A stretch of 64,000 nucleotides of DNA from Phytopythium helicoides (Eukaryota; Oomycota; Peronosporomycetes; Pythiales; Pythiaceae). Shown piece by piece: positions 1-64,000 of the stretch (positions are counted from its first letter, which is position 1; each line of letters opens with the position of its first letter). Made by a program: the position numbers and the translations under genes. Under the pieces are notes generated by a model. The model ran no database searches. It was not told where the DNA came from and was given only the letters and a program-made list of their open reading frames with translations. The DNA is taken from the NCBI GenBank assembly GCA_024867545.1, contig JANFNE010000001.1, positions 434,001 through 498,000 of the forward strand, read 5' to 3'.

Positions 1-2983
1 ACTGATCTCCCGTCTGCTGGATTTGACCGTGGAACCCCTTGACCCACGGAGCCATTGGAGAAAGCTCCACCTCGCTCAAATTGACTCCAGCATCATCAGC
101 ATCAATCAACCGCAGAAGGTTGTCCACAATCTCGACCGGGTGATGGCTCGGAATGGAGCTCGACCAACCTGTGCCAATGCCTTCGGAGCCGTTCACTAGC
201 AGCATCGGAATAATGGGCACATAGAACCGTGGTTCGACGGGGAAGCCGTCGTCGTCAACGTACTCAAGCAATGGGTCGTCATCTTCAGGAAAGAGTGCCC
301 GTGTATGTTTTTGCAGCGATGTGAAGATGTAACGAGCACTCGCTGCATCCTTACCACCCTGAAGTCGCGTACCGAATTGACCCGAGGGGTACAATAACGG
401 CAGGTTGTTGGAGCCGACGTAGTCCTGCGCCATGTTGACGATCGTCGCGTGCAGCGACATTTCGCCGTGATGGTACGCCGTGTGTTCGCTACAGTAGCCC
501 GCGAGCTGAGCAACCTTCACTTCTTTGCTCAGCTTGCGCTTCATACACGCGAACAACACCTTCCGCTGGGATACCTTGAGGCCATCGACAACCGAGGGAA
601 GCGATCGGAGGTTATCTGCGTGCGAGAAGTGGATCAACTCCTTATTCACAAAATCCTGGTAGGACACGGGGCCGTCGACACCAGTAATTGCGGATTCATC
701 CTCGAACGAATCGCTGCGGCCAAGCAACCAAGTCTTGCGATCAGCTGCTCGCGCCTTACTGAACGCGAGGTCCAGCGCGTCACCATCTTCAGGACCAGCC
801 CACGTGAACGGAACCAAGTGGTGGTCGAGCGCTTGGAAGTACTCGCGACCTTCAGCACTGGTACTCGTACCTAGACCCTTGTAGTATTTGATGGTGCACT
901 GCTTCAAGTCTTCACTCGACACGCTCTGCTTCCACTCGAGATAGTCGCTGAGACTGTAAAAACTTCGAGTAGTCGTCTTCTTGCCAGAAGTGGCGTTACT
1001 GTCGCTAGCCGTGGCGGCAGTTCGAGAAGTTACCTTGACGAGCGGAGTAATGAATGCGCTCATGAATGCCTCGCCGTCGTCGTTGGCTTGAAGCAGTTCC
1101 GGCCAAAAGGTGTGGAACAAGTTGAACAGCAGACCCTTGATATGCGATCCATCATGGTCCTGATCGGTCATGATGACAACCTTGCCGTACCGCAGCTGCT
1201 TGCGCTTCTCTGGAGTGTCGTACGTCTCATCCATATTGAGACCGATGATAGTGCACAGGTTAGCAAGCTCTGCGTTCTTCGATAACTGGGCAACAGTTGC
1301 ATCGCGCACGTTTAGCACCTTGCCACGCAGTGGAAACACACCAAACTTGTCGCGACCAACGACAGCAAGGCCCGCAACCGCCAAGGCCTTGGCCGAGTCA
1401 CCTTCAGTTAGAATCAGCGAGCACTCGTTTGAACGGGGTCCACCCGCCAAATTTGCGTCTTCAAGCTTGGGCACATTCACTGACATGCGTCCACGAGACG
1501 AGGATGAGGACGACGATGAGGATGACACTTTCTTCAGCAAGGCTGCACGCTGCTTGGCGCGAGCAGCATCCACGACGCGCTCAACGATGCCCGAGTTGGT
1601 AATGACGAGCTTTGAAAAGCGGTCTGAAAGGATACACGTTGAACCGAACGTTGTTGGGCGTGAGGTCAGCAACTCCTTCATCTGTGAGTCAAACGTGGGG
1701 TTTTCGATCTGACAGTTGATGAACAGAGCCATGTGAGGCTTGACATGAGCAGCCGTGATGCCCGATAAGTCAGTGTATCGCTTGTTGACATGATCGGCGA
1801 TTCGACGGCATAGCTGGTCGCCGATGTAGTTAACATGGGTACCGCCACGGCGAGCAGACATGCCATTCACAAAGCTGACTTGCATAAATCCAATGTCGGA
1901 AGGCAGCACGCCCACCTGCCAGCGCTTATTGACGCGCGTATAGATGTAATCCGCCAGCTTGTTGCTCTCCGCCTCGCCGTCTTCCAGAGAAGCCATACCT
2001 TCAGCGGTCGTGGTCGCGTCGCGGAATGTCTGGATGTACGATTCGAAGCCATTGATAGGGACTTTCTTGCCGTTAAGCGTCACTTCCACGTCCGACAGGC
2101 ACCCGGCAACATCCACAACACGCTTCGTGAGCACCTTGAGCATTCCGGGCGTGAGTTTGGTCATGCCGAAGCGCTCAAGATCGGGAGAAAAAGATACGCG
2201 CGTAAAATCCGCTGCATGGTCGTGCGTTTGCAGCATGGAGATCTCGGGCTCGCCACGCTCGCGCATGTTGTTGCGCCACGTCTGCTTGTACCGCAGCCCA
2301 GCAGCTGCATCCCCCGTCTCGACAACGAACTCGGAGCTAAAGATGTTGGTGAGCTTGGCACCATATCCATGGCGCCCTCCCGTTAGACGTCCAGTGGCGT
2401 CGTCAAAGTTGGATCCCGTGAGCAGGTGGCCGAGGACGAGCTCCGGCACGTATACTTGTTCGTGTCTGTGGAACTTGACGGGGATGCCGCGGCCGTCATT
2501 GTGCACCGAGATCCACGGGCGGTCGCCCTTGGCGCCGGCGTCGATCACGACGTCGAGGTGGCGCATGCTCGGGTCGCGCACCTTGTTGTCCACTGCGTTG
2601 ACGATGATCTCGTCGAAGATCTTGTACAGCGCAGGCACGAACTCGAGCGTCTCCTGCTGCATGGCGACGGCCGAGTGGCTCTTGTCGAAGCTCGGCACCC
2701 ACATGGAGTCGCGCGCGGGCTCCACCGACCCGATGTACATGCCCGGGCGCAGCAGCACGTGCTCCAGCGGCGTCTTCTTCTGGTAGATGCTCTCGACGCT
2801 CTCGCTCGACAACCGCCGCACCTCCTGGCGCCGGAATTCCGCGCCGCTGAGCGACTGCAGCGCGCCGAGCGGCCGCCGAGCGCTCCGCAGCGTCAACAGG
2901 CTGCGCGCGCGCGCTGCGGCAGGGGCGGACGGCGCCAGCGCGCGCCGCGCGACGGCCGCTGCTCGTCGACCCGCGCGCCACAT
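1..2983 (-). CDS. TOP2: Type IIA DNA topoisomerase (TOP2), probably mitochondrial form; 3' end outside window
   Basis: ATP-dependent double-strand DNA passage enzyme. The frame is open from ATG 2983 down to base 1, about 994 codons, so the C-terminus lies outside. GHKL ATPase motifs are present (EIIVNAVDN, NDGRGIPV, GRHGYGAKL), then the TOPRIM motifs LTEGDSAK and MTDQDHDGSHIKG, then the breakage-reunion domain with the catalytic Tyr in DAASARYIF (codon 329-331). A serine run (about 1502-1528) sits in the linker. Before the conserved start of the ATPase domain (KKTPLEHVLLRPGMYIG) there are about 65 extra residues. The first ~47 hold many Arg and Ala and no Asp or Glu, as in a mitochondrial presequence. 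Localisation is inference; the family call is firm. It is divergent from the gene at 3243, with 259 bp between the starts. Confidence 0.93.
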   Translation of the reverse strand, partial: MWRAGRRAAAVARRALAPSAPAAARARSLLTLRSARRPLGALQSLSGAEFRRQEVRRLSSESVESIYQKKTPLEHVLLRPGMYIGSVEPARDSMWVPSFDKSHSAVAMQQETLEFVPALYKIFDEIIVNAVDNKVRDPSMRHLDVVIDAGAKGDRPWISVHNDGRGIPVKFHRHEQVYVPELVLGHLLTGSNFDDATGRLTGGRHGYGAKLTNIFSSEFVVETGDAAAGLRYKQTWRNNMRERGEPEISMLQTHDHAADFTRVSFSPDLERFGMTKLTPGMLKVLTKRVVDVAGCLSDVEVTLNGKKVPINGFESYIQTFRDATTTAEGMASLEDGEAESNKLADYIYTRVNKRWQVGVLPSDIGFMQVSFVNGMSARRGGTHVNYIGDQLCRRIADHVNKRYTDLSGITAAHVKPHMALFINCQIENPTFDSQMKELLTSRPTTFGSTCILSDRFSKLVITNSGIVERVVDAARAKQRAALLKKVSSSSSSSSSSRGRMSVNVPKLEDANLAGGPRSNECSLILTEGDSAKALAVAGLAVVGRDKFGVFPLRGKVLNVRDATVAQLSKNAELANLCTIIGLNMDETYDTPEKRKQLRYGKVVIMTDQDHDGSHIKGLLFNLFHTFWPELLQANDDGEAFMSAFITPLVKVTSRTAATASDSNATSGKKTTTRSFYSLSDYLEWKQSVSSEDLKQCTIKYYKGLGTSTSAEGREYFQALDHHLVPFTWAGPEDGDALDLAFSKARAADRKTWLLGRSDSFEDESAITGVDGPVSYQDFVNKELIHFSHADNLRSLPSVVDGLKVSQRKVLFACMKRKLSKEVKVAQLAGYCSEHTAYHHGEMSLHATIVNMAQDYVGSNNLPLLYPSGQFGTRLQGGKDAASARYIFTSLQKHTRALFPEDDDPLLEYVDDDGFPVEPRFYVPIIPMLLVNGSEGIGTGWSSSIPSHHPVEIVDNLLRLIDADDAGVNLSEVELSPMAPWVKGFHGQIQQTGDQ

Positions 2984-3173
2984 GGTCGAAGTGCCTCTTT
3001 GTTGCCAGTCATGGGTGGCGACGGTGCATATTTGCCAATATTGCTAAACTCACGTCTATTCCGCGTAAATAAAGTCGTAAACGTCCCCAATAGAGCGCCG
3101 TCGGTGTTCCCTCCACATGCTCCTGTAGAGGGATCCACTGAAGGGGAACGTCACTCTTTCTTCTCCCCCCTTC

Positions 3174-3192
3174 GCCATTCCGAGTTTTTCAA
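3174..3192 (+). promoter_or_regulatory. Candidate oomycete Inr+FPR core promoter
   Basis: GCCATTCC followed by GTTTTTC resembles the oomycete initiator plus flanking promoter region (a CATTCC-type Inr followed by a T-rich FPR). It lies about 50-70 bp before ATG 3243. The match is by eye only. Confidence 0.35.
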
Positions 3193-3242
3193 GCCGCGCG
3201 CGAGAGGCAAGCTGCGCGTTCCCGCCTTGGGCCTTGCTCGTC

Positions 3243-6107
3243 ATGGAGGAGCTCGGCAGGGGCAAGCGCGTCCGCAAGTCGCCGCAGGAGAAGCTGGCGA
3301 TCCTCGAGTTCCTGGAGGCGGGCGGATCGCCCGAGGACGCGGCCGCGCGCTTCGGCGTGGCGCGTGCCGCCGTGCTCAAGATGCTCAAGGAGCGCGAGGA
3401 CGCGGCGCCTGACAGCGCGCTGGGCAAGCGCGCGCGCGCGCCCGCGGGCTCGGACCAGGTCGCGGCGTTCGTGCAGCAGGCGTCGGTGGCGGCCGCGGCC
3501 GCAAAGTTCGGGCTCACGAGGGCCGAGGTCACCAAGATGCTGCGCGAGACAGGCGCGTCGGCCGAGGCGCTCGCGCTCGTGGCCGCGGACGCCGTCGGCG
3601 TCGGCGTAGGCGTCGGCATGGACGCGAGCGCGCTGGACGCGCACATTGCGGCACTGGGGGCCGTCGAGGCCATGGACGAGGAGCTGATGCGCGTGAGCAA
3701 GGACCAGCAGGCAGCCGTCGTGCAGTTCATCGAACAGGGCGGCGCACCCACGGCCGCCGCCGACAAGTTTGGCGTATCGCTCGCAGTCGTCGCCAGACTC
3801 ATCAAAGACAAGGCAGACCAGCTGGCAGCGCACGGGGCAGCCATCTCGGCCTCCATGGCGTCCGACGTGCACATGTCCGAGGCGGCCTCGAATGCAGCAA
3901 TCGGCATTCTCGACGTTCCCTCCTCGACTGGCGTCCATGCCACCTCTGCTAGCGGCACCGAGACGGACACGAGCACCGAGCTATCGGCCGGCAGTAGCAA
4001 CACAGCTGTTGCAGATATCGCCTCCACGATTGCTGCTACGAATGCCTCAGCGTCGGCTACAGCCTCCATCTCCAACGTTTCACCCAATGACGCAGTCGCT
4101 GCTGCTACCGTTTCTTCTATGACATCGGCTGGCCCCGCCCAGGAGGCACAAGATCCGGCGTCAAGTACCACCGCGGCGAAGCCAGCGCCGGCAGTGGCAC
4201 CGCGTAAGGGACGCCGTGTGCGGAAGACGAACAGCGAAAAGCTGGAGATTTTGGCGTTCGTAGAGAAGGGTGGCTCTCAAGGTGCGGCAGCCGAGAAGTT
4301 TGGCGTGTCTCGCACAGCTGTGACCAAGATGGTCAAGGAAAAAGAGGCAATTTGCGCACAAGCTCGATCAGAGAACACCAACAGCCGCAAGGTGCTTCAA
4401 TACCAGCACAAGCTGTCAATTATTGAGGATATGCTGTACAAGTGGCAGCTGCAAGTCGAGATCGACTCCCCTTCGACTAAACTAACTGGTGACTTGCTTC
4501 AGTCCAAGGCGATGGAATTCCGCAACAAGGTGCTCGCTGATTACTCGAGTGAGCTGCCTGATGAAGTTGTGTTGTCGCTGACGGATTTCAAGGCGTCAAA
4601 CGGCTGGCTTCATCGCTACATGCAGCGAAGAAGCATTCGAGCTTTGCCAAAGCACAATGACGACAACAATGAAAACGGTGTGGGTGACCGTGCTGACCAA
4701 CGCATACAGCGAGTGCGGATGATACTCGCGCAAGCCCCCGCCTCATGCATCTGGACACTCAGCGAAGTGATGCTTCGGCATCGAACAACATCTGGTCGTG
4801 TCGATGCTCTCATTAACTTGGAGCCGCGTTCGATGGACCGTCTGTCGGTGGCGATGGCAGTAAGCGCTGCTGGAGAAAAGCTGCAACTTCATGTCGTCGG
4901 GAAGAGCGAGCATGCAGCCACCCTTCTTGGTGGCGACGGTGTAGATGCCGTCGACCCTGCTGCTTTTGGCGTCCAGTTTCGAGCTCATACACGCGCATGG
5001 CACGATTCGTACGCGGTAATGGAGTACATCCAACTCTTGAACCGTGAAGCCAAGGCACGCAAGCAGACCTGGTTCCTTGTTCTCGATAGCTCGGCGTCTC
5101 ATGTGGCCGCTGCTCACGCTCTTCACCCGACTGGTTCGTACCGCAGCGGATTTACGCTCGAATCGATGGTGTTGCTGTTTTTGCCTCCTACCGCCACCGT
5201 TGAAAACACTAGCTACAATTCGCGCGACATGCAACCCCTGCACCAGGGTATCATTCGCGGTTTTAAGCGTTCGTACCGAGCGGAGCTGATTCAGTCGCTT
5301 GTGGATGCTCGGCGCTCGTGGGCTGAGCTGAAAGCGAACGGTGGAGTAGCTGCCACTCCTGCTGCTACTGAGTTTTTCGACATCCATGCGCACACTACAA
5401 TCCGGCACGCGCTCTCGTGGCTGCAGAAAGCTTGGGCTGGAATCTCGGCTGAGGATATCAAGCAGGCTTGGAAATCGATTCCATTTCTGCCAGCCCAACT
5501 TCATGATGCTGAAGCCTCGACATCGGTGAACACTCCGATGATTGGGTCATTGACTGCGCCGACGAGCGGGAGTGTTACCACGCCAGCCCGACTCAAGGAT
5601 CTTCTTGCAGAGTCGACGAATGTACCTCAGGTTCTCAAGGACCTTGGTCTGGAGATGTTTGCAGACTCCAAGGTGCACGATGAAGATGCGCTTGACGCGG
5701 AAGTCGTGGACTTTGACTCGAGTGACAGCAATTGTGCAGACGAGCTAGCAAAGGAAGACGAAATAGTGATCGAGAGTCTTTCACTTCAGGGTCTGTTGCG
5801 TGAGCCACCTCGCTCCATTGAGGATCTGAGCAAGGAAGCGTCGATCGCTGCTGCTGGCCCTGAAATTACGAGCATGGGGGAGGCATGCACTACCGTCGCG
5901 AGGTTGCTTCGCTTCCTTACAGCCCGCACCAACGCCCCTGGTGCGACTACCCAGGAGTTGCTGACCCCGTCGGACCGCCGCGCGGCGCGCGCGAACTTGT
6001 TGGCGCTGCAGCGCGTGCTGATTAAGGCTCGGACCAAGGAGCAAGAGCAATTGCAGCACCAGGAGCACGTCCACGACCACGACGCCGCGACGGCGTACAC
6101 GGTGTAA
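3243..6107 (+). CDS. Domesticated pogo/CENP-B-like transposase with tandem HTH modules
   Basis: Single-exon gene, 954 aa from ATG 3243; an in-frame TTG at 3234 is not needed. Psq-type helix-turn-helix modules recur at residues ~6-51 (RKSPQEKLAILEFLEAGG), ~70-100, ~155-190 and ~321-368 (RKTNSEKLEILAFVEKGG). A CENP-B-type HTH follows (~382-470), then a DDE-superfamily domain (~505-745). The DDE core looks inactive. The usual DET-type first acidic site is not visible. The second Asp is kept in FLVLDSSASH. The third motif reads MQPLHQGII where active families have QPLDQG. No terminal inverted repeats were seen around it. The likely role is a sequence-specific nuclear DNA-binding protein derived from a transposase; the target is unknown. 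Confidence 0.8.
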   Translation: MEELGRGKRVRKSPQEKLAILEFLEAGGSPEDAAARFGVARAAVLKMLKEREDAAPDSALGKRARAPAGSDQVAAFVQQASVAAAAAKFGLTRAEVTKMLRETGASAEALALVAADAVGVGVGVGMDASALDAHIAALGAVEAMDEELMRVSKDQQAAVVQFIEQGGAPTAAADKFGVSLAVVARLIKDKADQLAAHGAAISASMASDVHMSEAASNAAIGILDVPSSTGVHATSASGTETDTSTELSAGSSNTAVADIASTIAATNASASATASISNVSPNDAVAAATVSSMTSAGPAQEAQDPASSTTAAKPAPAVAPRKGRRVRKTNSEKLEILAFVEKGGSQGAAAEKFGVSRTAVTKMVKEKEAICAQARSENTNSRKVLQYQHKLSIIEDMLYKWQLQVEIDSPSTKLTGDLLQSKAMEFRNKVLADYSSELPDEVVLSLTDFKASNGWLHRYMQRRSIRALPKHNDDNNENGVGDRADQRIQRVRMILAQAPASCIWTLSEVMLRHRTTSGRVDALINLEPRSMDRLSVAMAVSAAGEKLQLHVVGKSEHAATLLGGDGVDAVDPAAFGVQFRAHTRAWHDSYAVMEYIQLLNREAKARKQTWFLVLDSSASHVAAAHALHPTGSYRSGFTLESMVLLFLPPTATVENTSYNSRDMQPLHQGIIRGFKRSYRAELIQSLVDARRSWAELKANGGVAATPAATEFFDIHAHTTIRHALSWLQKAWAGISAEDIKQAWKSIPFLPAQLHDAEASTSVNTPMIGSLTAPTSGSVTTPARLKDLLAESTNVPQVLKDLGLEMFADSKVHDEDALDAEVVDFDSSDSNCADELAKEDEIVIESLSLQGLLREPPRSIEDLSKEASIAAAGPEITSMGEACTTVARLLRFLTARTNAPGATTQELLTPSDRRAARANLLALQRVLIKARTKEQEQLQHQEHVHDHDAATAYTV

Positions 6108-6244
6108 TCCCATCAATTTCGCGGCTATTGGTAAATGTACATTTCGTTGTTCACTCACCAATGCGGAAACATTGTTGTCGGTTAGACGAGTGCCTCCTAC
6201 GGCTTTAGTGCACTTATGCCGAGGTCATCATGGAGCTAGGTACG

Positions 6245-9200
6245 TCACTTGGCATCTTCTGGGCTGTCTTCGCCGCCCTTCTTCTTGAGCACGGGGGCCG
6301 AACTTGTACGACTCACGCTAGTAATGCTGTTGCTGCCTCCATTACCGCCTCCAATAGGAGGCAACTTCTTTGCTGATCCGATTGGGGACGGGCTCGAATC
6401 CATTCCGCCGGCACGGCCGGACCACTCGGCTTCCTTCTTTGCTAGTGCTCGTGTTTCCTCGAGTTTTTTCCTCCGTTGCGCTGCCAGCTTTTCGCGCTGC
6501 TTTTTCAAAGTTGCGGCTGAGAGTGGACGCTTCGCGAACAATCTGCTGCTACTGTCTCGGTCTTCGTTGACATAAGAAGTCGTAGATCCGAGCGATGTCA
6601 TTTTGAGCTTAAACGCGCTCCCTGGACCTGCAGTTGCCGACGCGTTCGTTGTCAGTTCAAGTCCGTCATCGAGGTCAGCGGCCAGCTGCAGCGCGCTACT
6701 AGTGTCTTCCAACTCTTTTTGGTCTCGTACATCGACAACACATACTGTTTCGACACCAATGGTCGACACACCGGGAGATGGTGATGCCATGGTTACGCTG
6801 AGCCCAGTCGCGTTGGTGAGAGTGTCGCTATTGGTGGTGCCCAGCGCCTCAATCTTGCCGCCAGCATGCACATATACGTGTTTGGTGCGTGGGTGTCGCT
6901 CGAGCGCCTCTGCCAGTACTTTGACGCCGTCTTTCGTGATAAAGTTGCCTCGCAAGTCGACGAGTCTCAAGCCGCACGCGGCATTTGCGAGTACCGCCGC
7001 AACGGCCCGTGCGCCTTCATTTGAGATGGAGTTACCACGAAGTTGCAATTCACGGACTCCAACTGCATTGGAGCGAAGGAGAGCAGCAATTGCATGGACC
7101 TCTTCGTCTGCTACACCGCTTTCAGAAAGCTTCAGCACGCCATTGTCCGTCGTTCCCGACCGCGCCTTGATTTCGTGCACATAACGGAGTAGTGTTTTGC
7201 GCTTTGCGTCCTCTTCGACCGAAAGTTTTTCCTGCAGCCTCGCTGCCTTGCGTGCCAAGTGTGCAATCTGGTCTCTCCGCGCTTCGAGCTGTTTTTCGGA
7301 TTCAGCGGCTGCATCCTCGCCTAATGCCAAAGCTCCGAGCAACGCTGCTAGTCTCTCGACGAGAAGCTGCTTGGTGTTCATGCTTTTTTGTGCGCGTTTG
7401 AGGAAGGCATTGATGCCCATACGGTCTAGTAGTGCCGCATTTCGCTGCTGTTGCTGGATAAGCACCGGATCTGGCTGAGACGAGTTGCTGTTGGTCGCTG
7501 TAGACACTAACCTTTTGGCTTTAATAACGAGTAAGCCCCCGTGCGTGGCTCGAGACTCGACAAAGAATCGTGCATTGCTTGCAACTGCAGCTGCATCATC
7601 AGGATGCATCGGCGAGTCTTGTTGGTTGTTGTTGTTGCTACAGCTCCTACCATTGTCGTCACCATTGAGTGAGAGACCGGCGTTCTCGAGAGCTGTGGCG
7701 AGCGCAGCAGCTTTCTTCTGCAAAGCTTCGAAGCGGATCTTGGCCTCGTCCAGCTCGCCTTGCTTGGTGCGCAGCGCCTCGGTCACCACACGGTTACTCT
7801 CTGCTGTCGCATGCAGCTTCGCAGCGAGCTCTGAGCCTTTGTCCTGAGCACTGGCGACCTGCGCGCCAAGCTTTTTGAGCTCCTCCTTCGTCGCAAGCTT
7901 AGCTTCTTCATCCGCTTGCATTTTGTTGAGCAGGAAAGCAACTCGAGCACCCATGGTCTGCAATTTGTCTTCGAGCACCTTGCGTTCGTCAGCCTCTTTC
8001 AGCTTGGCTTTGACCTCATCGCTGCAGCGCACGCTCAATTGCGCGTTATGCTTCTTGAGGGCCTGGAGCTGCTCGAGTAGCACCTTCTTGTCCATCTCAG
8101 ACTTGGCTCTCGCCTTGCCCTCGCTCGTGCCCTCCTTGAGAAGCCGAGCGTTTTTCTTCTTCAGCGCCAGAAGCTCAAGCTCCTTCGTCTTGAGTCCATC
8201 TAGCGCCTTAGTTTTACCGAGTTCGGCGAGCTTTAGCCGCTCGAGCAGCTGGAACACCTTCTCTGCCATCTCTCGTAGTTGCTCAGCCGAGTCGCGATTC
8301 TCGGCCTCCATGCGTGCACGCTCCTGTTCGGCCCGGTCAGCTCGCTGCTGCAGCTCCTGTTTATCACGCATGAGATTTCCATTCTCAATGAAAAGCCCCT
8401 TGTTGGCGTCCAGTTGCGCTCGTTTCGCCTTGGCTTCGAGTTGGACCTGTGTCTCCAGCTCCTGCCCTCGTTCAAGCGATGCTCGCAGTTTGTCCTCGAG
8501 CGCAGCCAGTTGGTCGTCGCCTCGACGTTTAGCCTCTTCGAGTTGCTGCATTTTCTCAAGCAGCTGGTATTGTTTCTCCTTGCGCACGCGGAGCTGCTCC
8601 TGGAGTGCCTCGAGCTCCACTTGCGTCTTCATCTTGAGTTCGGCATTGCATGCCCGCAGCTGGTCACTTTCGTTTCGCAGCAGTCGAACTTCTTCGGCTC
8701 GCAGTTGCCCTTCTCTGGTTGCTCGTGTTGCGACCTCTTCATGTGTCTTCGCGCTCGCCAGTACCGATGTTAGCCGAGTTTGTAAAGCCTCTAACTCTCG
8801 CTTCTGTGTTGCGTTGGTTGAGGCTAAGCTCGCAGCCTGGGCCTCCTCGTGTTCCAGCAGTCGAAGCAGCTCCGTGTTGTGGTCTGTGAGAACGCGCAAC
8901 TGAGTATCTCGCTCCTCGACTCCCGCTTGCGCCTTGGTGAGCGCAGTCTCGGCGGCCCGCGCCTTGCTCTGAAGCTCGAAGTTTAGGTCCCTCAGTGATC
9001 TGTTGTCGTCCTCGAGACGCAGTTTGGTGGCTTTGAGCGTCTGCAGCTCGTCGTCCATGGCATTTAGCGACGCCAGTAACTTGTCGTTCTGCTCGCCCAG
9101 AATGCGCAACTGCTCGTCCTTCATGGCGAGGGCCTCGGCCGCTCGGGTGTCCCGGTTGCCTCGCTGGGCTACAGCCGCCACCATGGCTGCTGCGTCTGCC

Positions 9201-9253
9201 CGCTGCCAATCAACAATTCGATCAACACGACACGTTAGCAAGCTCATCACCAT
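6245..9253 (-). CDS. Large coiled-coil protein with C-terminal leucine-rich repeats
   Basis: About 1002 aa from ATG 9253; a second in-frame ATG is at 9247, and the frame runs back to a GTG at 9298. Residues ~25-530 are almost continuous heptad-rich coiled coil. An Asn/Gln-rich break follows (~535-560), then a mixed region with another coiled coil. Two RI-type leucine-rich repeats come next (VRELQLRGNSISNEGARAV, LRLVDLRGNFITKDGVKVL). A low-complexity Ser/Gly/Lys-rich tail carries a short basic coiled coil (LKKQREKLAAQRRKKL). The architecture suggests a cytoskeletal or flagellar scaffold, but I do not recognise a named orthologue. The gene is intact and intronless as read. It is divergent from the acyl-CoA synthetase, sharing about 250 bp. 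Confidence 0.75.
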   Translation of the reverse strand: MVMSLLTCRVDRIVDWQRADAAAMVAAVAQRGNRDTRAAEALAMKDEQLRILGEQNDKLLASLNAMDDELQTLKATKLRLEDDNRSLRDLNFELQSKARAAETALTKAQAGVEERDTQLRVLTDHNTELLRLLEHEEAQAASLASTNATQKRELEALQTRLTSVLASAKTHEEVATRATREGQLRAEEVRLLRNESDQLRACNAELKMKTQVELEALQEQLRVRKEKQYQLLEKMQQLEEAKRRGDDQLAALEDKLRASLERGQELETQVQLEAKAKRAQLDANKGLFIENGNLMRDKQELQQRADRAEQERARMEAENRDSAEQLREMAEKVFQLLERLKLAELGKTKALDGLKTKELELLALKKKNARLLKEGTSEGKARAKSEMDKKVLLEQLQALKKHNAQLSVRCSDEVKAKLKEADERKVLEDKLQTMGARVAFLLNKMQADEEAKLATKEELKKLGAQVASAQDKGSELAAKLHATAESNRVVTEALRTKQGELDEAKIRFEALQKKAAALATALENAGLSLNGDDNGRSCSNNNNQQDSPMHPDDAAAVASNARFFVESRATHGGLLVIKAKRLVSTATNSNSSQPDPVLIQQQQRNAALLDRMGINAFLKRAQKSMNTKQLLVERLAALLGALALGEDAAAESEKQLEARRDQIAHLARKAARLQEKLSVEEDAKRKTLLRYVHEIKARSGTTDNGVLKLSESGVADEEVHAIAALLRSNAVGVRELQLRGNSISNEGARAVAAVLANAACGLRLVDLRGNFITKDGVKVLAEALERHPRTKHVYVHAGGKIEALGTTNSDTLTNATGLSVTMASPSPGVSTIGVETVCVVDVRDQKELEDTSSALQLAADLDDGLELTTNASATAGPGSAFKLKMTSLGSTTSYVNEDRDSSSRLFAKRPLSAATLKKQREKLAAQRRKKLEETRALAKKEAEWSGRAGGMDSSPSPIGSAKKLPPIGGGNGGSNSITSVSRTSSAPVLKKKGGEDSPEDAK

Positions 9254-9504
9254 CACCACGTCAGACTTCAAACTGAGGTCCAGTAGCCAGGCTGACACAC
9301 CTCGCCCACCCGAGTCGGCGACTCATTCATCCTGGATCACGAGACTGGCGGCAAGCTGGACGCGACAGGCATACGGAGGAAAGATAATCCACGGCTTCGG
9401 AAGTGCCAGTAGCTTGGTGCTTCGCAGCACCATTCCCTGGCGCTAAGATTAGCGATGGGCAACTGGATTCTAGAGTCGACCATAATTAGCAGCTTGGTCA
9501 GCGC

Positions 9505-11805
9505 ATGCAATGCAATCAGTGCCACATATGTCCGAACACCTTTGCAGACACTTCATTGAGTGCCACGCTCATGACGAAACCTATCGGGTTTGCGCGGATC
9601 CTGCCAGGCACCGAGCACGGCGACAGCGGACCGATCTACCGCTCGATTATCACACCGACACGCCCTACGCCACTTCTGCCAGCCGATGCTGTCGTGGATG
9701 CTGAGAGCAGCAAGCAGCTAGAGGGGCTCACACTGCCGTTTGCAGAAAGCGTTTTTCACATCTTTACCGAGAGCGCCGCGAAGTTTGCAGATCTGCCATG
9801 TCTGGGAAAGCGTCAAACTACACCTGCAGCTAACGGAGAGCCCGAGAAAGTAGGCGACTACGAGTGGACCTCCTATCGGGAAGTTGGAGCTCGCGTTGCT
9901 CGAACGGCGCGAGGATTCATGAGATTAGGATTATTACCGCGCGTCATCGACAGTGGGGGCGCAGGAGAGAGGATGGTGGCTATCTACATGAAGAACAGCC
10001 CGGACTGGGTTGTCTGCGAGCAGGCTGCGTACGCTTGCAGCGCAGTTGTAGTGGCACTGTACGACTCGCTTGGGCCCGATTCAACTCGATTCATTGTCAA
10101 TCAGACGCGGCTTGACACTGTCGTGTGCTCAAAGCTGGAGTTGCGCAAGATCGCAGCGGTGGCTCGAGGGTCTGAAGCAGGCTCAAGTGACGCTGTCGAC
10201 AACATTAGCACTGGCGTCCCAAGCTTGAAGAACATTGTCCTGACGGGGGAACGAGATCCAGACGCGGAAGCTGACGCCATTGCAGCAGGCTTGAAAGTCG
10301 TGCATCTTGTCGACGACATCGAGAAAGCAGGGTTAGATGGTGAGCAGTTACTTTCCCTAGCTGATCCAGAGCTGACGCCGCCTTCAAGAAGCAGCATTGC
10401 GACGATCATGTATACGAGTGGCACGACAGGTGACCCCAAAGGAGTCGTGCTGTCCCATTTGACACTGACATCGTCATGCGCAGCCACCCTAGACTTCATG
10501 GCAACTAGTGGTCGACCGTTCTCCCCCGACACGGTGTACCTGTCGTTCCTGCCCCTCGCACACATCTACGAGCGCAGCGCTCAGGTCGCGTTATTCGCAT
10601 CTGGATCGAGCGTTGGGTTTTCTCGAGGCAACCCCATGGTGCTCATGCAAGACGTAGCAGCTCTTCGCCCCACCGTCTTCTGCGCCGTACCGCGAGTGCT
10701 CAATCGCCTGTACGACGGCATCATGGCCAAGATGTTGGCACCGGCTCCTGATGGGGGACAGTCTATGCGTGCACGTATTTTCTCGATGGCGCTGGCGTCC
10801 AAGCAGAGACGCCTCTCTCGACGTGGGCAGCACGAGCACGCCTTCTGGGACCGCATAGTCTTTAAGCGCATCAAGGCATCGCTCGGCCTGGATCGGTGCT
10901 GGTCTATCATGTCAGGTTCAGCTCCGTTGTCTCGCGATGTATTCAACTTCTGCCGCATTGTGTTCGTGTGCAATGTGATTGAGGGCTACGGGCAGACCGA
11001 GACGTGCGGTGGTGTCACGACCACGTCGTTCAGTGACCCGGCACCCGCTGGCTTCGTGGGCTCACCGAATGTTGGCTCCGAGATCAAGCTCGTGTCGGTC
11101 CCTGACATGAACTACTTGGTGACAGACCGCGAGCATGACGAAGGCGACGGGGTCAAGACTCCGTGCATGGGGAGGGGCGAGATTTGCGTGCGTGGGCCTC
11201 TGCTCTTCAGCGGCTACTACAAAAACCCTGAGAAGACGAAGGAGGCCATGGGCGACGACGGGTGGCTGCGTACAGGCGACATTGGGCTCTGGTCCCCGCT
11301 GGGCCAGCTCCGCATCGTCGACCGCAAGAAGAACCTGTTCAAGCTGTCGCAGGGCGAGTACGTGGCGCCCGAGAAGATCGAGAACGTGCTGGCGACGTGC
11401 CCGACCGTAGCGCAGGCGTTTGTGACCGGCGACAGCCTGCACTCGCACCTCGTGGCGGTGATTGTGCCCGATGAGGTCGCGCTACGCTCTATGGCCAAGT
11501 TGATGGGCTACTCGCACCTCGTTGCCGACTCGAGCTTGCCGAGCACCGAGGTGCTGCGTGTGCTGTGCGACCAGAAACTGCTGCGTGAGGCGGTGCTCAA
11601 GGAGATGGACGTGGCCAGCAAGAAGGCCAAGCTCGCGGGCTTCGAGCACGTGCGCGCCGTGTACCTGCACCACGAGCTGTTCACAGTCGAGAACGAGCTG
11701 CTGACGCCGACCTTCAAGCTGCGGCGCGCCGACGCGCAGCGCGTGTTCCGCGCGCAGATCGAGTCCATGTACCGCGAGTCCGGGGACCGCGTGGGCGGCA
11801 GGTAG
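9505..11805 (+). CDS. ACSL: Long-chain acyl-CoA synthetase
   Basis: AMP-forming ligase that activates long-chain fatty acids to acyl-CoA for lipid synthesis or beta-oxidation. 766 aa from ATG 9505; a second ATG at 9571 (MTKPIGFARILPGTEHG) may be the true start. Adenylation motifs in order: P-loop MYTSGTTGDPKG near residues 302-313, GYGQTETCG, GWLRTGDIG, and the C-terminal hinge RIVDRKKNLFKLSQGEYVAP typical of eukaryotic long-chain enzymes. No clear peroxisomal PTS1 (ends VGGR) and no strong transmembrane segment in the first 100 residues. Intact and intronless. The family is certain; chain length and location are not. Confidence 0.93.
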   Translation: MQCNQCHICPNTFADTSLSATLMTKPIGFARILPGTEHGDSGPIYRSIITPTRPTPLLPADAVVDAESSKQLEGLTLPFAESVFHIFTESAAKFADLPCLGKRQTTPAANGEPEKVGDYEWTSYREVGARVARTARGFMRLGLLPRVIDSGGAGERMVAIYMKNSPDWVVCEQAAYACSAVVVALYDSLGPDSTRFIVNQTRLDTVVCSKLELRKIAAVARGSEAGSSDAVDNISTGVPSLKNIVLTGERDPDAEADAIAAGLKVVHLVDDIEKAGLDGEQLLSLADPELTPPSRSSIATIMYTSGTTGDPKGVVLSHLTLTSSCAATLDFMATSGRPFSPDTVYLSFLPLAHIYERSAQVALFASGSSVGFSRGNPMVLMQDVAALRPTVFCAVPRVLNRLYDGIMAKMLAPAPDGGQSMRARIFSMALASKQRRLSRRGQHEHAFWDRIVFKRIKASLGLDRCWSIMSGSAPLSRDVFNFCRIVFVCNVIEGYGQTETCGGVTTTSFSDPAPAGFVGSPNVGSEIKLVSVPDMNYLVTDREHDEGDGVKTPCMGRGEICVRGPLLFSGYYKNPEKTKEAMGDDGWLRTGDIGLWSPLGQLRIVDRKKNLFKLSQGEYVAPEKIENVLATCPTVAQAFVTGDSLHSHLVAVIVPDEVALRSMAKLMGYSHLVADSSLPSTEVLRVLCDQKLLREAVLKEMDVASKKAKLAGFEHVRAVYLHHELFTVENELLTPTFKLRRADAQRVFRAQIESMYRESGDRVGGR

Positions 11806-11898
11806 GCAGCCGAGGCAGGGAGGATTCGTACACGCGCGCGTTCAGTCGGTGTCTGGCTTGCATTTGTGTCTTTAAGCTGCAAGCGCGCCTGTGCCGCC

Positions 11899-12322
11899 CT
11901 ACTCGTCGCTCTCCTTCTCCTCCTCCTCGGCCAGCACGGGCGTGGGCAGCGCGCCGATCTCGGCGCGCTCGTACGTCAGTCGTCCGTTGAAGCCTGCGAA
12001 CGCGGGCTTGTCGTGGCTGGGGGCGTGGTGGCCGTGGTCCCACGGGTGCTCGAGTCCCTGCAGGCTTTTCGTTAGCGCTCTCCGTCCGCAGGGCGCGCAA
12101 CCGCCTCGCACGCACCAGCACGGCGCGGCCGTCCTGCTTGGCGCGGTAGAAGACCCAGAGCCAGAGCATGGTGCCGTAGGCCAGCCCCAGGTTCTTGTGC
12201 ACCGGGCTCACGTGGAAGTGCATGCCGAACGGGTACTGGTGGCCGTGCGCGTGCGAGGCCGAGGCCATGCCGCGGCGCGCGCCGGCGGCCGTCGCCGAGG
12301 TCGCCAGGCGCCGCGCGATCAT
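11899..12322 (-). CDS. NDUFB2: NADH:ubiquinone oxidoreductase subunit NDUFB2-like
   Basis: Two exons, 12116-12322 and 11899-12057, joined across a 58-nt intron (GTGCGT donor, CGCTAAC branch site, CTGCAG acceptor). The product is 121 aa. An Arg/Ala-rich N-terminus (MIARRLATSATAAGARR) looks like a mitochondrial presequence. A single hydrophobic stretch (LGLAYGTMLWLWVFYR) and the motif GLEHPWDHG follow, then an acidic tail EEEEKESDE. This arrangement matches the AGGG/NDUFB2 accessory subunit of complex I: short, one membrane span, proline-aromatic motif, acidic end. Divergent from the AAA ATPase gene (237 bp between starts). Confidence 0.75.
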
Positions 12323-12559
12323 CTCGTCCGCGGGGCTTCTCTGGTGCTGGTGGTCCAGGGAAGGAGGGGGAAATGCCGGAATGGGCGGTCGGGCAATTTC
12401 CGCCAATCGGAGGCGCGCCACGGACGTTTTACACGGCGGCGATTCGCTGAAAATGAATTTTTGGTTTTTTGGCGAATCAACGGAGTTATTGAGGGGCTTA
12501 CGAAGCGCTGATTGGGGGAAAACGCAGCGGACAACGGACACCGAGCCACTTGCGACCTG

Positions 12560-15524
12560 ATGGACGAGCGCGACTGGTTCTCGACGCGGAGGCGGCTGCC
12601 GCGGCGCGCGCTGCTCGCCAGGCCGCGAGGGGCCAGCGCCTTCCTGCTCAGCGACGTGGAGGGAGACGCCAGCTGTCTGGCGGTGTGCCGCGCGGCGCTT
12701 GGAGGCGACGGAGACGCGAGCTACGGCGATGCGACGGTGACGATCCGGAGGACCGCGCGGGTGGTCAAGGACGTTCTCAGCGCGCGATTGGAAGCTGAGG
12801 ACAGCGATCCGTGGGTCTGGATCACGGACGACAGAGTACGGCGCGCGGTGGCCGTGACGCTGCAGCTCGAGCGGAGAGAGAGAGGAGAAGACAGCGAGAT
12901 ACTCAAGGACCGAGCGTTTAGACAGCTGCTGCTCGACACGATCCAGCAGCGCATCGCGGTGTCTCCAGGAGCGAGAGTCAAGCTACCGGCGTACAAAGCA
13001 AAAGGCGACGGAGAAGTGAGCGAATGGAAGGTTGTGTCGACGTATCCGGCGAGCGACTTCTCGGTGGTCACGACAGCCACGCGCGTGACGCTCACGCTGC
13101 CCGACGATGAGGCAGTGGTCGATGGCGATTTAAACGCGAAAGAGGATTATAGTAGTCAAGAAAAAGTACGCACGGAACGAAGTAAATGCTCCCAGGATTG
13201 GCGGACTCGACCGTGAACGTGCTGCGCTACGAGAGATGATCCTCATGCCTCTTGCAGGTTCTGGACGACACGTTCGTGAGACGTACGGCGTTGAGTTTCC
13301 AAAAGGGCTGTTGCTCTGTGGACCGCCTGGAGTAGGCAAGACGCTGTTGGTTCGTTCTGTGGTACATGAGTGCCAGCAGCGCCAGGATGTGGATCTGCAT
13401 CTTGATGTTATCAATGGTGCCGAGATCATGACGGCTGGCATTGGAGACGCTGAGTCTGCTCTTCGAGACATTTTCCAGCGTGCACGCGATCATCTTGCAG
13501 ACTCCTCTGGGATATCTAGTGCTGCAAGTGTCATATTCATCGATGAGCTTGACGCGCTTTGCCCGAAACGGGACGACCGAGGTAGCAGTGGAGCGTCTCA
13601 TAGTCGCGTGGTTGCCCAACTGCTCACGCTTATGGACGGTGTCGACAAGACAACGTCAAACAACGGAGCGAATGACACTGTGGTCGTTGTAGGCGCGACC
13701 AACTTGCCGAATGCAATTGATCCTGCACTTCGGCGGCCTGGACGATTTGATCGCGAGCTTTTTGTGCCTCCACCAGATACTGCTCAGCGTCGCCGGATTT
13801 TCGAAATGCACACTGCTGAAATGCCAATTGGAGCTTGTGGTATCAGCAATTTAGAGGATGCTCACAGTCGAAGGGCTGTGCTGGACGCGTTAGCGGGAAA
13901 GGCTATTGGTTATGTTGGCGCCGATATCGCGGCTTTGTGTCGCGAGGCACTCGCTGTCGCCTCGACGCGTCATTTCGTGGAGGCTGTGCGTGATCGTGAA
14001 CTTGCTGCATGGTGGGAGGATGTGAAGCGTCGCGGCCAAAGCGTCCTGGAATCGATCGAGAGACCTTTCAGCCGGAGGAGTGGCTGGCCGCGCTTGGAGT
14101 GTCAATCCAGTAGCAATCCCGTTGTGGTTTCTGGCCAAGCACAAGACTGGCGAACGCGCGAGCGGTTGGCGAGCGGAGGTGATTATTTTTCATTTTTGTT
14201 GGGAAGTGCTTGCGACAAAGGGGATATCGCGACGCCATCCCAAGATACAGAGGGGATCAAATCCAACAGGAACATTGACGACAACGCCAAGGACAGTGAA
14301 CGACCTTTTCAAGTTACGATGGAAGATTTTGATCAAGCTATGACGGTGGTGGTGGCTTCTACGTTGCGCGGCACTAGTGGGTTTATGTGCGTGATGACAG
14401 ATGCTTTTCTGTGTGTTTTTCGCGGCTAAAACTTACCTTTGAATCTGGTTAACCGTGCTGCAGGAAGGGTGTCGATTCAAGAGGATGGGATAGTATCGGA
14501 GGGCAAGATGAAACTAAGCTCGCGCTTCAGCAGGCACTGGAGTGGCCACTCAAGTTTCCGCAGACGTTCACTCGCATGGGGATCCAGGTAACGAACCATC
14601 AGTTTGACGATGATTTTCGAGTTCAGGCGTCTAATCCACTCCCCAACCAACACACAGCCTCCGCGTGGAGTTCTGCTCTACGGACCACCTGGATGCAGCA
14701 AAAGCTCTATCGTGCGTGCAGCGGCCCATGCAAGTGGCGCAACCTTCCTATCGCTACCTGCTGCCGCAGGTCTTCTCCCCCTACTTTGGTGATGCTGAGG
14801 CTGCTATTCGTCAAGTCTTCGGGATGCGCGGCGTGCGCTACCTGCCATCATATTCTTTGATGAAATCGATGTGTTGGTCGCAAAGCGCTCGTTCGATGGC
14901 GGTGATAGTGGGGAGACAGCTCGTCTTCCACGGCAATGCGCATTCTGTCAACGCTGCTGAACGAGATGGACGGTGTGGAGTCAGCGGACGGTGCGTTGCA
15001 TCTGTACTTTTGTAAGCGAGTCTTGTCGTTACTGACGGATTTGTGGTGGTGATATTGGATGGAAGGTCTCCTTGTGATTGGAGCGACAAATGTACCGGAG
15101 CGCATTGACGCTGCACTTCTCCGCCCTGGTCGCTTCGACCGTGTTCTGTTTGTGGATCTTCCCTCCGAAACTGACCGTCTAGCCATCCTTGAAATCCATG
15201 CTCGCGGCATGCCATTGGCGAGCGATGTGAATTTGAATGAGATTGCGCGAGACTCTCCATACTGCTCAGGCGCAGAACTGGAGGTTGGTGGCTGTTCATT
15301 TCACTCGATGAGGCTGAAAAACAAGGTTTCTTACGAACGCACGTGTATTCTCGTAGAACATTTGCCGAGAGGCTGCACTACTGGCGCTTCGCGAGTCGAT
15401 CGATGCTGAATTCGTTGCGATGCGCCACTTTCGAGAGGCATTGAGTGGTGTTCGCCCAGTGTCGTCGCCTGAATCCATGATACGATACCGCGCGTTCGCT
15501 GAAGCTATGGGCCACCTAAAGTAA
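12560..15524 (+). CDS. SPATA5L1: AFG2B/SPATA5L1-like type II AAA ATPase, frame broken at four places
   Basis: Two-domain AAA ATPase of the CDC48/AFG2 group; the family acts in ribosome maturation and protein unfolding. Exons as read: 12560-14380 (one frame change inside), 14464-14587, 14658-14990, 15066-15283, 15357-15524. D1 has [22 protein letters not shown] and [13 protein letters not shown]2 has [33 protein letters not shown] and [12 protein letters not shown]. The D1 and linker motifs fit AFG2B better than AFG2A. Frame changes that no intron explains: between 13085 and 13166 (exon-1 frame to the frame reading [19 protein letters not shown]), near 14762-14769, near 14820, and near 14910-14921. 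Protein on both sides of each is conserved. This is either sequence error or early decay. Confidence 0.7.
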
Positions 15525-15599
15525 GCCCCAAGCAGCCAGTCGAGCGACGACTCTCTTACACGACACTCAATTGAATCGAGGTAATACTAGCGTGGACGC

Positions 15600-16582
15600 C
15601 TAGGCAAAGATGAGCTCGCCACCGTCGACAAGCGATACCTTGTGCGAAAGTGGGATGCCATCACGCGCAACGCCTGCGGCCTCCATGCGGTCGACAACGT
15701 CGAAGCCGTCCACGACATGGCCAAATACGACGTGCTTGCCGTTCAGGTGTGGCGCAGCGCCGAGCATAAAGCAGAACTGGCTGCCATTCGTGTTGGGACC
15801 CGAGTTGGCCATCTGCAGGATGTAGCGCCCCGAGTGCGTCAGACGCAGGCCATTTGGCTCATCGTCTGGTGGAAACGAAGGGCGATCAGCTTCTTGCAAG
15901 ATGACTCAACTGGGAGCTAACCCGTCACGCACCGAACTTGGCGCCGTAGATGCTGCGGCCGCCATACCCCTTTCCGGTGGTGAAGTCGCCACACTGGACG
16001 ATGAATCCCGTGAGGATGCGGTGGCACACGCTGTTGTGGAAGGAGAAGTCGGGGCCTTTTTCGCCCGTCGTGAGCGCGCGGAAGTTCTCGGCCGTCTTGG
16101 GCACCAGGTCGGCGTACAGCTGCGGCATCGCAGTCCCGCTTAGCTCTGTCTCCCCACCCAACTGCTACCTGGCACGCTCGGGAACGCACCTCGATGGTGA
16201 CGCGGCCCACGGGCTCGTCATCGATGGCCACGTCGAGCCACACGTACTTTCGCTCTGGGTTGATGGCCCAGGACGAGTTGGTGACCTGCGCGGGCGGCAG
16301 CGGCTCCTCCTCCTGCGGCTCCTCTGGCTGCGTCTTGGCGTCCTGCTGCGCGCGCTTGATCGCGTCCTGCGCGTCTCGGCGCTGCGCGTAGGCGCGAGCG
16401 CGGTCGCTCAGCGCTCCGCCGTCTCTCGCGGGCGCCGCGGCGTCGAAGCTGAAGAAGACGTTGACCACCGCGAAGTACGAGACGAAGAGCAGCCCCATGG
16501 CCAGCAGGATGAGCTTGCGCGCGTCGCGGCCCTGGCGTGGGGGCGCCAGCCGCGCCGGCGCGCCGCTCGACCGCGGCAGCAT
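15600..16582 (-). CDS. Membrane-anchored cyclophilin (peptidyl-prolyl isomerase)
   Basis: Three exons, 16190-16582, 15933-16119 and 15600-15892, give 290 aa. The introns are 70 nt and an unusually short 40 nt. ATG 16582 is the first ATG in frame. A signal-anchor follows at residues ~23-45 ([20 protein letters not shown]), then an acidic/Gln-rich stem. The cyclophilin domain starts at about residue 115. Family motifs are recognisable: [64 protein letters not shown]. The catalytic Arg is kept, but the usual FHR reads CHR and QGGDF reads QCGDF. The likely topology is type II, with the domain in the secretory lumen, acting on proline bonds of folding proteins. Confidence 0.85.
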
Positions 16583-16854
16583 CTCTCTCTCTCTTTCCAC
16601 GCGGCGGCCGCTTCGCCTTGCCGCTTCGCCTGGAAATTACAGGATTGGGCGCGTGTTCTCCGCGATATTCGCGCGCGGCTGGCGTCTGATAACCAAGTGG
16701 CGCCGACGGTAAAGGGCGCCGACAAGGAAGGAGGCTGGGCGGGTCGTCGCTGCTCCGCGGCCGCCGACAGGCCTCGCCCACTGCCCGATCGCCTCGGTCG
16801 AGAGCAGCGCGCCCACCGCCTCGCGTCGGTACCTCCCGCCTCGCCCTCGCAGCC

Positions 16855-17261
16855 ATGGGCTTCCACATCCCGGACTCGCCGCGCTCGGCTCCGTCGACGG
16901 CTTCTGCAGCGCCGAGCGCGTCGCAGCTGCCCATGCGCGCGCGCAGACGCAACGCGATCGTCGCCGCGCTGTTCGTGGACCCAATGGGCTCGCCGCGCTC
17001 GCCTGCTGTGTGTCTGACGCTTGGCCGCCGCGCCGAGCTGGCGCAGCAGCGCGAGCAGCAGCACGCGCGGGAGCTGGCGGCCGAAGACCCGCTGCTAGCC
17101 GCGCGCAAGCCCTCACAAGGTGAGTCCTCCTCCAAGGCCTTCCTCTATGGCCTTGCTCCAAGGCAGGATGGAGCTGTGGCCGTTGGTTGGTGGTGACGAG
17201 GCGGTGGTTCACGACTAGTGCATTGACAGATGCGAGCGGATTGGCCTCGGATGCTCCGTGA
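16855..17261 (+). CDS. Small conserved-looking hypothetical protein
   Basis: Exons 16855-17119 and 17230-17261 with a 110-nt intron (GTGAGT donor, TTGACAG acceptor) give 98 aa. The N-terminus is Ser/Pro/Ala-rich, then a basic RARRRNA patch, the segment GSPRSPAVCLTLGRRAEL, and a Gln/Glu/Ala helix ending AAEDPLLAARKPS. I recognise no domain. Support rests on a clean donor, in-frame joining and a stop soon after the splice. The GC-rich context means a chance ORF is possible. It is divergent from the cyclophilin gene (272 bp). Bases 17262-17530 hold nothing I can call. Confidence 0.45.
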
Positions 17262-17531
17262 AGACTGGAGGAAGGCTGCTGAGCTGTGCTGTACATTTCG
17301 CTGTAAACACTTGTAATAGATCGCCGAGAGGCACGCAGACCTGGGTGCAACGTGGTCGTGACGACCCGTTGGTGAGTGAGCTGAAGTGCATTGACAACCA
17401 TAACGTTCCGCCACCTCATCCACTTTGCCTCCCCTCGCTTCGTAATACCTGATACCTTCGATATCGAATCAATCAGACGGCCTAGACGCCTCCCAGGTTC
17501 GTTGCGCGCGTCCACCACCTTACCGTTTTCC

Positions 17532-17551
17532 TCACTTCATTTTGAATTTTC
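17532..17551 (+). promoter_or_regulatory. Candidate Inr+FPR core promoter for the SNF5-HMG gene
   Basis: TCACTTCATTTTGAATTTTC combines a YCAYTYY-like initiator with a following ATTTTC element, the arrangement known from oomycete core promoters. It lies about 300 bp before ATG 17836, implying a long 5' leader. Visual match only. Confidence 0.35.
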
Positions 17552-17835
17552 CTACACTCTCCAGTCTCTGTGCCAACACTTGTGCGCATATACCTCTCAC
17601 AGCCGATACTGCATCAGCTTCGGCAGTGCTTTGGCGCTCCCGACAGGAGGGGCGCCCTCCAGCGTAACCAAAGCGCGCCGCCGCCGCTCGGGCGCCAACT
17701 CCCGCGCCGCCCGCGCCGCCGCCCGCCCCGCGCGGCTCTCCTGGCGCCGCCGCAGCTCCAGGCGCGCGCCCAGTCGCCTCTCGGCCCCGCGCCTGCCCCC
17801 GCTGCGCGCTTCTCCGGCCGGAAACCGACGCCGAC

Positions 17836-20341
17836 ATGGCGAGCGCGGCCGCCGCCGCCGCGTCCAGCGCCGACTGGCTGTCGACCGCGGACCGCCTCGC
17901 GCTGCTCATCCAGCGCTACGGACTCGCGGAGGACAAGGTGGCGCAGCAGCTCGGCTGGCCGCTGGAGCAGCTGCGCGCCTACCTGGCGCCCGACACTCGC
18001 GTGCAAGGCCACCTCCGACGTGCGTGGGCAGACGAGTCGCGATGGCTTGGGGCGCTTGCATTGACGAAATGGCGGATGCGCGGTGCACAGGTCGTGGACA
18101 ACGCGGCTGACAAGCTGCTCATGCGCTACCGAGTTGCCATGGCGCGCCAGACGCTCGCAGGAGCGGCCTCGGGGCCGCTCGCACCCGTAGAAGCCAGTGC
18201 GCGTCGATCGGTGCTGCCCGCAGCGGTGGGGATATGACGAACTTGACTGCGACCGGTGCGAACAGCGAGCTGATGAGTTGTGTGCGTGGTGGACAGTTTT
18301 CCCGCGCCGTCATCGACCGGCGCAGCGTCATTCACGCGCAACCCACGCCGGCGCAGCAGGTGCAGGTGCATAACTATGTCGCGTGATGCTTCCTCACTGA
18401 CGTGACTGTGGCTGACGTTTGTAGCGGGCATCAACTGAGCGACAGGCTGCTGCAGCGACGGCAGCGGTCACTGGCGGAATTGCCAGCCGGCGGAAACGAA
18501 AGCGCAAGGTACTGGCACAGGACCTGTCAGTCGCCGACGGGCCAACCCCGGCTTCGTCCTCATCGACCGCTGAGCCGCGGAAATTACGAATCCGACCCGG
18601 GGCTGTCGATTTGGTATGTCCAATCCGCCTCGATGTCGATGTCGATGGAGTGCGATATCAAGACACCTTTCTCCTCGATGCGTACGTGCATAAGCTTTTG
18701 TGAGAGGAAAACGCCAACAGCGGACCCATACTGGACATTGTGATCTGCAGATCCAGTGCTAGCTGCACTCCCGAACGAATGGCTTCGCAAATTGCAATCG
18801 ACGAAAAACTTCCAGATAGTGTGCAGGTACCGTTCGTCAGAATGTCGTTGGGTGTCCTGCGGAACTGACATCTTTTGTGTGCACAGAATGCCTTAGCTGA
18901 ATCCATCCGACGACAGCTCATGACATTTTGTACCAGTGCGGCCTCCAGTTTTGATGTCATGCCGGACCGCCTTTACCCCATCTACTTGGATATCATCATC
19001 GGGGGATCTCGGTATGAAAGAGTCAACATGCTAATTGTGCGTTTGCATGCAGTTCAATCCAAAACTGACGACGTTGTGAATGTGCTGCATAAAAGCTCCG
19101 AGACCAAATCGAGTGGGACATCACCAACGACTTTCCATCCGCTCAATCTTTCGCAAGTACTGTAAGTCTTTGCGAATTGTAGGCTTTAGTGTCTGAACTG
19201 GTGAAGCTCACGAGTGTCTGTGCCGCAGCTATGTGCCGACCTAAATCTGTCGCCAGCTTTTGAAAGTGCGACTACATTCTCAATATGGGAGCAGGTGGTG
19301 GCATACCGCACAGCACTCGGCTTTCGTAAATGGATCGGTGTTGAACCATCCAGCAACGCACAGCCAAAAGTAAACTCCGATACCACGACGGTGGGGGCAG
19401 GTTTCATCGACTGTTTGCCTCCGCTCGAAGCCAATACCCCCGAGGAGCTAGATGTGATTCGGCATTCCCCTGATACTGGTCAGTCGAAATAGTCTGTGAA
19501 GGGTGGTCCCGTATTGATTTTCTGACGTGTCTGTTGGCACGGAGTAGCTCTATGGCAGCCAATCGTGAGCGAGCTTTCCAGAGAGGAGCGCACATATCTA
19601 GCCGCCAAGCTGGGAGCTACTCATGCGTAGGTTTTTTCTTGATGCCCCTGAACGAGATTAATTCTAATGCTATTTGGTCCATTCTGCAGGCCAACATCGA
19701 GGAAAAACATCGCTTCCCACGATGCAACAGGCAATCATGCCCCGAAGCGCCACCCACAACATCGCGCAGCACCCAAAGATCACAAGCTTCCTCGACCGAT
19801 CAATCCTTTCATCATGTATTGCCAGGTCCAGAAGGACATTTTTGCCAAATCCAAGAGTAGAAAATCGGCTTCCGAGACTCGGAAAATCTTCGGCGACATG
19901 TGGCGCAAATGCACTGACGAGGTTCGTGGGTCTGGAAGTGTGGAGCTGGTGGTGCTGCTCTAATATCTGGGTGTGCTTTGCATCGGCATTTCAGGAGAAA
20001 GAGTACTATGCTCAGCTGACCGAGGCTGAGAACGAGAAGCGGCGGCGCGAGTACATACTTGACCAGCGAGATCGCGCAATTGCTGAGTGGGAAGAGGACG
20101 AAGCTCGACGGAAAGGCCTTTTGTCATCCGCACTGTTGGATGCAACGCCTGAGTATTTGCGCGGACTATTACTCGAGGTACGGCTTGGAACGTATGAGCT
20201 TCATTTACATGCACTGTCCAAAGCTCTAACGAGTCCAACGCATTATGATGCCAGGACTACGTGAACGAACGACACGAAGTGGATGTGAATCGAGCGCACG
20301 CCTCTGTAGATGAGGATGAGGACGTCGACAATGACGAATAG
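17836..20341 (+). CDS. SMARCB1: SNF5/SMARCB1-type chromatin remodelling subunit fused to an HMG box
   Basis: Exons as read: 17836-18377, 18425-18681, 18751-18836, 18887-19036, 19096-19161, 19229-19478, 19548-19626, 19690-19921, 19995-20177, 20255-20341. All joins after the first exon keep frame. SNF5 repeat 1 is CPIRLDVDVDGVRYQDTFLL through ALAESIRRQL. Repeat 2 is YPIYLDIIIGG, LRDQIEWDITNDFPSAQSFA, LCADLNLSPAFESA and FSIWEQVVAYR. A basic linker leads to an HMG box (LPRPINPFIMYCQVQKDIF, ETRKIFGDMWRKCTDEEKEY) and an acidic tail (DEDEDVDNDE). SNF5 is a core subunit of SWI/SNF remodellers; in animals the HMG box belongs to a separate subunit. Exon 1 needs one extra G in the GGGG at 18227-18230 to stay in frame. 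Confidence 0.82.
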
Positions 20342-20467
20342 AGCCTCGGTGACAAAGAGCGACCTCCATTTCAACATGGAGAACGGAGTGTTTGGGAATT
20401 GTGCATCAATGTTGCTGTTGTTGGCTTACTGCCTTTGTCTCTCACGCACGCCATCAAGCCGCGACAC

Positions 20468-21121
20468 TTAGTCATAGATCTCGATGCCGGTCGTCTCGGC
20501 AATCTCCTGGCGCAGAAGCTGGACGAGTTCCGTGCCGTCGCGCGTGTTGAGCCATTCGCCGCGCGCGGCGTCAAACTCGTACCGACGAGGGCCGCTGGTA
20601 TGGATAGATCCGCGGGTCAGATGGCGCGTCCGCGACAGCCGCGCGAATCTGACGTGAGTGGTGCTCACCTGATGGGGGACGACCACCAGATTTGGCGGTT
20701 CGGGATCTGGCGGTTGATGACCCATGTGCCGTCGTCGCCCAGGTCGATCTTGAGCACGCCTTGCTGCAAGCGTCGAGCCGACCATCGCCATGAGTCCAAA
20801 GCAAGACCTTTGTAAAGCATCCTCAAGCGCAAACCCACCGCGAGCGAGATGTCCGACTCCTCCAGCATCTCATCGATGCCGTCGAGCCACTCGAGGATGT
20901 CGTGCAGCGTGCCGTCCTGCCAGCTCCATGAAGCGGTTCTCGTCCACGGCGCCGCCGTCGCTCGCGTCCGTCGACAGCGCGCGCGTCACCGCCCAGCGCG
21001 TCGCCTGCAGCGGCGCCACGGGGCGAAGACGCGCCGCCGTCACGCAAGCAGCGGGTCGCAGCACGCGCGCAGGCAGCGCTCGGCGCGCCTTGGTCGCCGT
21101 GGCCAGCGCCTTGCGCAGCAT
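20468..21121 (-). CDS. FXN: Frataxin, mitochondrial iron-sulfur assembly protein
   Basis: Exons 20839-21121, 20669-20763 and 20468-20594 (introns 75 and 74 nt). The basic N-terminus (MLRKALATATKARRALPARV) is a likely mitochondrial presequence ending near TRALSTDA. The frataxin core follows: DILEWLDGIDEMLEESDI (acidic helix 1), GVLKIDLGDDGTWVINRQIP, NRQIWWSSPI, SGPRRYEF and a C-terminal helix VQLLRQEIAETTG. Frataxin helps iron or sulfur delivery to the ISCU scaffold. Near 20917 one surplus base separates the presequence frame (ENRFMELA) from the core frame (DGTLHDIL). Since both sides align to the family, I treat it as a probable sequence error. Divergent from the next gene with 147 bp between. 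Confidence 0.88.
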
Positions 21122-21268
21122 TTCGTCCGGTTCGCTTGTGGTGGTCAAACGGTAGTGGGTCACGCCACGTACGCGTTTTCCACCAATGGCATTGGCGCAG
21201 TTAAATCTTTATCGACCAATGAGAGGGCAGAACCTGGAGGATCTGGAGATCATACCACGAGAGGCAAC

Positions 21269-22580
21269 ATGGCCAAGAAGAAGCGCGCGGCGCCTCGGGC
21301 CGCGGCGCCTGCCGCTGCCAACGAACCAGTGGACGAGGACGCCGAGCGGGAGCAGAGGCGCAGGCAGGCGCGGGCGTCGCAGCAGCTCGCGCGACTGGCG
21401 AAAGGACCGTCGGCCGCGCGGCTGGAGCTGGCGCTGTGGGCTCACAACGCGTTGGCCGTGGGCGTGGCGCTCGCGCTGGTGGCCAGTGTGCGTGGCTGCT
21501 GGTCTCTTGCGGAGGTCGAAGTGGTTGCTGACGGCGGTTGAGGGCAGCGAGCGACGGTGACGGTGCTGGTGGCCGCTGCGTTTGCTGCGCTTTGGCTGGG
21601 AAGAGCGACGCTCGCGAGGTGGAGCTGCGACGCACGCGACGTGAGGGCGCTGGTGGCGACGAGGGCGGCGGGCAGCGGCGCCTCGGCTGTTGCGCTATTG
21701 GTCGCTGCGATTTGGGACCGGAGGCGGCTGATGCGGCTGGAGACGGCTGCTGTGGCGATAGTGCTGTACGCTTCGGTGTGACGACTCAAGCAGCTAAATT
21801 GATGCGCTAATGGTTGTCAATTCGACATTGCAGAGCGATTCTCGAAGTGGTGCAGTTGCGGAGTGTGCTGCACGCTAATGGTCGCCGCGCTGTAGCGGAG
21901 ATTCTTGCTAGCACTGTCGAGGCTGGCTTTGTGGTCTGGTTTGTCGCCACACATACCGTCAATGTAAGCTGTCTCAATGCAGGCTTGTGTGCAAGCGACT
22001 AACAATCCTGGTAGGTGTCGAATCTGGCTTATGACACGAACGCTCGATGGCTTGCTGCCACTACAGCAGTAGTACACGCATTTGTCGTTCAGAGTGCAAT
22101 ATACGCCATCGAGCACACGACAGCCGCGCACGTGACAGAGTTCCAGGAAAATCGGAGCAAGACTTCAGCACTTCTGGCCAGGTTGCGAGACGCCTACCGC
22201 CTCGATTTCGACAGCGAGACTACGTCTAAGGTAGGGATCTTGTAGTTCCCTTTCATGCAGATTACCTACAGCAGGTATTGTGCTAACGGGTTATCGCCCT
22301 GGCGCTGCAGCGAAAGAAGAAGGCGCGGGCTAAACTTGCCGCCAGCAGCTCATCCGCAGATGAGACACCAACTCCACCGCCTACGCTTAGCCTCTGGCGT
22401 CGCCCAAGCGTGCAGTTCAATGTCATACTGGTATTTCAGACCCTGGTGCTCGCTTTCCAACTGGGACTGATGGCTTCTGTGATCCTTGCGCGAGAATGGA
22501 CCAGGTGCGAATGGCCAGTATCCATTTGCGTGTATGTAAAGATTTTATTCCAGAGACTGACCATTTCCGTGTTGATCTAA
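21269..22580 (+). CDS. Unknown multi-pass membrane protein
   Basis: Exons 21269-21487, 21548-21777, 21834-21963, 22015-22230 and 22311-22580 join in frame to 354 aa; introns are 60, 56, 51 and 80 nt with CTAAC/CTGAC branch sites. The N-terminus is Lys/Ala-rich (MAKKKRAAPRAAAPAAA). About six hydrophobic stretches follow, e.g. NALAVGVALALVAS, VTVLVAAAFAALWLG, AAVAIVLYASVAILEVV, AGFVVWFVATHTV, WLAATTAVVHAFVV and FNVILVFQTLVLAFQLGLM. Between the last two lies a charged loop (RKKKARAKLAASSSS). The last exon may instead splice at AG/GTGCGA near 22505, which would change the C-terminus. I recognise no family. Confidence 0.65.
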
Positions 22581-22695
22581 GCAGCATTCTCACTTGCAGC
22601 AGCATCCACATCACTTGGACGCTGCGGCAGCTGAAGATAAGCGTGTCGCCATCCGAAAAATAATCTCCCAAATTGTCGTCTTCATTTTCAAGATC

Positions 22696-22881
22696 TCAAC
22701 TGGCGTTGGCATCGTGCTTCGCAGTCGTGACGGCGCGGCAGCAGTCGTAGTAACGCTCGATGACGGCCGCGCAGCGGACCTCCTGGTATCCGCGCTGCTG
22801 CAGACAGAACTGGATGGCGCACGCCTGCCGCTTGCACGGCGCCTCGCACGCCGCCAGGTCCAGCCCTTCTCGACCCGTCAT
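22696..22881 (-). CDS. CMC4: CMC4-like twin Cx9C protein of the mitochondrial intermembrane space
   Basis: 61 aa from ATG 22881; an upstream in-frame ATG at 22932 would add 17 residues. The cysteine pattern is exact for CMC4: Cys16-x9-Cys26 and Cys37-x9-Cys47, with the two extra cysteines at 21 and 48 (PCKRQACAIQFC, RCAAVIERYYDCC). Such proteins are imported by the MIA40 disulfide relay and fold as helical hairpins. The specific job of CMC4 is poorly defined in the family. Length and motif order match the human protein. Bases 22933-23225 hold no gene I can support. Confidence 0.85.
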   Translation of the reverse strand: MTGREGLDLAACEAPCKRQACAIQFCLQQRGYQEVRCAAVIERYYDCCRAVTTAKHDANAS

Positions 22882-23225
22882 GGTGCAGCTGACGTGGAGT
22901 TTGGACAAATGTTCGTACCTAAACGAGAACATCTATGGTACAGAAGGAGCCCAGCAGACCATGAAGGCCATCTGAAGCGGATGCAATCCTGATCACGTTC
23001 ACGAGAGCTTTTGATAATGGACTTCTGCGTTCAAGCATCATGACGCATTCATGCAAGGTATAGCTCATGGCAGGCTCCTGCACGCAGCTTGTTTCAAGTA
23101 GAAAAAAAATAATATGCAGCATACAGGTCCTAAAGCCACAGTCATGATAATCGGCAGCTATCACCGATACCGATGATCTTTGACCTGCTGAAAAGACGCG
23201 AAGCTTCCTGTGGTGGGACCGTGAC

Positions 23226-24273
23226 TTAGACGACATTGTTATCCGCCACGGGCACCGAGCCGTTGTTCGCGGGGGTCTCCTCAGGGGGCTCGTAGTCCGG
23301 AATGCCACGCGTGAACGACGGGTGCTAACAAAAACAAATCGAGGCTTCCAGTTAGTTCGAGACGATAAAGAGCTCAAATTGGAAGGAAACCCACCTTAGT
23401 GATCACGTAGTAGTTGAAGTACGCGTTCAAGAAGCCCGCGAACGACACCAGCACGCCGTACACTCCAACCATGCCAAAGGGGAAGATGGAGATCCTGGCA
23501 GTTCGCCGATCACAAAAGGTCAGCCGACTTTACTACTCGGTAATGAAGATCGGCTTGAACCATCACATCACGTACATGCTAAGGAAGAGGCAGCGACCCC
23601 ACGGGCTGTACATGAAGCCGAAGCTCTCGCGGAGCAGATTGTCAATGTACTTGGTGCGCATCTCGTAGCCGATCAGGATGAGCGCGAAAAAGCTAGAACA
23701 AGGAAAAATAGAACCCAAGTCAGCGTCAACCGCCCAATCCAGAGCTTCAGAGCAGCTACATACATGGTGTAGATGATCGTGAGCGCGTCGGCCATGACGG
23801 AGAAGGCGTCGTCCGACGAAAGGATCTGGGCAATCGCGAGTGCGATCATGCCGCCGCCGACCACGAGGTTGACGACGCGCATGACTGACATGACGCCCGA
23901 CACGGACGACCCGACGATCCTGCGTCATGAACGAAGGCGTTTAGCACCGATCGATTCCCTTCAAGCCCCTAGACCGCACCCACTTACATCTCCTTGACCT
24001 TGGCCTTGATCTCCTCCCACACCTCGCCGATCGAGATGGCGTCGGCCTTGTTGGTGACCTTGTCGGCCGCGGACGGCGGCGGCGGCGGCAGCTTGAGGTC
24101 GTCCGGGTTGAGCGGCGGCAGCTTGCCGTAGGTGACGCTGCGATGCACAAAAGGTCAGCGCTCCCTCTCCACCTGCCGCTGCGCTAACGCGGCCGCCGCG
24201 CGACGCACTTGTCCTCGAGCCCACTGCCCGTGGGCCCCGCCGAGAGCACCGAGCCCCCCAGCTGCGTCGTCAT
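23226..24273 (-). CDS. COPI-associated family membrane protein
   Basis: Six exons (24209-24273, 23988-24137, 23764-23919, 23576-23692, 23395-23494, 23226-23324) join in frame to 228 aa; all five introns are 68-81 nt. The N-terminal third is soluble with a proline run (KLPPPPPSAADK) and a helix (EVWEEIKAKVKEM). Four membrane spans follow: VVNLVVGGGMIALAIAQI, VMADALTIIYTMIFFALILI, GRCLFLSMISIFPFG and VYGVLVSFAGFLNAYFNY. Between them lies ESFGFMYSPWGR, the family's conserved GR-containing loop. The tail is acidic and proline-rich. COPI-associated proteins sit in Golgi/ER membranes; the exact role is unclear. Divergent from the dynactin gene (225 bp). Confidence 0.75.
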
Positions 24274-24498
24274 GGCTGATCGCCTCGTGCTCGCTCGCTC
24301 TGTGGCTCGCTCCCCAAAGTCTCGAGGCGTCCGTCGGTGGCCGCCCTCGCTCCGCCTCGCCCTCGGCTTCTTGCTTTCCTGGCTTTTTGCCAGGGGGAGA
24401 GGCGAAGAACACTCTCGCCCGCCCAGAGGTCGCACGAATGTCGCACGAAGGTTGCAGGCCGCCAGCCGGTTGACTTCAAAGGGGGAAGGCAAGGCAAG

Positions 24499-27400
24499 AT
24501 GAGCGACCCGACGGCGCCGCTGGAGCTGGGCTGCAAGGTCTCGTACGGCCTGGGGAAGCGCGGCACGGTGCGCTTCGTGGGGCCGACGGACTTTGCGGAC
24601 GGCGAGTGGGTGGGGCTGGAGCTGGAGCGCGCCGAGGGCCGCAACAGCGGCGAGATCAACGGCCGCGTCTACTTCCAGTGCGCCCCCAACCACGGGCTCT
24701 TCGTCAAGCGCTCGCAGATCCGAGGCGTGCTCGCGCGCGCGCCCGCGGCGGATGGCGCTGCCACGCCCACAAGAAGGCTCTCGGGCGTCGGCGCCAGGTC
24801 GCAGGATGCCACGGACCGCCGGCTCTCGGGCGTCAGCTCGCGCCTGAGGCCGCCGTCGGCAGCGGCGAATCCATCCTCCTCGTCGGCCGCGACGTCGGGG
24901 CCGTCCACGATCCCGCGCGCGACGACGCCGGTCAGTCGGACGGGGAGTGGCTCTCTGCCTCTTTCCGGATCGGGAGGGCTCAGCCGGACGGGGAGCGGCA
25001 CGCTGCCGCCTGCAGGGTCATCTTCCCCATTGGCGACGACGCCAACACGCGCTGCACTGCGATCCTCAATCGCCGTCCCGCCGAGTGGAGCGGGATCCAC
25101 TTCAGCGAACAGCTCAGCGAATACCACACCCGTTCGACGACCCTCGGCCATCGCGTCAGCGTCGTCGCGGCTGTCGCTAGACGCGGCGAGAAGAACCTCC
25201 ATCAACCGGGCGCCGTCGAGCGCGTCCGATGACCAGCTCGTCGAGGCGAACGCGAGGATCGCCAAACTCGAAGAGGAGCTGGAGCAAAAGAACCGGCATG
25301 TTGAGCAGCTCAAGCAAAGCGTTGTTATCATGAAGGAGCAAGCCCAGACAGCAGCAGCAGCAGCGGCGTCGGCGGCGGCCGCGAGTAAAGAAGGCGAAAG
25401 CGGTCAAGAAGACAATGACACTGCTGAGAAGCAAGCAGAAGATCAGAACATGGAGGAAGATGAGTCGATGGATGTCGATGAAAGCGGAAATGGTGTCGAT
25501 AACAAACACGCACCGTCTCCCGAAGAGCTACTCGCGAAGCAAGGTTGAGGCTGTCAAGCAAGAAGCCGACGAGCATGTTAAAGCAGTTCGCTCCGAGCTA
25601 GAGGACCATATTGCGCAGTTACAACGTGAGCACGAAGAGCTCCAGGACGAGCTTCGGCTCGAAAACGCCACCCAGGCGTCGGAAATCAAATCGCTGGAAG
25701 CGGAGATTGCTCAGCAAAAGGCGCGTATTGCACAGTTTACGGCTGCCGAGCAAAAGAAGGCCGAGGAAGTCGCGCTGGCCTGTCGCCAAGAGCAGCAAGG
25801 GGGAGCGTCGAGTGGAGGCGTTGGAAGCACAGATTACCGAGTTCCAGGACATGGTGGAAATGATGACACTCGAGAAGGAGACCCTCGAGATGGACAAGGA
25901 GATCGCAGAAGAGCGTGTGGAGGAGCTCCAGCAAGAGGTGGAGAAGTTGAAAGCGTCAATGGCACTGGCTGCGGCGGCCCCGGAGCGATCTGGAGATGAA
26001 AGTGGTCCATCAAGCAGCGAGATCGCTGAGGAGAACAAAAAGTTACGTGCAGCTGTCAAGGCGCTGCACGAGCGCAGCTCAGAAGAGAGGGCTGAGCTGA
26101 GCAAGAAGGTTCGTCAACTTCAGCGCGAGAACACAGAGTTGGTGAATCTTCGCGAGGAGGTGGAGCAGCTGGTGAGCCCTGTATATTCTGGTGAAGGTCA
26201 TTGTTTCACTAGCACTCACTCTCGATGACTGTATTACGAAACAGACTGTCAAGCGTGCGAAGCTCGAAGAAGAAGCAGAAGAGCTCAAGGAAATGCTTGA
26301 CGTGGCGAATGCTTATGAGAGCATGGTGGAAGACCTGACGGAGAAGAACTTGACGCTTGGTGAGAAGGTAGCCGAGCTGGAGACGACTGTGCAGTCACTT
26401 GAGGCACTTCGTGAGATGGATCAAGAGATGGAGCATCAGCACACTGAGTATGAGGCGGAGCTCCGTGACGAGATTGAATCGCAGCGCTCGGCACTTCAAG
26501 AGCTGAAGCAGATCATCGCTGACCTGAAGACGTCAATGGAGGATAAAGACCGTACGATTGCTCGATTCCGTGAGCACACACAGAGCAACCGCGAGGAGAT
26601 CAATGCGCTCAAGGCCAAGCTCCGAGTCGAGAGTGGTGAGCTTGAGTCGCTCAAGGGTACAACTCACATGGCGCTCAACCAGACAATGAGCCTGCGGTCT
26701 CTCGTTGCTTCCGCTCGGGAGAGTGAAATCGAGGCAGCCAAACAGAAGATCCATGCGGAGCAGGCGCGTATCGAAAGCACCTATTTGCGAGCCCTCATTC
26801 CATCATCAATCTTCACTGAAACCGACCAAAAGGTGCTTCGTGTTCGCCTTGTTCTCGGTCGTATTGCTGGGAAGGCAAGCATTTTGCTAGATAGCCTACG
26901 GAAAGACGTCGATAACGTTCTTCAGCAAGATGGAAAGGATGATGCGAATGCCACTGGACCGGCAGCTGTCATTCCCCAGCTTTTGCTCGCCGACAAAATC
27001 GCGGCAGTTTTCTGCCAGGCAGAAGAAGATCGGTTCATGCTTGAGTGTCACCTTACCACGGAGGAGGAGTTCACGAATGGAGTTGCTCAGCTCGATTCCG
27101 TCCAGATTGGCGCGCTTGAAAGCTTGCTGGACGCGGGGCTTGCCGCCTCGCTCGACGGCACGCTTCTCGTATCGCGTAGCGGCGAGGCATCAATTTCGCA
27201 TCGTCTGGCTCAAGGTCTCCGATGAGTGGCTAGCTGCTCGATACAAGGCTGCGACAGAGGCTAGCGAGGGTTTCCCGGCGCGATGCACTGTGGTGAAGCT
27301 TCGCTCTCGTCGTAGCGTCGCGTCCCTGTCGTTTTCGCTGAGTGCGAGCGTTTCAGCTGTACGCGCGGCGAAGCTGACGATCACTTCTCCGGGCAGCGAT

Positions 27401-28766
27401 GCACCGGAGGATCTCAAGACAAATTTTGTTCCAGGTCCTAGATGCAGTGACTGACGAGCTGCTTGCGATTGTGAACGTTGCCCAGCTGTTCTATCGTCGC
27501 GCAGAGATTGATCTCGCGACCTCAGACGATGACCTTGAAGGTTTGGTTGCTGTTGGCGGCGATGTTGTTGAGATGACGCACAGCTGCTCGATGGAGAGCC
27601 AGGGGATTTGGTCCCTCGTACAGCAGAATCTGTCCCAGAACCGCCTGAGCTCAACTTCATCTGACGAGTTGGTGGCGTTTGTTCAGGAATCGCTGCTGAA
27701 GGTGCTTAGCGCGTTCAAGGATAAGCTGATGGGACTCTTCAAGTTCGTCTGCCGTGGTGCCTTCACGGATGCAGTGGCTCCTCGAACCCATGACCGCTCA
27801 GCTACGACAGAGGGCCGTCCGCAGTGGCAAATCCGTGCACGAGCAATTCACTCCGAGCTGCTCGGTGCTTCTGCGCTGCGGGCAAAACTCAACGAGACCA
27901 CTGAGCTGTGCCAGGCGCTTCATACACGAATTCGTGAGCTTGAACGTGCTGAGAGTCAAGCTCGCGTTGTGACGCAGAAGCTGGAGAGTGAAGTGCTCCG
28001 GTTGAGCAATGCCGTGATGAAAGCAGGAGAAGACAAAGCGCAGATGGAAGAGCAGATGGCGAAGGAGCGTGAGCAGTTCAACTCGACACTTGATGGCAAC
28101 CTAAAGGAGAAGATGGAGCTTGACCGTGGTATCCTTGAGCTACGCAAGCAGCTGAAGCGTGCTACCGAGGCCACGAAAGTGACGACCACGAGCAAGTCGG
28201 CCATGAATGCTGGAGATATGGAAGCTTTCCGCAAAGCGTTCGAGTCCCTACATGACGAGCTGGACCGCATGCGCACCACACTCGCAAAGGAGCGTCTTGA
28301 CCGTGTGCTTGGCCCGAGCCGCTCCGTAGTAACATCATCTCCGACACAGACAGACAAGCTCACGTTGGCGTCAAAGGAGCTGCGCAAGCTAACACGGCAA
28401 GTCAAGGCGGAGCTGTCGATGCCGAAGCTTGTCGACCTCCGCAACACGTCATCATCCGGTCGCGCGCAGCTCGTGTCGCATGAGCTGAAGCAGTCAAAGG
28501 CTCAGCAGAGCCTCAGCGAGCTACGCGCCAAGATCGGTGGGTGGATGAAGGAGGACGGATGGGGCGAGGACGTGACGCGCGCCATCTCGCGCGGCGAGAC
28601 GGTGTTTGGCTGGCAGCCGCCGGAGATGGAGCGCCCACCGCTGCTCGTGGGCCGCGTCACGCTCGCCGCAGCCGGAAAGTCGTCCCCCAATGCTGCAGGC
28701 AGCGCCGTCCAGCTCGTCATGGACCGCGCGGGCGTGCAGCGCCTCACGCAGACGCTCGCGAGCTAG
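24499..28766 (+). CDS. DCTN1: Dynactin subunit p150Glued (CAP-Gly, coiled coil)
   Basis: Exons 24499-26171 and 26245-28766 (73-nt intron). A CAP-Gly domain at residues ~10-75 (LGKRGTVRFVGPTDFADGEW, NHGLFVKRSQI) binds microtubule ends and EB proteins. A Ser/Thr/Pro-rich basic linker, a long coiled coil, a helical middle region and a second coiled coil (SELLGASALRAKLNETTELC onward) follow the p150 order. Its job is to couple dynein to cargo and microtubules. The frame changes at four places with good coding on each side: ~25536-25541, the GGGGG at 25799-25803, ~27190-27222, and AAATTTTG at 27421-27428. All are compatible with 1-2 base indels. CLIP-type proteins also carry CAP-Gly, but the C-terminal half favours p150. 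Confidence 0.82.
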
Positions 28767-28875
28767 GAGATACCACCCAATCTACTTCAACATGTTCCTC
28801 TACGGGTTTTGTCACGCGTGAATCCTGTTCCCACAACTGAACACCGACAGTCAGATCGTAAGAAGCCGAGCCAGC

Positions 28876-30793
28876 ATGAGCGCCGCGCCGGCCTCCCGCG
28901 CGCGCCTCAAGCCCTTCGGTGCGTGCCCTGCGCCTCCCTGCGCCTCCCTGAGGTCCTGCGGCCCCGTCTCACGTTTCTCCCGCGTCTGCAGGCGCCCTGG
29001 AGCCGCTGTCCGCCGCCGCGCCGTGGTCCGTGTTCCCGCGCAAGAAGCTCGACGTGTCGTACGCCGACATTGCCGCGGGGCTGCGCGCCTGCCTGCAGCT
29101 GCGCGAGGCCGAGCGCGAGGCGCTAGAGCGGCAGCTGACGGCCGCATGGGGCGGCGACAACTGCCTCATTGCGCTCTCCGTCCGGTCGGTGGCTGGCTGA
29201 TGGGGGTGAAGACGTCTTTTGCTCGGTGCTGACGCTGCTGGTGACGACAGCACGGGGTTCGACCTGCTGCTGCAGACGCTGAAGCTCCCCGCGGGATCGG
29301 AGGTGTTGTGCAGCGCCGTGACGATCCCAGACATGATCTACCTGCTGCGCCACCACGGACTCGTACCTGTGCCAGTCGATCTGGACCCGCAGACGCTCGC
29401 GGTCGACGCTCGCCAGCTGCGTACAGCCATCACGGAGGTCGCGCTCTATCTCTGATGGTGTTGCTAGTGCCAGAGCTAATGCTAGCTGGTGGGTGGATGA
29501 ATGAGCAGAACACACGCATGGTGCTGGTGGCGCACATCTTCGGCACACTGCTGCCGCTGGACGACGTGCTGGAGACTGCGCGCGAGCACAATCTGCTGGT
29601 TGTGGAGGACTGCGCGCAGGCGTTTGCGAGTCGCAACCACTACACCGGAGACCCGCGTGTGGACGTGTCCATGTTCAGCTTTGGAACCATCAAGACCGCC
29701 ACGTCGTTCGGCGGCGCGATGCTGCGCGTCAAGGACACGGCTGTGCTTGAGGAGATGAAGCGCCGCGAGCGAAGATATCCGGCTCGCACCAATGTGTTCT
29801 TCTTTAAGCGACTTGTCAAGTATGGATTCTTGCACGGACTCTCGACGCCGGTCATCTATGGGCTGTTCATGCACGCGTGCCGCGCCGTTGGAGGTACCGT
29901 TATTCATTGTACTAGCGATTCGATATGGCCCTGATATTTGACACACCTGCTCTCGCGCTGCCATTAATGGTCGACAGCCGACCACGATAAGGTTATCACA
30001 TCAGCCATCCGTGGCTTTAGCGGTGGTGAGCTGGTGTCGCTCATCCAATATCGACCGTCGATGGCGCTGTTGGGACTGCTTCTGCGTCGCCTGACTGTCG
30101 ACACCGAAGACTATGTCGCCCTTCGAAAGTGAGTGTGGTTTGGTACAGTGACGCCGTTGTCTCGATGAAACTGATTACTTTGTACTCCAGGCTAAGAAGC
30201 GAACAATTGTTGCGAGCACTCGAGGGCTTGCCGAACGTCAAGGTGAGTCGTCTCACTTCAAAAATGCGGATTGTATCAATGGGAGGCACAAACGCTTCGA
30301 TGCCCAGGTTCCTGGCGCCAACGCCCCAAGCCATTACTTCTGGCTCTTCCCTATCGTTGTGCCTCGCCCGGACATTGTCGTAAAGCACATGAACTCTCAG
30401 GTGGATTGCCATTTGCACTTTATAGGTGTGTATATCAGTGCTAACCGTGTCCTTCATTCCAGGGCTTTGACGTCACCTCCGGTGCGACGCAGCTAGCATT
30501 CGTGCCGAGGTTTGATTTTCCCACGCTCTATCTTTCAAAATGCAATCTAGAATCTAATAGTTTCATTTCTCCCAGCCCGAAGGGAAAAGAGTTTGATCCT
30601 CCGAACGCCAAGCACATCATGAGCAGGTACTACCTTTGCCCTTTTGGTCTGAGATTTGCAGACTCTGATGCTATGAACTCTCGTACCGCTTAGTCTTGTG
30701 TATCTTCCCATCACCCCGGAAACGCCTGAGTGGGCAATCCCCAAAATGGTGCAGAGCCTCCGTGAAGCGCTCCAGATGTCAAGCCGCCTCTGA
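28876..30793 (+). CDS. DegT/DnrJ/EryC1-type PLP-dependent aminotransferase-like protein, copy 1
   Basis: Ten exons: 28876-28918, 28992-29184, 29251-29437, 29509-29893, 29978-30128, 30191-30242, 30308-30400, 30463-30509, 30576-30626, 30694-30793; 433 aa with all phases consistent. Fold-type I features: VVEDCAQAF (Asp that pairs with the PLP ring nitrogen) and MFSFGTIKTATSFGGAM, whose Lys is the expected Schiff-base residue. Family members usually transaminate keto-sugars; the substrate here is unknown. No signal peptide is evident. It lies head-to-tail with its paralogue at 32283, which aligns along its whole length but keeps only four of the nine introns. Confidence 0.75.
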
Positions 30794-32282
30794 GGAAAAC
30801 CGTCTGTGCAGCGAGCCCAGCGGTCGAGATGGAGCGCTCGCCATCTAGAGAGCTTACATGAGCATCTAACCGTCTCGCGAGGACAGTGTATCCTGTAGAT
30901 CCAGAGCAATGAATCCATGATTCCTTTGGACGTCAAAGTTGTTGAACACCGTACGGGCTTCAGTGATGGCCCATCACAGGCAGCGAAGGCGGACCAAGCA
31001 TTCGTGATTGCTGACGACTTGAGTTTTCTTTGTCAGAATCGAGGGGAAAGGAAAAGCCACAGGGCTGCTGTGGCTTTTCCAGGCTTGATGTGCACGGGGA
31101 GGCTCCTCCTTCGAACTTCAGACATCCCATTTGCGGATTTCTGAAGACTGAAGGAGCTGTCACCGATTAGTCCGATGAGTCCAAATCGCCGAGCTTGCAG
31201 TGTGCAATACGTTAGAAGCGCCATGTGCAGTAGGCTGCGCGTAGACGAGGGCTGCGTCCTTAGAAGCAAAGACGTCAAATGCCAAGTCACGACGAGGAGG
31301 ACCGACAAGTAATGTAATGGTGTCGCGTGCGTCACTGTCAGTTGTTGGTCCAGCCAAACTGCTCCGAGCGTGTACTATACGGCAGTGCAACCCCGTGGTC
31401 TGCATGTGGACCATGTCGTGCGTCTGCTTCATACGCACATGCCCGCAAGAAGGTATTGAACTGTTGTTATTTGCATCCACAAAGTCTTCGCATCTACTAT
31501 AGTTGGTGATTACATACAAATGTACAGTGATACACATTTGCAATCTTCCACCAGCTGTCTCTACATTACTTGGTATTTGTATGATATCAGAGGTTCAGGC
31601 TTGTATCCGGATCATCTGCTCCCAAATCTATCTTAAGTAAGTATATAACCAAACGCTGAGCGGCTGCATGTACGGCTGAGTTGCTGTGATCCAACACGAT
31701 GGGAAGCAAATCGCACTGAAGTCTGAATGCGTCGCAGCTTCTCGGAGGTCTCGTCGTCAATAGCTCGACTCCACACCAACTAATCTCCACGCTTTCGCTT
31801 GCTTTTGTGAAGTCTCTCGATCCGATTCCCTTGACGCGAGAGTGGATGGAATGGACACCTAGACCAGCTTCGTCAGCTCTCGGGGCTTGTCGCTTGCGCC
31901 GAGCACGTGAGTGTGACGGACTAAACCCCCTCCGCATTTCCCTGCGGTCGTCGCGGACTAAACTGCACGCCAGGAGCCATCGCTGTATCAGTTGGCTCCC
32001 AGCTGCCACCATGCAGCGCCAACTGACTCGAGTGAGTGCTGGCGGTCTCGACACGGTCTCCGATATTGTCCCACTCGGTGACCGCTCCGTGTACTACGCA
32101 ACTTCAGCCGTCCATACTGAGGCCTGTATCAAGCGAGCGTACGGTACCGTAGCCGCCGCGAGCCACATGCTGCGTCCATGCCGTTTGCTAGCTCTCGCCC
32201 GAGCCGCCGACTCGTCAGTCTCCAACTTGCCTCGCGCCGTCAACACATCCAGCAGCTCGCCCTCACCTCCTCGACCTTCGTC
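30794..32282. other. Intergenic stretch without a supported gene
   Basis: About 1.5 kb between the tandem DegT-like genes. Only short open frames without family motifs or consistent splice structure were found. It holds one strong inverted repeat (31050-31080). An in-frame ATG at 32178 could extend the next gene upstream. Confidence 0.6.
31050..31080. repeat. Perfect 13-bp inverted repeat (hairpin)
   Basis: Arms GGAAAAGCCACAG and CTGTGGCTTTTCC flank a 5-base loop (GGCTG). The pairing is perfect and stops at both outer ends. It lies about 260 bp after the stop of the upstream gene. Function unknown. Confidence 0.7.
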
Positions 32283-33934
32283 ATGGCTCCATCTGCGACC
32301 GTCACCGCCGTGTCCAATGTGGCTACGGCCCCCGCCACGTCCGACAAGGACTTGGCACTCGTCGCACATAGCGCGCACCTCAAGCCGTTCGGGCCGTTCG
32401 AGAACCTCTCGGCCGCCATGCCCTGGGCCGTGTTCCCGCGCAAGCGCCTCGACCTCGGATTCGTGGATGTGGCCGTGGCGCTCAGCGCCTGCCTCACGCT
32501 CGGCGAGCAGCACCGCGCCGAGCTCACGGAGCGCATCCAGCGTCTCTGGGACCCGCAAGGCCGCGCCTTCGTCGGTCTCTCGGTCCGGTGAGTGCGCTCT
32601 CAATTGATTGTCATTGGCTGTGGTTGCTGACACTTCTTGCATTGCATCACCAGCACTGGCTTCGACCTTCTGCTGCAGTCGCTCAAGTTCCCGGAGGGCT
32701 CCGAGGTGCTCGTGAGCGGCGTCGAGATCGCCGACATGCAGTACGTGATGCGCTACCACGGCCTGGTGCCTGTGCCCGTGGACGTCAAGCCCGACACGCT
32801 CGGCATCAACGTCGACCTCATCGAGAGCAAGATCACGCCGGTACGCTGTGCTCCATCTCACCTTGCTGGACCTCCACAGCCCTTCTAATGCACTCATTCG
32901 CTCTCCAGAAAACCAAGATGATCCTTGTCGCGCACATCTACGGCGCGTTCAACTCCATGGACGCAGTCATCGCGGTCGCGCGCAAGCACAACCTGCTCGT
33001 GGCCGAGGACTGCGCACAGATCTACACGAGTATCAAGAATTACACGGGCCACCCGGACAGTGACGTCGCCATGTTCAGCTTCGGCACCGTCAAGACGGCC
33101 ACGGCTCTGGGTGGAGGCATTCTGCGTGTCAACGACGAGCGCGTGCTCGCCGAGATGCGTGAGCGCGAGAGCCACTACGTGAGCCGCACCAATGGCTTCT
33201 TCTTCAAGCGCGCCATCAAGTACGGGGTACTGCAGAGCTTGACCTCGCCCTCCAACTGGGGTCTGTTTGTGCGCGCGTGCCACCTCTTCGGTCACGACCA
33301 CGACGATGTCATCACCGCTGCGGTGCGCGGATTCCTGGGTGGCGAGCTCATGACACTGCTCCGCAAGCGTCCGTCGCTCGGGCCTCCTCGCTCTGCTAGA
33401 GCACCGCCTGAAGACGTCTGACGAGCCGTACCTCGCGCTGCGCAAGCTCAAGGGTCAGAAGCTGCTCTCGCTACTCAAGGACGAGTCCAACATCTTTGTG
33501 CCGGGTGCTGCGGCGGAGAACCATGTGTTCTGGGCCTTCGGTGTCGCTGTTCCGGACCGCCAGAAGGTTGCAGACTACATGAACGCTCAGGTATGTTCTG
33601 TTGTCGACCTGCTTGTTGTTTCGAGACCGATCGATTCTAATCTCGGTTGTGGTTCACGCAGGGCTTCGACGTGACGGCGGCAGCGACTCAGCTCGCGTAC
33701 GTTAACAGCCCAGAGGGTCCGGACCACGACCCGTTTAACGCCAAGCGCATCCTGACCAAGTACGTTCTATTGATTCGGCTGATGTTTGTTCTCGACTGCT
33801 AAGGCTAACGATTGGTTCGGTGGATTGACAGCGTGGTGTACATGCCTGTGACGTCCGAGACGCCCGACTGGGCGATCGAGAAGATGGCCAAGTGCCTCAA
33901 GGAGGCCGTCAAGGGCCGCAGCCTGGGCTTCTAG
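32283..33934 (+). CDS. DegT/DnrJ/EryC1-type PLP-dependent aminotransferase-like protein, copy 2
   Basis: Five exons: 32283-32587, 32654-32840, 32909-33590, 33662-33759, 33832-33934; about 457 aa once one surplus base is allowed for. That base is in the GGG at 33380-33382, where reading passes from LLRKRPSLG to LLALLEHRLKTSDEPYLALR. PLP motifs: VAEDCAQIY and MFSFGTVKTATALGGG with the expected Schiff-base Lys. The start follows the paralogue (LKPFG in both). The in-frame ATG at 32178 would add an Arg/Ser-rich 35-residue N-terminus that could target mitochondria. The shared intron positions with copy 1 and the whole-length similarity show a tandem duplication. Confidence 0.78.
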
Positions 33935-34043
33935 ATGCGTAGTTTGACGACATTATGAGACTGCTAGCAAAGATTTGTGGGCGTAGTAGTGATGAATGAA
34001 ATATGAATGCTTATAGCTTGTCTTCCTGCAATTTCAAGACTCT

Positions 34044-35582
34044 CTACAAAATGGCGCCGATGAGCGCTGAGGCAGTAACAACGGCCGTGACGGTGCCAGT
34101 AGTGGCTCGAGCAGCGTCCGATTTCGAGCTCGTTGACGACCCACTCGAAGATCCGCTCGCAGCTGTTCCAGTGTTCGTGTTCGTGGTTGTGGACGCCGCA
34201 CAGGTCGATAGATCGAAGGATAGCGCTGTAGTTGTCGGGCATGTGAGGCTATCAACGTCGTCAGCATCCCACGTAATGTCCGCGAGAGCGGGCCATCCAG
34301 TTGGGCAGGTTGGCAGTGTCGTGCGGTCGGATGTGAACTTTGACATTGTCTTTTGGTCTGTGATGACTGTTGCGTTATACTTCGCGGCCAGGTTGTCGTA
34401 GTTGGGCATCGGGTTGTACACGCACGGCACGCTAGTGTGATCGCAGTCCACAGGCGAGTAGTAGCCCAGACCGTAGTTCTGCGGGCCGTACGACGTGAAC
34501 GGATATTCCGACGTACTCTTGGAGTTGAAGTTCTCGGTCGAGAACTCGAATACGAAGCCGCCATTGAACGACTGACGGAAGGTGCTGGAGTGGAGCCAGC
34601 CCGCCTGCAACCACGTGCGTTGTGCATTGTAGCCTGTCCTCAGCAGGGAAGCCTTCGTTGAGGCATCCAAACTCGGTCAACAGCACCGGAATTGTCATTT
34701 CGTAAGACAAAAAGTCGGTGGAGAGCTGTTTGAAGCCCGTGGCTGTGTCTAATGTCGTCTGTGCCGAATCGCAGTACTGGTACGCGTTGATGCCATACCA
34801 TTCGGCGTTCTCGTACGTGTCGCTCGAACTCGTGCGGCAGTTGTAGTATTTGGCATTGAGCTCTCGGTTATTTTTCGTCAAGTCCGGATCGGCCACAACG
34901 ACGCCCACAGGAATCGCACGCATACTTGAGCAGCTCGCGATAAACTTTCGCATGTCTCGGAGGAACTTCTTCTGGCACGGCGCATTTGTGGAGCCGTCGT
35001 CCACGATGTTATTGACCTCGTTGCCTGCGCTGAAGGCTAGCACATTATCGTACTTTGCAAACGCCGAAATGATCTGCTCGCCACGAGACTTGAGTGCTGA
35101 CGGGTAGCAGGTTGGATAATTGTCAGCCGTAATAGCACAACCTTCGCAGCTGCAGTCACAATCAGTTGATTTCAGGGATCTCTCAATCTTGCATGTATAC
35201 AGCAGGACCGTACCTCGCAGCCAGATCGATGAGTGCGTACATGCCACGCTTGCTCAGCGCACACATGAACTTGTCGTGGGACTTGGAAGGGTCAACCGCG
35301 TAGAGCCGCACGGCATTGGCGCCAGCAGCTGACAGATACTCGAGGTCAGGACCCCACACATCAGCGTAGTCATCCGTGAAAAAGTCGTGGTTGTTCACAT
35401 CTAGTTCGCCCTGTGTTGGGTCGTGGATAGTAGTCGATGCCCTTGACGGGGAAATACTTGCCCGTGACCGAGTCGAACATCTTGTATCCCTTGATCTTTA
35501 CGGCGTTAGTGGAGCCCTCAACAGCACAAGAGTAGGCAGCAACAGCGTAGGCGGCTAGAGCGAGAACAGTTGATAGCTTCAT
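34044..35582 (-). CDS. GH72 beta-1,3-glucanosyltransferase, GPI-anchored, copy 1 (two frame breaks)
   Basis: Cell-wall enzyme that cuts and rejoins beta-1,3-glucan chains outside the plasma membrane. Exons 35214-35582 and 34044-35149 with a 64-nt intron absent from the two neighbouring copies. A signal peptide (MKLSTVLALAAYAVAAYSC), GYKMFDSVTGKYFPVKGIDYY, the acid/base Glu in FSAGNEVNN and the nucleophile Glu in LLTEFGC are visible. A Ser/Thr/Gly-rich tail ends in a hydrophobic GPI signal (VTAVVTASALIGAIL). Single surplus bases near 35409-35411 and at 34635 break the frame. Protein on each side aligns with the other copies. Error or recent pseudogene cannot be separated here. Confidence 0.8.
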
Positions 35583-35928
35583 GTTTTCTTAGGTGTAGTC
35601 GCGTGTTGAGGTGTGCTCAAACGAGAAAGCAGGAAAGTGAGGTGACGAGGCGATCCTGAGGTTCATTGATGGGGTGCATGAATTCGAGGAGGCCATCCAG
35701 CTTCTCCTGCCCTCGAATCTGAGGATGAAGCGTATCCAATTTGATCTGATCTTTGCCATCGAATGGGCAGGATCGTTTCGACACATCTTTGACAGGGCAC
35801 AACTTCCTAACTCTTGTTTCACCGAGGTTCCTACCCTCTGCCCTCTCCACTACAGTTATACGGGACTCCCAGAATACTCTACACTGACTCCACAGCGTAG
35901 ACTGGTTACCACGTGTGGTGGTGTTCCC

Positions 35929-36430
35929 TCACCACCACGATATTGGAGTTGTTCTTGACGTCGACGCGTCCTGCACAGCTAGCGCCGAGGCGAAACGCCT
36001 GTCGCCTGCTCGCAATGGCCTTCCTCCGTGGATCCGCGCTCCGGTGGGGGACCCTACTGAATCAACACGGCACTGTCGATGACTCGGGTGGTTGGCCTTG
36101 CTTCGACTGTGATCTGCAACAGCGCAAGTCCTGCCGAGACATCTGGCCGCGGAAAAGAGGATAAGGCGAGCTTCACAGGCTAGGTCGTCGTCGTTGTCGT
36201 CGAAAAACTCCGGCTGCTTGGAGTAGCTGCGCGGCCCCGGGTCGTGAGCCGGGAAATGCGGCCGCTTGGACTCCATCTTGCAAATCCACGACTGAGAGAA
36301 GAAATGCTGCGGCTTGCTCAGCGAATCGTTCTTCCCAAGGAGGGAGCCCTCCATAACGGTTCCATCGAGCCGCAAGGATCCGGTAGGGCGACGCTGTGGA
36401 GAGAATTTAGGACTGTGCGTTGGAATTCAT
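35929..36430 (-). CDS. Possible small gene or gene fragment, unrecognised
   Basis: From ATG 36430 (MNSNAQS) a one-base frame change leads into an open frame down to 35929. It reads FSPQRRPTGSLRLDGTVMEG, SLLGKNDSLSKPQHFFSQSW, KMESKRPHFPAHDPGPRSYS and KQPEFFDDNDDD. Composition and codon choice up to about DDNDDD look coding; the remaining residues look random, so an exon may end there. I recognise no family. It could be a small protein, a first exon or a decayed gene. Confidence 0.35.
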
Positions 36431-36719
36431 GACGCGGCCAATGAGCTCTCGGCAAGCCTTCTACACGACCAAGAAAATCCAGTCGAGTAGTGTAGTGTCC
36501 GTTGAGTCGCCTAGGCAGTCTTCATGACGCTCGGTTCCTTGCTGGGCTCCTGGCACTCCATGCTTGTGAAAAACAAGCGCGTCATGCAGAGACAATCGCT
36601 TGCAGTTCATGTGCTAATGTCGTAAGATACGACGTTGGGAACCAACTTCCTAAAGTTGGCATCATATTTATACGTTTCGCGATCTTCTGCGAAGCATGCA
36701 GATCACCTCATACACTCCC

Positions 36720-38225
36720 TTAGCAGTTCATGGCGAGCGCAGCCACACCAGCAACCATCGTCGCCACCATCGACACGCCCACAGTCACAGCGCTCGAGGT
36801 GTCGGTGGTCGCGCTGCCACTGCCCTCAGACGTGCCGCCGGTGGAGCCACTGCTGGCGTGGACCGTGCCGCCACCGCTCTCGTCCGTGGTCGATCCGCCA
36901 GAGCTCGAGGCCCACACACCGCTCGTCTCCTGGTTGGGGCACTCGTACTGCTGCGCCTCGCTCGGGCACTCGAGGCTATCGACGCTGTCGGCCTCCCAGG
37001 TGACGTCGGCAAGTGCGGCCCATCCAGTTGGGCACTCGGGAAACGTAGTGCGGTCGGACGTGAAGTCGTCGTAGGACGACTCGTCGGACGTGTCGGTCGC
37101 GTTGTACTCCTTAGCCAGGTTGTCGTAGTTGGGCATCGGATTGTACACGCACGGCACGCTAGTGTGGTCGCAGTCCTCGGGCGAGTAGTAGCCCAGACCG
37201 TAGTTCTGCGCGCCGTACGACGTGAACGGGTACGGTGACGCGCTCTTGGCGTTGGCGTTCTCGGTCGAGTACTCGAAGGCGAAGCCGCCACTGAAGACCT
37301 TGCGGAAGTCCGATCCGTGCAGCCAGCCAGCCTGCAGCCACGTGCGCTGCGCCTCGTAGTCACCGACCGTCGGGAAGCTCGGGTTGACGCAGCCGAACTC
37401 GGTCAGCATGACGGGGATGGTCATCTCGTAGCTAGTGAAGTCAGTGAGCAGCTTGTTGAAGCCGCCCGAATCGGCGAGCGTCGTGACGCTACCATCGCAG
37501 TATTGATAGGTGTTGAGCCCATACCACTCGGCGTTCTCGTATTTGTCGGTCGAGTCGGTGCGGCAGTTGTAGTACTTGGCGTTGAGCTCTCGGTTGTTGT
37601 TGGTCGTGTCGGGGTCCGCCAGGACGACGCCCACGGGCACGGAGCGCAGCGTGGAGCAGCCGCCGAGGAAGGCGCGCATGTCACGAATGAACTTCTTCTG
37701 GCACGGCGCGTTGGTGAATCCGTCGTCGACGATGTTGTTGATCTCGTTGCCGGCGCTGAAGGCGAGCACGTTGTCGTACTGCGCGAACTCGGAGATGATC
37801 TGCTCGCCGCGCGACTTGAGCGCCGACGGGTAGCACGCCGGGTACTCGTCGACCGTGATGGAGCAGTTCTCGCAGCTGGCGCCGAGGTCCACGAGCGCGT
37901 ACATGCCTGCGGCTCGCAGCGCGCACATGAACTTGTCGTGGGACTGCGAGGGGTCCACTGCGTACAGACGCACGGCGTTGGCGCCGGCGGCCGCCAGGTA
38001 GGGGATGTCGGGCTCCCAGACGGCCGAGTAGTCGTCCGTGAAGAAGTCGAGGTTGTTCTCGTCCAGCTCGCCCGTGTTGGGCCGCGGGTAGTAGTCGATG
38101 CCCTTGACCGTGAAGTAGTCGCCCGTCTTGGCGTCGAACATCTTGTAGCCCTTGATCTCGATCGGGTTGGTGTACGCGGCCGCGCGCGACGCGCCCAGCG
38201 CCGCCAGCAGCAGCAGCGCGCGCAT
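36720..38225 (-). CDS. GH72 beta-1,3-glucanosyltransferase, GPI-anchored, copy 2
   Basis: Intact single exon, 501 aa from ATG 38225; the frame runs further upstream through repeat DNA, but the signal peptide (MRALLLLAALGASRAAA) sets the start. Catalytic residues are Glu161 (acid/base, in FSAGNE) and Glu276 (nucleophile, in VMLTEFGC). Paired cysteines follow the GH72 pattern. A Cys-containing linker (CPTGWAALADVTWEADSVD) replaces a full X8/CBM43 module, so it resembles the GH72-minus type. A Ser/Gly/Thr-rich stalk ends in a GPI-type hydrophobic tail (VGVSMVATMVAGVAALAM). It builds or remodels the glucan wall at the cell surface. Confidence 0.9.
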   Translation of the reverse strand: MRALLLLAALGASRAAAYTNPIEIKGYKMFDAKTGDYFTVKGIDYYPRPNTGELDENNLDFFTDDYSAVWEPDIPYLAAAGANAVRLYAVDPSQSHDKFMCALRAAGMYALVDLGASCENCSITVDEYPACYPSALKSRGEQIISEFAQYDNVLAFSAGNEINNIVDDGFTNAPCQKKFIRDMRAFLGGCSTLRSVPVGVVLADPDTTNNNRELNAKYYNCRTDSTDKYENAEWYGLNTYQYCDGSVTTLADSGGFNKLLTDFTSYEMTIPVMLTEFGCVNPSFPTVGDYEAQRTWLQAGWLHGSDFRKVFSGGFAFEYSTENANAKSASPYPFTSYGAQNYGLGYYSPEDCDHTSVPCVYNPMPNYDNLAKEYNATDTSDESSYDDFTSDRTTFPECPTGWAALADVTWEADSVDSLECPSEAQQYECPNQETSGVWASSSGGSTTDESGGGTVHASSGSTGGTSEGSGSATTDTSSAVTVGVSMVATMVAGVAALAMNC

Positions 38226-38230
38226 CCTCG

Positions 38231-38280
38231 GCGGGTGTTGGCGGGTGTTGGCGGGCGTTGGCGGGCGTTGGCGGGTGTGG
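38231..38280. repeat. Five 10-bp tandem units just before a GH72 start codon
   Basis: Five units of the form GCGGGYGTTG (two GCGGGTGTTG, two GCGGGCGTTG, one GCGGGTGTGG) lie 5-55 bp upstream of ATG 38225, most likely within the 5' leader of GH72 copy 2. Confidence 0.85.
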
Positions 38281-38290
38281 CAGGCCGCGG

Positions 38291-38308
38291 GCGAATTGAG
38301 GAGTGGCC
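38291..38308 (-). promoter_or_regulatory. Candidate Inr+FPR core promoter of GH72 copy 2
   Basis: On the minus strand the sequence reads CCACTCCTCAATTCGC, a good visual match to the oomycete initiator followed by CAATTY. It sits about 70-80 bp before ATG 38225, with the tandem repeat between. Confidence 0.4.
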
Positions 38309-38836
38309 CCATGGAGGGGGAGCGCCGCCCGCGTGGGTGCACATCATGCCGATTGTCAGTTCGAGGCGTGGAGCGTGTGGTCGCCGCAGAGTGGACGGGT
38401 TGAAGCGTCCCAAAATTGTGGATGCCTGATTTTTCATCTTGAAGATTGTATACATAGTTTTGCTGGACGGACACTCGAGATGGAAGCAGCCGGACAAGCG
38501 CGGGAGCCTATCCCGGTGATATTATGGAGAGCTACGGTATATTGCCAGAGAAATCACTTGAGCTGAGTATAGGGTGGGAGGACTACCTTGAACCATCGTC
38601 ATAAAACAGACACAGCAAGCGTTACCAACCGCCTTGGTGACGATATCGTTACAAATGTTAGTCGAATCATTTTGCTCGCCCAACGTATTACGGTTGGACT
38701 TGGTCCAATGATCCGGCATGCACGTCAACGCGGCGACGACCTATGATACACCGCGGGAGGCCGCAGGAGACCTTGTCATTTGATCGTTGCAACATTTTTC
38801 GGCTGCTCCTCGCTCGAGAGCCTCTGCGTTACGCGT

Positions 38837-40354
38837 CTACAGGTTGTGGACCAAGGCCACGGCCACGGCCAGCACCACCGAGGCCAGCGACGAGCTCAGC
38901 ACGGCCGTCGCGCTGCTCGCGTCCGAGCCGTCGTCGTCCGTGCTGCCCGACCACGACTCGGCGCTCTCGCTGGCGGCGCTCGTGGTGGTGCCGTCGTACT
39001 CGGTCCAGTCGCTCGCCGTCTGGCCAGAGCACTCGTAGTTCTGCACCTCGGTAGGGCACGACAGGCTCTCGACGTCATCCGCCTCCCACGTAATGTCGGC
39101 GAGGGCCGCGAAGCCGCTCGGGCAGTCCGGTGGGCTCGAGCGCGTCGAGTCGGGCGTGAAGTCATCGTACGAGTCTTCGTCCGATGTGTCCGTGCCGTTG
39201 TACTGCGTGGACAGGTTGTAGAAGTTGGGCATCGGGTTGAACGAGCACGTCGTCGTCATGTGGTCGCAGTCCTCGGGCGAGTAGTAGCCCAGACCGTAGT
39301 TCTGCGCGCCGTACGACGTGAACGGGTAGTCGGCAGACGACGCGCCAGTGTCCGCGTTGGACATCTCCGTGATGAACTCGAACACGAAGCCGCCGCTGAA
39401 GACCTTGCGGAACGTGCTCTCGTGCAGCCAGCCGGCCTGCAGCCACGTGCGCTGCGCCTCGTAGTCCCCGATGGTCGGGAAGGACGGGTTCACGCAGCCG
39501 AACTCGGTCAGCATGACGGGAATCGACATGTTGTACGACGCAAAGTCCGTGTAGAGCTGGTAGAAGCCAGCTGCGTCCTCGAGTGTCGTGACGCTGCCAT
39601 CGCAGTACTGGTAGGTGTTGAGTCCGTACCATTCGGCGTTCTCGTACAGATCGGTCGAGTCTGTGCGGCAGTTGTAGTAGAGCGCGTTCAGCTCGCGGTT
39701 GTTCTTGGTCGTGTCGGGGTCAGCCATGACGACGCCGACTGGGATCGAGCGCATGGTGGACGCGCAGCCGCCGATGAATGCGCGCATGTCGCGAATGAAC
39801 TTCTTCTGGCACGGCGCATTGGTGGTGGCGTCGTCCACGAGGTTGTTAACCTCGTTACCTGCGCTGAAGCCCAGGACGTTGTCGTACTTGGCAAAGGCCG
39901 TGATGATCTGCTCGCCGCGGGTCTTAAGCGCCGACGGGTAGCACGTCGGGTACTCGTCGACCGTGATGGAGCAGTTCTCGCAGCTCGCACCAAGGTCCAC
40001 CAGCGCGTACATGCCGTACTTGCGGAGCTCGCACATAAAATCGTCATGAGACTGAGACGGGTCCACGGCGTACAAACGCACGGCGTTCGCGCCGGCCTCG
40101 GCCAGGTAGGCGATGTCGCTGGTCCAAATGGAGCTGTTGGTGTCGGTGAAGAAGTCGTAGTTGTTGACGTCTAGGTCGCCCGTGTTGGGGCGCGGGTAGT
40201 AGTCCACGCCCTTGACGGTGAAGTAGTCGCCCGTGTTGGCGTCGAACATCTTGTAGTTCTTGATGACCACCGGGTTGGTGTAGGCGTTGCCGAGCGCCAG
40301 GAGGGACGCGGCGGCCGCGGCCGCGAGGCCCGAGACAGCGCGCAGCGACGGCAT
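38837..40354 (-). CDS. GH72 beta-1,3-glucanosyltransferase, GPI-anchored, copy 3
   Basis: Intact single exon, 505 aa from ATG 40354, with a signal peptide rich in Ala/Leu (AAAAAASLLALGNA). It shares GDYFTVKGVDYYPRPNTGDL, the acid/base Glu in FSAGNEVNNLV and the nucleophile Glu in VMLTEFGCVNPSFPT with copy 2, and is closer to copy 2 than to copy 1. A Ser/Asp/Thr-rich stalk and a hydrophobic C-terminus (LSSSLASVVLAVAVALV) indicate a GPI anchor. Role as for the other copies: transglycosylation of wall beta-1,3-glucan. The three copies are head-to-tail on one strand. Confidence 0.9.
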   Translation of the reverse strand: MPSLRAVSGLAAAAAASLLALGNAYTNPVVIKNYKMFDANTGDYFTVKGVDYYPRPNTGDLDVNNYDFFTDTNSSIWTSDIAYLAEAGANAVRLYAVDPSQSHDDFMCELRKYGMYALVDLGASCENCSITVDEYPTCYPSALKTRGEQIITAFAKYDNVLGFSAGNEVNNLVDDATTNAPCQKKFIRDMRAFIGGCASTMRSIPVGVVMADPDTTKNNRELNALYYNCRTDSTDLYENAEWYGLNTYQYCDGSVTTLEDAAGFYQLYTDFASYNMSIPVMLTEFGCVNPSFPTIGDYEAQRTWLQAGWLHESTFRKVFSGGFVFEFITEMSNADTGASSADYPFTSYGAQNYGLGYYSPEDCDHMTTTCSFNPMPNFYNLSTQYNGTDTSDEDSYDDFTPDSTRSSPPDCPSGFAALADITWEADDVESLSCPTEVQNYECSGQTASDWTEYDGTTTSAASESAESWSGSTDDDGSDASSATAVLSSSLASVVLAVAVALVHNL

Positions 40355-41601
40355 TGCGGGTCGATCGAGAGGTCCTTGGCGGTCTCTGGGGGAGGCGCAA
40401 GGTGAATTCGCGTCCTCTTCCTGGCGAGAGAGTCGGCGAATCGGCGAATGAGCGGCCGTGAGCTCGGGCCGCCTCAGGTCGTGCGGTCGTCCGTGCTGGG
40501 ATCGCGGCGGCTCGGGAAGCCAAAGAGCGGGGCTGGCGCCGGTCTCTCGCGCTCGGTAGAGCGTGCGCCACCAAGACTGGGGCGGCAAGGCGCGTTGGAC
40601 TTGCAGCGGGTGATGCCAAACCCATCTCTGCTGAACGCTGAATGCTTTGGCACTGCCAACCGCGGGTTGAATCAGTGGTCGGGGCTGTTTGGCATCTCTC
40701 TATCTTGGGTTTTCTATGATTATTTTGTAAACTACTACCTTTGGATGTGCATATAAATAATCTACTGATAGGAGTGAGGATCTCGAGGACGCGGGTGGCG
40801 CAATTGGATTTTCCCGATCGCGAGAGTCACAAAGATTGAGAGACTTGTGGTGCTGGCTGCGAGGACGCGACAGCTGGTAGCAGGATCCCGCTCTTCCTCG
40901 CGCATAAGCTTAAAGAGCTCTCGAGGGACGAACCTCCCAGACCCGATAGGATATCTCATGATCGAGGGAGCTCCGCTGTCGAGTTGCCGACGTGCGCGAC
41001 CGAACGCTGAGCCCGTGGGCGTCGGCGACAACACAGCGGAGCACTGCGATCCCCTGCGCGTAGGTATCTGTTTCGTAGTCCACCACGGTGGTACAATGCA
41101 TACGCGCGGTGCTAGGCGTCTTCGCGCTCCCGCCACTGGAATCGGAGCTCGAGGGATCCTCAGCAACTGCGCGGAAGATCAAGCGGATCCTACAATGACA
41201 TGCGAAACAGGTCTGTGTGTGCGACGTGCATGCCGTGCGTGGCTAGCAAATTTTAGCAGACACGACCCACAATCGAGATGACGAGCATCGGCTCGAATCA
41301 AGTCCCAACGGGCGTGGACCACCTTCGAATACGTGACGTGTGAGATAGTATCTTCCGGTTTTGACTTCTTGAGTGCTCGGCGCAAAATATACACCCAATC
41401 AGCGCACTGGATTCATCAGTAGCCAATCATAACACGGCATTATACACTCACGTTTCGTACTTGTAGTTCAGTCGGGCCAAACGAATCTTGGGCGCCGGCC
41501 ACTCGCCCCCGCGACTCTCGGCGTCCAGGCCCCGCGTGGCCGTCGGAGCGCTGCGCTTGCGGATCGCTGCGCTTGCTACGCTCACGAGCAACTCGGGCGG
41601 C
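40355..41601. other. Intergenic stretch without a supported gene
   Basis: About 1.2 kb between GH72 copy 3 and the acidic protein gene. Open frames up to ~145 codons exist on both strands but overlap each other and show no family motif, signal peptide or plausible splicing. No repeat or terminal inverted repeat stood out. Confidence 0.55.
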
Positions 41602-42248
41602 ATGACGGTGCGGATCTGCGATTCCAGCTGTGCGATTTGGAGATGGGCACGCTAACGGCGCGCGAAGGAGGCGACGGAGCCGGTGGAGGCCGAGGCCCCG
41701 CGCGCAGAGAAGGAGGCGGCGGTGGCGGCCGAGCAGGGCGACGAGCGCGTGAGCGACGAGGTGCAGGACGAGGAGGACGAGGGCCGCGAGAAGGGCGAGG
41801 AGGACGAGGAGGACGAGGAGGAGGACAACGAGGAGGGAGGTGGAGACAAGGAGGTCGGGCTCTCGTACCTGTACACCAACTTCGAGGTGCGGCGGCCCGC
41901 GGCGGGGGGACTCGGCTGGAGAAATGACCGTCTCGGTGGCGCGTAGGACGACGACGAGAACGACGAGGACTTCAAGGACGACGGCGACGACAAGGATGAC
42001 GACGAGGAGGAGGAGGAGGACCATGACGACGACGAAGAGGACAACGCCGACGACGACGTGGCCGACGATGACGACGACGACGACTTTGAGCCCAACGCGG
42101 CAGACGAAGACGAAGATGAGGACGACGACGAAGACGACGATGAGCCGCCAGGTAAGTGCAGAGTTCGTTCTCAGAGCTTCGTTGTTGTGGTGATATCTGA
42201 CGCGACGAGGGTCTCGTGGCTGAGCCAGCCAAGAAGCAGAAGAGCTAG
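41602..42248 (+). CDS. Highly acidic nuclear-type protein
   Basis: Exons 41602-41607, 41668-41886, 41947-42151 and 42229-42248 join in frame to 149 aa. The first exon holds just two codons (ATG ACG). Introns are 60, 60 and 77 nt; intron 1 has a GCTAAC branch site. The protein is dominated by Asp/Glu runs, with one ordered-looking island (KEVGLSYLYTNFE). It ends in a basic tail (PPAKKQKS) that looks like a nuclear localisation signal. Composition resembles histone chaperones or prothymosin-like proteins, but I see no defining domain. The terminal exon with its NLS and stop argues for this strand over the serine-rich antisense frames. Confidence 0.6.
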
Positions 42249-42418
42249 GCGACTCTGCTCGCTGGCTTGTAGATGTCGTGGCTGCTCTTTTCCCTGCATT
42301 GTGGGGCCACCATCCAACTCTCTTTTTTTGCATCTATTCATGAAGTTCGTTGAAGAGCCCGACTCGAGAGCGCGTAGTGATACATGCAGGCTCGCTCGGA
42401 CGCGTGGCGAGCAGCAAT

Positions 42419-43372
42419 TTAGCCGACCATTGTGCGCTTACGACCGCGGAGGCGCACCTGCGCGAGCTTCTGGAACGTCGCGTCCGCTCGGCGGGAGCAC
42501 GCTTTGTAGGCGCGCAGCACCTCCTCCACCTGTCGCACACCGAAACGCGTCAGGTCCCGACCCCCAACGATGCTGTTGAACGCCACGTACCAACTTCTCC
42601 GAGTTGATGTGCGTGCTGGCGAACGCGCGTTCCATGACGTACAGGTCCACGGCCTTGTCCTCGGGCAGCGGCTGCGAGTTGGCGAGTCCAAAGTCGATCA
42701 CCGTCTGCATCACGCCATGCGAGAAAGTAAGCATCAGATTAGAGCTGTGCTAGAGCTGGTGACCGCCTGAACATACCACGTCGGTGGCGCCCTCGTGGCT
42801 CAGCATGAGGTTGGAGGTCGTAAGGTCACCGTGCACAATGTCGGCGTCGTGCATGCGCGCGATGGCGACGCCCACCTGGTACGCTAGTCGCAGCGCTTCC
42901 TCCCCGTACTGCGGGTCTGCCGTGGTCCACCATCTACGAGGTGAGTCGCTGGGGTCTCTGTAATAGCAGCAGCAGCAGTCGGCGCACCCTTGGCGTAGGC
43001 CTGGCGCAGGAACGCCTTGACGCTGCCGCCGGCGATCTTCTCAAAGTAGAGGCGGCCGGCGTCCTCGTCGATGAGCAGGATGCAGGGCGTGGCCACTCCC
43101 GCGCGGCGGCACTTCATGATGCAGCGCGCCTCCTGCACAAGCCGCCGGTGCGACAGCTTGCGGTCCAACACGGGCAGGCGGTAGCTCTTCTTGACGCGCT
43201 CCTTGACGATGCACGCGCGGCCCGCGAACTCGGTCTCGAACACCTTCTGCTCGCACGAGGCTCAAGGAGGTCAGCGCCGCCCTCAGCTACGCCAGCGCAG
43301 CGCACGTACCGCCTCGGCGCCCTGCGCGATCAGCGTCCAGCCCGCCGGCGCCTCGACCTCCATGGCGCTCAT
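42419..43372 (-). CDS. BUD32: Bud32/TP53RK kinase of the KEOPS complex
   Basis: Exons 43310-43372, 42988-43246, 42777-42916 and 42419-42704; about 248 aa, the size of human TP53RK. It is a small atypical kinase/ATPase of the KEOPS complex that makes the t6A base of tRNA. Motifs: [17 protein letters not shown], the Glu-bearing RRLVQEARC, catalytic loop [21 protein letters not shown] in [19 protein letters not shown] and the invariant basic C-terminus [11 protein letters not shown]. One surplus base near 42592 separates STHINSEK from [10 protein letters not shown]. As flanking residues are conserved, this is likely a sequence error. Convergent with the acidic protein gene, 170 bp apart. Confidence 0.9.
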
Positions 43373-43549
43373 GGCGGCGATCCCAAGTGCTCCCGACCAG
43401 TTCTTTCAGTGCGGGGTTTCCTTCATTTCGTAGGGGTGTATTATTTTATACAGGCTTTCAGTGACAGGGGAGTTGATGTGCAAGCTGCACTACGAACGCG
43501 CAGTCCACACCCCCGATAACGCCGACCCCGCTTTCACGTGAAGTCCTGC

Positions 43550-44038
43550 ATGACCGCCTCAGTCGACCTTTCACGCCGCTGGGATCTAGTGGCGGCGCCA
43601 CGACGACTGCCGCGCCGCCTCCAGCGCTGCAAGTGCAGAGCTCAAGCGAGCGCTACGCGACGCTCGCGTTGCGGTGGGGGCGATGCTCGTGCCGCAGCTT
43701 CAAGCGCGACGCCCGGCGCTGCGAGACGGAGGCCCGCGCTATGCCGGAGTGGGACGCGCTCGGCCAGCTGGAGGCGCGGCTCGCGTGGCCCGCGCGGCCC
43801 CAGCGGCCTCTATGCGCGTTACGTACGGCTCACGGCGCGGCCTCAGCTCCGTTCTCTGTTCGACGGCGGTCGAGTCGGTCCGCGGAATGAGTCACGGCGC
43901 GCCAAGTCCGCGTCGGATCTCAGTCGACAGGAGCCGGGCGGGAAGCAGACCTACCGCCGGCCGAGCGCGCATGGCACTCTTGAATTCGCCAGCTCTCCGG
44001 CTGGCGAGCAAGCGCAGACGCTGCGGCAGCTACTCTAG
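43550..44038 (+). CDS. Doubtful ORF upstream of the lipase array
   Basis: Open for 162 codons from ATG 43550. The C-terminal part (GLYARYVRLTARPQLRSLFD, QTYRRPSAHGTLEFASSP) reads like real protein. The N-terminal half in this frame is Arg/Ala-rich and may be noise; a neighbouring frame reads MPEWDALGQLEARLAWPARP, which looks better and would join by a one-base shift. No family recognised. It ends six bases before the lipase start codon, so it could also be untranslated leader. Confidence 0.25.
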   Translation: MTASVDLSRRWDLVAAPRRLPRRLQRCKCRAQASATRRSRCGGGDARAAASSATPGAARRRPALCRSGTRSASWRRGSRGPRGPSGLYARYVRLTARPQLRSLFDGGRVGPRNESRRAKSASDLSRQEPGGKQTYRRPSAHGTLEFASSPAGEQAQTLRQLL

Positions 44039-44044
44039 AAGCCC

Positions 44045-45334
44045 ATGGCGCTCTCGGCTCGCGTCGTTTTCCTTGTGCTCGCGCTCATTGCGGTGGCGTT
44101 GCGCCTCCCCACCGTCGCAGCTGTTGAAGAGGCTGCAGATGCTGCTGTCGACCCGGATGTCGGGAAAACGCCCGTCGAGATTATCCAGGCCCGTGGCTAC
44201 GCCGTCGAGACCTACACAACCACCACATCCGACCGCTACGTGCTCACAATGCACCGGATTCCCAAGAGCTACGCCGAGACCCAGGCCGGTTCTACTGCCG
44301 CTGCCAACAAGCCAGTGGTGCTGCTCCAGCACGGCTTGCTTGACAGTAGCTTCGCCTTCGTTGCCAACTTTCGAAACCAGAGCCTTGCCTTCCTGCTCGC
44401 TGATGCTGGCTACGATGTATGGCTTGGCAACAACAGAGGCAACACGTGGTCGAACAAGCACTTGGATTACACGACGAGTGACGGCGCGTACTGGGATTTC
44501 ACGTGGGAGCAAATGGGCATGTACGATCTGCCTGCCTTGATCAACAAGGCTCTCGATGTGTCAGGACGCCCGACGTTAAGCTATGTCGGCCACTCCGAAG
44601 GCACAACGCAGGCGTGGGTCGGATTCTCCAAGAACCAGGAGCTTGCCAAGAAGGTCGACTACTTCGGAGCCCTTGCTCCTGTCGCTTGGACTGGTCATGC
44701 GTCCGCCGAGCTCATCGTAGCCGTCGCGAAGCTCAAGATCGACCAAACCTTCCTCAATCTGGGCTTCACGAGCTTCCTGCCGCACACAGAGTTGCTCGAA
44801 GTGCTGCTGGCTGACGTCACATGCACGTCGCTGTCGCAGCTGTGCAGCTCGGGCATTGGGCTGATCGCAGGTCCATCTGACAACCTTAACACGACGCGAG
44901 TCGCCGTGTACCTTTCGCAGACCCCAGCGGGTACCTCAGTAAAAAATCTTGCACACTATGCTCAAGGTATCCGCGCAAACACATTCTCCTCGTACGACTA
45001 TGGCTGCAGCTGTCTACGTGCTCTCGGCATCTCGCTGTGCTCGAAGCTCATTTGCAAGAACAAGGCAGTCTACGGCACCTTCGACCCACCGGCGTTCCCC
45101 ATCTCAAGTATGAAATATCCTCGCACGGGTTTCTTCATCGGCGCTACCGACCAGTTCGCCACGTCGACGGACATTGCACAGCTCCGCTCCGGGCTTCCTT
45201 CGGGCACCATCGTGCACGAGAAGACCGTCCCAGACTTTAGCCACCTGGACTTCACGTGGGCGTACAACGCCAACCAGCTTGTCTATCAGGATGTGATCGC
45301 GCAACTCAAGCTGTATGCTGGGAAGGCCTACTAG
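44045..45334 (+). CDS. Secreted acid-lipase-type alpha/beta hydrolase, copy 1
   Basis: Intact single exon, 429 aa. A signal peptide (MALSARVVFLVLALIAVALR) precedes the lysosomal/gastric acid lipase fold. Markers are GYAVETYTTTTSDRYVLTMH (family N-terminal motif), LLQHGLLDSS (oxyanion region), GYDVWLGNNRGNTWS, and the nucleophile elbow GHSEGT with Ser184. Asp369 (in GATDQFATS) and His400 (in SHLDFTW) complete the triad. It should hydrolyse triacylglycerols or sterol esters in an acidic lumen or outside the cell. Paired cysteines (YGCSCLRALGISLCSKLICK) suggest disulfides. It faces the other three copies, which are on the minus strand. Confidence 0.9.
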   Translation: MALSARVVFLVLALIAVALRLPTVAAVEEAADAAVDPDVGKTPVEIIQARGYAVETYTTTTSDRYVLTMHRIPKSYAETQAGSTAAANKPVVLLQHGLLDSSFAFVANFRNQSLAFLLADAGYDVWLGNNRGNTWSNKHLDYTTSDGAYWDFTWEQMGMYDLPALINKALDVSGRPTLSYVGHSEGTTQAWVGFSKNQELAKKVDYFGALAPVAWTGHASAELIVAVAKLKIDQTFLNLGFTSFLPHTELLEVLLADVTCTSLSQLCSSGIGLIAGPSDNLNTTRVAVYLSQTPAGTSVKNLAHYAQGIRANTFSSYDYGCSCLRALGISLCSKLICKNKAVYGTFDPPAFPISSMKYPRTGFFIGATDQFATSTDIAQLRSGLPSGTIVHEKTVPDFSHLDFTWAYNANQLVYQDVIAQLKLYAGKAY

Positions 45335-46407
45335 ATATCGTAGAGGGTGCAGGTATGTGCGTAGCTGGATTGCAGTGAAGAGTTCACTCCGTAGCTTGAG
45401 TTGTTGAGTACGTTGAGCAAGCAGTACCCATTCATCCCAGCAGAGTTGCCTCGCAACTGCGTCGGTGGTTTCGACTTCGAACTCCAATCGATTTCTTCCA
45501 CGCAGGGAAAAGTGCAAGTGGCCATCGTGACGCCGCGCACTCGATCCGTGCGGGAAGCCAATGCCCAGATGGTGTGCAACGGTGCTCACCTTGATGACCA
45601 CGGTGCCACTCTCGCCAGCGATCTGACCGTGGTGCAACAATCTCGAGGACGCACAGCCCTGCCGGCCACAACTCAGTCTCCAATGCAAAACGGAGGAGAG
45701 GCGAAGGCTGTCAACGCTCGTGAACGAAGATGAAGGAGCACGGAGATCGGATGCAGCGACGGCGAGTGCGAGGATCGAATGATGTGATCTGTCTGAACCG
45801 GACACCTTGGACTGTGCACCTGTTGACAGCTTCAACTTCAATGAGCCCTGTATTCGAGTCGTTTTCGGTACGCTTCAACACGATCAATGAGCGCTCCAGT
45901 CGTTCAAAACTCGAGAGACCTTTATGTGATGCCTTCAGCGCGTGTATTCACTGCAGCGTAGTGTCAACCCCTCTCTCAATCAGCACCACTGGTGGCGAAG
46001 TGCTTACCTCCTACCTCCTGCCGTGTTGTCGACAGATAATTCTTGACGTGACCATCAGAACACGATGGAGGATATTACAGCGAGGATAAAGAGCTCCAGC
46101 GCTGCAGTCAGCTCAACTGAACAGGTGGCGCACGTGTATGCACTACAAAGTTATGACGTACATTGCGGTGGAGACAGTCGCGTTCGCGCCGGAAGGTCGG
46201 CGCGAATATAAATGCATTAGATGGCGGGAAACAAACGCAAGAGTGGTGTGGGCATGAAACCCACTGCGACCACCAGTGGGGCACATGTACATACAACTCG
46301 AGTGAACGTCGGACCTCGATTCATTGACGCAAAACTGCACCGCCTAGAGCGGGCTTACAACAGAGGCTGATCACTACAAAACGCTACACTGCAACGATCG
46401 AGATGGC
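45335..46407. other. Intergenic stretch without a supported gene
   Basis: Between convergent lipase copies 1 and 2. One plus-strand open frame (45401-45733) reads protein-like (ELPRNCVGGFDFELQSISS) but lacks an ATG and any motif. Otherwise nothing supportable. Confidence 0.5.
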
Positions 46408-47690
46408 TCAGTATCCCTTGCCCTCGTACTTCTTGATCTGCGCGATGAGATCCGTGTAGACGTACTGGTTGGCGTTGTACGCCCATGTGAAGTCGATATG
46501 CCCAAAGTTGACGGTCTTGTCGAACACAATGGTCCCCGTAGGCAGCGCCTTGCGCAGCTTGTTGATGTCGGTGGGCGTCGCGAGTGAGTCAGTCGCGCCG
46601 TTGTAGAAACCAGTGCGAGGGTACTTCATGCTCGAAAGTGGGAACGCCGGTGGGTCGAAGCTGCCGTATACCGCCTTGTTCTTGCAGATGAGCGACGAGC
46701 AAAGAGAGATGCCTAGTAGGCGCACACAGCTGCAGCCGTAGTCGTAGGACGCGAATGTGTTGTCTCGGATTCCCTGCGCATAGTGCGCCATGTTCTTGAC
46801 GCCTGTGCCTGCCGGCGTCTGTGTGATGTATACATGCACACGGGAAGCGTTGATGTTGTCAGAAGGCCCACCGACGAGGTCCAGGAAGCCGTCGCAGACC
46901 TCGCCGACGAACGCGCACGCGTACTTGCCAAGCACGTCTTGCACGAGAGCGTTCTTGGGGCTGAACTCGGTCAAACCAAAAGCTTGGAACCAGCTGTCCA
47001 CGTACGTCTTGGCTAGTGTCACAAGGATCGGCGATGTTGCTGCTCCGGTCCAAGCGACTGGCGTGAGAGCACCGAAGTAGGACACGTGCTTCGCGAGCTC
47101 TTGGTTTTTGGAGAATCCCACGAACGCCTGGGTCGTGCCCTCGGAATGTCCAACGAAGCTCAACGTGGAGCGGCCGGTCACGTCAAGCACATGGTTGATG
47201 AAAGCAGGAACGTCGTACAAGCCCATTTGCTCCCATGTGAAGTCCCAGAACTCCTCGTCATTTGTCGTGTAGTCGAGATGCTCGCGGGACCACGTATTGC
47301 CACGATTGTTGCCGAGCCACACGTCGTAGCCAGCGTCTGCGAGCAGGAACGCCAAGCTCTGATTGCGGTAGTTGAGCACAAACGTGTACGCGCTGTCGAG
47401 CAGTCCATGCTGAAGATCACGGCGGGCTTGTTGGCAGCAGCAGCTGATCCGGACTGAGTCTCTGCATAGCTCTTCGGAATCCTGAACATGGTGAGCACGT
47501 ATCGGTCGGCAGTCGTGACCTTGTGCGTCTCGACTGCATAGCCTCGAGCCTTGATGATCTCCGGGGCCGTGAGTCCCGCATCTGGGTCCACAAGCGATGC
47601 AGCTTCTTCAGCCTGGGTGGCGGTGATGGCCGTCACGAACAGCGCGAGGAGTAGAGCGACCATCGGCAAGGACAGCGATGATGCACGCAT
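46408..47690 (-). CDS. Secreted acid-lipase-type alpha/beta hydrolase, copy 2 (one frame break)
   Basis: Start ATG 47690; about 427 aa if one missing base is restored. Signal peptide MRASSLSLPMVALLLALFVT. Family motifs: ARGYAVETHKVTTADRYVLT, GYDVWLGNNRGNTWS, nucleophile elbow GHSEGT, Asp in GATDSLATP and His in FGHIDFTW. The frame changes at about 47412, where ATC TTC AG should read ATC TTC CAG to give FQHGLLDS as in the other copies; a CC run has lost one C. The rest of the gene is intact, so this is a likely read error, though a very young pseudogene cannot be excluded. Confidence 0.85.
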
Positions 47691-48647
47691 GGTCGAAATG
47701 GTTGGCAAAGCGAAGCAAACGGAGGCGGGGAGCTGGCTGCTGAGCTTGGCGAGGCGAAATTGGAAGTGAGCGATCGCACATCAAGCGGATGCGACTGCAG
47801 CAGGTACATCTTGCCGAACAGCAAAGCCATCGACTGGGGTGGTCGAGAGTGATTAACATGTCTAAGTTGAAGTTGTCCTGTGATACGTATTCAAGCAGAG
47901 GCTATCCTGCACACGCCCCTGCTGATGACCGTGGCTGCAATGCTGTTCGTAACGAGATTTGCACTACATCGCTTGGTAGCATTGCAGGTGGCTGTTTGAG
48001 GCTGGTCTGGACTAAGCCTCCTAGTACTGTACGGCAAAGTGCATCTCAAACTTTTTCGGTGCGAGTCTAGCGTTGTCCAGCCCCAAATCATGGCACCAAG
48101 CTTTGATGCCACGCACCTGCACCCTTGTGCGACTCCGGGATGCGCAGCCATCGTTGCTCGAAACGGGAGCGCCAGGCTCATTTTGACGTGGCTTCAAGCT
48201 GCAGCGATGACGCTCCGCAGTTGTCGAGCGCTAATCCCGACGCGGATCATCACCGCGCATCACAGAGCACAGGCACGCCGTGCTGCAAAGCTATCTCTTC
48301 GCTCTGATGCGTGTCCAATGGTGCACTATGCAGTGCTATACCGCTGTAGCAATGTCGAATCAAACAAGTGTGCTGCATCGATGCCAGCAGCTCCACCTCT
48401 TGCTCATCGTACTATGTTCCACAACGGCTCAAGACCTACACCGCGCATTGTTCGTGGTATGAAGCAACAATGTGTCATTGCCCAGGCAATGGTCAACGCG
48501 TTTTACGAATGCATATTAGGAGAGCTGTGCTGCCAGCAGGACGAGGTATCAGTAGACTCACGAATTTGATTGACGTTACCAACATGGACAAGACGTATGT
48601 CCACTCTCCGTCATAAAGCAGCACTACAATCAGTAACAAAAATCCAC
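47691..48647. other. Intergenic stretch without a supported gene
   Basis: Between lipase copies 2 and 3. A 176-codon plus-strand frame (48039-48569) begins without a convincing start context and shows no recognisable motif. No repeats were noticed. Confidence 0.5.
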
Positions 48648-49935
48648 TCAGTAGCCTTTGCCGGCGTACAGCTTGAGCTGCGCAAGCAGATCCTGGTACA
48701 CGAGCTCGTTGGCGTTGTATGCCCACGTGAAGTCCAGGTGGCTAAAGTCCGAAATGGTCTTCTCGTGCACGATGGTACCCGACGGCAGTCCCGAGCGGAG
48801 CAGCGCAATGTCCGTCGACGTAGCAAACACGTCCGTGTCTCCAATGAAGAAGCCCGTGCGCGGGTACTTCATGCTCGAAATCGGGAACGCCGGAGGGTCG
48901 AAGCTGCCGTATACCGCCTTGTTCTTGCAGATGAGCGACGAGCAGAGCGAAATGCCGAGCGCACGGCACGCAGCTGCAGCCGTAGTCGTAGGACGCGAAT
49001 GTGTCGTCACGGATCCCCTGAGCATAGTGAGCCATGTTCCTGACAGACGTGCCCGCTGGGGTCTGTGACAGGTACACAGCGATGCGCGTCGTGTTGATGT
49101 TGTCCGAGTTGCCCGCCACAAGATCGAGACCGGTGCCGCAGAGCTCCGACAACGATGTGCACGCCACATTTGCCAGCAGCGTCGACAGCAGCTGCGTGTG
49201 GGGCAAGAAGCTCGTGAAGCCCAGATTGAGGAAGATTTCGTCCACCTTGAGCGTGGCGAGCGCGACGAACAAAGTCGCCGTCGCGTGGCCAGTCCAGGCG
49301 ACAGGCGCGAGAGCTCCGAAGTAGTCAACCTTCTTGGCGACCTCCTGGTTCTTAGAGAAGCCCACGAACGCCTGCGTCGTGCCCTCCGAATGGCCGACGT
49401 AACTCAAAGTGGAGCGGCCCGACACATCGAGAGCCTTGTTGATGTTGGCTGGAAGGTCGTACAAGCCCATTTGCTCCCACGTGAAATCCCAGAACTCGGC
49501 ATCGTCCGTTGTGTACTTGAGGTGAGTGCGCGACCACGTGGTGCCGCGGTTGTTGCCAAGCCAGACGTCGTAGCCAGCATCAGCGAGAACGTAAGCCAGA
49601 CTCTGGTTGCGGAAGTTGGACACAAAGGTGAAGCTGCTGTCAAGCAAACCGTGCTGGAGCAGCACCACTGGCTTGTTGGCAGCGGCAGCAGAACCGGCCT
49701 GGGTCTCGGCGTAGCTCTTGGGAATGCGGTACAGCGTCAGCACGTAGCTGTCGGAGGTCGTGGTCGTGTAGGTCTCGACGGCGTAGCCGCGGGCCTGGAT
49801 GATCTCGACGACGGTCTTGCCAACATCCGGATCCACGGTGGCCTCTTCAACCTCGGCGTCAGCCCGGACGTTGGTCACGAAGACGCAGAGTGCGGCCAGA
49901 AGTAGGGCGAGCGACAGGAATCGCCGGTGAAGCAT
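48648..49935 (-). CDS. Secreted acid-lipase-type alpha/beta hydrolase, copy 3 (one frame break)
   Basis: Start ATG 49935; about 428 aa after allowing for one surplus base near 48965 (YGCSCV then RALGISLCSSLICK, as in copy 1). Signal peptide MLHRRFLSLALLLAALCVFV. Elbow GHSEGT, Asp in GDTDVFATS and His in SHLDFTW are all present. It is the closest relative of copy 1: they share PDVGKT, VEIIQARGYAVETYTTTTSD and the LKVD/LKID segment. That suggests an inverted duplication between them. Confidence 0.86.
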
Positions 49936-50185
49936 TGTCGCGGTTTGGAAGCGAGTATGAAGTTGAGGCTTCGAGGCGAATTGCGAAGTGAGCTCTGTGC
50001 CGGACGCGGTCGGTTTCCGGAACTCTTCTCGCCGCGAGCGGTGGTTGATGGAAGCGAAGGTCTCGCAGCACATGATGGGATATTCACACTTCCAGGCATT
50101 GGCGCTGGATTGCTCTGGTGCAACAGTGTACACGCACAACGCGATGGAACGGGTTGAAGGCTGTCAGGCACCGGGGTAGGATGGG

Positions 50186-50759
50186 GACGAGGACGCCCTC
50201 GCCTTGGACCCTACGCTGCACAACAGATTAGTCCAACCATTCGCGGGAAGACTCGGTGTGAGCAGTGACACGGCGCAAACTCCACCGAAGCCTCTGGAGC
50301 TGCTGGCAGCAGAGAAGTCAGAGTCTGCAGGGCAGCAAGTGAGCTGGTTCATGGCTCATGGGCTGCTGATCTGTTGAAGCTGGAGCGAGAGTTGGACCTC
50401 CGGCATAAACAGGTCAAGCAGGCAGGGCATCTGTCGATTTGATTGACCAGCATCAGCGTGGTTGAAGCTACCTCTGGCAATTGCACAGTACACATGCTTC
50501 GCCTGTAGGGCGGTCATACAGCGTTAGGCCAACACAGCGCCTGTGGCATGGCGCCTTTGCCTCATTCATTACTGTCTGCGTAGAGGCCGAGAGTCGACGG
50601 TCAGAGCGTGGTTCGGCTCGGTTTCGATCACTGCAGTTGTCCCCCACTTCTTGAAGCTTGGCGGAGAGTGCAACTGCAGCGGAGCAGGCGGAGCTGTTCG
50701 CGTTGATGATTATCGACGGGGCCATAAGCGCCCTGGAGCATAATCTCCCGGCGCGCTAA
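50186..50759 (+). pseudogene. Relic of an unrecognised gene between lipase copies
   Basis: Protein-like stretches appear in successive plus-strand frames: DEDALALDPTLHNRLVQPFA, TPPKPLELLAAEKSESAGQQ, then one frame on LLKLERELDLRHKQVKQAGH, and later ESATAAEQAELFALMIIDGA ending NLPAR and a stop. The Gln/Glu/Leu-rich helices look genuine, but no start, no clean splice chain and several frame changes were found. It may be a decayed gene or transposon-derived protein. Confidence 0.3.
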
Positions 50760-51172
50760 TCGACTGGTGTAAGTTCTGTCACCGACGGGGATCTTCATCG
50801 GATTGAGCGAGTCTTTTCATCAGGACCAGCCAGCAGTGGATAGGCGCGGCGACGGCTTCAACTCGATCCAGTGACGCGGTTGAAGCCCCCGACACGTCGA
50901 GCGTGCTGACTTTTTTGCCGTGAACTGCTGGCTGGTCATCTTCTGCCACCATTCATTCCTGAGCTGCGGTTTGCTGGCGACGAAAGCTGAGCTGGCCGGC
51001 GCATCCTCCAAAGCACTCGTTGAAGACGCTGACAACTTCAACTCGACCGGGTTGCAATGAACTACAACCGAGAATCTCGCTCAACAGCCAAACATGTTGA
51101 GGAAGCACAGCACAATTACATATCCTAAACAATCTGCGATCATGACGCAGCGAACGCGACTTGCGGGTCAGC

Positions 51173-52444
51173 CTAGTTGTACTCAACTTCGGTGTACTGC
51201 GCAATGTGCTCGAGCAACTGGGAGTAAATGACCTCGTGCGCGTTGTAGCCCCACGTGAAGTCGAGGTGGTTGTACTCGACGCTGTTGTCGTAGAAGACGG
51301 TACCCGAGGGAAGCTTAGCCCGCATCTGGTCAATGTCCGTCGACGTGGCGAGCCAATCGTCCGTGCCTGTGAAGAAGGCCGTGCGCGGGTATGTGAGCGC
51401 GCTCAGGTCGTATGCCGGCGGGTCGAAGGCACCGTACACGGCCTTGTTCTTGCAGATGAGCGACGAGCACAGCTTGATGCCCAGAATTCGCAGGCAGCTG
51501 CAGCCATAGTCGTACCGGCGGAACGTGTTGTCGCGAATGCCCTGCGCGAAATGCGCCATGTTCTTGACCGAGGTGCCGGCAGGCGTCTGTGAGATGTACA
51601 CTTGGATGCGCGTGGTGTTGACGTTGTCCGACGGACCTGTCAGCGCGTTGATGATCGAGTCGCACGCAATGTCGACAAACGCGCACGCGTACTTGCCGAT
51701 GATGCCCTGGATGATCTCATTCGTCTGGAAGAAGGCGTCGACGCCAAGCAGGTCGAACAGCACATCCAAGTACGTCTTGGCCATGGCGAGGAAGATTGGG
51801 GACTCGATGTGTCCCAGGTACGCAACCGGAGCAAGCGCGCCGAAGTAGGACACTCGCTGGGCGAGCTCCTGGTTGGTCGAGAAACCCGCGAACGCTTGCA
51901 TGGTGCCCTCCGAGTGGCCGACGTAGCTCAGCATTGGGCGGCCAGAGACGTCGAGCACGTAGTTGATCATAGCCGGCATATCGTACGACGCCATCTCCTG
52001 CCACGAGAAATCCCAATACTCGTCGTCGTCGGTCGTGTAGTCGAGGTGCTCGTTCGACCACGTCGTGCCGCGGTTGTTGCCGAGCCACACGTCGTAGCCG
52101 GCGTCTGCAAGGATGTACGCCAGGCTCTGGTTGCGGAAGTTGAGCACATACGTGAAGCTGCTGTCGAGCAGTCCGTGGATGAGGTAGACGGCTGGCTTGT
52201 TGGCAGCAGCAGCCGATCCGGACTGCGTCTCCGCGTAGCTCTTGGGCAATCGGTACATCGTGAGCACGTATCGGTCGGCAGTCGTGACCTTGTGCTCCTC
52301 GACCTCGTAGCCGCGGCGCTGGACGATCTCCATGACCGTGAGTCCGTCGTCGGGGTCGACGATGCTTTCTCTCTCCGCGGCTGCGAGCGCCATGCTCAGC
52401 GCCATGAAGCAGGTGACAGCCAGCAGACGCAGCAGCTTGGCCAT
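51173..52444 (-). CDS. Secreted acid-lipase-type alpha/beta hydrolase, copy 4
   Basis: Intact single exon, 423 aa from ATG 52444. Signal peptide MAKLLRLLAVTCFMALSMAL. Family motifs: VTTADRYVLTMYRLPKSYAE, IHGLLDSSFTYVLNFRNQSL, elbow GHSEGT, Asp in GTDDWLATS and His in YNHLDFTW. It is more diverged than copies 1-3: HGLL is preceded by Ile-His rather than Gln-His, and the lid region carries LGVDAFFQTNEIIQGIIGKY. Together with copy 2 it shares the HKVTTADRYVLT form. Probably an acid lipase or esterase secreted or sent to the vacuole. Confidence 0.9.
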   Translation of the reverse strand: MAKLLRLLAVTCFMALSMALAAAERESIVDPDDGLTVMEIVQRRGYEVEEHKVTTADRYVLTMYRLPKSYAETQSGSAAAANKPAVYLIHGLLDSSFTYVLNFRNQSLAYILADAGYDVWLGNNRGTTWSNEHLDYTTDDDEYWDFSWQEMASYDMPAMINYVLDVSGRPMLSYVGHSEGTMQAFAGFSTNQELAQRVSYFGALAPVAYLGHIESPIFLAMAKTYLDVLFDLLGVDAFFQTNEIIQGIIGKYACAFVDIACDSIINALTGPSDNVNTTRIQVYISQTPAGTSVKNMAHFAQGIRDNTFRRYDYGCSCLRILGIKLCSSLICKNKAVYGAFDPPAYDLSALTYPRTAFFTGTDDWLATSTDIDQMRAKLPSGTVFYDNSVEYNHLDFTWGYNAHEVIYSQLLEHIAQYTEVEYN

Positions 52445-52485
52445 GAGCACGTCGATGGGCGGTCAATCAGGAGCTGCTGGGAGAT

Positions 52486-52497
52486 CGAGGAATGACC
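52486..52497 (-). promoter_or_regulatory. Candidate initiator of lipase copy 4
   Basis: The minus strand reads GGTCATTCCTCG about 45-50 bp before ATG 52444, matching the YCATTYY initiator type of oomycete promoters. No clear FPR follows. Confidence 0.25.
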
Positions 52498-52771
52498 GCC
52501 AGGGTCGACGCGGCTGCCAGCCGTCGCCGCCATCGAGCAGCTCCGTCCCTGTGCCAACCTGCTGGTCGGCGGCGAATCCTCCTCGCGTGCATAGACCGCC
52601 ATGGGCCGCAGTTTGCTCGATTAGCAGCGAGCAGAAACGGAGTCAGGGGCTTCACCAGCGCGGACTCCATCTCGTGATGGCAGCTCCTGCTTCATCACGT
52701 GCCACTGTGCGCCTTGAGATGGCGCCGCAGCCGCGCGCTTCAAGGCTTCGGACGCGCTGCTAGTGGCACCG

Positions 52772-53096
52772 ATGGAGGAATCCAGGCCACTGTCGAGTGA
52801 GTTGGCGTGGAATTCGCGCCGTCTGGAGCCTTGAAGACGTCGAGAACCGAAGGAATGGGCAGGCGGCGGTGCAAGCGAGCGGCCAGCAGCTTCGGGTGAC
52901 GCACCGCGTCAAAACGAGGTGAGACCCCGGTCGACGAGGCCTTCTGCTTGCGTTGAAGCTCACCGGCTTCGGCGAAAGTGGGGCTGGAGCGGTTGAAGAG
53001 GCCGTCACGCCGGACTCGAGGCAGACGTCACGCTTGGACGTGCGTGTCGCCCACACCGAAGGTCCACTCGCTCGCGGCTGCTCGCCTTGTCAATGA
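52772..53096 (+). pseudogene. Weak coding relic
   Basis: Short protein-like pieces in shifting frames: MEESRPLSSELAWNSRRLEP from ATG 52772, then LEDVENRRNGQAAVQASGQQ, then KLTGFGESGAGAVEEAVTPD. No domain, and frame drift throughout. Could be chance in GC-rich DNA. Confidence 0.2.
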
Positions 53097-53388
53097 GCAC
53101 GAGGCGCGGATGCAAAGCAAATCGAACACTCCACGTCCGTGTACTGTAGGTGGGCGCTTTGCTGCACTCGCATCGGGTCCATGCGTCTGCCTGGATGCAT
53201 TCGCCCAGGTGGCGTCGTGTTTCGCAGGATGGATACACCGGCCCACTGTGCTGCCTGGCTGCACCATTTGGACTGCCGAGAGGTGTTGATGTATCCGACA
53301 CTGCTCCCTGAACTCTGAGTCGACTTCATGCTCATCAATTTGACAGCAGACTGTCTAATGGATGTGTCAACGTAAGCAAGAAATGTAT

Positions 53389-55753
53389 TCACGAATCCGA
53401 CTTGCTATCGGGCTCGAGTTGCTGCTTCATCTGGGCCAGGTCGAGCTTAAGCGCGTCGTTGCACGGATCCAGCTCCACCGCAGCCTCAAAGTCTTCCTTG
53501 GCTGTGAACATACCACCGAGCGTGAGCTCTTTGCCTTACTTTCATTGCCACGTGCCTACACACCTTTCAGCAGTTGTCCAATCGAGCGAAGGCCTGTACC
53601 GCGTCGGACGAGTGTGCGGACGACCCACTCGCGACGCTTAACCGAGCCAGGAGGCGGCCCAACCGAGAAGAATGCAAGACTGCCGGCTCCTTGCAGCAGC
53701 TCTGAATCCCCGCGAACGTCTCGCTGAAGTAGAGTGAGCGCAATAGAGCAGTCGTTCACACACTTTTCGCCCTCGTTCATCATCAAGTAGCAAGCTGCGC
53801 GGTTCGACAAGCACGCGATCGACGTTGGGTGGAGCTCCAGTGACTGGGAGTAGAGCGAAATGGCCTGCTCAAGGTCACTTATATCAGCTCGGACGCACTC
53901 GTCAGCCGAAAGCTTGAGCTCTTGAGCCTTTTCGAGTGCCATGAGCTGCATAAAGTCATCTTTGAGATGCTCGTTCTGTGCGTCCATGGTGACAGCTACG
54001 CCGTAGTCGGCCTTGGCACTCGTGAACTGCTCGAGCCTGCAGTGAGCCGTGCCGCGTCGCACAAATAACTTCAGTTTGAGCCGGAACGAGCGTAGATCAC
54101 GCATTTCACTGCCCTCTCGAGTGTCGGGTAGATACGATAGCGCTTTGGAACAATCCGAGATGCATTCCTGTCGATGATAGAAGCAACACCTATTAGTATC
54201 GCCAAAGTAAAGCACAACTACTTGCAAAACTCCTACCTCAAACTGCGCTAGCTGGAGATGACAGGCAGCCCGATTCGACAAGCAAGCGGTCATCTGGTCA
54301 GTTGCCTCCGTTGCAAGAAGACCGATTGCCTCTGAATATGCGTTTGCCGCACTGCGGAAATCTTTGGCACGGAAGAAGTCATCTCCCTTGGCTTTCAGCC
54401 ACACAGCTGTTACAAGCAGGCGCTAAGTTATGTCTCGGTAATGACATCAATTACATCGATTGAAGATACATACGATCGCTCTCGCTGATATCGTAGTCGC
54501 TCGAACGGCGAAGCCCCTTGTGAGATGCTAGATGCTTGCGATTTTTGACAAGCCAGTCTTCCTCTTCTGCAGCTTTCGATTCGCGAGAGGGTGTCGGAAA
54601 CACGCGTGGGGTAAATTCGATCTCTGACTTGACACATGCACGAGGTGGCGGTAATTCAACCGTGCCAAACCCTTCCTCTTCCTCTTCTCCATTTCCATCC
54701 TGGGTGTTGACGACTGAATCAATAACTTTGGGTATGCCGATCTCTTCCTCTTGATTGTTTTCTTCCGTCTTCGATGCGAGCCTTACGGTAGATACGTCAA
54801 ACGTACCGTCCTCGTTCAGCTCGAGAATCTCAGGCTCCATCATCTCTTCCTCTTGGTTACTCTTTGACATTTCGGGCAGCGAGGCGAAAGTCACCGTCTT
54901 TTTCTTCTTCTCCACCGGCGGTTTACTTGTTGAGTGGATGATAGGATGAATAGCTACAGCGCGCTCCCCATCTTCACATTGATTTCCCTGTAGATGCCAC
55001 GACTTGTATCCTTTTTGGTCGAGGGAGGCGTTGCTACTGCATTCTTCGCTTGAAGTTCCCTAAACGAATCGTACAATTCTCTCTGCAGATCGCAATGCCT
55101 ATCAGAAAGAGTACCCAGCTAGTGATCAAACTGCACACGTCGAACGAACCTCTTCTCGCTCTTTTTCCTCGGCCTTCAAATCACTCAGTAACTGCCGATT
55201 GGCATCGTCTACCGCCATTTGCGCGCGAAGCGTTTGCTTCTCCTCGGCGTATCTGCGTTCCTGCTTCTTGGCGCGCAACTCGGCCTCCCGCTGGCACTTG
55301 CGATCCATTGATGCTTCCCTTCGCTGTCTTCTTTCGTGCTTGGGACCTTTGAATTCGAGCTCCGCCCATACCTCTTGCTGAACCTACACATTCACTTTGA
55401 TGAGAGATCGAAGTTCTATCATCTCCGCGATGGTAGGATGGGCGTCGGCACCTTTTGTAGCGAAATCTGCAGCAAACTTGTTGCGGCGAGACGCTTTACA
55501 ACCGCTGTAGTGTCGTCCACTTCCGCCCAAAGATCGAGCAGCAGTACATACGGAGCTGCGTTCACCTTCACTAGCAGATCGCTGACTGAAGAGATCCAAG
55601 AGAACGACTTTAGCGTGTCATACGAACCATTGCCTGGGAAGAGGTTGTCAAACCATAGATGTCGGTGGCTCGAAGTGAGGTGCCAGGAAGATAAACCTCG
55701 ATCACGAGCTGTTGAGCGTCCTGCTCGAACGAGAAGCGCGGTTCAAGCGGCAT
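53389..55753 (-). CDS. DNAAF4: DNAAF4/DYX1C1 dynein axonemal assembly factor (CS + TPR)
   Basis: Seven exons: 55654-55753, 55452-55585, 55150-55383, 54474-55082, 54237-54406, 53564-54167, 53389-53501. The N-terminal CS/p23 domain starts PRFSFEQDAQQLVIEVYLPG; an in-frame ATG at 55810 is an alternative start. A charged coiled coil follows, then the diagnostic FTPRVFPTPSRESKAAEEED. C-terminal TPRs come next (WLKAKGDDFFRAKDFRSAAN, LSNRAACHLQLAQFEEC, LFVRRGTAHCRLEQFTSAKA). The protein bridges HSP90/HSP70 to outer- and inner-arm dynein preassembly in the cytoplasm, fitting a flagellate zoospore. Exon 4 needs one extra base around 55025-55045 (CCC or AAAAA run) to keep frame. Confidence 0.87.
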
Positions 55754-55980
55754 GCTGTTTCGTGGGAGACTTTTGGATGCGGATTGGTTCTGGCGAGACT
55801 TGCAGAGCAAGTGGAAAGCGTGGAAGGTGTCGCCTCAGGACCGCGAGCCAAGAGTCACGTTGGCCGCAGTCTCGTTTCATTTATTTTCAGTCCCATTTGG
55901 CTCGCTTTTGCAGATGCAAGTCGCGATGCGAGTCTTTATCATTTCCGAACGAAACATAATCATACATGAAGACTGTGCAC

Positions 55981-56748
55981 TTAGCGTTGATGGACACGAC
56001 CCATTTCCTCATCGATATCATCGGAGTGGGATCGGCCAAAGAGTTTCCACGACGGCGCTACCTTGAACGCTGACGGCGTCGCTGAAGAGTGCAGTGATGA
56101 TGAAATGAAATCCGAACAGTACGCGAGTACTTTCGTAGCCCTCCCAGTGTCTTCTGGTAGAGGAACATCTGGCTGTAGGTGAGAGCTGACGGAATGCACT
56201 GGCTGCTGGTGCTGCTGCTTTTGCTGCTTGAAATACACTTCTTTGGACTGAAGAGAGGCCGTTGGCGCGCTGAGCACTTGCGGTGTCGCCAACGGAGGGT
56301 TGAATCGCTGCGGCTGATATCCACCAGCCCACCGCTGTGGAGCCGCACCTACAGGATGCTGACTTGGATTCACCTGCTGTACGACTGGAGGCGTTGAGTA
56401 CCCCGCTCGCAAAGCTGGCACTGCCTGCAGCCTCTGCTCAGCTACCACCCGCGCTTTGTTGGCGTCTGCGAGCTGTGCTTCGAGCTCACCCACACGCTCC
56501 TCGTGCACACGAGCCAGCTCTGCGAGTTGCATGCGAAGAGCGTGGTTTTCGTCGCGCAGCTTCCTTGCCGCTGGGCCGTCCCACTCGCTGTCGTGTTTGG
56601 AAAAGAACCGCGTGGCGTCCGATGGGCTGCTTTGGCACGGCTGCAGGTATCCGATTGAGTCATCCCACTGGTTGTCAGTCTTCGACGTCGGATGGTGTTG
56701 GGGCCGCGGTTGGGACGGAAAGACCGCTGCCGAGTATGGAGAGGCCAT
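55981..56748 (-). CDS. Hypothetical protein with short coiled coil
   Basis: Intact single exon, 255 aa. The N-terminus is Ser/Gln/Pro-rich (MASPYSAAVFPSQPRPQHHP). One coiled coil of about 60 residues starts near residue 60 (KLRDENHALRMQLAELARVH). A Pro/Gln-rich region with PQRWAGGYQPQRFNPPLATP and a poly-Gln/Lys tract (KQQKQQHQQP) follow. It ends acidic (SDDIDEEMGRVHQR). I recognise no family. Composition suggests a largely disordered adaptor or cytoskeletal protein. It lies 227 bp upstream of DNAAF4 on the same strand. Bases 56749-57293 hold no further gene. Confidence 0.6.
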   Translation of the reverse strand: MASPYSAAVFPSQPRPQHHPTSKTDNQWDDSIGYLQPCQSSPSDATRFFSKHDSEWDGPAARKLRDENHALRMQLAELARVHEERVGELEAQLADANKARVVAEQRLQAVPALRAGYSTPPVVQQVNPSQHPVGAAPQRWAGGYQPQRFNPPLATPQVLSAPTASLQSKEVYFKQQKQQHQQPVHSVSSHLQPDVPLPEDTGRATKVLAYCSDFISSSLHSSATPSAFKVAPSWKLFGRSHSDDIDEEMGRVHQR

Positions 56749-57293
56749 GGCAGTCGTTGGGCATGCAGAGAGCTCGAGAGCGATCCTTGAGCTGTGGGCT
56801 TGCGATAATTAGCTCGCAATTCGGGAATGGCATGATCCAACGCCAAGGACCAGCGCTGGAACACCTCCATGTCGAGATTATTTGCAGCTCGCTCGCTATC
56901 TTTGGCGGCGTGCACATGCGATGCGACGACGAATGACGAGGTTAGACATGGCTACATCGGTCGGCTCTAAAATTAGGTATTTTCCAGCCGTACGACAAAC
57001 GCAAGCGTGTCGCGTGCGTGTAATTATGCTTTACATCAGTACAATCCCCAATTTTAAAGCATAAAATACTGCTTCAAGCGCTTACATCACGATGGCGTGA
57101 GTCACTTGAGGTCGATATGTGCAGCACCTCCTCCTTCTGTCGTCGCGTTGTCGCCCCACTCTCCCTTTTCATCCAATCAGATCTCTCTCCTCACTGCATT
57201 TTGCCCAGTCGCGCGGCGTCGTCACTTGACGCGCGCCATAGGGCGGCGCATACAGTTCCCCAGTCACTTGGCGGTCCGCAGCAGCCGGCGGCC

Positions 57294-58177
57294 ATGGCGC
57301 TCGCCCCATTGCGCCATTCCCAGGTCCGCCCGCACCAGCCCGCCCCGCTCAGCATGGAGGCCGCCGCGAGCCTCGAGGCGCCGCCGCGGCGCTCCAGCGA
57401 CGCCCAGAGCGCCGACGCCAGCGGCTTCCCGCCGGCGCTGGACCCCGTCGTGTCGCTGGTGCGCCAGCGCATGCCGCAGGCCAAGGCCATCCGCTCGCTC
57501 TTCAGCGTCATGGGCATCGGCGAGGCCGAGCCCTTCGGCGTGCCCGCGCAGGCGCAGATGCTCACGCGCATGCGCGTCAACGCGCACTACTTCCTCGCCA
57601 ACTACCTGCTCATGACGCTCTTCGTCTTCGCCTTCCTGCTGTGAGTGCGGCGACTGCAGGCTCGGGGTGCAGCGGTGCGACTCACGCAGTGATGCATTGC
57701 AGACTCTTCTTCCACCCCATCCAGCTCCTCGCGTGCGTCGCGCTCGCCTACGGATGGTACCTCTTCCTCACCAAGGAGCAGCTCGTGTCGGGACACTTCG
57801 TCATCCACGGCAAGCGCATCGGCGAGCAGGAGCTGCTGCTCGTGGCCACGGGCTGTGAGTCGAGCTTCGGATCTTGCGGGACAGTGGCTGGATGACTGAC
57901 TAACTCGCTGCTGCCACCGACAGCCACTGTGGTCTTCCTGCTCTTTTTCATCCTGCCAACGATCGTCTTCTCGCTGTCGCTGACGTACGTCCCCGATCGC
58001 ACCCCAATGCGGCCGATGGTGACTTTATAGCTAACCGTCGATGCTAAACAACACAGGTCACTGGGCTGCTCGCTGCATGCGCTGCTGCGTAACACGCGGC
58101 TCAAGGACGATGAGGAGTACTCCTCGCCTCGCTCTTCCAAGTCCCGGACAGACAACAGCGCCGAGGACCTCGTTTGA
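57294..58177 (+). CDS. PRA1: PRA1 family Rab acceptor
   Basis: Exons 57294-57640, 57703-57854, 57924-57984 and 58057-58177 join in frame to 226 aa; introns are 62, 69 and 72 nt. The PRA1 signature is clear: RVNAHYFLANYLLMTLFVFA, then LLFFHPIQLLACVALAYGWY. A second hydrophobic pair follows (VVFLLFFILPTIVFSLSL), and the acidic-serine tail ends in SAEDLV. PRA1/YIP3 proteins are four-span ER/Golgi membrane proteins that bind prenylated Rabs and aid vesicle budding. An in-frame upstream start near 57117 exists, but ATG 57294 is preferred because the extra N-terminus is not family-like. Confidence 0.85.
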
Positions 58178-58436
58178 AGAAGCTCCACCCCAAACGCGCA
58201 CGTACACTACCCTCCGAGCATAGGCGAAAGCGGTCAAGGTGGGATCTAGCAGTCAACGCTGCCACCACCGTCATCATGACATGATGACAGCAATCCAACC
58301 CGCTTGCTGGACGCCCAAGAGGAACGGGCGCCAAAGCTGAATGTATATGAACAGGTTAGGCACCAATGTGACTAAGAGGGCCGAGTTGAATAGATATAAG
58401 AGGTGTGGCCACTGGCCACAACACAAATACTTTTTT

Positions 58437-60123
58437 TCACCCGTGCCGGTGCTTGACGGCGCGAACCGTGTCACCGAGCTCATTATACCCCATCGCCCGA
58501 GTGTGCATCAAAATGTTCGCCAGCAGCGGGATCTTGAAAGCGAGGAACGGGAACGAGAAGAGGCCATAGGCTGTCCGAATCCAGTACAGCAGTGCCTTTC
58601 GCTGCCACTCGTCCAGCGGGAACCACAGCACAGCGGTCGCGAGCGCGATGATGATGGCGAAGGATACTGTCTCGTATCCGCAAAACTTCATCAGGTACCC
58701 ACCACGATTCAAATGCACTTCGTTGCCAAATACGTCGTGGTATTGCTTGAACTCGCGCGATTCCATCGACTTGGTGCGATAAACTAGCGGATGGTGTGAT
58801 GTTTCTTGGGGTCTCTCCGTGTACGGAAGCCGGAAGAATGCTGTCCACACGAGCACGATCTGCAGCATGAAGAAAAATGCGTTCCACGGTTGAAGCGCTG
58901 GGCCTCCTTCGTGACACGTCTCGAGTGACCCGTGGATCGTACACACGATGTATGAAAACACGCCCAACAGCATGTGCAGGATGCCGAGAGTGATGAACTG
59001 AGCCACCTTGAAGCCGACGATGAACTGGCACAGTTGGTGCTCATTCTTCTTGTCCTTGATCAGAAACAGCAGCAGCCACCACAACTGGCCAATCACGGGG
59101 AAAATGCCCACGCAAGAGTAGGTGACCCACCACGGATCCCTAATGGACATCCAAATTGACTTGTCGTACGGAAAGAGGTGGTAGAGAACATGCCCCCGTG
59201 CTCGGCGGTACCATGTTCGTCGGCGATGGTAGTCGCGACTTACTCCAGCAACTTCCGGCGCCAAGGGATCGATCAGCGACTTGGAAGAATCTCGGCGGAA
59301 CAGCTCGCGCGTCTTGCGAAAGATCTCGACCTTGACATCAGGCATGAACTTCTCGATGGCGATATCAATGTTGCTCTGCAGTAGACGACAATGCAGTTAG
59401 CAGACATACTCGGTAAGGCAATCCGACATGGTTGGAGCAACAACTTACTTTCAAGTAGCTCGGCATGTGCGGATCTTTCAGCGCGTGCTTGAGGCGGTCG
59501 GCGACAATGTCGAGCGCGCGCTCCATGTAGTGCCTCATGGTGCGGTGCACTGCGAGCTGTACCTCTCCCTTGGTGTCCTTGGCGATGTCGTTGAGTCGCT
59601 TGCCGGTCGAGAGAATCATGGAGCTGGTGGACTCGACGATGCCGTTCCAGGCGACCGGGGACTCTGCTGCTTCGACCGCGATCTCGGTCACCTCCATGAC
59701 CTTTTGCTCCGGGAAAATGTCCGGGAAGACCTTCTTGTACTCCTGCGCGAACCTCAGTATGTCGCCGACCATGATCTTGGCCTGCTGCTGCTGCTGCTGT
59801 AGCCGCTCCGGCTGCAGTTGCTGGTCGTCGTCGTCGTCCGCGCCGGCGTCGCGCTCGTCGCCGCCCGACGCGTCGAGCAGCTGCAGCTGTCGGTTGCACA
59901 GGTTTCTCCAGAAGCGGCGCATCTCGAGCCGCTGCTGCGCCGAGAGCTCCGGCGCGCGGTCGAGCGCCTCGAAGAAGTGCGCGGACGAGATGGCGCGCTC
60001 CGCGAACTCCTGCTCCTGGTGCTCGCGCTCCTCGCGCTCCTGCAGGAACGAGAAGACGAACACGCCGGCCGTCATGGCGGCGGCCCCGTACACGAGCCGC
60101 ATGCGCAGCAGCCCCGCCAGCAT
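58437..60123 (-). CDS. Unknown conserved-looking multi-pass membrane protein
   Basis: Exons 59449-60123 and 58437-59375 (73-nt intron, GTAAGT donor) give 537 aa. The N-terminal hydrophobic segment (LVYGAAAMTAGVFVFSFL) is followed by a Glu/Arg-rich helix and an Asp run. A poly-Gln tract encoded by CTG/CAG repeats (59781-59802) comes next. A soluble helical region ends in SNIDIAIEKFMPDVKVEIFR. The C-terminal half holds about six membrane spans (VGIFPVIGQLWWLLLFLI, AQFITLGILHMLLGVFSYIV, FFFMLQIVLVWTAFFRL, FAIIIALATAVLWFPL). I do not recognise a family; transporter or ER-membrane roles are guesses. Divergent from the VHS gene with 127 bp between. Confidence 0.7.
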
Positions 60124-60250
60124 GTTCCCTCCGCGCCGACTGACTCGCGCTCAGTATGCGCGGGCGTTGCTTCCGCCGAGAAAGTGCGGCGCCTTCGGCT
60201 AAGTGCGGGTTTCCTCGCGCAACCGCCAGTATTGAAGGGGCGACTGCGGC
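60124..60250. promoter_or_regulatory. Compact shared promoter region of two divergent genes
   Basis: Only 127 bp separate the two start codons, so both promoters must lie here or inside the genes. The plus strand contains GTTTCCTCGCGCAACCGCCA; no clear Inr/FPR match was found on either strand. Confidence 0.4.
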
Positions 60251-61387
60251 ATGAGCGAGTACTCGGCGGAGGCGGCGGAGGCGGAGCAGCTGGTGGCGCG
60301 CGCCACGGCCGAGACGCTCGCGGGGCCCGACTGGGCGCTCAACATGGCGGTCTGCGACCTGGCCAACTCGCAGGCGCTCGTGTGCGACGACATCGTGCGG
60401 CTGCTGCAGCGCCGCCTGCAGAGCGGCAGCCCGCGCGCCACGCTGCTGGCGCTCGTGCTGGCCGAGACAGTGGTCAAGAACGGCCCGCCCGCCGTGCACG
60501 CCCAGGTCGGCTCGCGCGCCTTCCTCAACGAAGTGGCGGCGCTCACGGACGGCGGCATGGGCTTCGACGTGCAGAACCACGCGCTCGTGCTCATCAAGCA
60601 GTGGGCCGACGCGTTCTCGGGCAGCACGCTCACGGCATTCCAGGACACCTACCGACAGCTCAAGCTGCAGGGCATCGTCTTCCCAGACGTCGAGAACGAT
60701 GCGCCGGTGTTCACGCCGCCAACCTCGACGAACGCAGCGGGAGCTTCGCGACCCGTGACTCGCGGAGACGCTGCGGTCTCTGCTGCGGCTAGCCCTGCCG
60801 CTGGGAGCGGCATGACGCGGAGAGAGCAGCAGATTGCCAAGCTCCACGCGGACCTTAAGGTCGTCATGGAGAAGATCTCGCAGCTCCGGAGCTTGACGTC
60901 GCGAGGCGACGGAGGCGAGGACCTTGAGAACGTGCTCGACTTCCTTCACCAGTGCCAGCCGCGCATGAACACGCTCATCGAAGGGGGAATCATGGGCAAG
61001 ATCGACGAGCGGACGCTTGAGGAGTGCCTCAATGTACGTACTGTCAATGTGGACACGCGCGAGCTCTTTGTGTGATTGACAAAGATATCTACAGGTGAAC
61101 GACAACCTCATCAAGGCGCTTGAGGAGAGTCGAGCAGCGGGACGGACGGGCAATCTCCTCCATCTCGACTCTCCCCCGACTGGCGCCTGTGACATCGGCA
61201 GCGATTTTCAGCGGATGAGCCTCGGCTCTCGCCAGACCTCCTCTGCAGCCGGATCGACGCTAACATCCATGGACGACGGTGCGTCCACTACTGTTCCTGG
61301 TCGATCGCTCGTTCACCGGTGGAAATCTAATTGTTGTGTGTCTGCGCTCCAGACTTCAACAGCTTCCTGAACAATCGGACTGGATAG
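60251..61387 (+). CDS. TOM1-like VHS-GAT endosomal adaptor
   Basis: Exons 60251-61033, 61095-61278 and 61353-61387 give 333 aa; introns are 61 and 74 nt. The VHS domain spans residues ~10-145 (AETLAGPDWALNMAVCDLAN, ALVLAETVVKNGPPAVH, VLIKQWADAF, TYRQLKLQGIVFP). The GAT domain spans ~195-280 (RREQQIAKLHADLKVVMEKI, ENVLDFLHQCQPRMNTLIE, LEECLNVNDNLIKALEE). A Ser/Thr-rich tail ends DDDFNSFLNNRTG. Family members bind ubiquitinated cargo and, through the tail, clathrin or other partners at endosomes. It lacks the GGA ear domain, hence the TOM1 type. This architecture is the ancestral ESCRT-0 candidate in many protists. Confidence 0.85.
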
Positions 61388-61541
61388 ACTGAGAACTATG
61401 GAGCAGCTAGGCCAGGAAAATCACATAGCTACACCAGTTGTGGATCGTACCCTGCAAGCATAGGAATGCGGCGCACTACTCGCCGCATGTGCATGTTTGA
61501 TGCCTTACAAATACTTATGCACATGCACTTGTATTGCGCCT

Positions 61542-62171
61542 TCAGCTTGACATGTCCTTCTGGCTTGCTTTGGGTGCCTTGGCCACCAGCCAGTCCTTTT
61601 CCTCCGGCGTCGGCTCACGAGCGTCCATGGGGTCATTGTAGGCCGTGACAAGCCCTGTTGAGGGTGTATAAATCCCGTTGCCAGCATCAAACGACCCCAG
61701 CGGCACAACGCGGCTGATGCCCGTGTCAAAATAATTGAGCTCTCCAGCAGGACGAATGCCGCGCTCCGAGACCTTTTCCGAGTGGTATTGCCGGTTGTTG
61801 CCCGTGCAGTAGTTCCACTTGGTTGGCGCGTACTCGAGACCGTCCGAAAAGGTGAAGGTCCCTTCAACTTGCTGAAGGAGAAACAGATGAGAGCACACGA
61901 TCAAGATCAGCAGCCATGTGTAAGCTCACCTTGCCCTTGTCCCACTCACCCTCGAGCTTGCCCTCGGAAAAGTAGAGCGTGCCATGGCCATGAAATTGGC
62001 CGTTGGCAAACTCACCCTCGTACCGCGATCCGTCCGGCATTGTGAGCACGCCGTGGCCGTGGAATCGCCCAAACTCAGTGCCACCTTCGTACTGGAGAAG
62101 ATGTCAACTAGATACGACAAAGACGGCACAACAGTTTGGGGATCATTTACCTTGCTCTGCGTGTACTCCAT
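61542..62171 (-). CDS. MORN5: MORN5, flagellum-associated MORN-repeat protein
   Basis: Exons 62151-62171, 61930-62091 and 61542-61871 give 170 aa, close to the human 161. The start MEYTQSKYEGG parallels the vertebrate protein. MORN repeats: GRFHGHGVLTMPDGSRYEGE and GQFHGHGTLYFSEGKLEGEW. The family-specific C-terminal region follows: GTFTFSDGLEYAPTKWNYCT, LNYFDTGISRVVPLG and DAGNGIYTPSTGLV. MORN5 is expressed with motile cilia; MORN repeats often bind lipids or scaffold partners. Introns are 59 and 58 nt. Confidence 0.9.
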
Positions 62172-62288
62172 CTTCGTAGCAAGTGTGCTTCACAAGTAGA
62201 GGCCACATTGAAGGAGCAAAACAACGCATCCGCATCAAGATCTTTTCATCCTCACAACCATATCGGGTCTGTATTTATAGCGAGGACA

Positions 62289-63166
62289 CTAGGCTTTCTT
62301 TTTGGACGTGAACCCAAACGGGTCAGGCAGCTCGCTGTATTTCTGCTCGAGCAACGTCGACGGGTTTGGTGTGTCTGGATGCTTTGCAGTTGACGACGAT
62401 CGTCGCTCCTCCCCGCCCGATGTTGTTGTCGGCTTGCTGCTGCTTGGCTTGACAGGCGAAGGGAGTCGAGCAACTGTTGAAGCTACTGCCGTGGACGGCC
62501 GGAGAGATCGAGCCGTATGAATTCCTGCAGCCATGGACTCCTCTCCGATCATCTTGGCTTCAATGGCGTGCCGTAACAGCCCAATGCGATAGTAGCTTGC
62601 CTCGCAGTAGAGTTCTCGCAGCACGTCGACGCTTTCGGGCAACGCGTTGTCGCGCAGGAAGGCGAGAATGAACCGGAAGACCCAGAAGTCTCGGTCGAAA
62701 AAGTAAGCGTCATCCTCGGGGCAAAGTTTGGGCAGCCGAGGAGCCGTCGTGCACAATTGTGCCAAGATTGAGAAGCGATCACGTGTCCAGACGCGCACCG
62801 TGGATTTGAAGAGCTGCCCGCCCACGTTGAAGGCTACGACTTCGTCCGGTGGCAGGAATGCAAATCGCTCCTTCACTGCGCTCTCAAATCTTGCCCACGA
62901 TCAAGTGTTTCAAATCAGCTGTCGGCCTTCACGAAAGAACCAATGAGCACCTACGCTGCTCGCTTCCGGTTGAACTCCTTCTGCGCGTCCTCAACTGCGA
63001 CCCACTCGGCCACGACCTTGCGCTTCTCCTCATCCAGCTGCATCAAGTCAGTTTTCGAGTTGTCGGAAAGTGATTTGCGTGGGTATCATGGCACCTGCTT
63101 TTCATCGCGCGCAACTCCCTCCCACTCGCGCTCGAGCTCCCGCCGCACGAACTCGCTTGGCATCAT
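62289..63166 (-). CDS. BTB/T1 (KCTD-like) domain protein
   Basis: Exons 63095-63166, 62955-63037 and 62289-62889 give 251 aa; introns are 57 and 65 nt. A charged N-terminal helix (EFVRRELEREWEGVARDEKQ) leads to the T1-type BTB at residues ~67-170: VVAFNVGGQLFKSTVRVWTR, AYFFDRDFWVFRFILAFLRD and LYCEASYYRIGLLRHAIE. A Ser/Pro/Thr-rich tail ends FGFTSKKKA. KCTD proteins oligomerise and often serve as cullin-3 adaptors. No channel segments are present. The frame also looks coding upstream of the chosen ATG (HVADYFREAAGEETQRRS), so another 5' exon may exist near 63235. Confidence 0.75.
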
Positions 63167-63292
63167 GGTGGTTGACCTCCTCTGCGTCTCTTCACCTGCG
63201 GCCTCGCGAAAATAGTCGGCAACATGAACGGGAAAAGTGCCAACGATCTAAATTACCATGAGTCTCTTGCTACAATGCCCCCTACTTGCCAT

Positions 63293-64000
63293 CTACCATC
63301 CGACGGTCATGGAGCCCACATCTTCCTCGGAGTCCTCGTCCTCCATGAGGCTCAACGCGTCCTGGAAAACCGTGATGGCGCGCTCGTGCTCGCCCTTGGC
63401 GTGCAAGATCTTGCCGAGAAGCGACATGGCGGCGTAGCTGCGGGCACTCAGGCTGAGAGCGCGCTCCGCGGCACGCTCTGCCTCGAAAAGCTGCTTGGCA
63501 CCAAGCAGCGCCTGGGCAAGGTTATACCAAACGTCCGGGTCCTTGCGGTTGGCGTCTACGGAGCGGCGTAGCTCCGTGACGGCGTTGGAGTACTCGCCCT
63601 TGGCGAGGTATGCCTGGCCCAGGAACTTGCTCGTCATGGCCACGTCCACATCCATATCTTCCACGAGCGTGACCGACTCATCGCTCACGCGGAGAGTACT
63701 ACTCTTGTCGTCGCTCTTGGGCTTGGTCATTGCAGATGATGCTGCATCCTCTTCGTCGTCGTCGCCGAGTGAGATGCGGTTGATATCGATGATGCGATTA
63801 TCCCGAAGCTCGGCCACGGTGCGCTCGTGCACCAAGCGCTCACGCACGGCTGCCTGGATCTGGGAGGTAGTGCGAGCAAGCGAGTCCTGCAGATCGCGCT
63901 TGGCAGTCTCGAGCTCCTTGGCGTGCGCCTCGAGCTCCCGCAGCTGCTCGTGGCGCTCAGCGTGCGTCTCCGACACCTCGAGGTCCGTCCATGCGCGTGG
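63293..64000 (-). CDS. TPR protein with N-terminal coiled coil; 5' end outside window
   Basis: The open frame enters from beyond base 64000 and stops at 63293; 235 codons are visible. A coiled coil (EQLRELEAHAKELETAKRDL) and an acidic linker precede tetratricopeptide repeats: MTSKFLGQAYLAKGEYSNAV, DVWYNLAQALLGAKQLFEAE and SYAAMSLLGKILHAKGEHER. The tail is acidic (EDEDSEEDVGS). TPRs make protein contacts. With the N-terminus missing I cannot name the protein; IFT/BBS-type or co-chaperone roles are both possible. Confidence 0.7.
   Translation of the reverse strand, partial: PRAWTDLEVSETHAERHEQLRELEAHAKELETAKRDLQDSLARTTSQIQAAVRERLVHERTVAELRDNRIIDINRISLGDDDEEDAASSAMTKPKSDDKSSTLRVSDESVTLVEDMDVDVAMTSKFLGQAYLAKGEYSNAVTELRRSVDANRKDPDVWYNLAQALLGAKQLFEAERAAERALSLSARSYAAMSLLGKILHAKGEHERAITVFQDALSLMEDEDSEEDVGSMTVGW

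What the first reader, a model, noticed from the sequence alone, without database searches (positions are those of the whole stretch)
17836..20341. SNF5 (SMARCB1) fused in frame to an HMG box
Exons encoding two SNF5 repeats run without a stop into exons encoding a complete HMG box (LPRPINPFIMYCQVQKDIF ... GDMWRKCTDEEKEYYAQL). Every intron from 18378 on has a canonical donor and acceptor, and phases match at each join. In animals the SWI/SNF HMG box sits on a separate subunit (BAF57/SMARCE1). A single polypeptide joining the nucleosome-contacting SNF5 core to an HMG DNA-bending module would be an unusual remodeller architecture. I do not know of a description of it.
Basis: partly seen in the sequence, partly recalled or inferred. 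Interest (0 to 1): 0.75.

Follow-up and report, generated by a model that had tools for sequence, protein, structure and literature searches.

The report
Oomycete SNF5 with built-in HMG box

Summary
Exons 18425-20341 give one 454-residue open frame with SNF5 (5.9e-24) and HMG box (7.9e-11) domains, GT-AG at all eight introns and matching phases. Of 45 homologues, 31 carry both domains, in Phytophthora, Peronospora, Bremia, Pythium and Lagenidium among others. One (P0027) is a 555-residue fused frame on a contig of 1,773 bases, too short for the introns seen here, so it does not rest on splice prediction. The genome has a second SNF5 gene (C57, near-copy on C90), also ending in an HMG box; its relatives include Saprolegnia, Achlya, Aphanomyces and Albugo. 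The two SNF5 types group together against fungi and animals (99/99), and their HMG boxes group together (92/84), which fits one old fusion followed by duplication. I read it as a SNF5-type SWI/SNF subunit that carries its own HMG box, usually 56-59 residues after the SNF5 end (24 of 39 models). Complex membership and DNA bending are inferred. The rows seen from ten answered paper searches describe no such fusion, though databases already hold many fused predictions. New variant of a known kind.

The parts
17836..18000 (+). Exon 1: start ATG and N-terminal helix-turn-helix-like region (DRLALLIQRYGLAEDKVAQQLGW...)
18091..18225 (+). Exon 2: conserved helix (ADKLLMRYRVAMARQTL)
   Evidence: splice sites chosen by similarity to relatives
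18297..18377 (+). Exon 3 (3' end tentative): DRRSVIHA motif
   Evidence: similarity to relatives; donor could be 18360, 18366 or 18378
18425..18681 (+). Exon 4: KRKRK basic stretch and start of SNF5 repeat 1
18751..18826 (+). Exon 5: SNF5 repeat 1, continued
18887..19021 (+). Exon 6: end of repeat 1, start of repeat 2 (3' end has a weak donor)
19096..19161 (+). Exon 7: SNF5 repeat 2 (LRDQIEWDI...)
19229..19478 (+). Exon 8: rest of repeat 2 and linker
19548..19626 (+). Exon 9: SNF5 C-terminal element (LWQPIVSELSREERTYLAAKLGATHA), probable counterpart of the finger-helix region
19627..19689 (+). 63-nt phase-2 intron, the only sequence between SNF5 and HMG exons; unspliced, a TAG follows at 19628
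19690..19921 (+). Exon 10: linker and first part of the HMG box
19995..20177 (+). Exon 11: end of HMG box, long charged helix, start of the tail shared by this SNF5 type
20255..20341 (+). Exon 12: end of conserved tail, acidic C-terminus, TAG stop

Best explanation
The gene encodes one of two SNF5-type proteins of an oomycete. It has an N-terminal region that may be a POU/lambda-repressor-like fold, two SNF5 repeats, the SNF5 C-terminal element, a linker, an HMG box and a type-specific tail. Most likely it is a core subunit of an oomycete SWI/SNF complex. The SNF5 repeats would dock on the SWI3-type subunit and hold the nucleosome face, as SMARCB1 does. The attached HMG box would insert into the minor groove of nearby nucleosomal or linker DNA, steadying the nucleosome or easing DNA off it during remodelling. 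In animals the HMG box sits on the separate subunit BAF57/SMARCE1. Shown: the fused frame, its conservation, the domains, the second fused paralogue, the common grouping of both. Inferred: complex membership, DNA bending, effect on remodelling.
For: Single frame with both domains. 31 of 45 relatives carry both domains; for the second SNF5 type 39 of 71, the rest being 31 with SNF5 only (7 oomycete models, 24 from other or unnamed sources) and 1 with HMG only. P0027: 555-aa fused frame on a contig of 1,773 bases. Foldseek and VIA-align put the SNF5 part on human and yeast SNF5 subunits and the other region on HMG boxes. The own genome encodes other SWI/SNF-type domains: SWIRM, 2 matches; SnAC, 1; ARID, 3; SWIB, 6 at 5 places, not all need be SWI/SNF. 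The distance from the SNF5 W-x-P motif to the HMG box is 56-59 residues in 24 of 39 P1-type models and 59 in the window. SMARCB1 contacts the H2A-H2B acidic patch through its finger helix, and SMARCE1 carries the HMG domain in human complexes (PMC9839376, passages).
Against: No interaction, binding or expression data for this organism. The SNF5 part of this type is more variable than that of the second type (longer end branches). Its finger-helix counterpart lacks the invariant EREDFKRMR motif of the second oomycete SNF5. Only one SnAC match was found, so two SNF5 proteins need not mean two complexes. Two relatives' models (P0014, P0020) have only 31 residues between the SNF5 motif and the HMG box. 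Both AlphaFold models have low mean confidence (56.5 and 54.5).
Confidence: 0.62

Rival explanations
1. The gene is a former SWI/SNF subunit turned stand-alone DNA-binding regulator: HTH-like region and HMG box bind DNA, SNF5 repeats serve other contacts.
For: Longer end branches and weaker SNF5 match than the second type; a second, better conserved SNF5 exists that could fill the complex; one SnAC match found; type-specific tail.
Against: SNF5 repeats and the W-x-P C-terminal element are kept in nearly all of the 19 relatives aligned (P0031 lacks part of repeat 2). Yeasts also keep two SNF5-type subunits in two complexes (established knowledge; solved structures).
Confidence: 0.2
2. The HMG box no longer acts on DNA and serves as a protein-contact module inside the complex.
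For: HMG boxes can bind proteins (recalled); P1 boxes score lower than P2 boxes against Pfam (29.8-42.7 bits in four P1 proteins, 50.6-54.7 in four P2 proteins; the cut-short P0122 at 32.9 left out).
Against: The N-x-F-[IL] motif that in SRY and LEF1 carries the minor-groove wedge (recalled) and the core W are kept in both types.
Confidence: 0.15
3. Two neighbouring genes: a SNF5 gene that stops inside the intron at 19628 and an HMG gene that starts at an ATG in the intron (19667).
For: An unspliced intron gives a stop where SNF5 proteins may end, and an open frame with an ATG runs from 19667 into the HMG exon.
Against: Only 63 nt lie between; the intron has good GTAGGT and CTGCAG ends; relatives align through the joint; P0027 is fused on a contig too short for the introns seen here; the second paralogue is fused too.
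Confidence: 0.02

Closest known systems
Human SMARCB1/BAF47 and yeast Snf5/Sfh1
   Same: Two SNF5 repeats and a C-terminal element after them
   Different: No HMG box in those proteins and, in SMARCB1, a different N-terminal winged helix (both recalled); here an HMG box and tail follow
Human SMARCE1/BAF57
   Same: HMG box in a SWI/SNF setting; it is the best single-domain PDB match of the window's HMG box (27.4 bits)
   Different: Separate polypeptide in animals; it lacks the Asn that the SNF5 fusions have before the wedge residue (alignment); the second oomycete SNF5 HMG box is nearer the HMGB1 B box
Fungal SNF5/Sfh1 proteins with a GATA zinc finger (for example AoSnf5)
   Same: SNF5 domain joined to a DNA-binding module in one protein (PMC8055810, passages; PF00320 in P0109, P0110, P0114)
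   Different: Zinc finger, not an HMG box; separate lineage
Yeast Nhp6 or animal HMGB acting beside remodellers
   Same: HMG protein that loosens nucleosomal DNA (recalled)
   Different: Free protein, not a covalent part of the remodeller

Membership tests
SNF5/SMARCB1 family | SNF5 domain (two repeats) over the curated cut-off | tested here: met
   PF04855 85.5 bits, cut-off 21.8; Foldseek top matches of relative P0001 are SMARCB1, Snf5 and Sfh1 chains
SNF5/SMARCB1 family | Arginine-rich finger helix after repeat 2 | tested here: inconclusive
   W-x-P and basic residues are kept, but no invariant arginine motif in this type; the second oomycete SNF5 has invariant EREDFKRMR in 19 of 19 aligned
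SNF5/SMARCB1 family | Physical subunit of a SWI/SNF complex | not testable with these tools
   No proteomics; SWIRM, SnAC, ARID and SWIB domains are encoded
HMG-box proteins | HMG_box domain over the curated cut-off | tested here: met
SMARCE1/BAF57 family | HMG box grouping with SMARCE1 apart from other HMG boxes | tested here: inconclusive
   Best single-domain PDB match is SMARCE1, but in the HMG tree SMARCE1 is a long branch outside the SNF5-HMG group
SMARCE1/BAF57 family | Separate HMG subunit without SNF5 domain | tested here: not met
   The HMG box is in the SNF5 frame
Oomycete SNF5-HMG fusion | SNF5 and HMG in one frame, SNF5 part grouping with other oomycete fusions | tested here: met

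The most novel reading that the evidence does not exclude
Oomycetes have moved HMG boxes into their remodellers: both SNF5 proteins (and, in this genome, an ISWI-type ATPase) carry their own. In the window's SNF5 type the usual 56-59-residue spacing acts as a ruler that puts the DNA-bending box at a set place relative to the nucleosome face. Together with the HTH-like N-terminal region, SNF5 becomes a three-module nucleosome and DNA clamp, and a separate BAF57-like subunit is not needed. (Probability lowered from 0.30 after one search showed two models with a 31-residue spacing.)
Probability: 0.27. Interest if true: 0.68.

Novelty: new variant of a known kind. Interest (0 to 1): 0.52.

Why it matters
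SWI/SNF is among the best studied families of nucleosome remodellers, yet what its HMG subunit does is hard to isolate because it is a separate protein. A lineage in which the HMG box is fixed to the subunit that touches the nucleosome is a natural experiment: box, linker length and finger element can be changed within one polypeptide. It also bears on how SWI/SNF parts were divided among proteins in different eukaryotic lineages, in a group with many plant and animal pathogens; my paper searches found little on its remodellers.

Tried and rejected
Separate HMG gene: rejected (63-nt spacing, conserved joint, P0027, fused paralogue). Gene-model artefact: rejected for the same reasons. BAF57 origin of the HMG box: not settled; the SNF5-HMG group joins no single outside box with support. 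In that HMG tree the P1 boxes are not one clade: P0038 falls outside the rest, and of 12 non-SNF5 HMG matches in the genome only 8 boxes were included (both C16 boxes, one C13 box and the C78 box left out). Homology of the N-terminal regions of the two SNF5 types: profile comparison gave no support (probability 0.4 percent, E 0.15). The POU-specific resemblance was listed for the P0001 model and was not among the 50 rows listed for the P0046 model, where that region has pLDDT about 50. Fixed spacing: first counted on a chosen set (20 of 20 at 56-59); recounted on all 39 P1-type hits: 24 at 56-59 (one of these, P0039, from a scrambled model), P0008 at 53, P0021 at 62, P0014 and P0020 at 31, three with unusable distances, eight without one of the motifs. 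SNF5-HMG outside oomycetes: the third protein search, with a mixed alignment, returned no named non-oomycete (53 hits), but the search works by shared words, so this is no evidence of absence. Pfam scan of the P1-specific tail and of the upstream MGFHIPDSPR exon: no family. One own-genome search was wasted on an out-of-frame 18-residue peptide. Papers: ten searches were answered. SNF5 + HMG box + oomycete gave 0 papers; among the rows listed (capped lists) none looked like a description of the fusion. Listings only were seen, plus passages of PMC2628886, PMC4222949, PMC6562869, PMC9839376 and PMC8055810.

Full report
What is there. The plus strand from 17836 to 20341 holds a gene of about twelve exons. 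From exon 4 on (18425) the model is firm: nine exons joined by eight GT-AG introns of 60-77 nt with consistent phases give 454 residues and a TAG stop. Pfam scores SNF5 at 5.9e-24 and HMG_box at 7.9e-11 in that one frame. Searching the relative P0001 against the assembly in six frames gives eight matches, seven of them in this gene and in order; exons 5-7 were not recovered that way. The first three exons follow relatives; the donor of exon 3 is uncertain. The join 19021/19096 is the weakest: donor GTCAAC, acceptor AAAAG, and three residues not seen in relatives. A DNA search found no second copy of the gene in the genome. It lies between a minus-strand cyclophilin exon upstream and a convergent frataxin gene downstream.

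Is the fusion real. The SNF5 and HMG exons are separated by a single 63-nt intron with GTAGGT and CTGCAG ends. Unspliced, a TAG follows at 19628, about where a SNF5 protein could end, so the two-gene reading deserved a test. Three results speak against it. Relatives align through the joint (window THA|PTSRK, P0001 TRAPTSWK). P0027, a relative with both domains, is 555 residues (1,668 nt with stop) while its contig is 1,773 nt, which leaves about 105 nt and no room for the introns seen here; that it is a transcript contig is my inference. And 31 of 45 proteins found with the 454-residue query carry both Pfam domains; 12 have SNF5 only (6 oomycete models, 6 others), 1 HMG only, 1 neither. At least two of the SNF5-only oomycete models (P0021, P0026) still show HMG residues in their sequence, so they look like damaged predictions.

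A second fused SNF5. A search of the whole assembly for SNF5 found C57 and C90, not the window (whose exons are short), and an HMG search hit just downstream of both. Joining the exons gives a protein with a helix-turn-helix region, SNF5 domain (1.5e-42) and HMG box (2.7e-13); the join of its second and third exons, and so the attachment of its N-terminal region, rests on relatives such as P0046. C57 and C90 are 92-93 percent identical in two long blocks of the fetched 3.6 kb. Searching with it gave 71 proteins, 39 with both domains, including Saprolegnia diclina, Achlya hypogyna, four Aphanomyces species and Albugo as well as Peronosporales. I call the window type P1 and this type P2. No named Saprolegniales or Albugo protein appeared among the P1 hits. 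P0038, without a name, falls with P1 in the SNF5 tree (93/86, long branch) and shares part of the P1-specific tail.

History. In a tree of 28 SNF5 domains, P1 (7 rows) and P2 (10 rows) are each well supported and, with P0038, together form a 99/99 group against ten rows that include animals and fungi, four of those ten unnamed. In a tree of 33 HMG boxes the 18 boxes from SNF5 proteins lie on one side of a branch (92/84, not strong) against 8 other boxes of this genome (of 12 matches) and 7 from solved structures; within the 18, P0038 does not join the other P1 boxes. The simple reading is one fusion before the P1/P2 duplication, at least as old as the split of Saprolegniales, Albugo and Peronosporales. 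Plants and other stramenopiles were not sampled, so the fusion may be older.

The complex. Domain searches of the genome gave SWIRM at two places (94 percent identical to each other), SnAC at one, ARID at three, and six SWIB matches at five places. So a SWI/SNF complex is likely; whether P1 and P2 serve one complex or two is open. Among the other HMG matches (five loci besides the three SNF5 ones) those that I read, in partly cut output, looked like multi-box HMGB-type proteins, an ISWI-type ATPase, or a single box near a histone fold; none was an evident BAF57. Boxes split by introns can be missed.

Novelty. Databases label many of these proteins HMG box domain-containing or SNF5 subunit, so the predictions exist. 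Among the rows that my ten answered paper searches listed, none described the fusion (open-licence library, capped lists). A SNF5 protein with another DNA-binding module is known in fungi, with a GATA finger (PMC8055810, passages). I rate this a new variant of a known kind: a solid, conserved and testable change of architecture in a well-known machine, not a new kind of machine.

Noticed in passing
L042 (G000:C33:166000-171500, minus strand): ISWI-type ATPase (SNF2 2.2e-98, SLIDE 9e-34) with a C-terminal HMG box (9.3e-12) in the same uninterrupted 1,286-residue frame; a further HMG box (HMG_box_2 2.3e-9) lies in the open frame just upstream, so it may have one at each end.
   Followed up: partly
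window 16854-17119 (+): Exon reading MGFHIPDSPR...RRRNAIV...GSPRSP with a good donor at 17120; 3 of 45 relatives' gene models (P0029, P0032, P0039) put a similar stretch in front of SNF5-HMG. Either a separate small gene or an alternative 5' exon; no Pfam family.
   Followed up: partly
G000: C57/C90, C5/C79, C72/C11, C1/C1/C4: Near-identical gene pairs (about 92-95 percent; one pair on C1 99 percent) for SNF5 P2, SWIRM, ARID and SWIB loci, while no twin of the window gene was found. Unmerged haplotypes, hybrid origin or recent duplication are possible.
   Followed up: partly
window 20000-20341; relatives: P1-type proteins share a tail after the HMG box (WEEDEARRKGLL...RGLLL..YMSERHEVD) not seen in the P2 proteins read and in no Pfam family; the unnamed P0038 has part of it.
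   Followed up: partly
P0014 and P0020 (relatives), linker before the HMG box: Two gene models lack about 25 linker residues present in most relatives (31 instead of 56 from W-x-P to the box): alternative splicing or misprediction.
   Followed up: no
P2 proteins, N-terminus (alignment A5): 28 residues (LRQVDVSKECGVNASMLSQWMLGRYKGN) are invariant in 19 of 19 P2 proteins aligned, from Phytophthora to Saprolegnia; HTH match below Pfam cut-off.
   Followed up: no
L043 (G000:C78:65500-68500): HMG-box exons followed downstream by an open frame that looks like a CHRAC/DPB4-type histone fold (recalled resemblance); possibly one gene.
   Followed up: no
window 15925-16164 (-) and 20468-20985 (-): Neighbours: a cyclophilin-type isomerase and frataxin, both on the minus strand.
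   Followed up: yes
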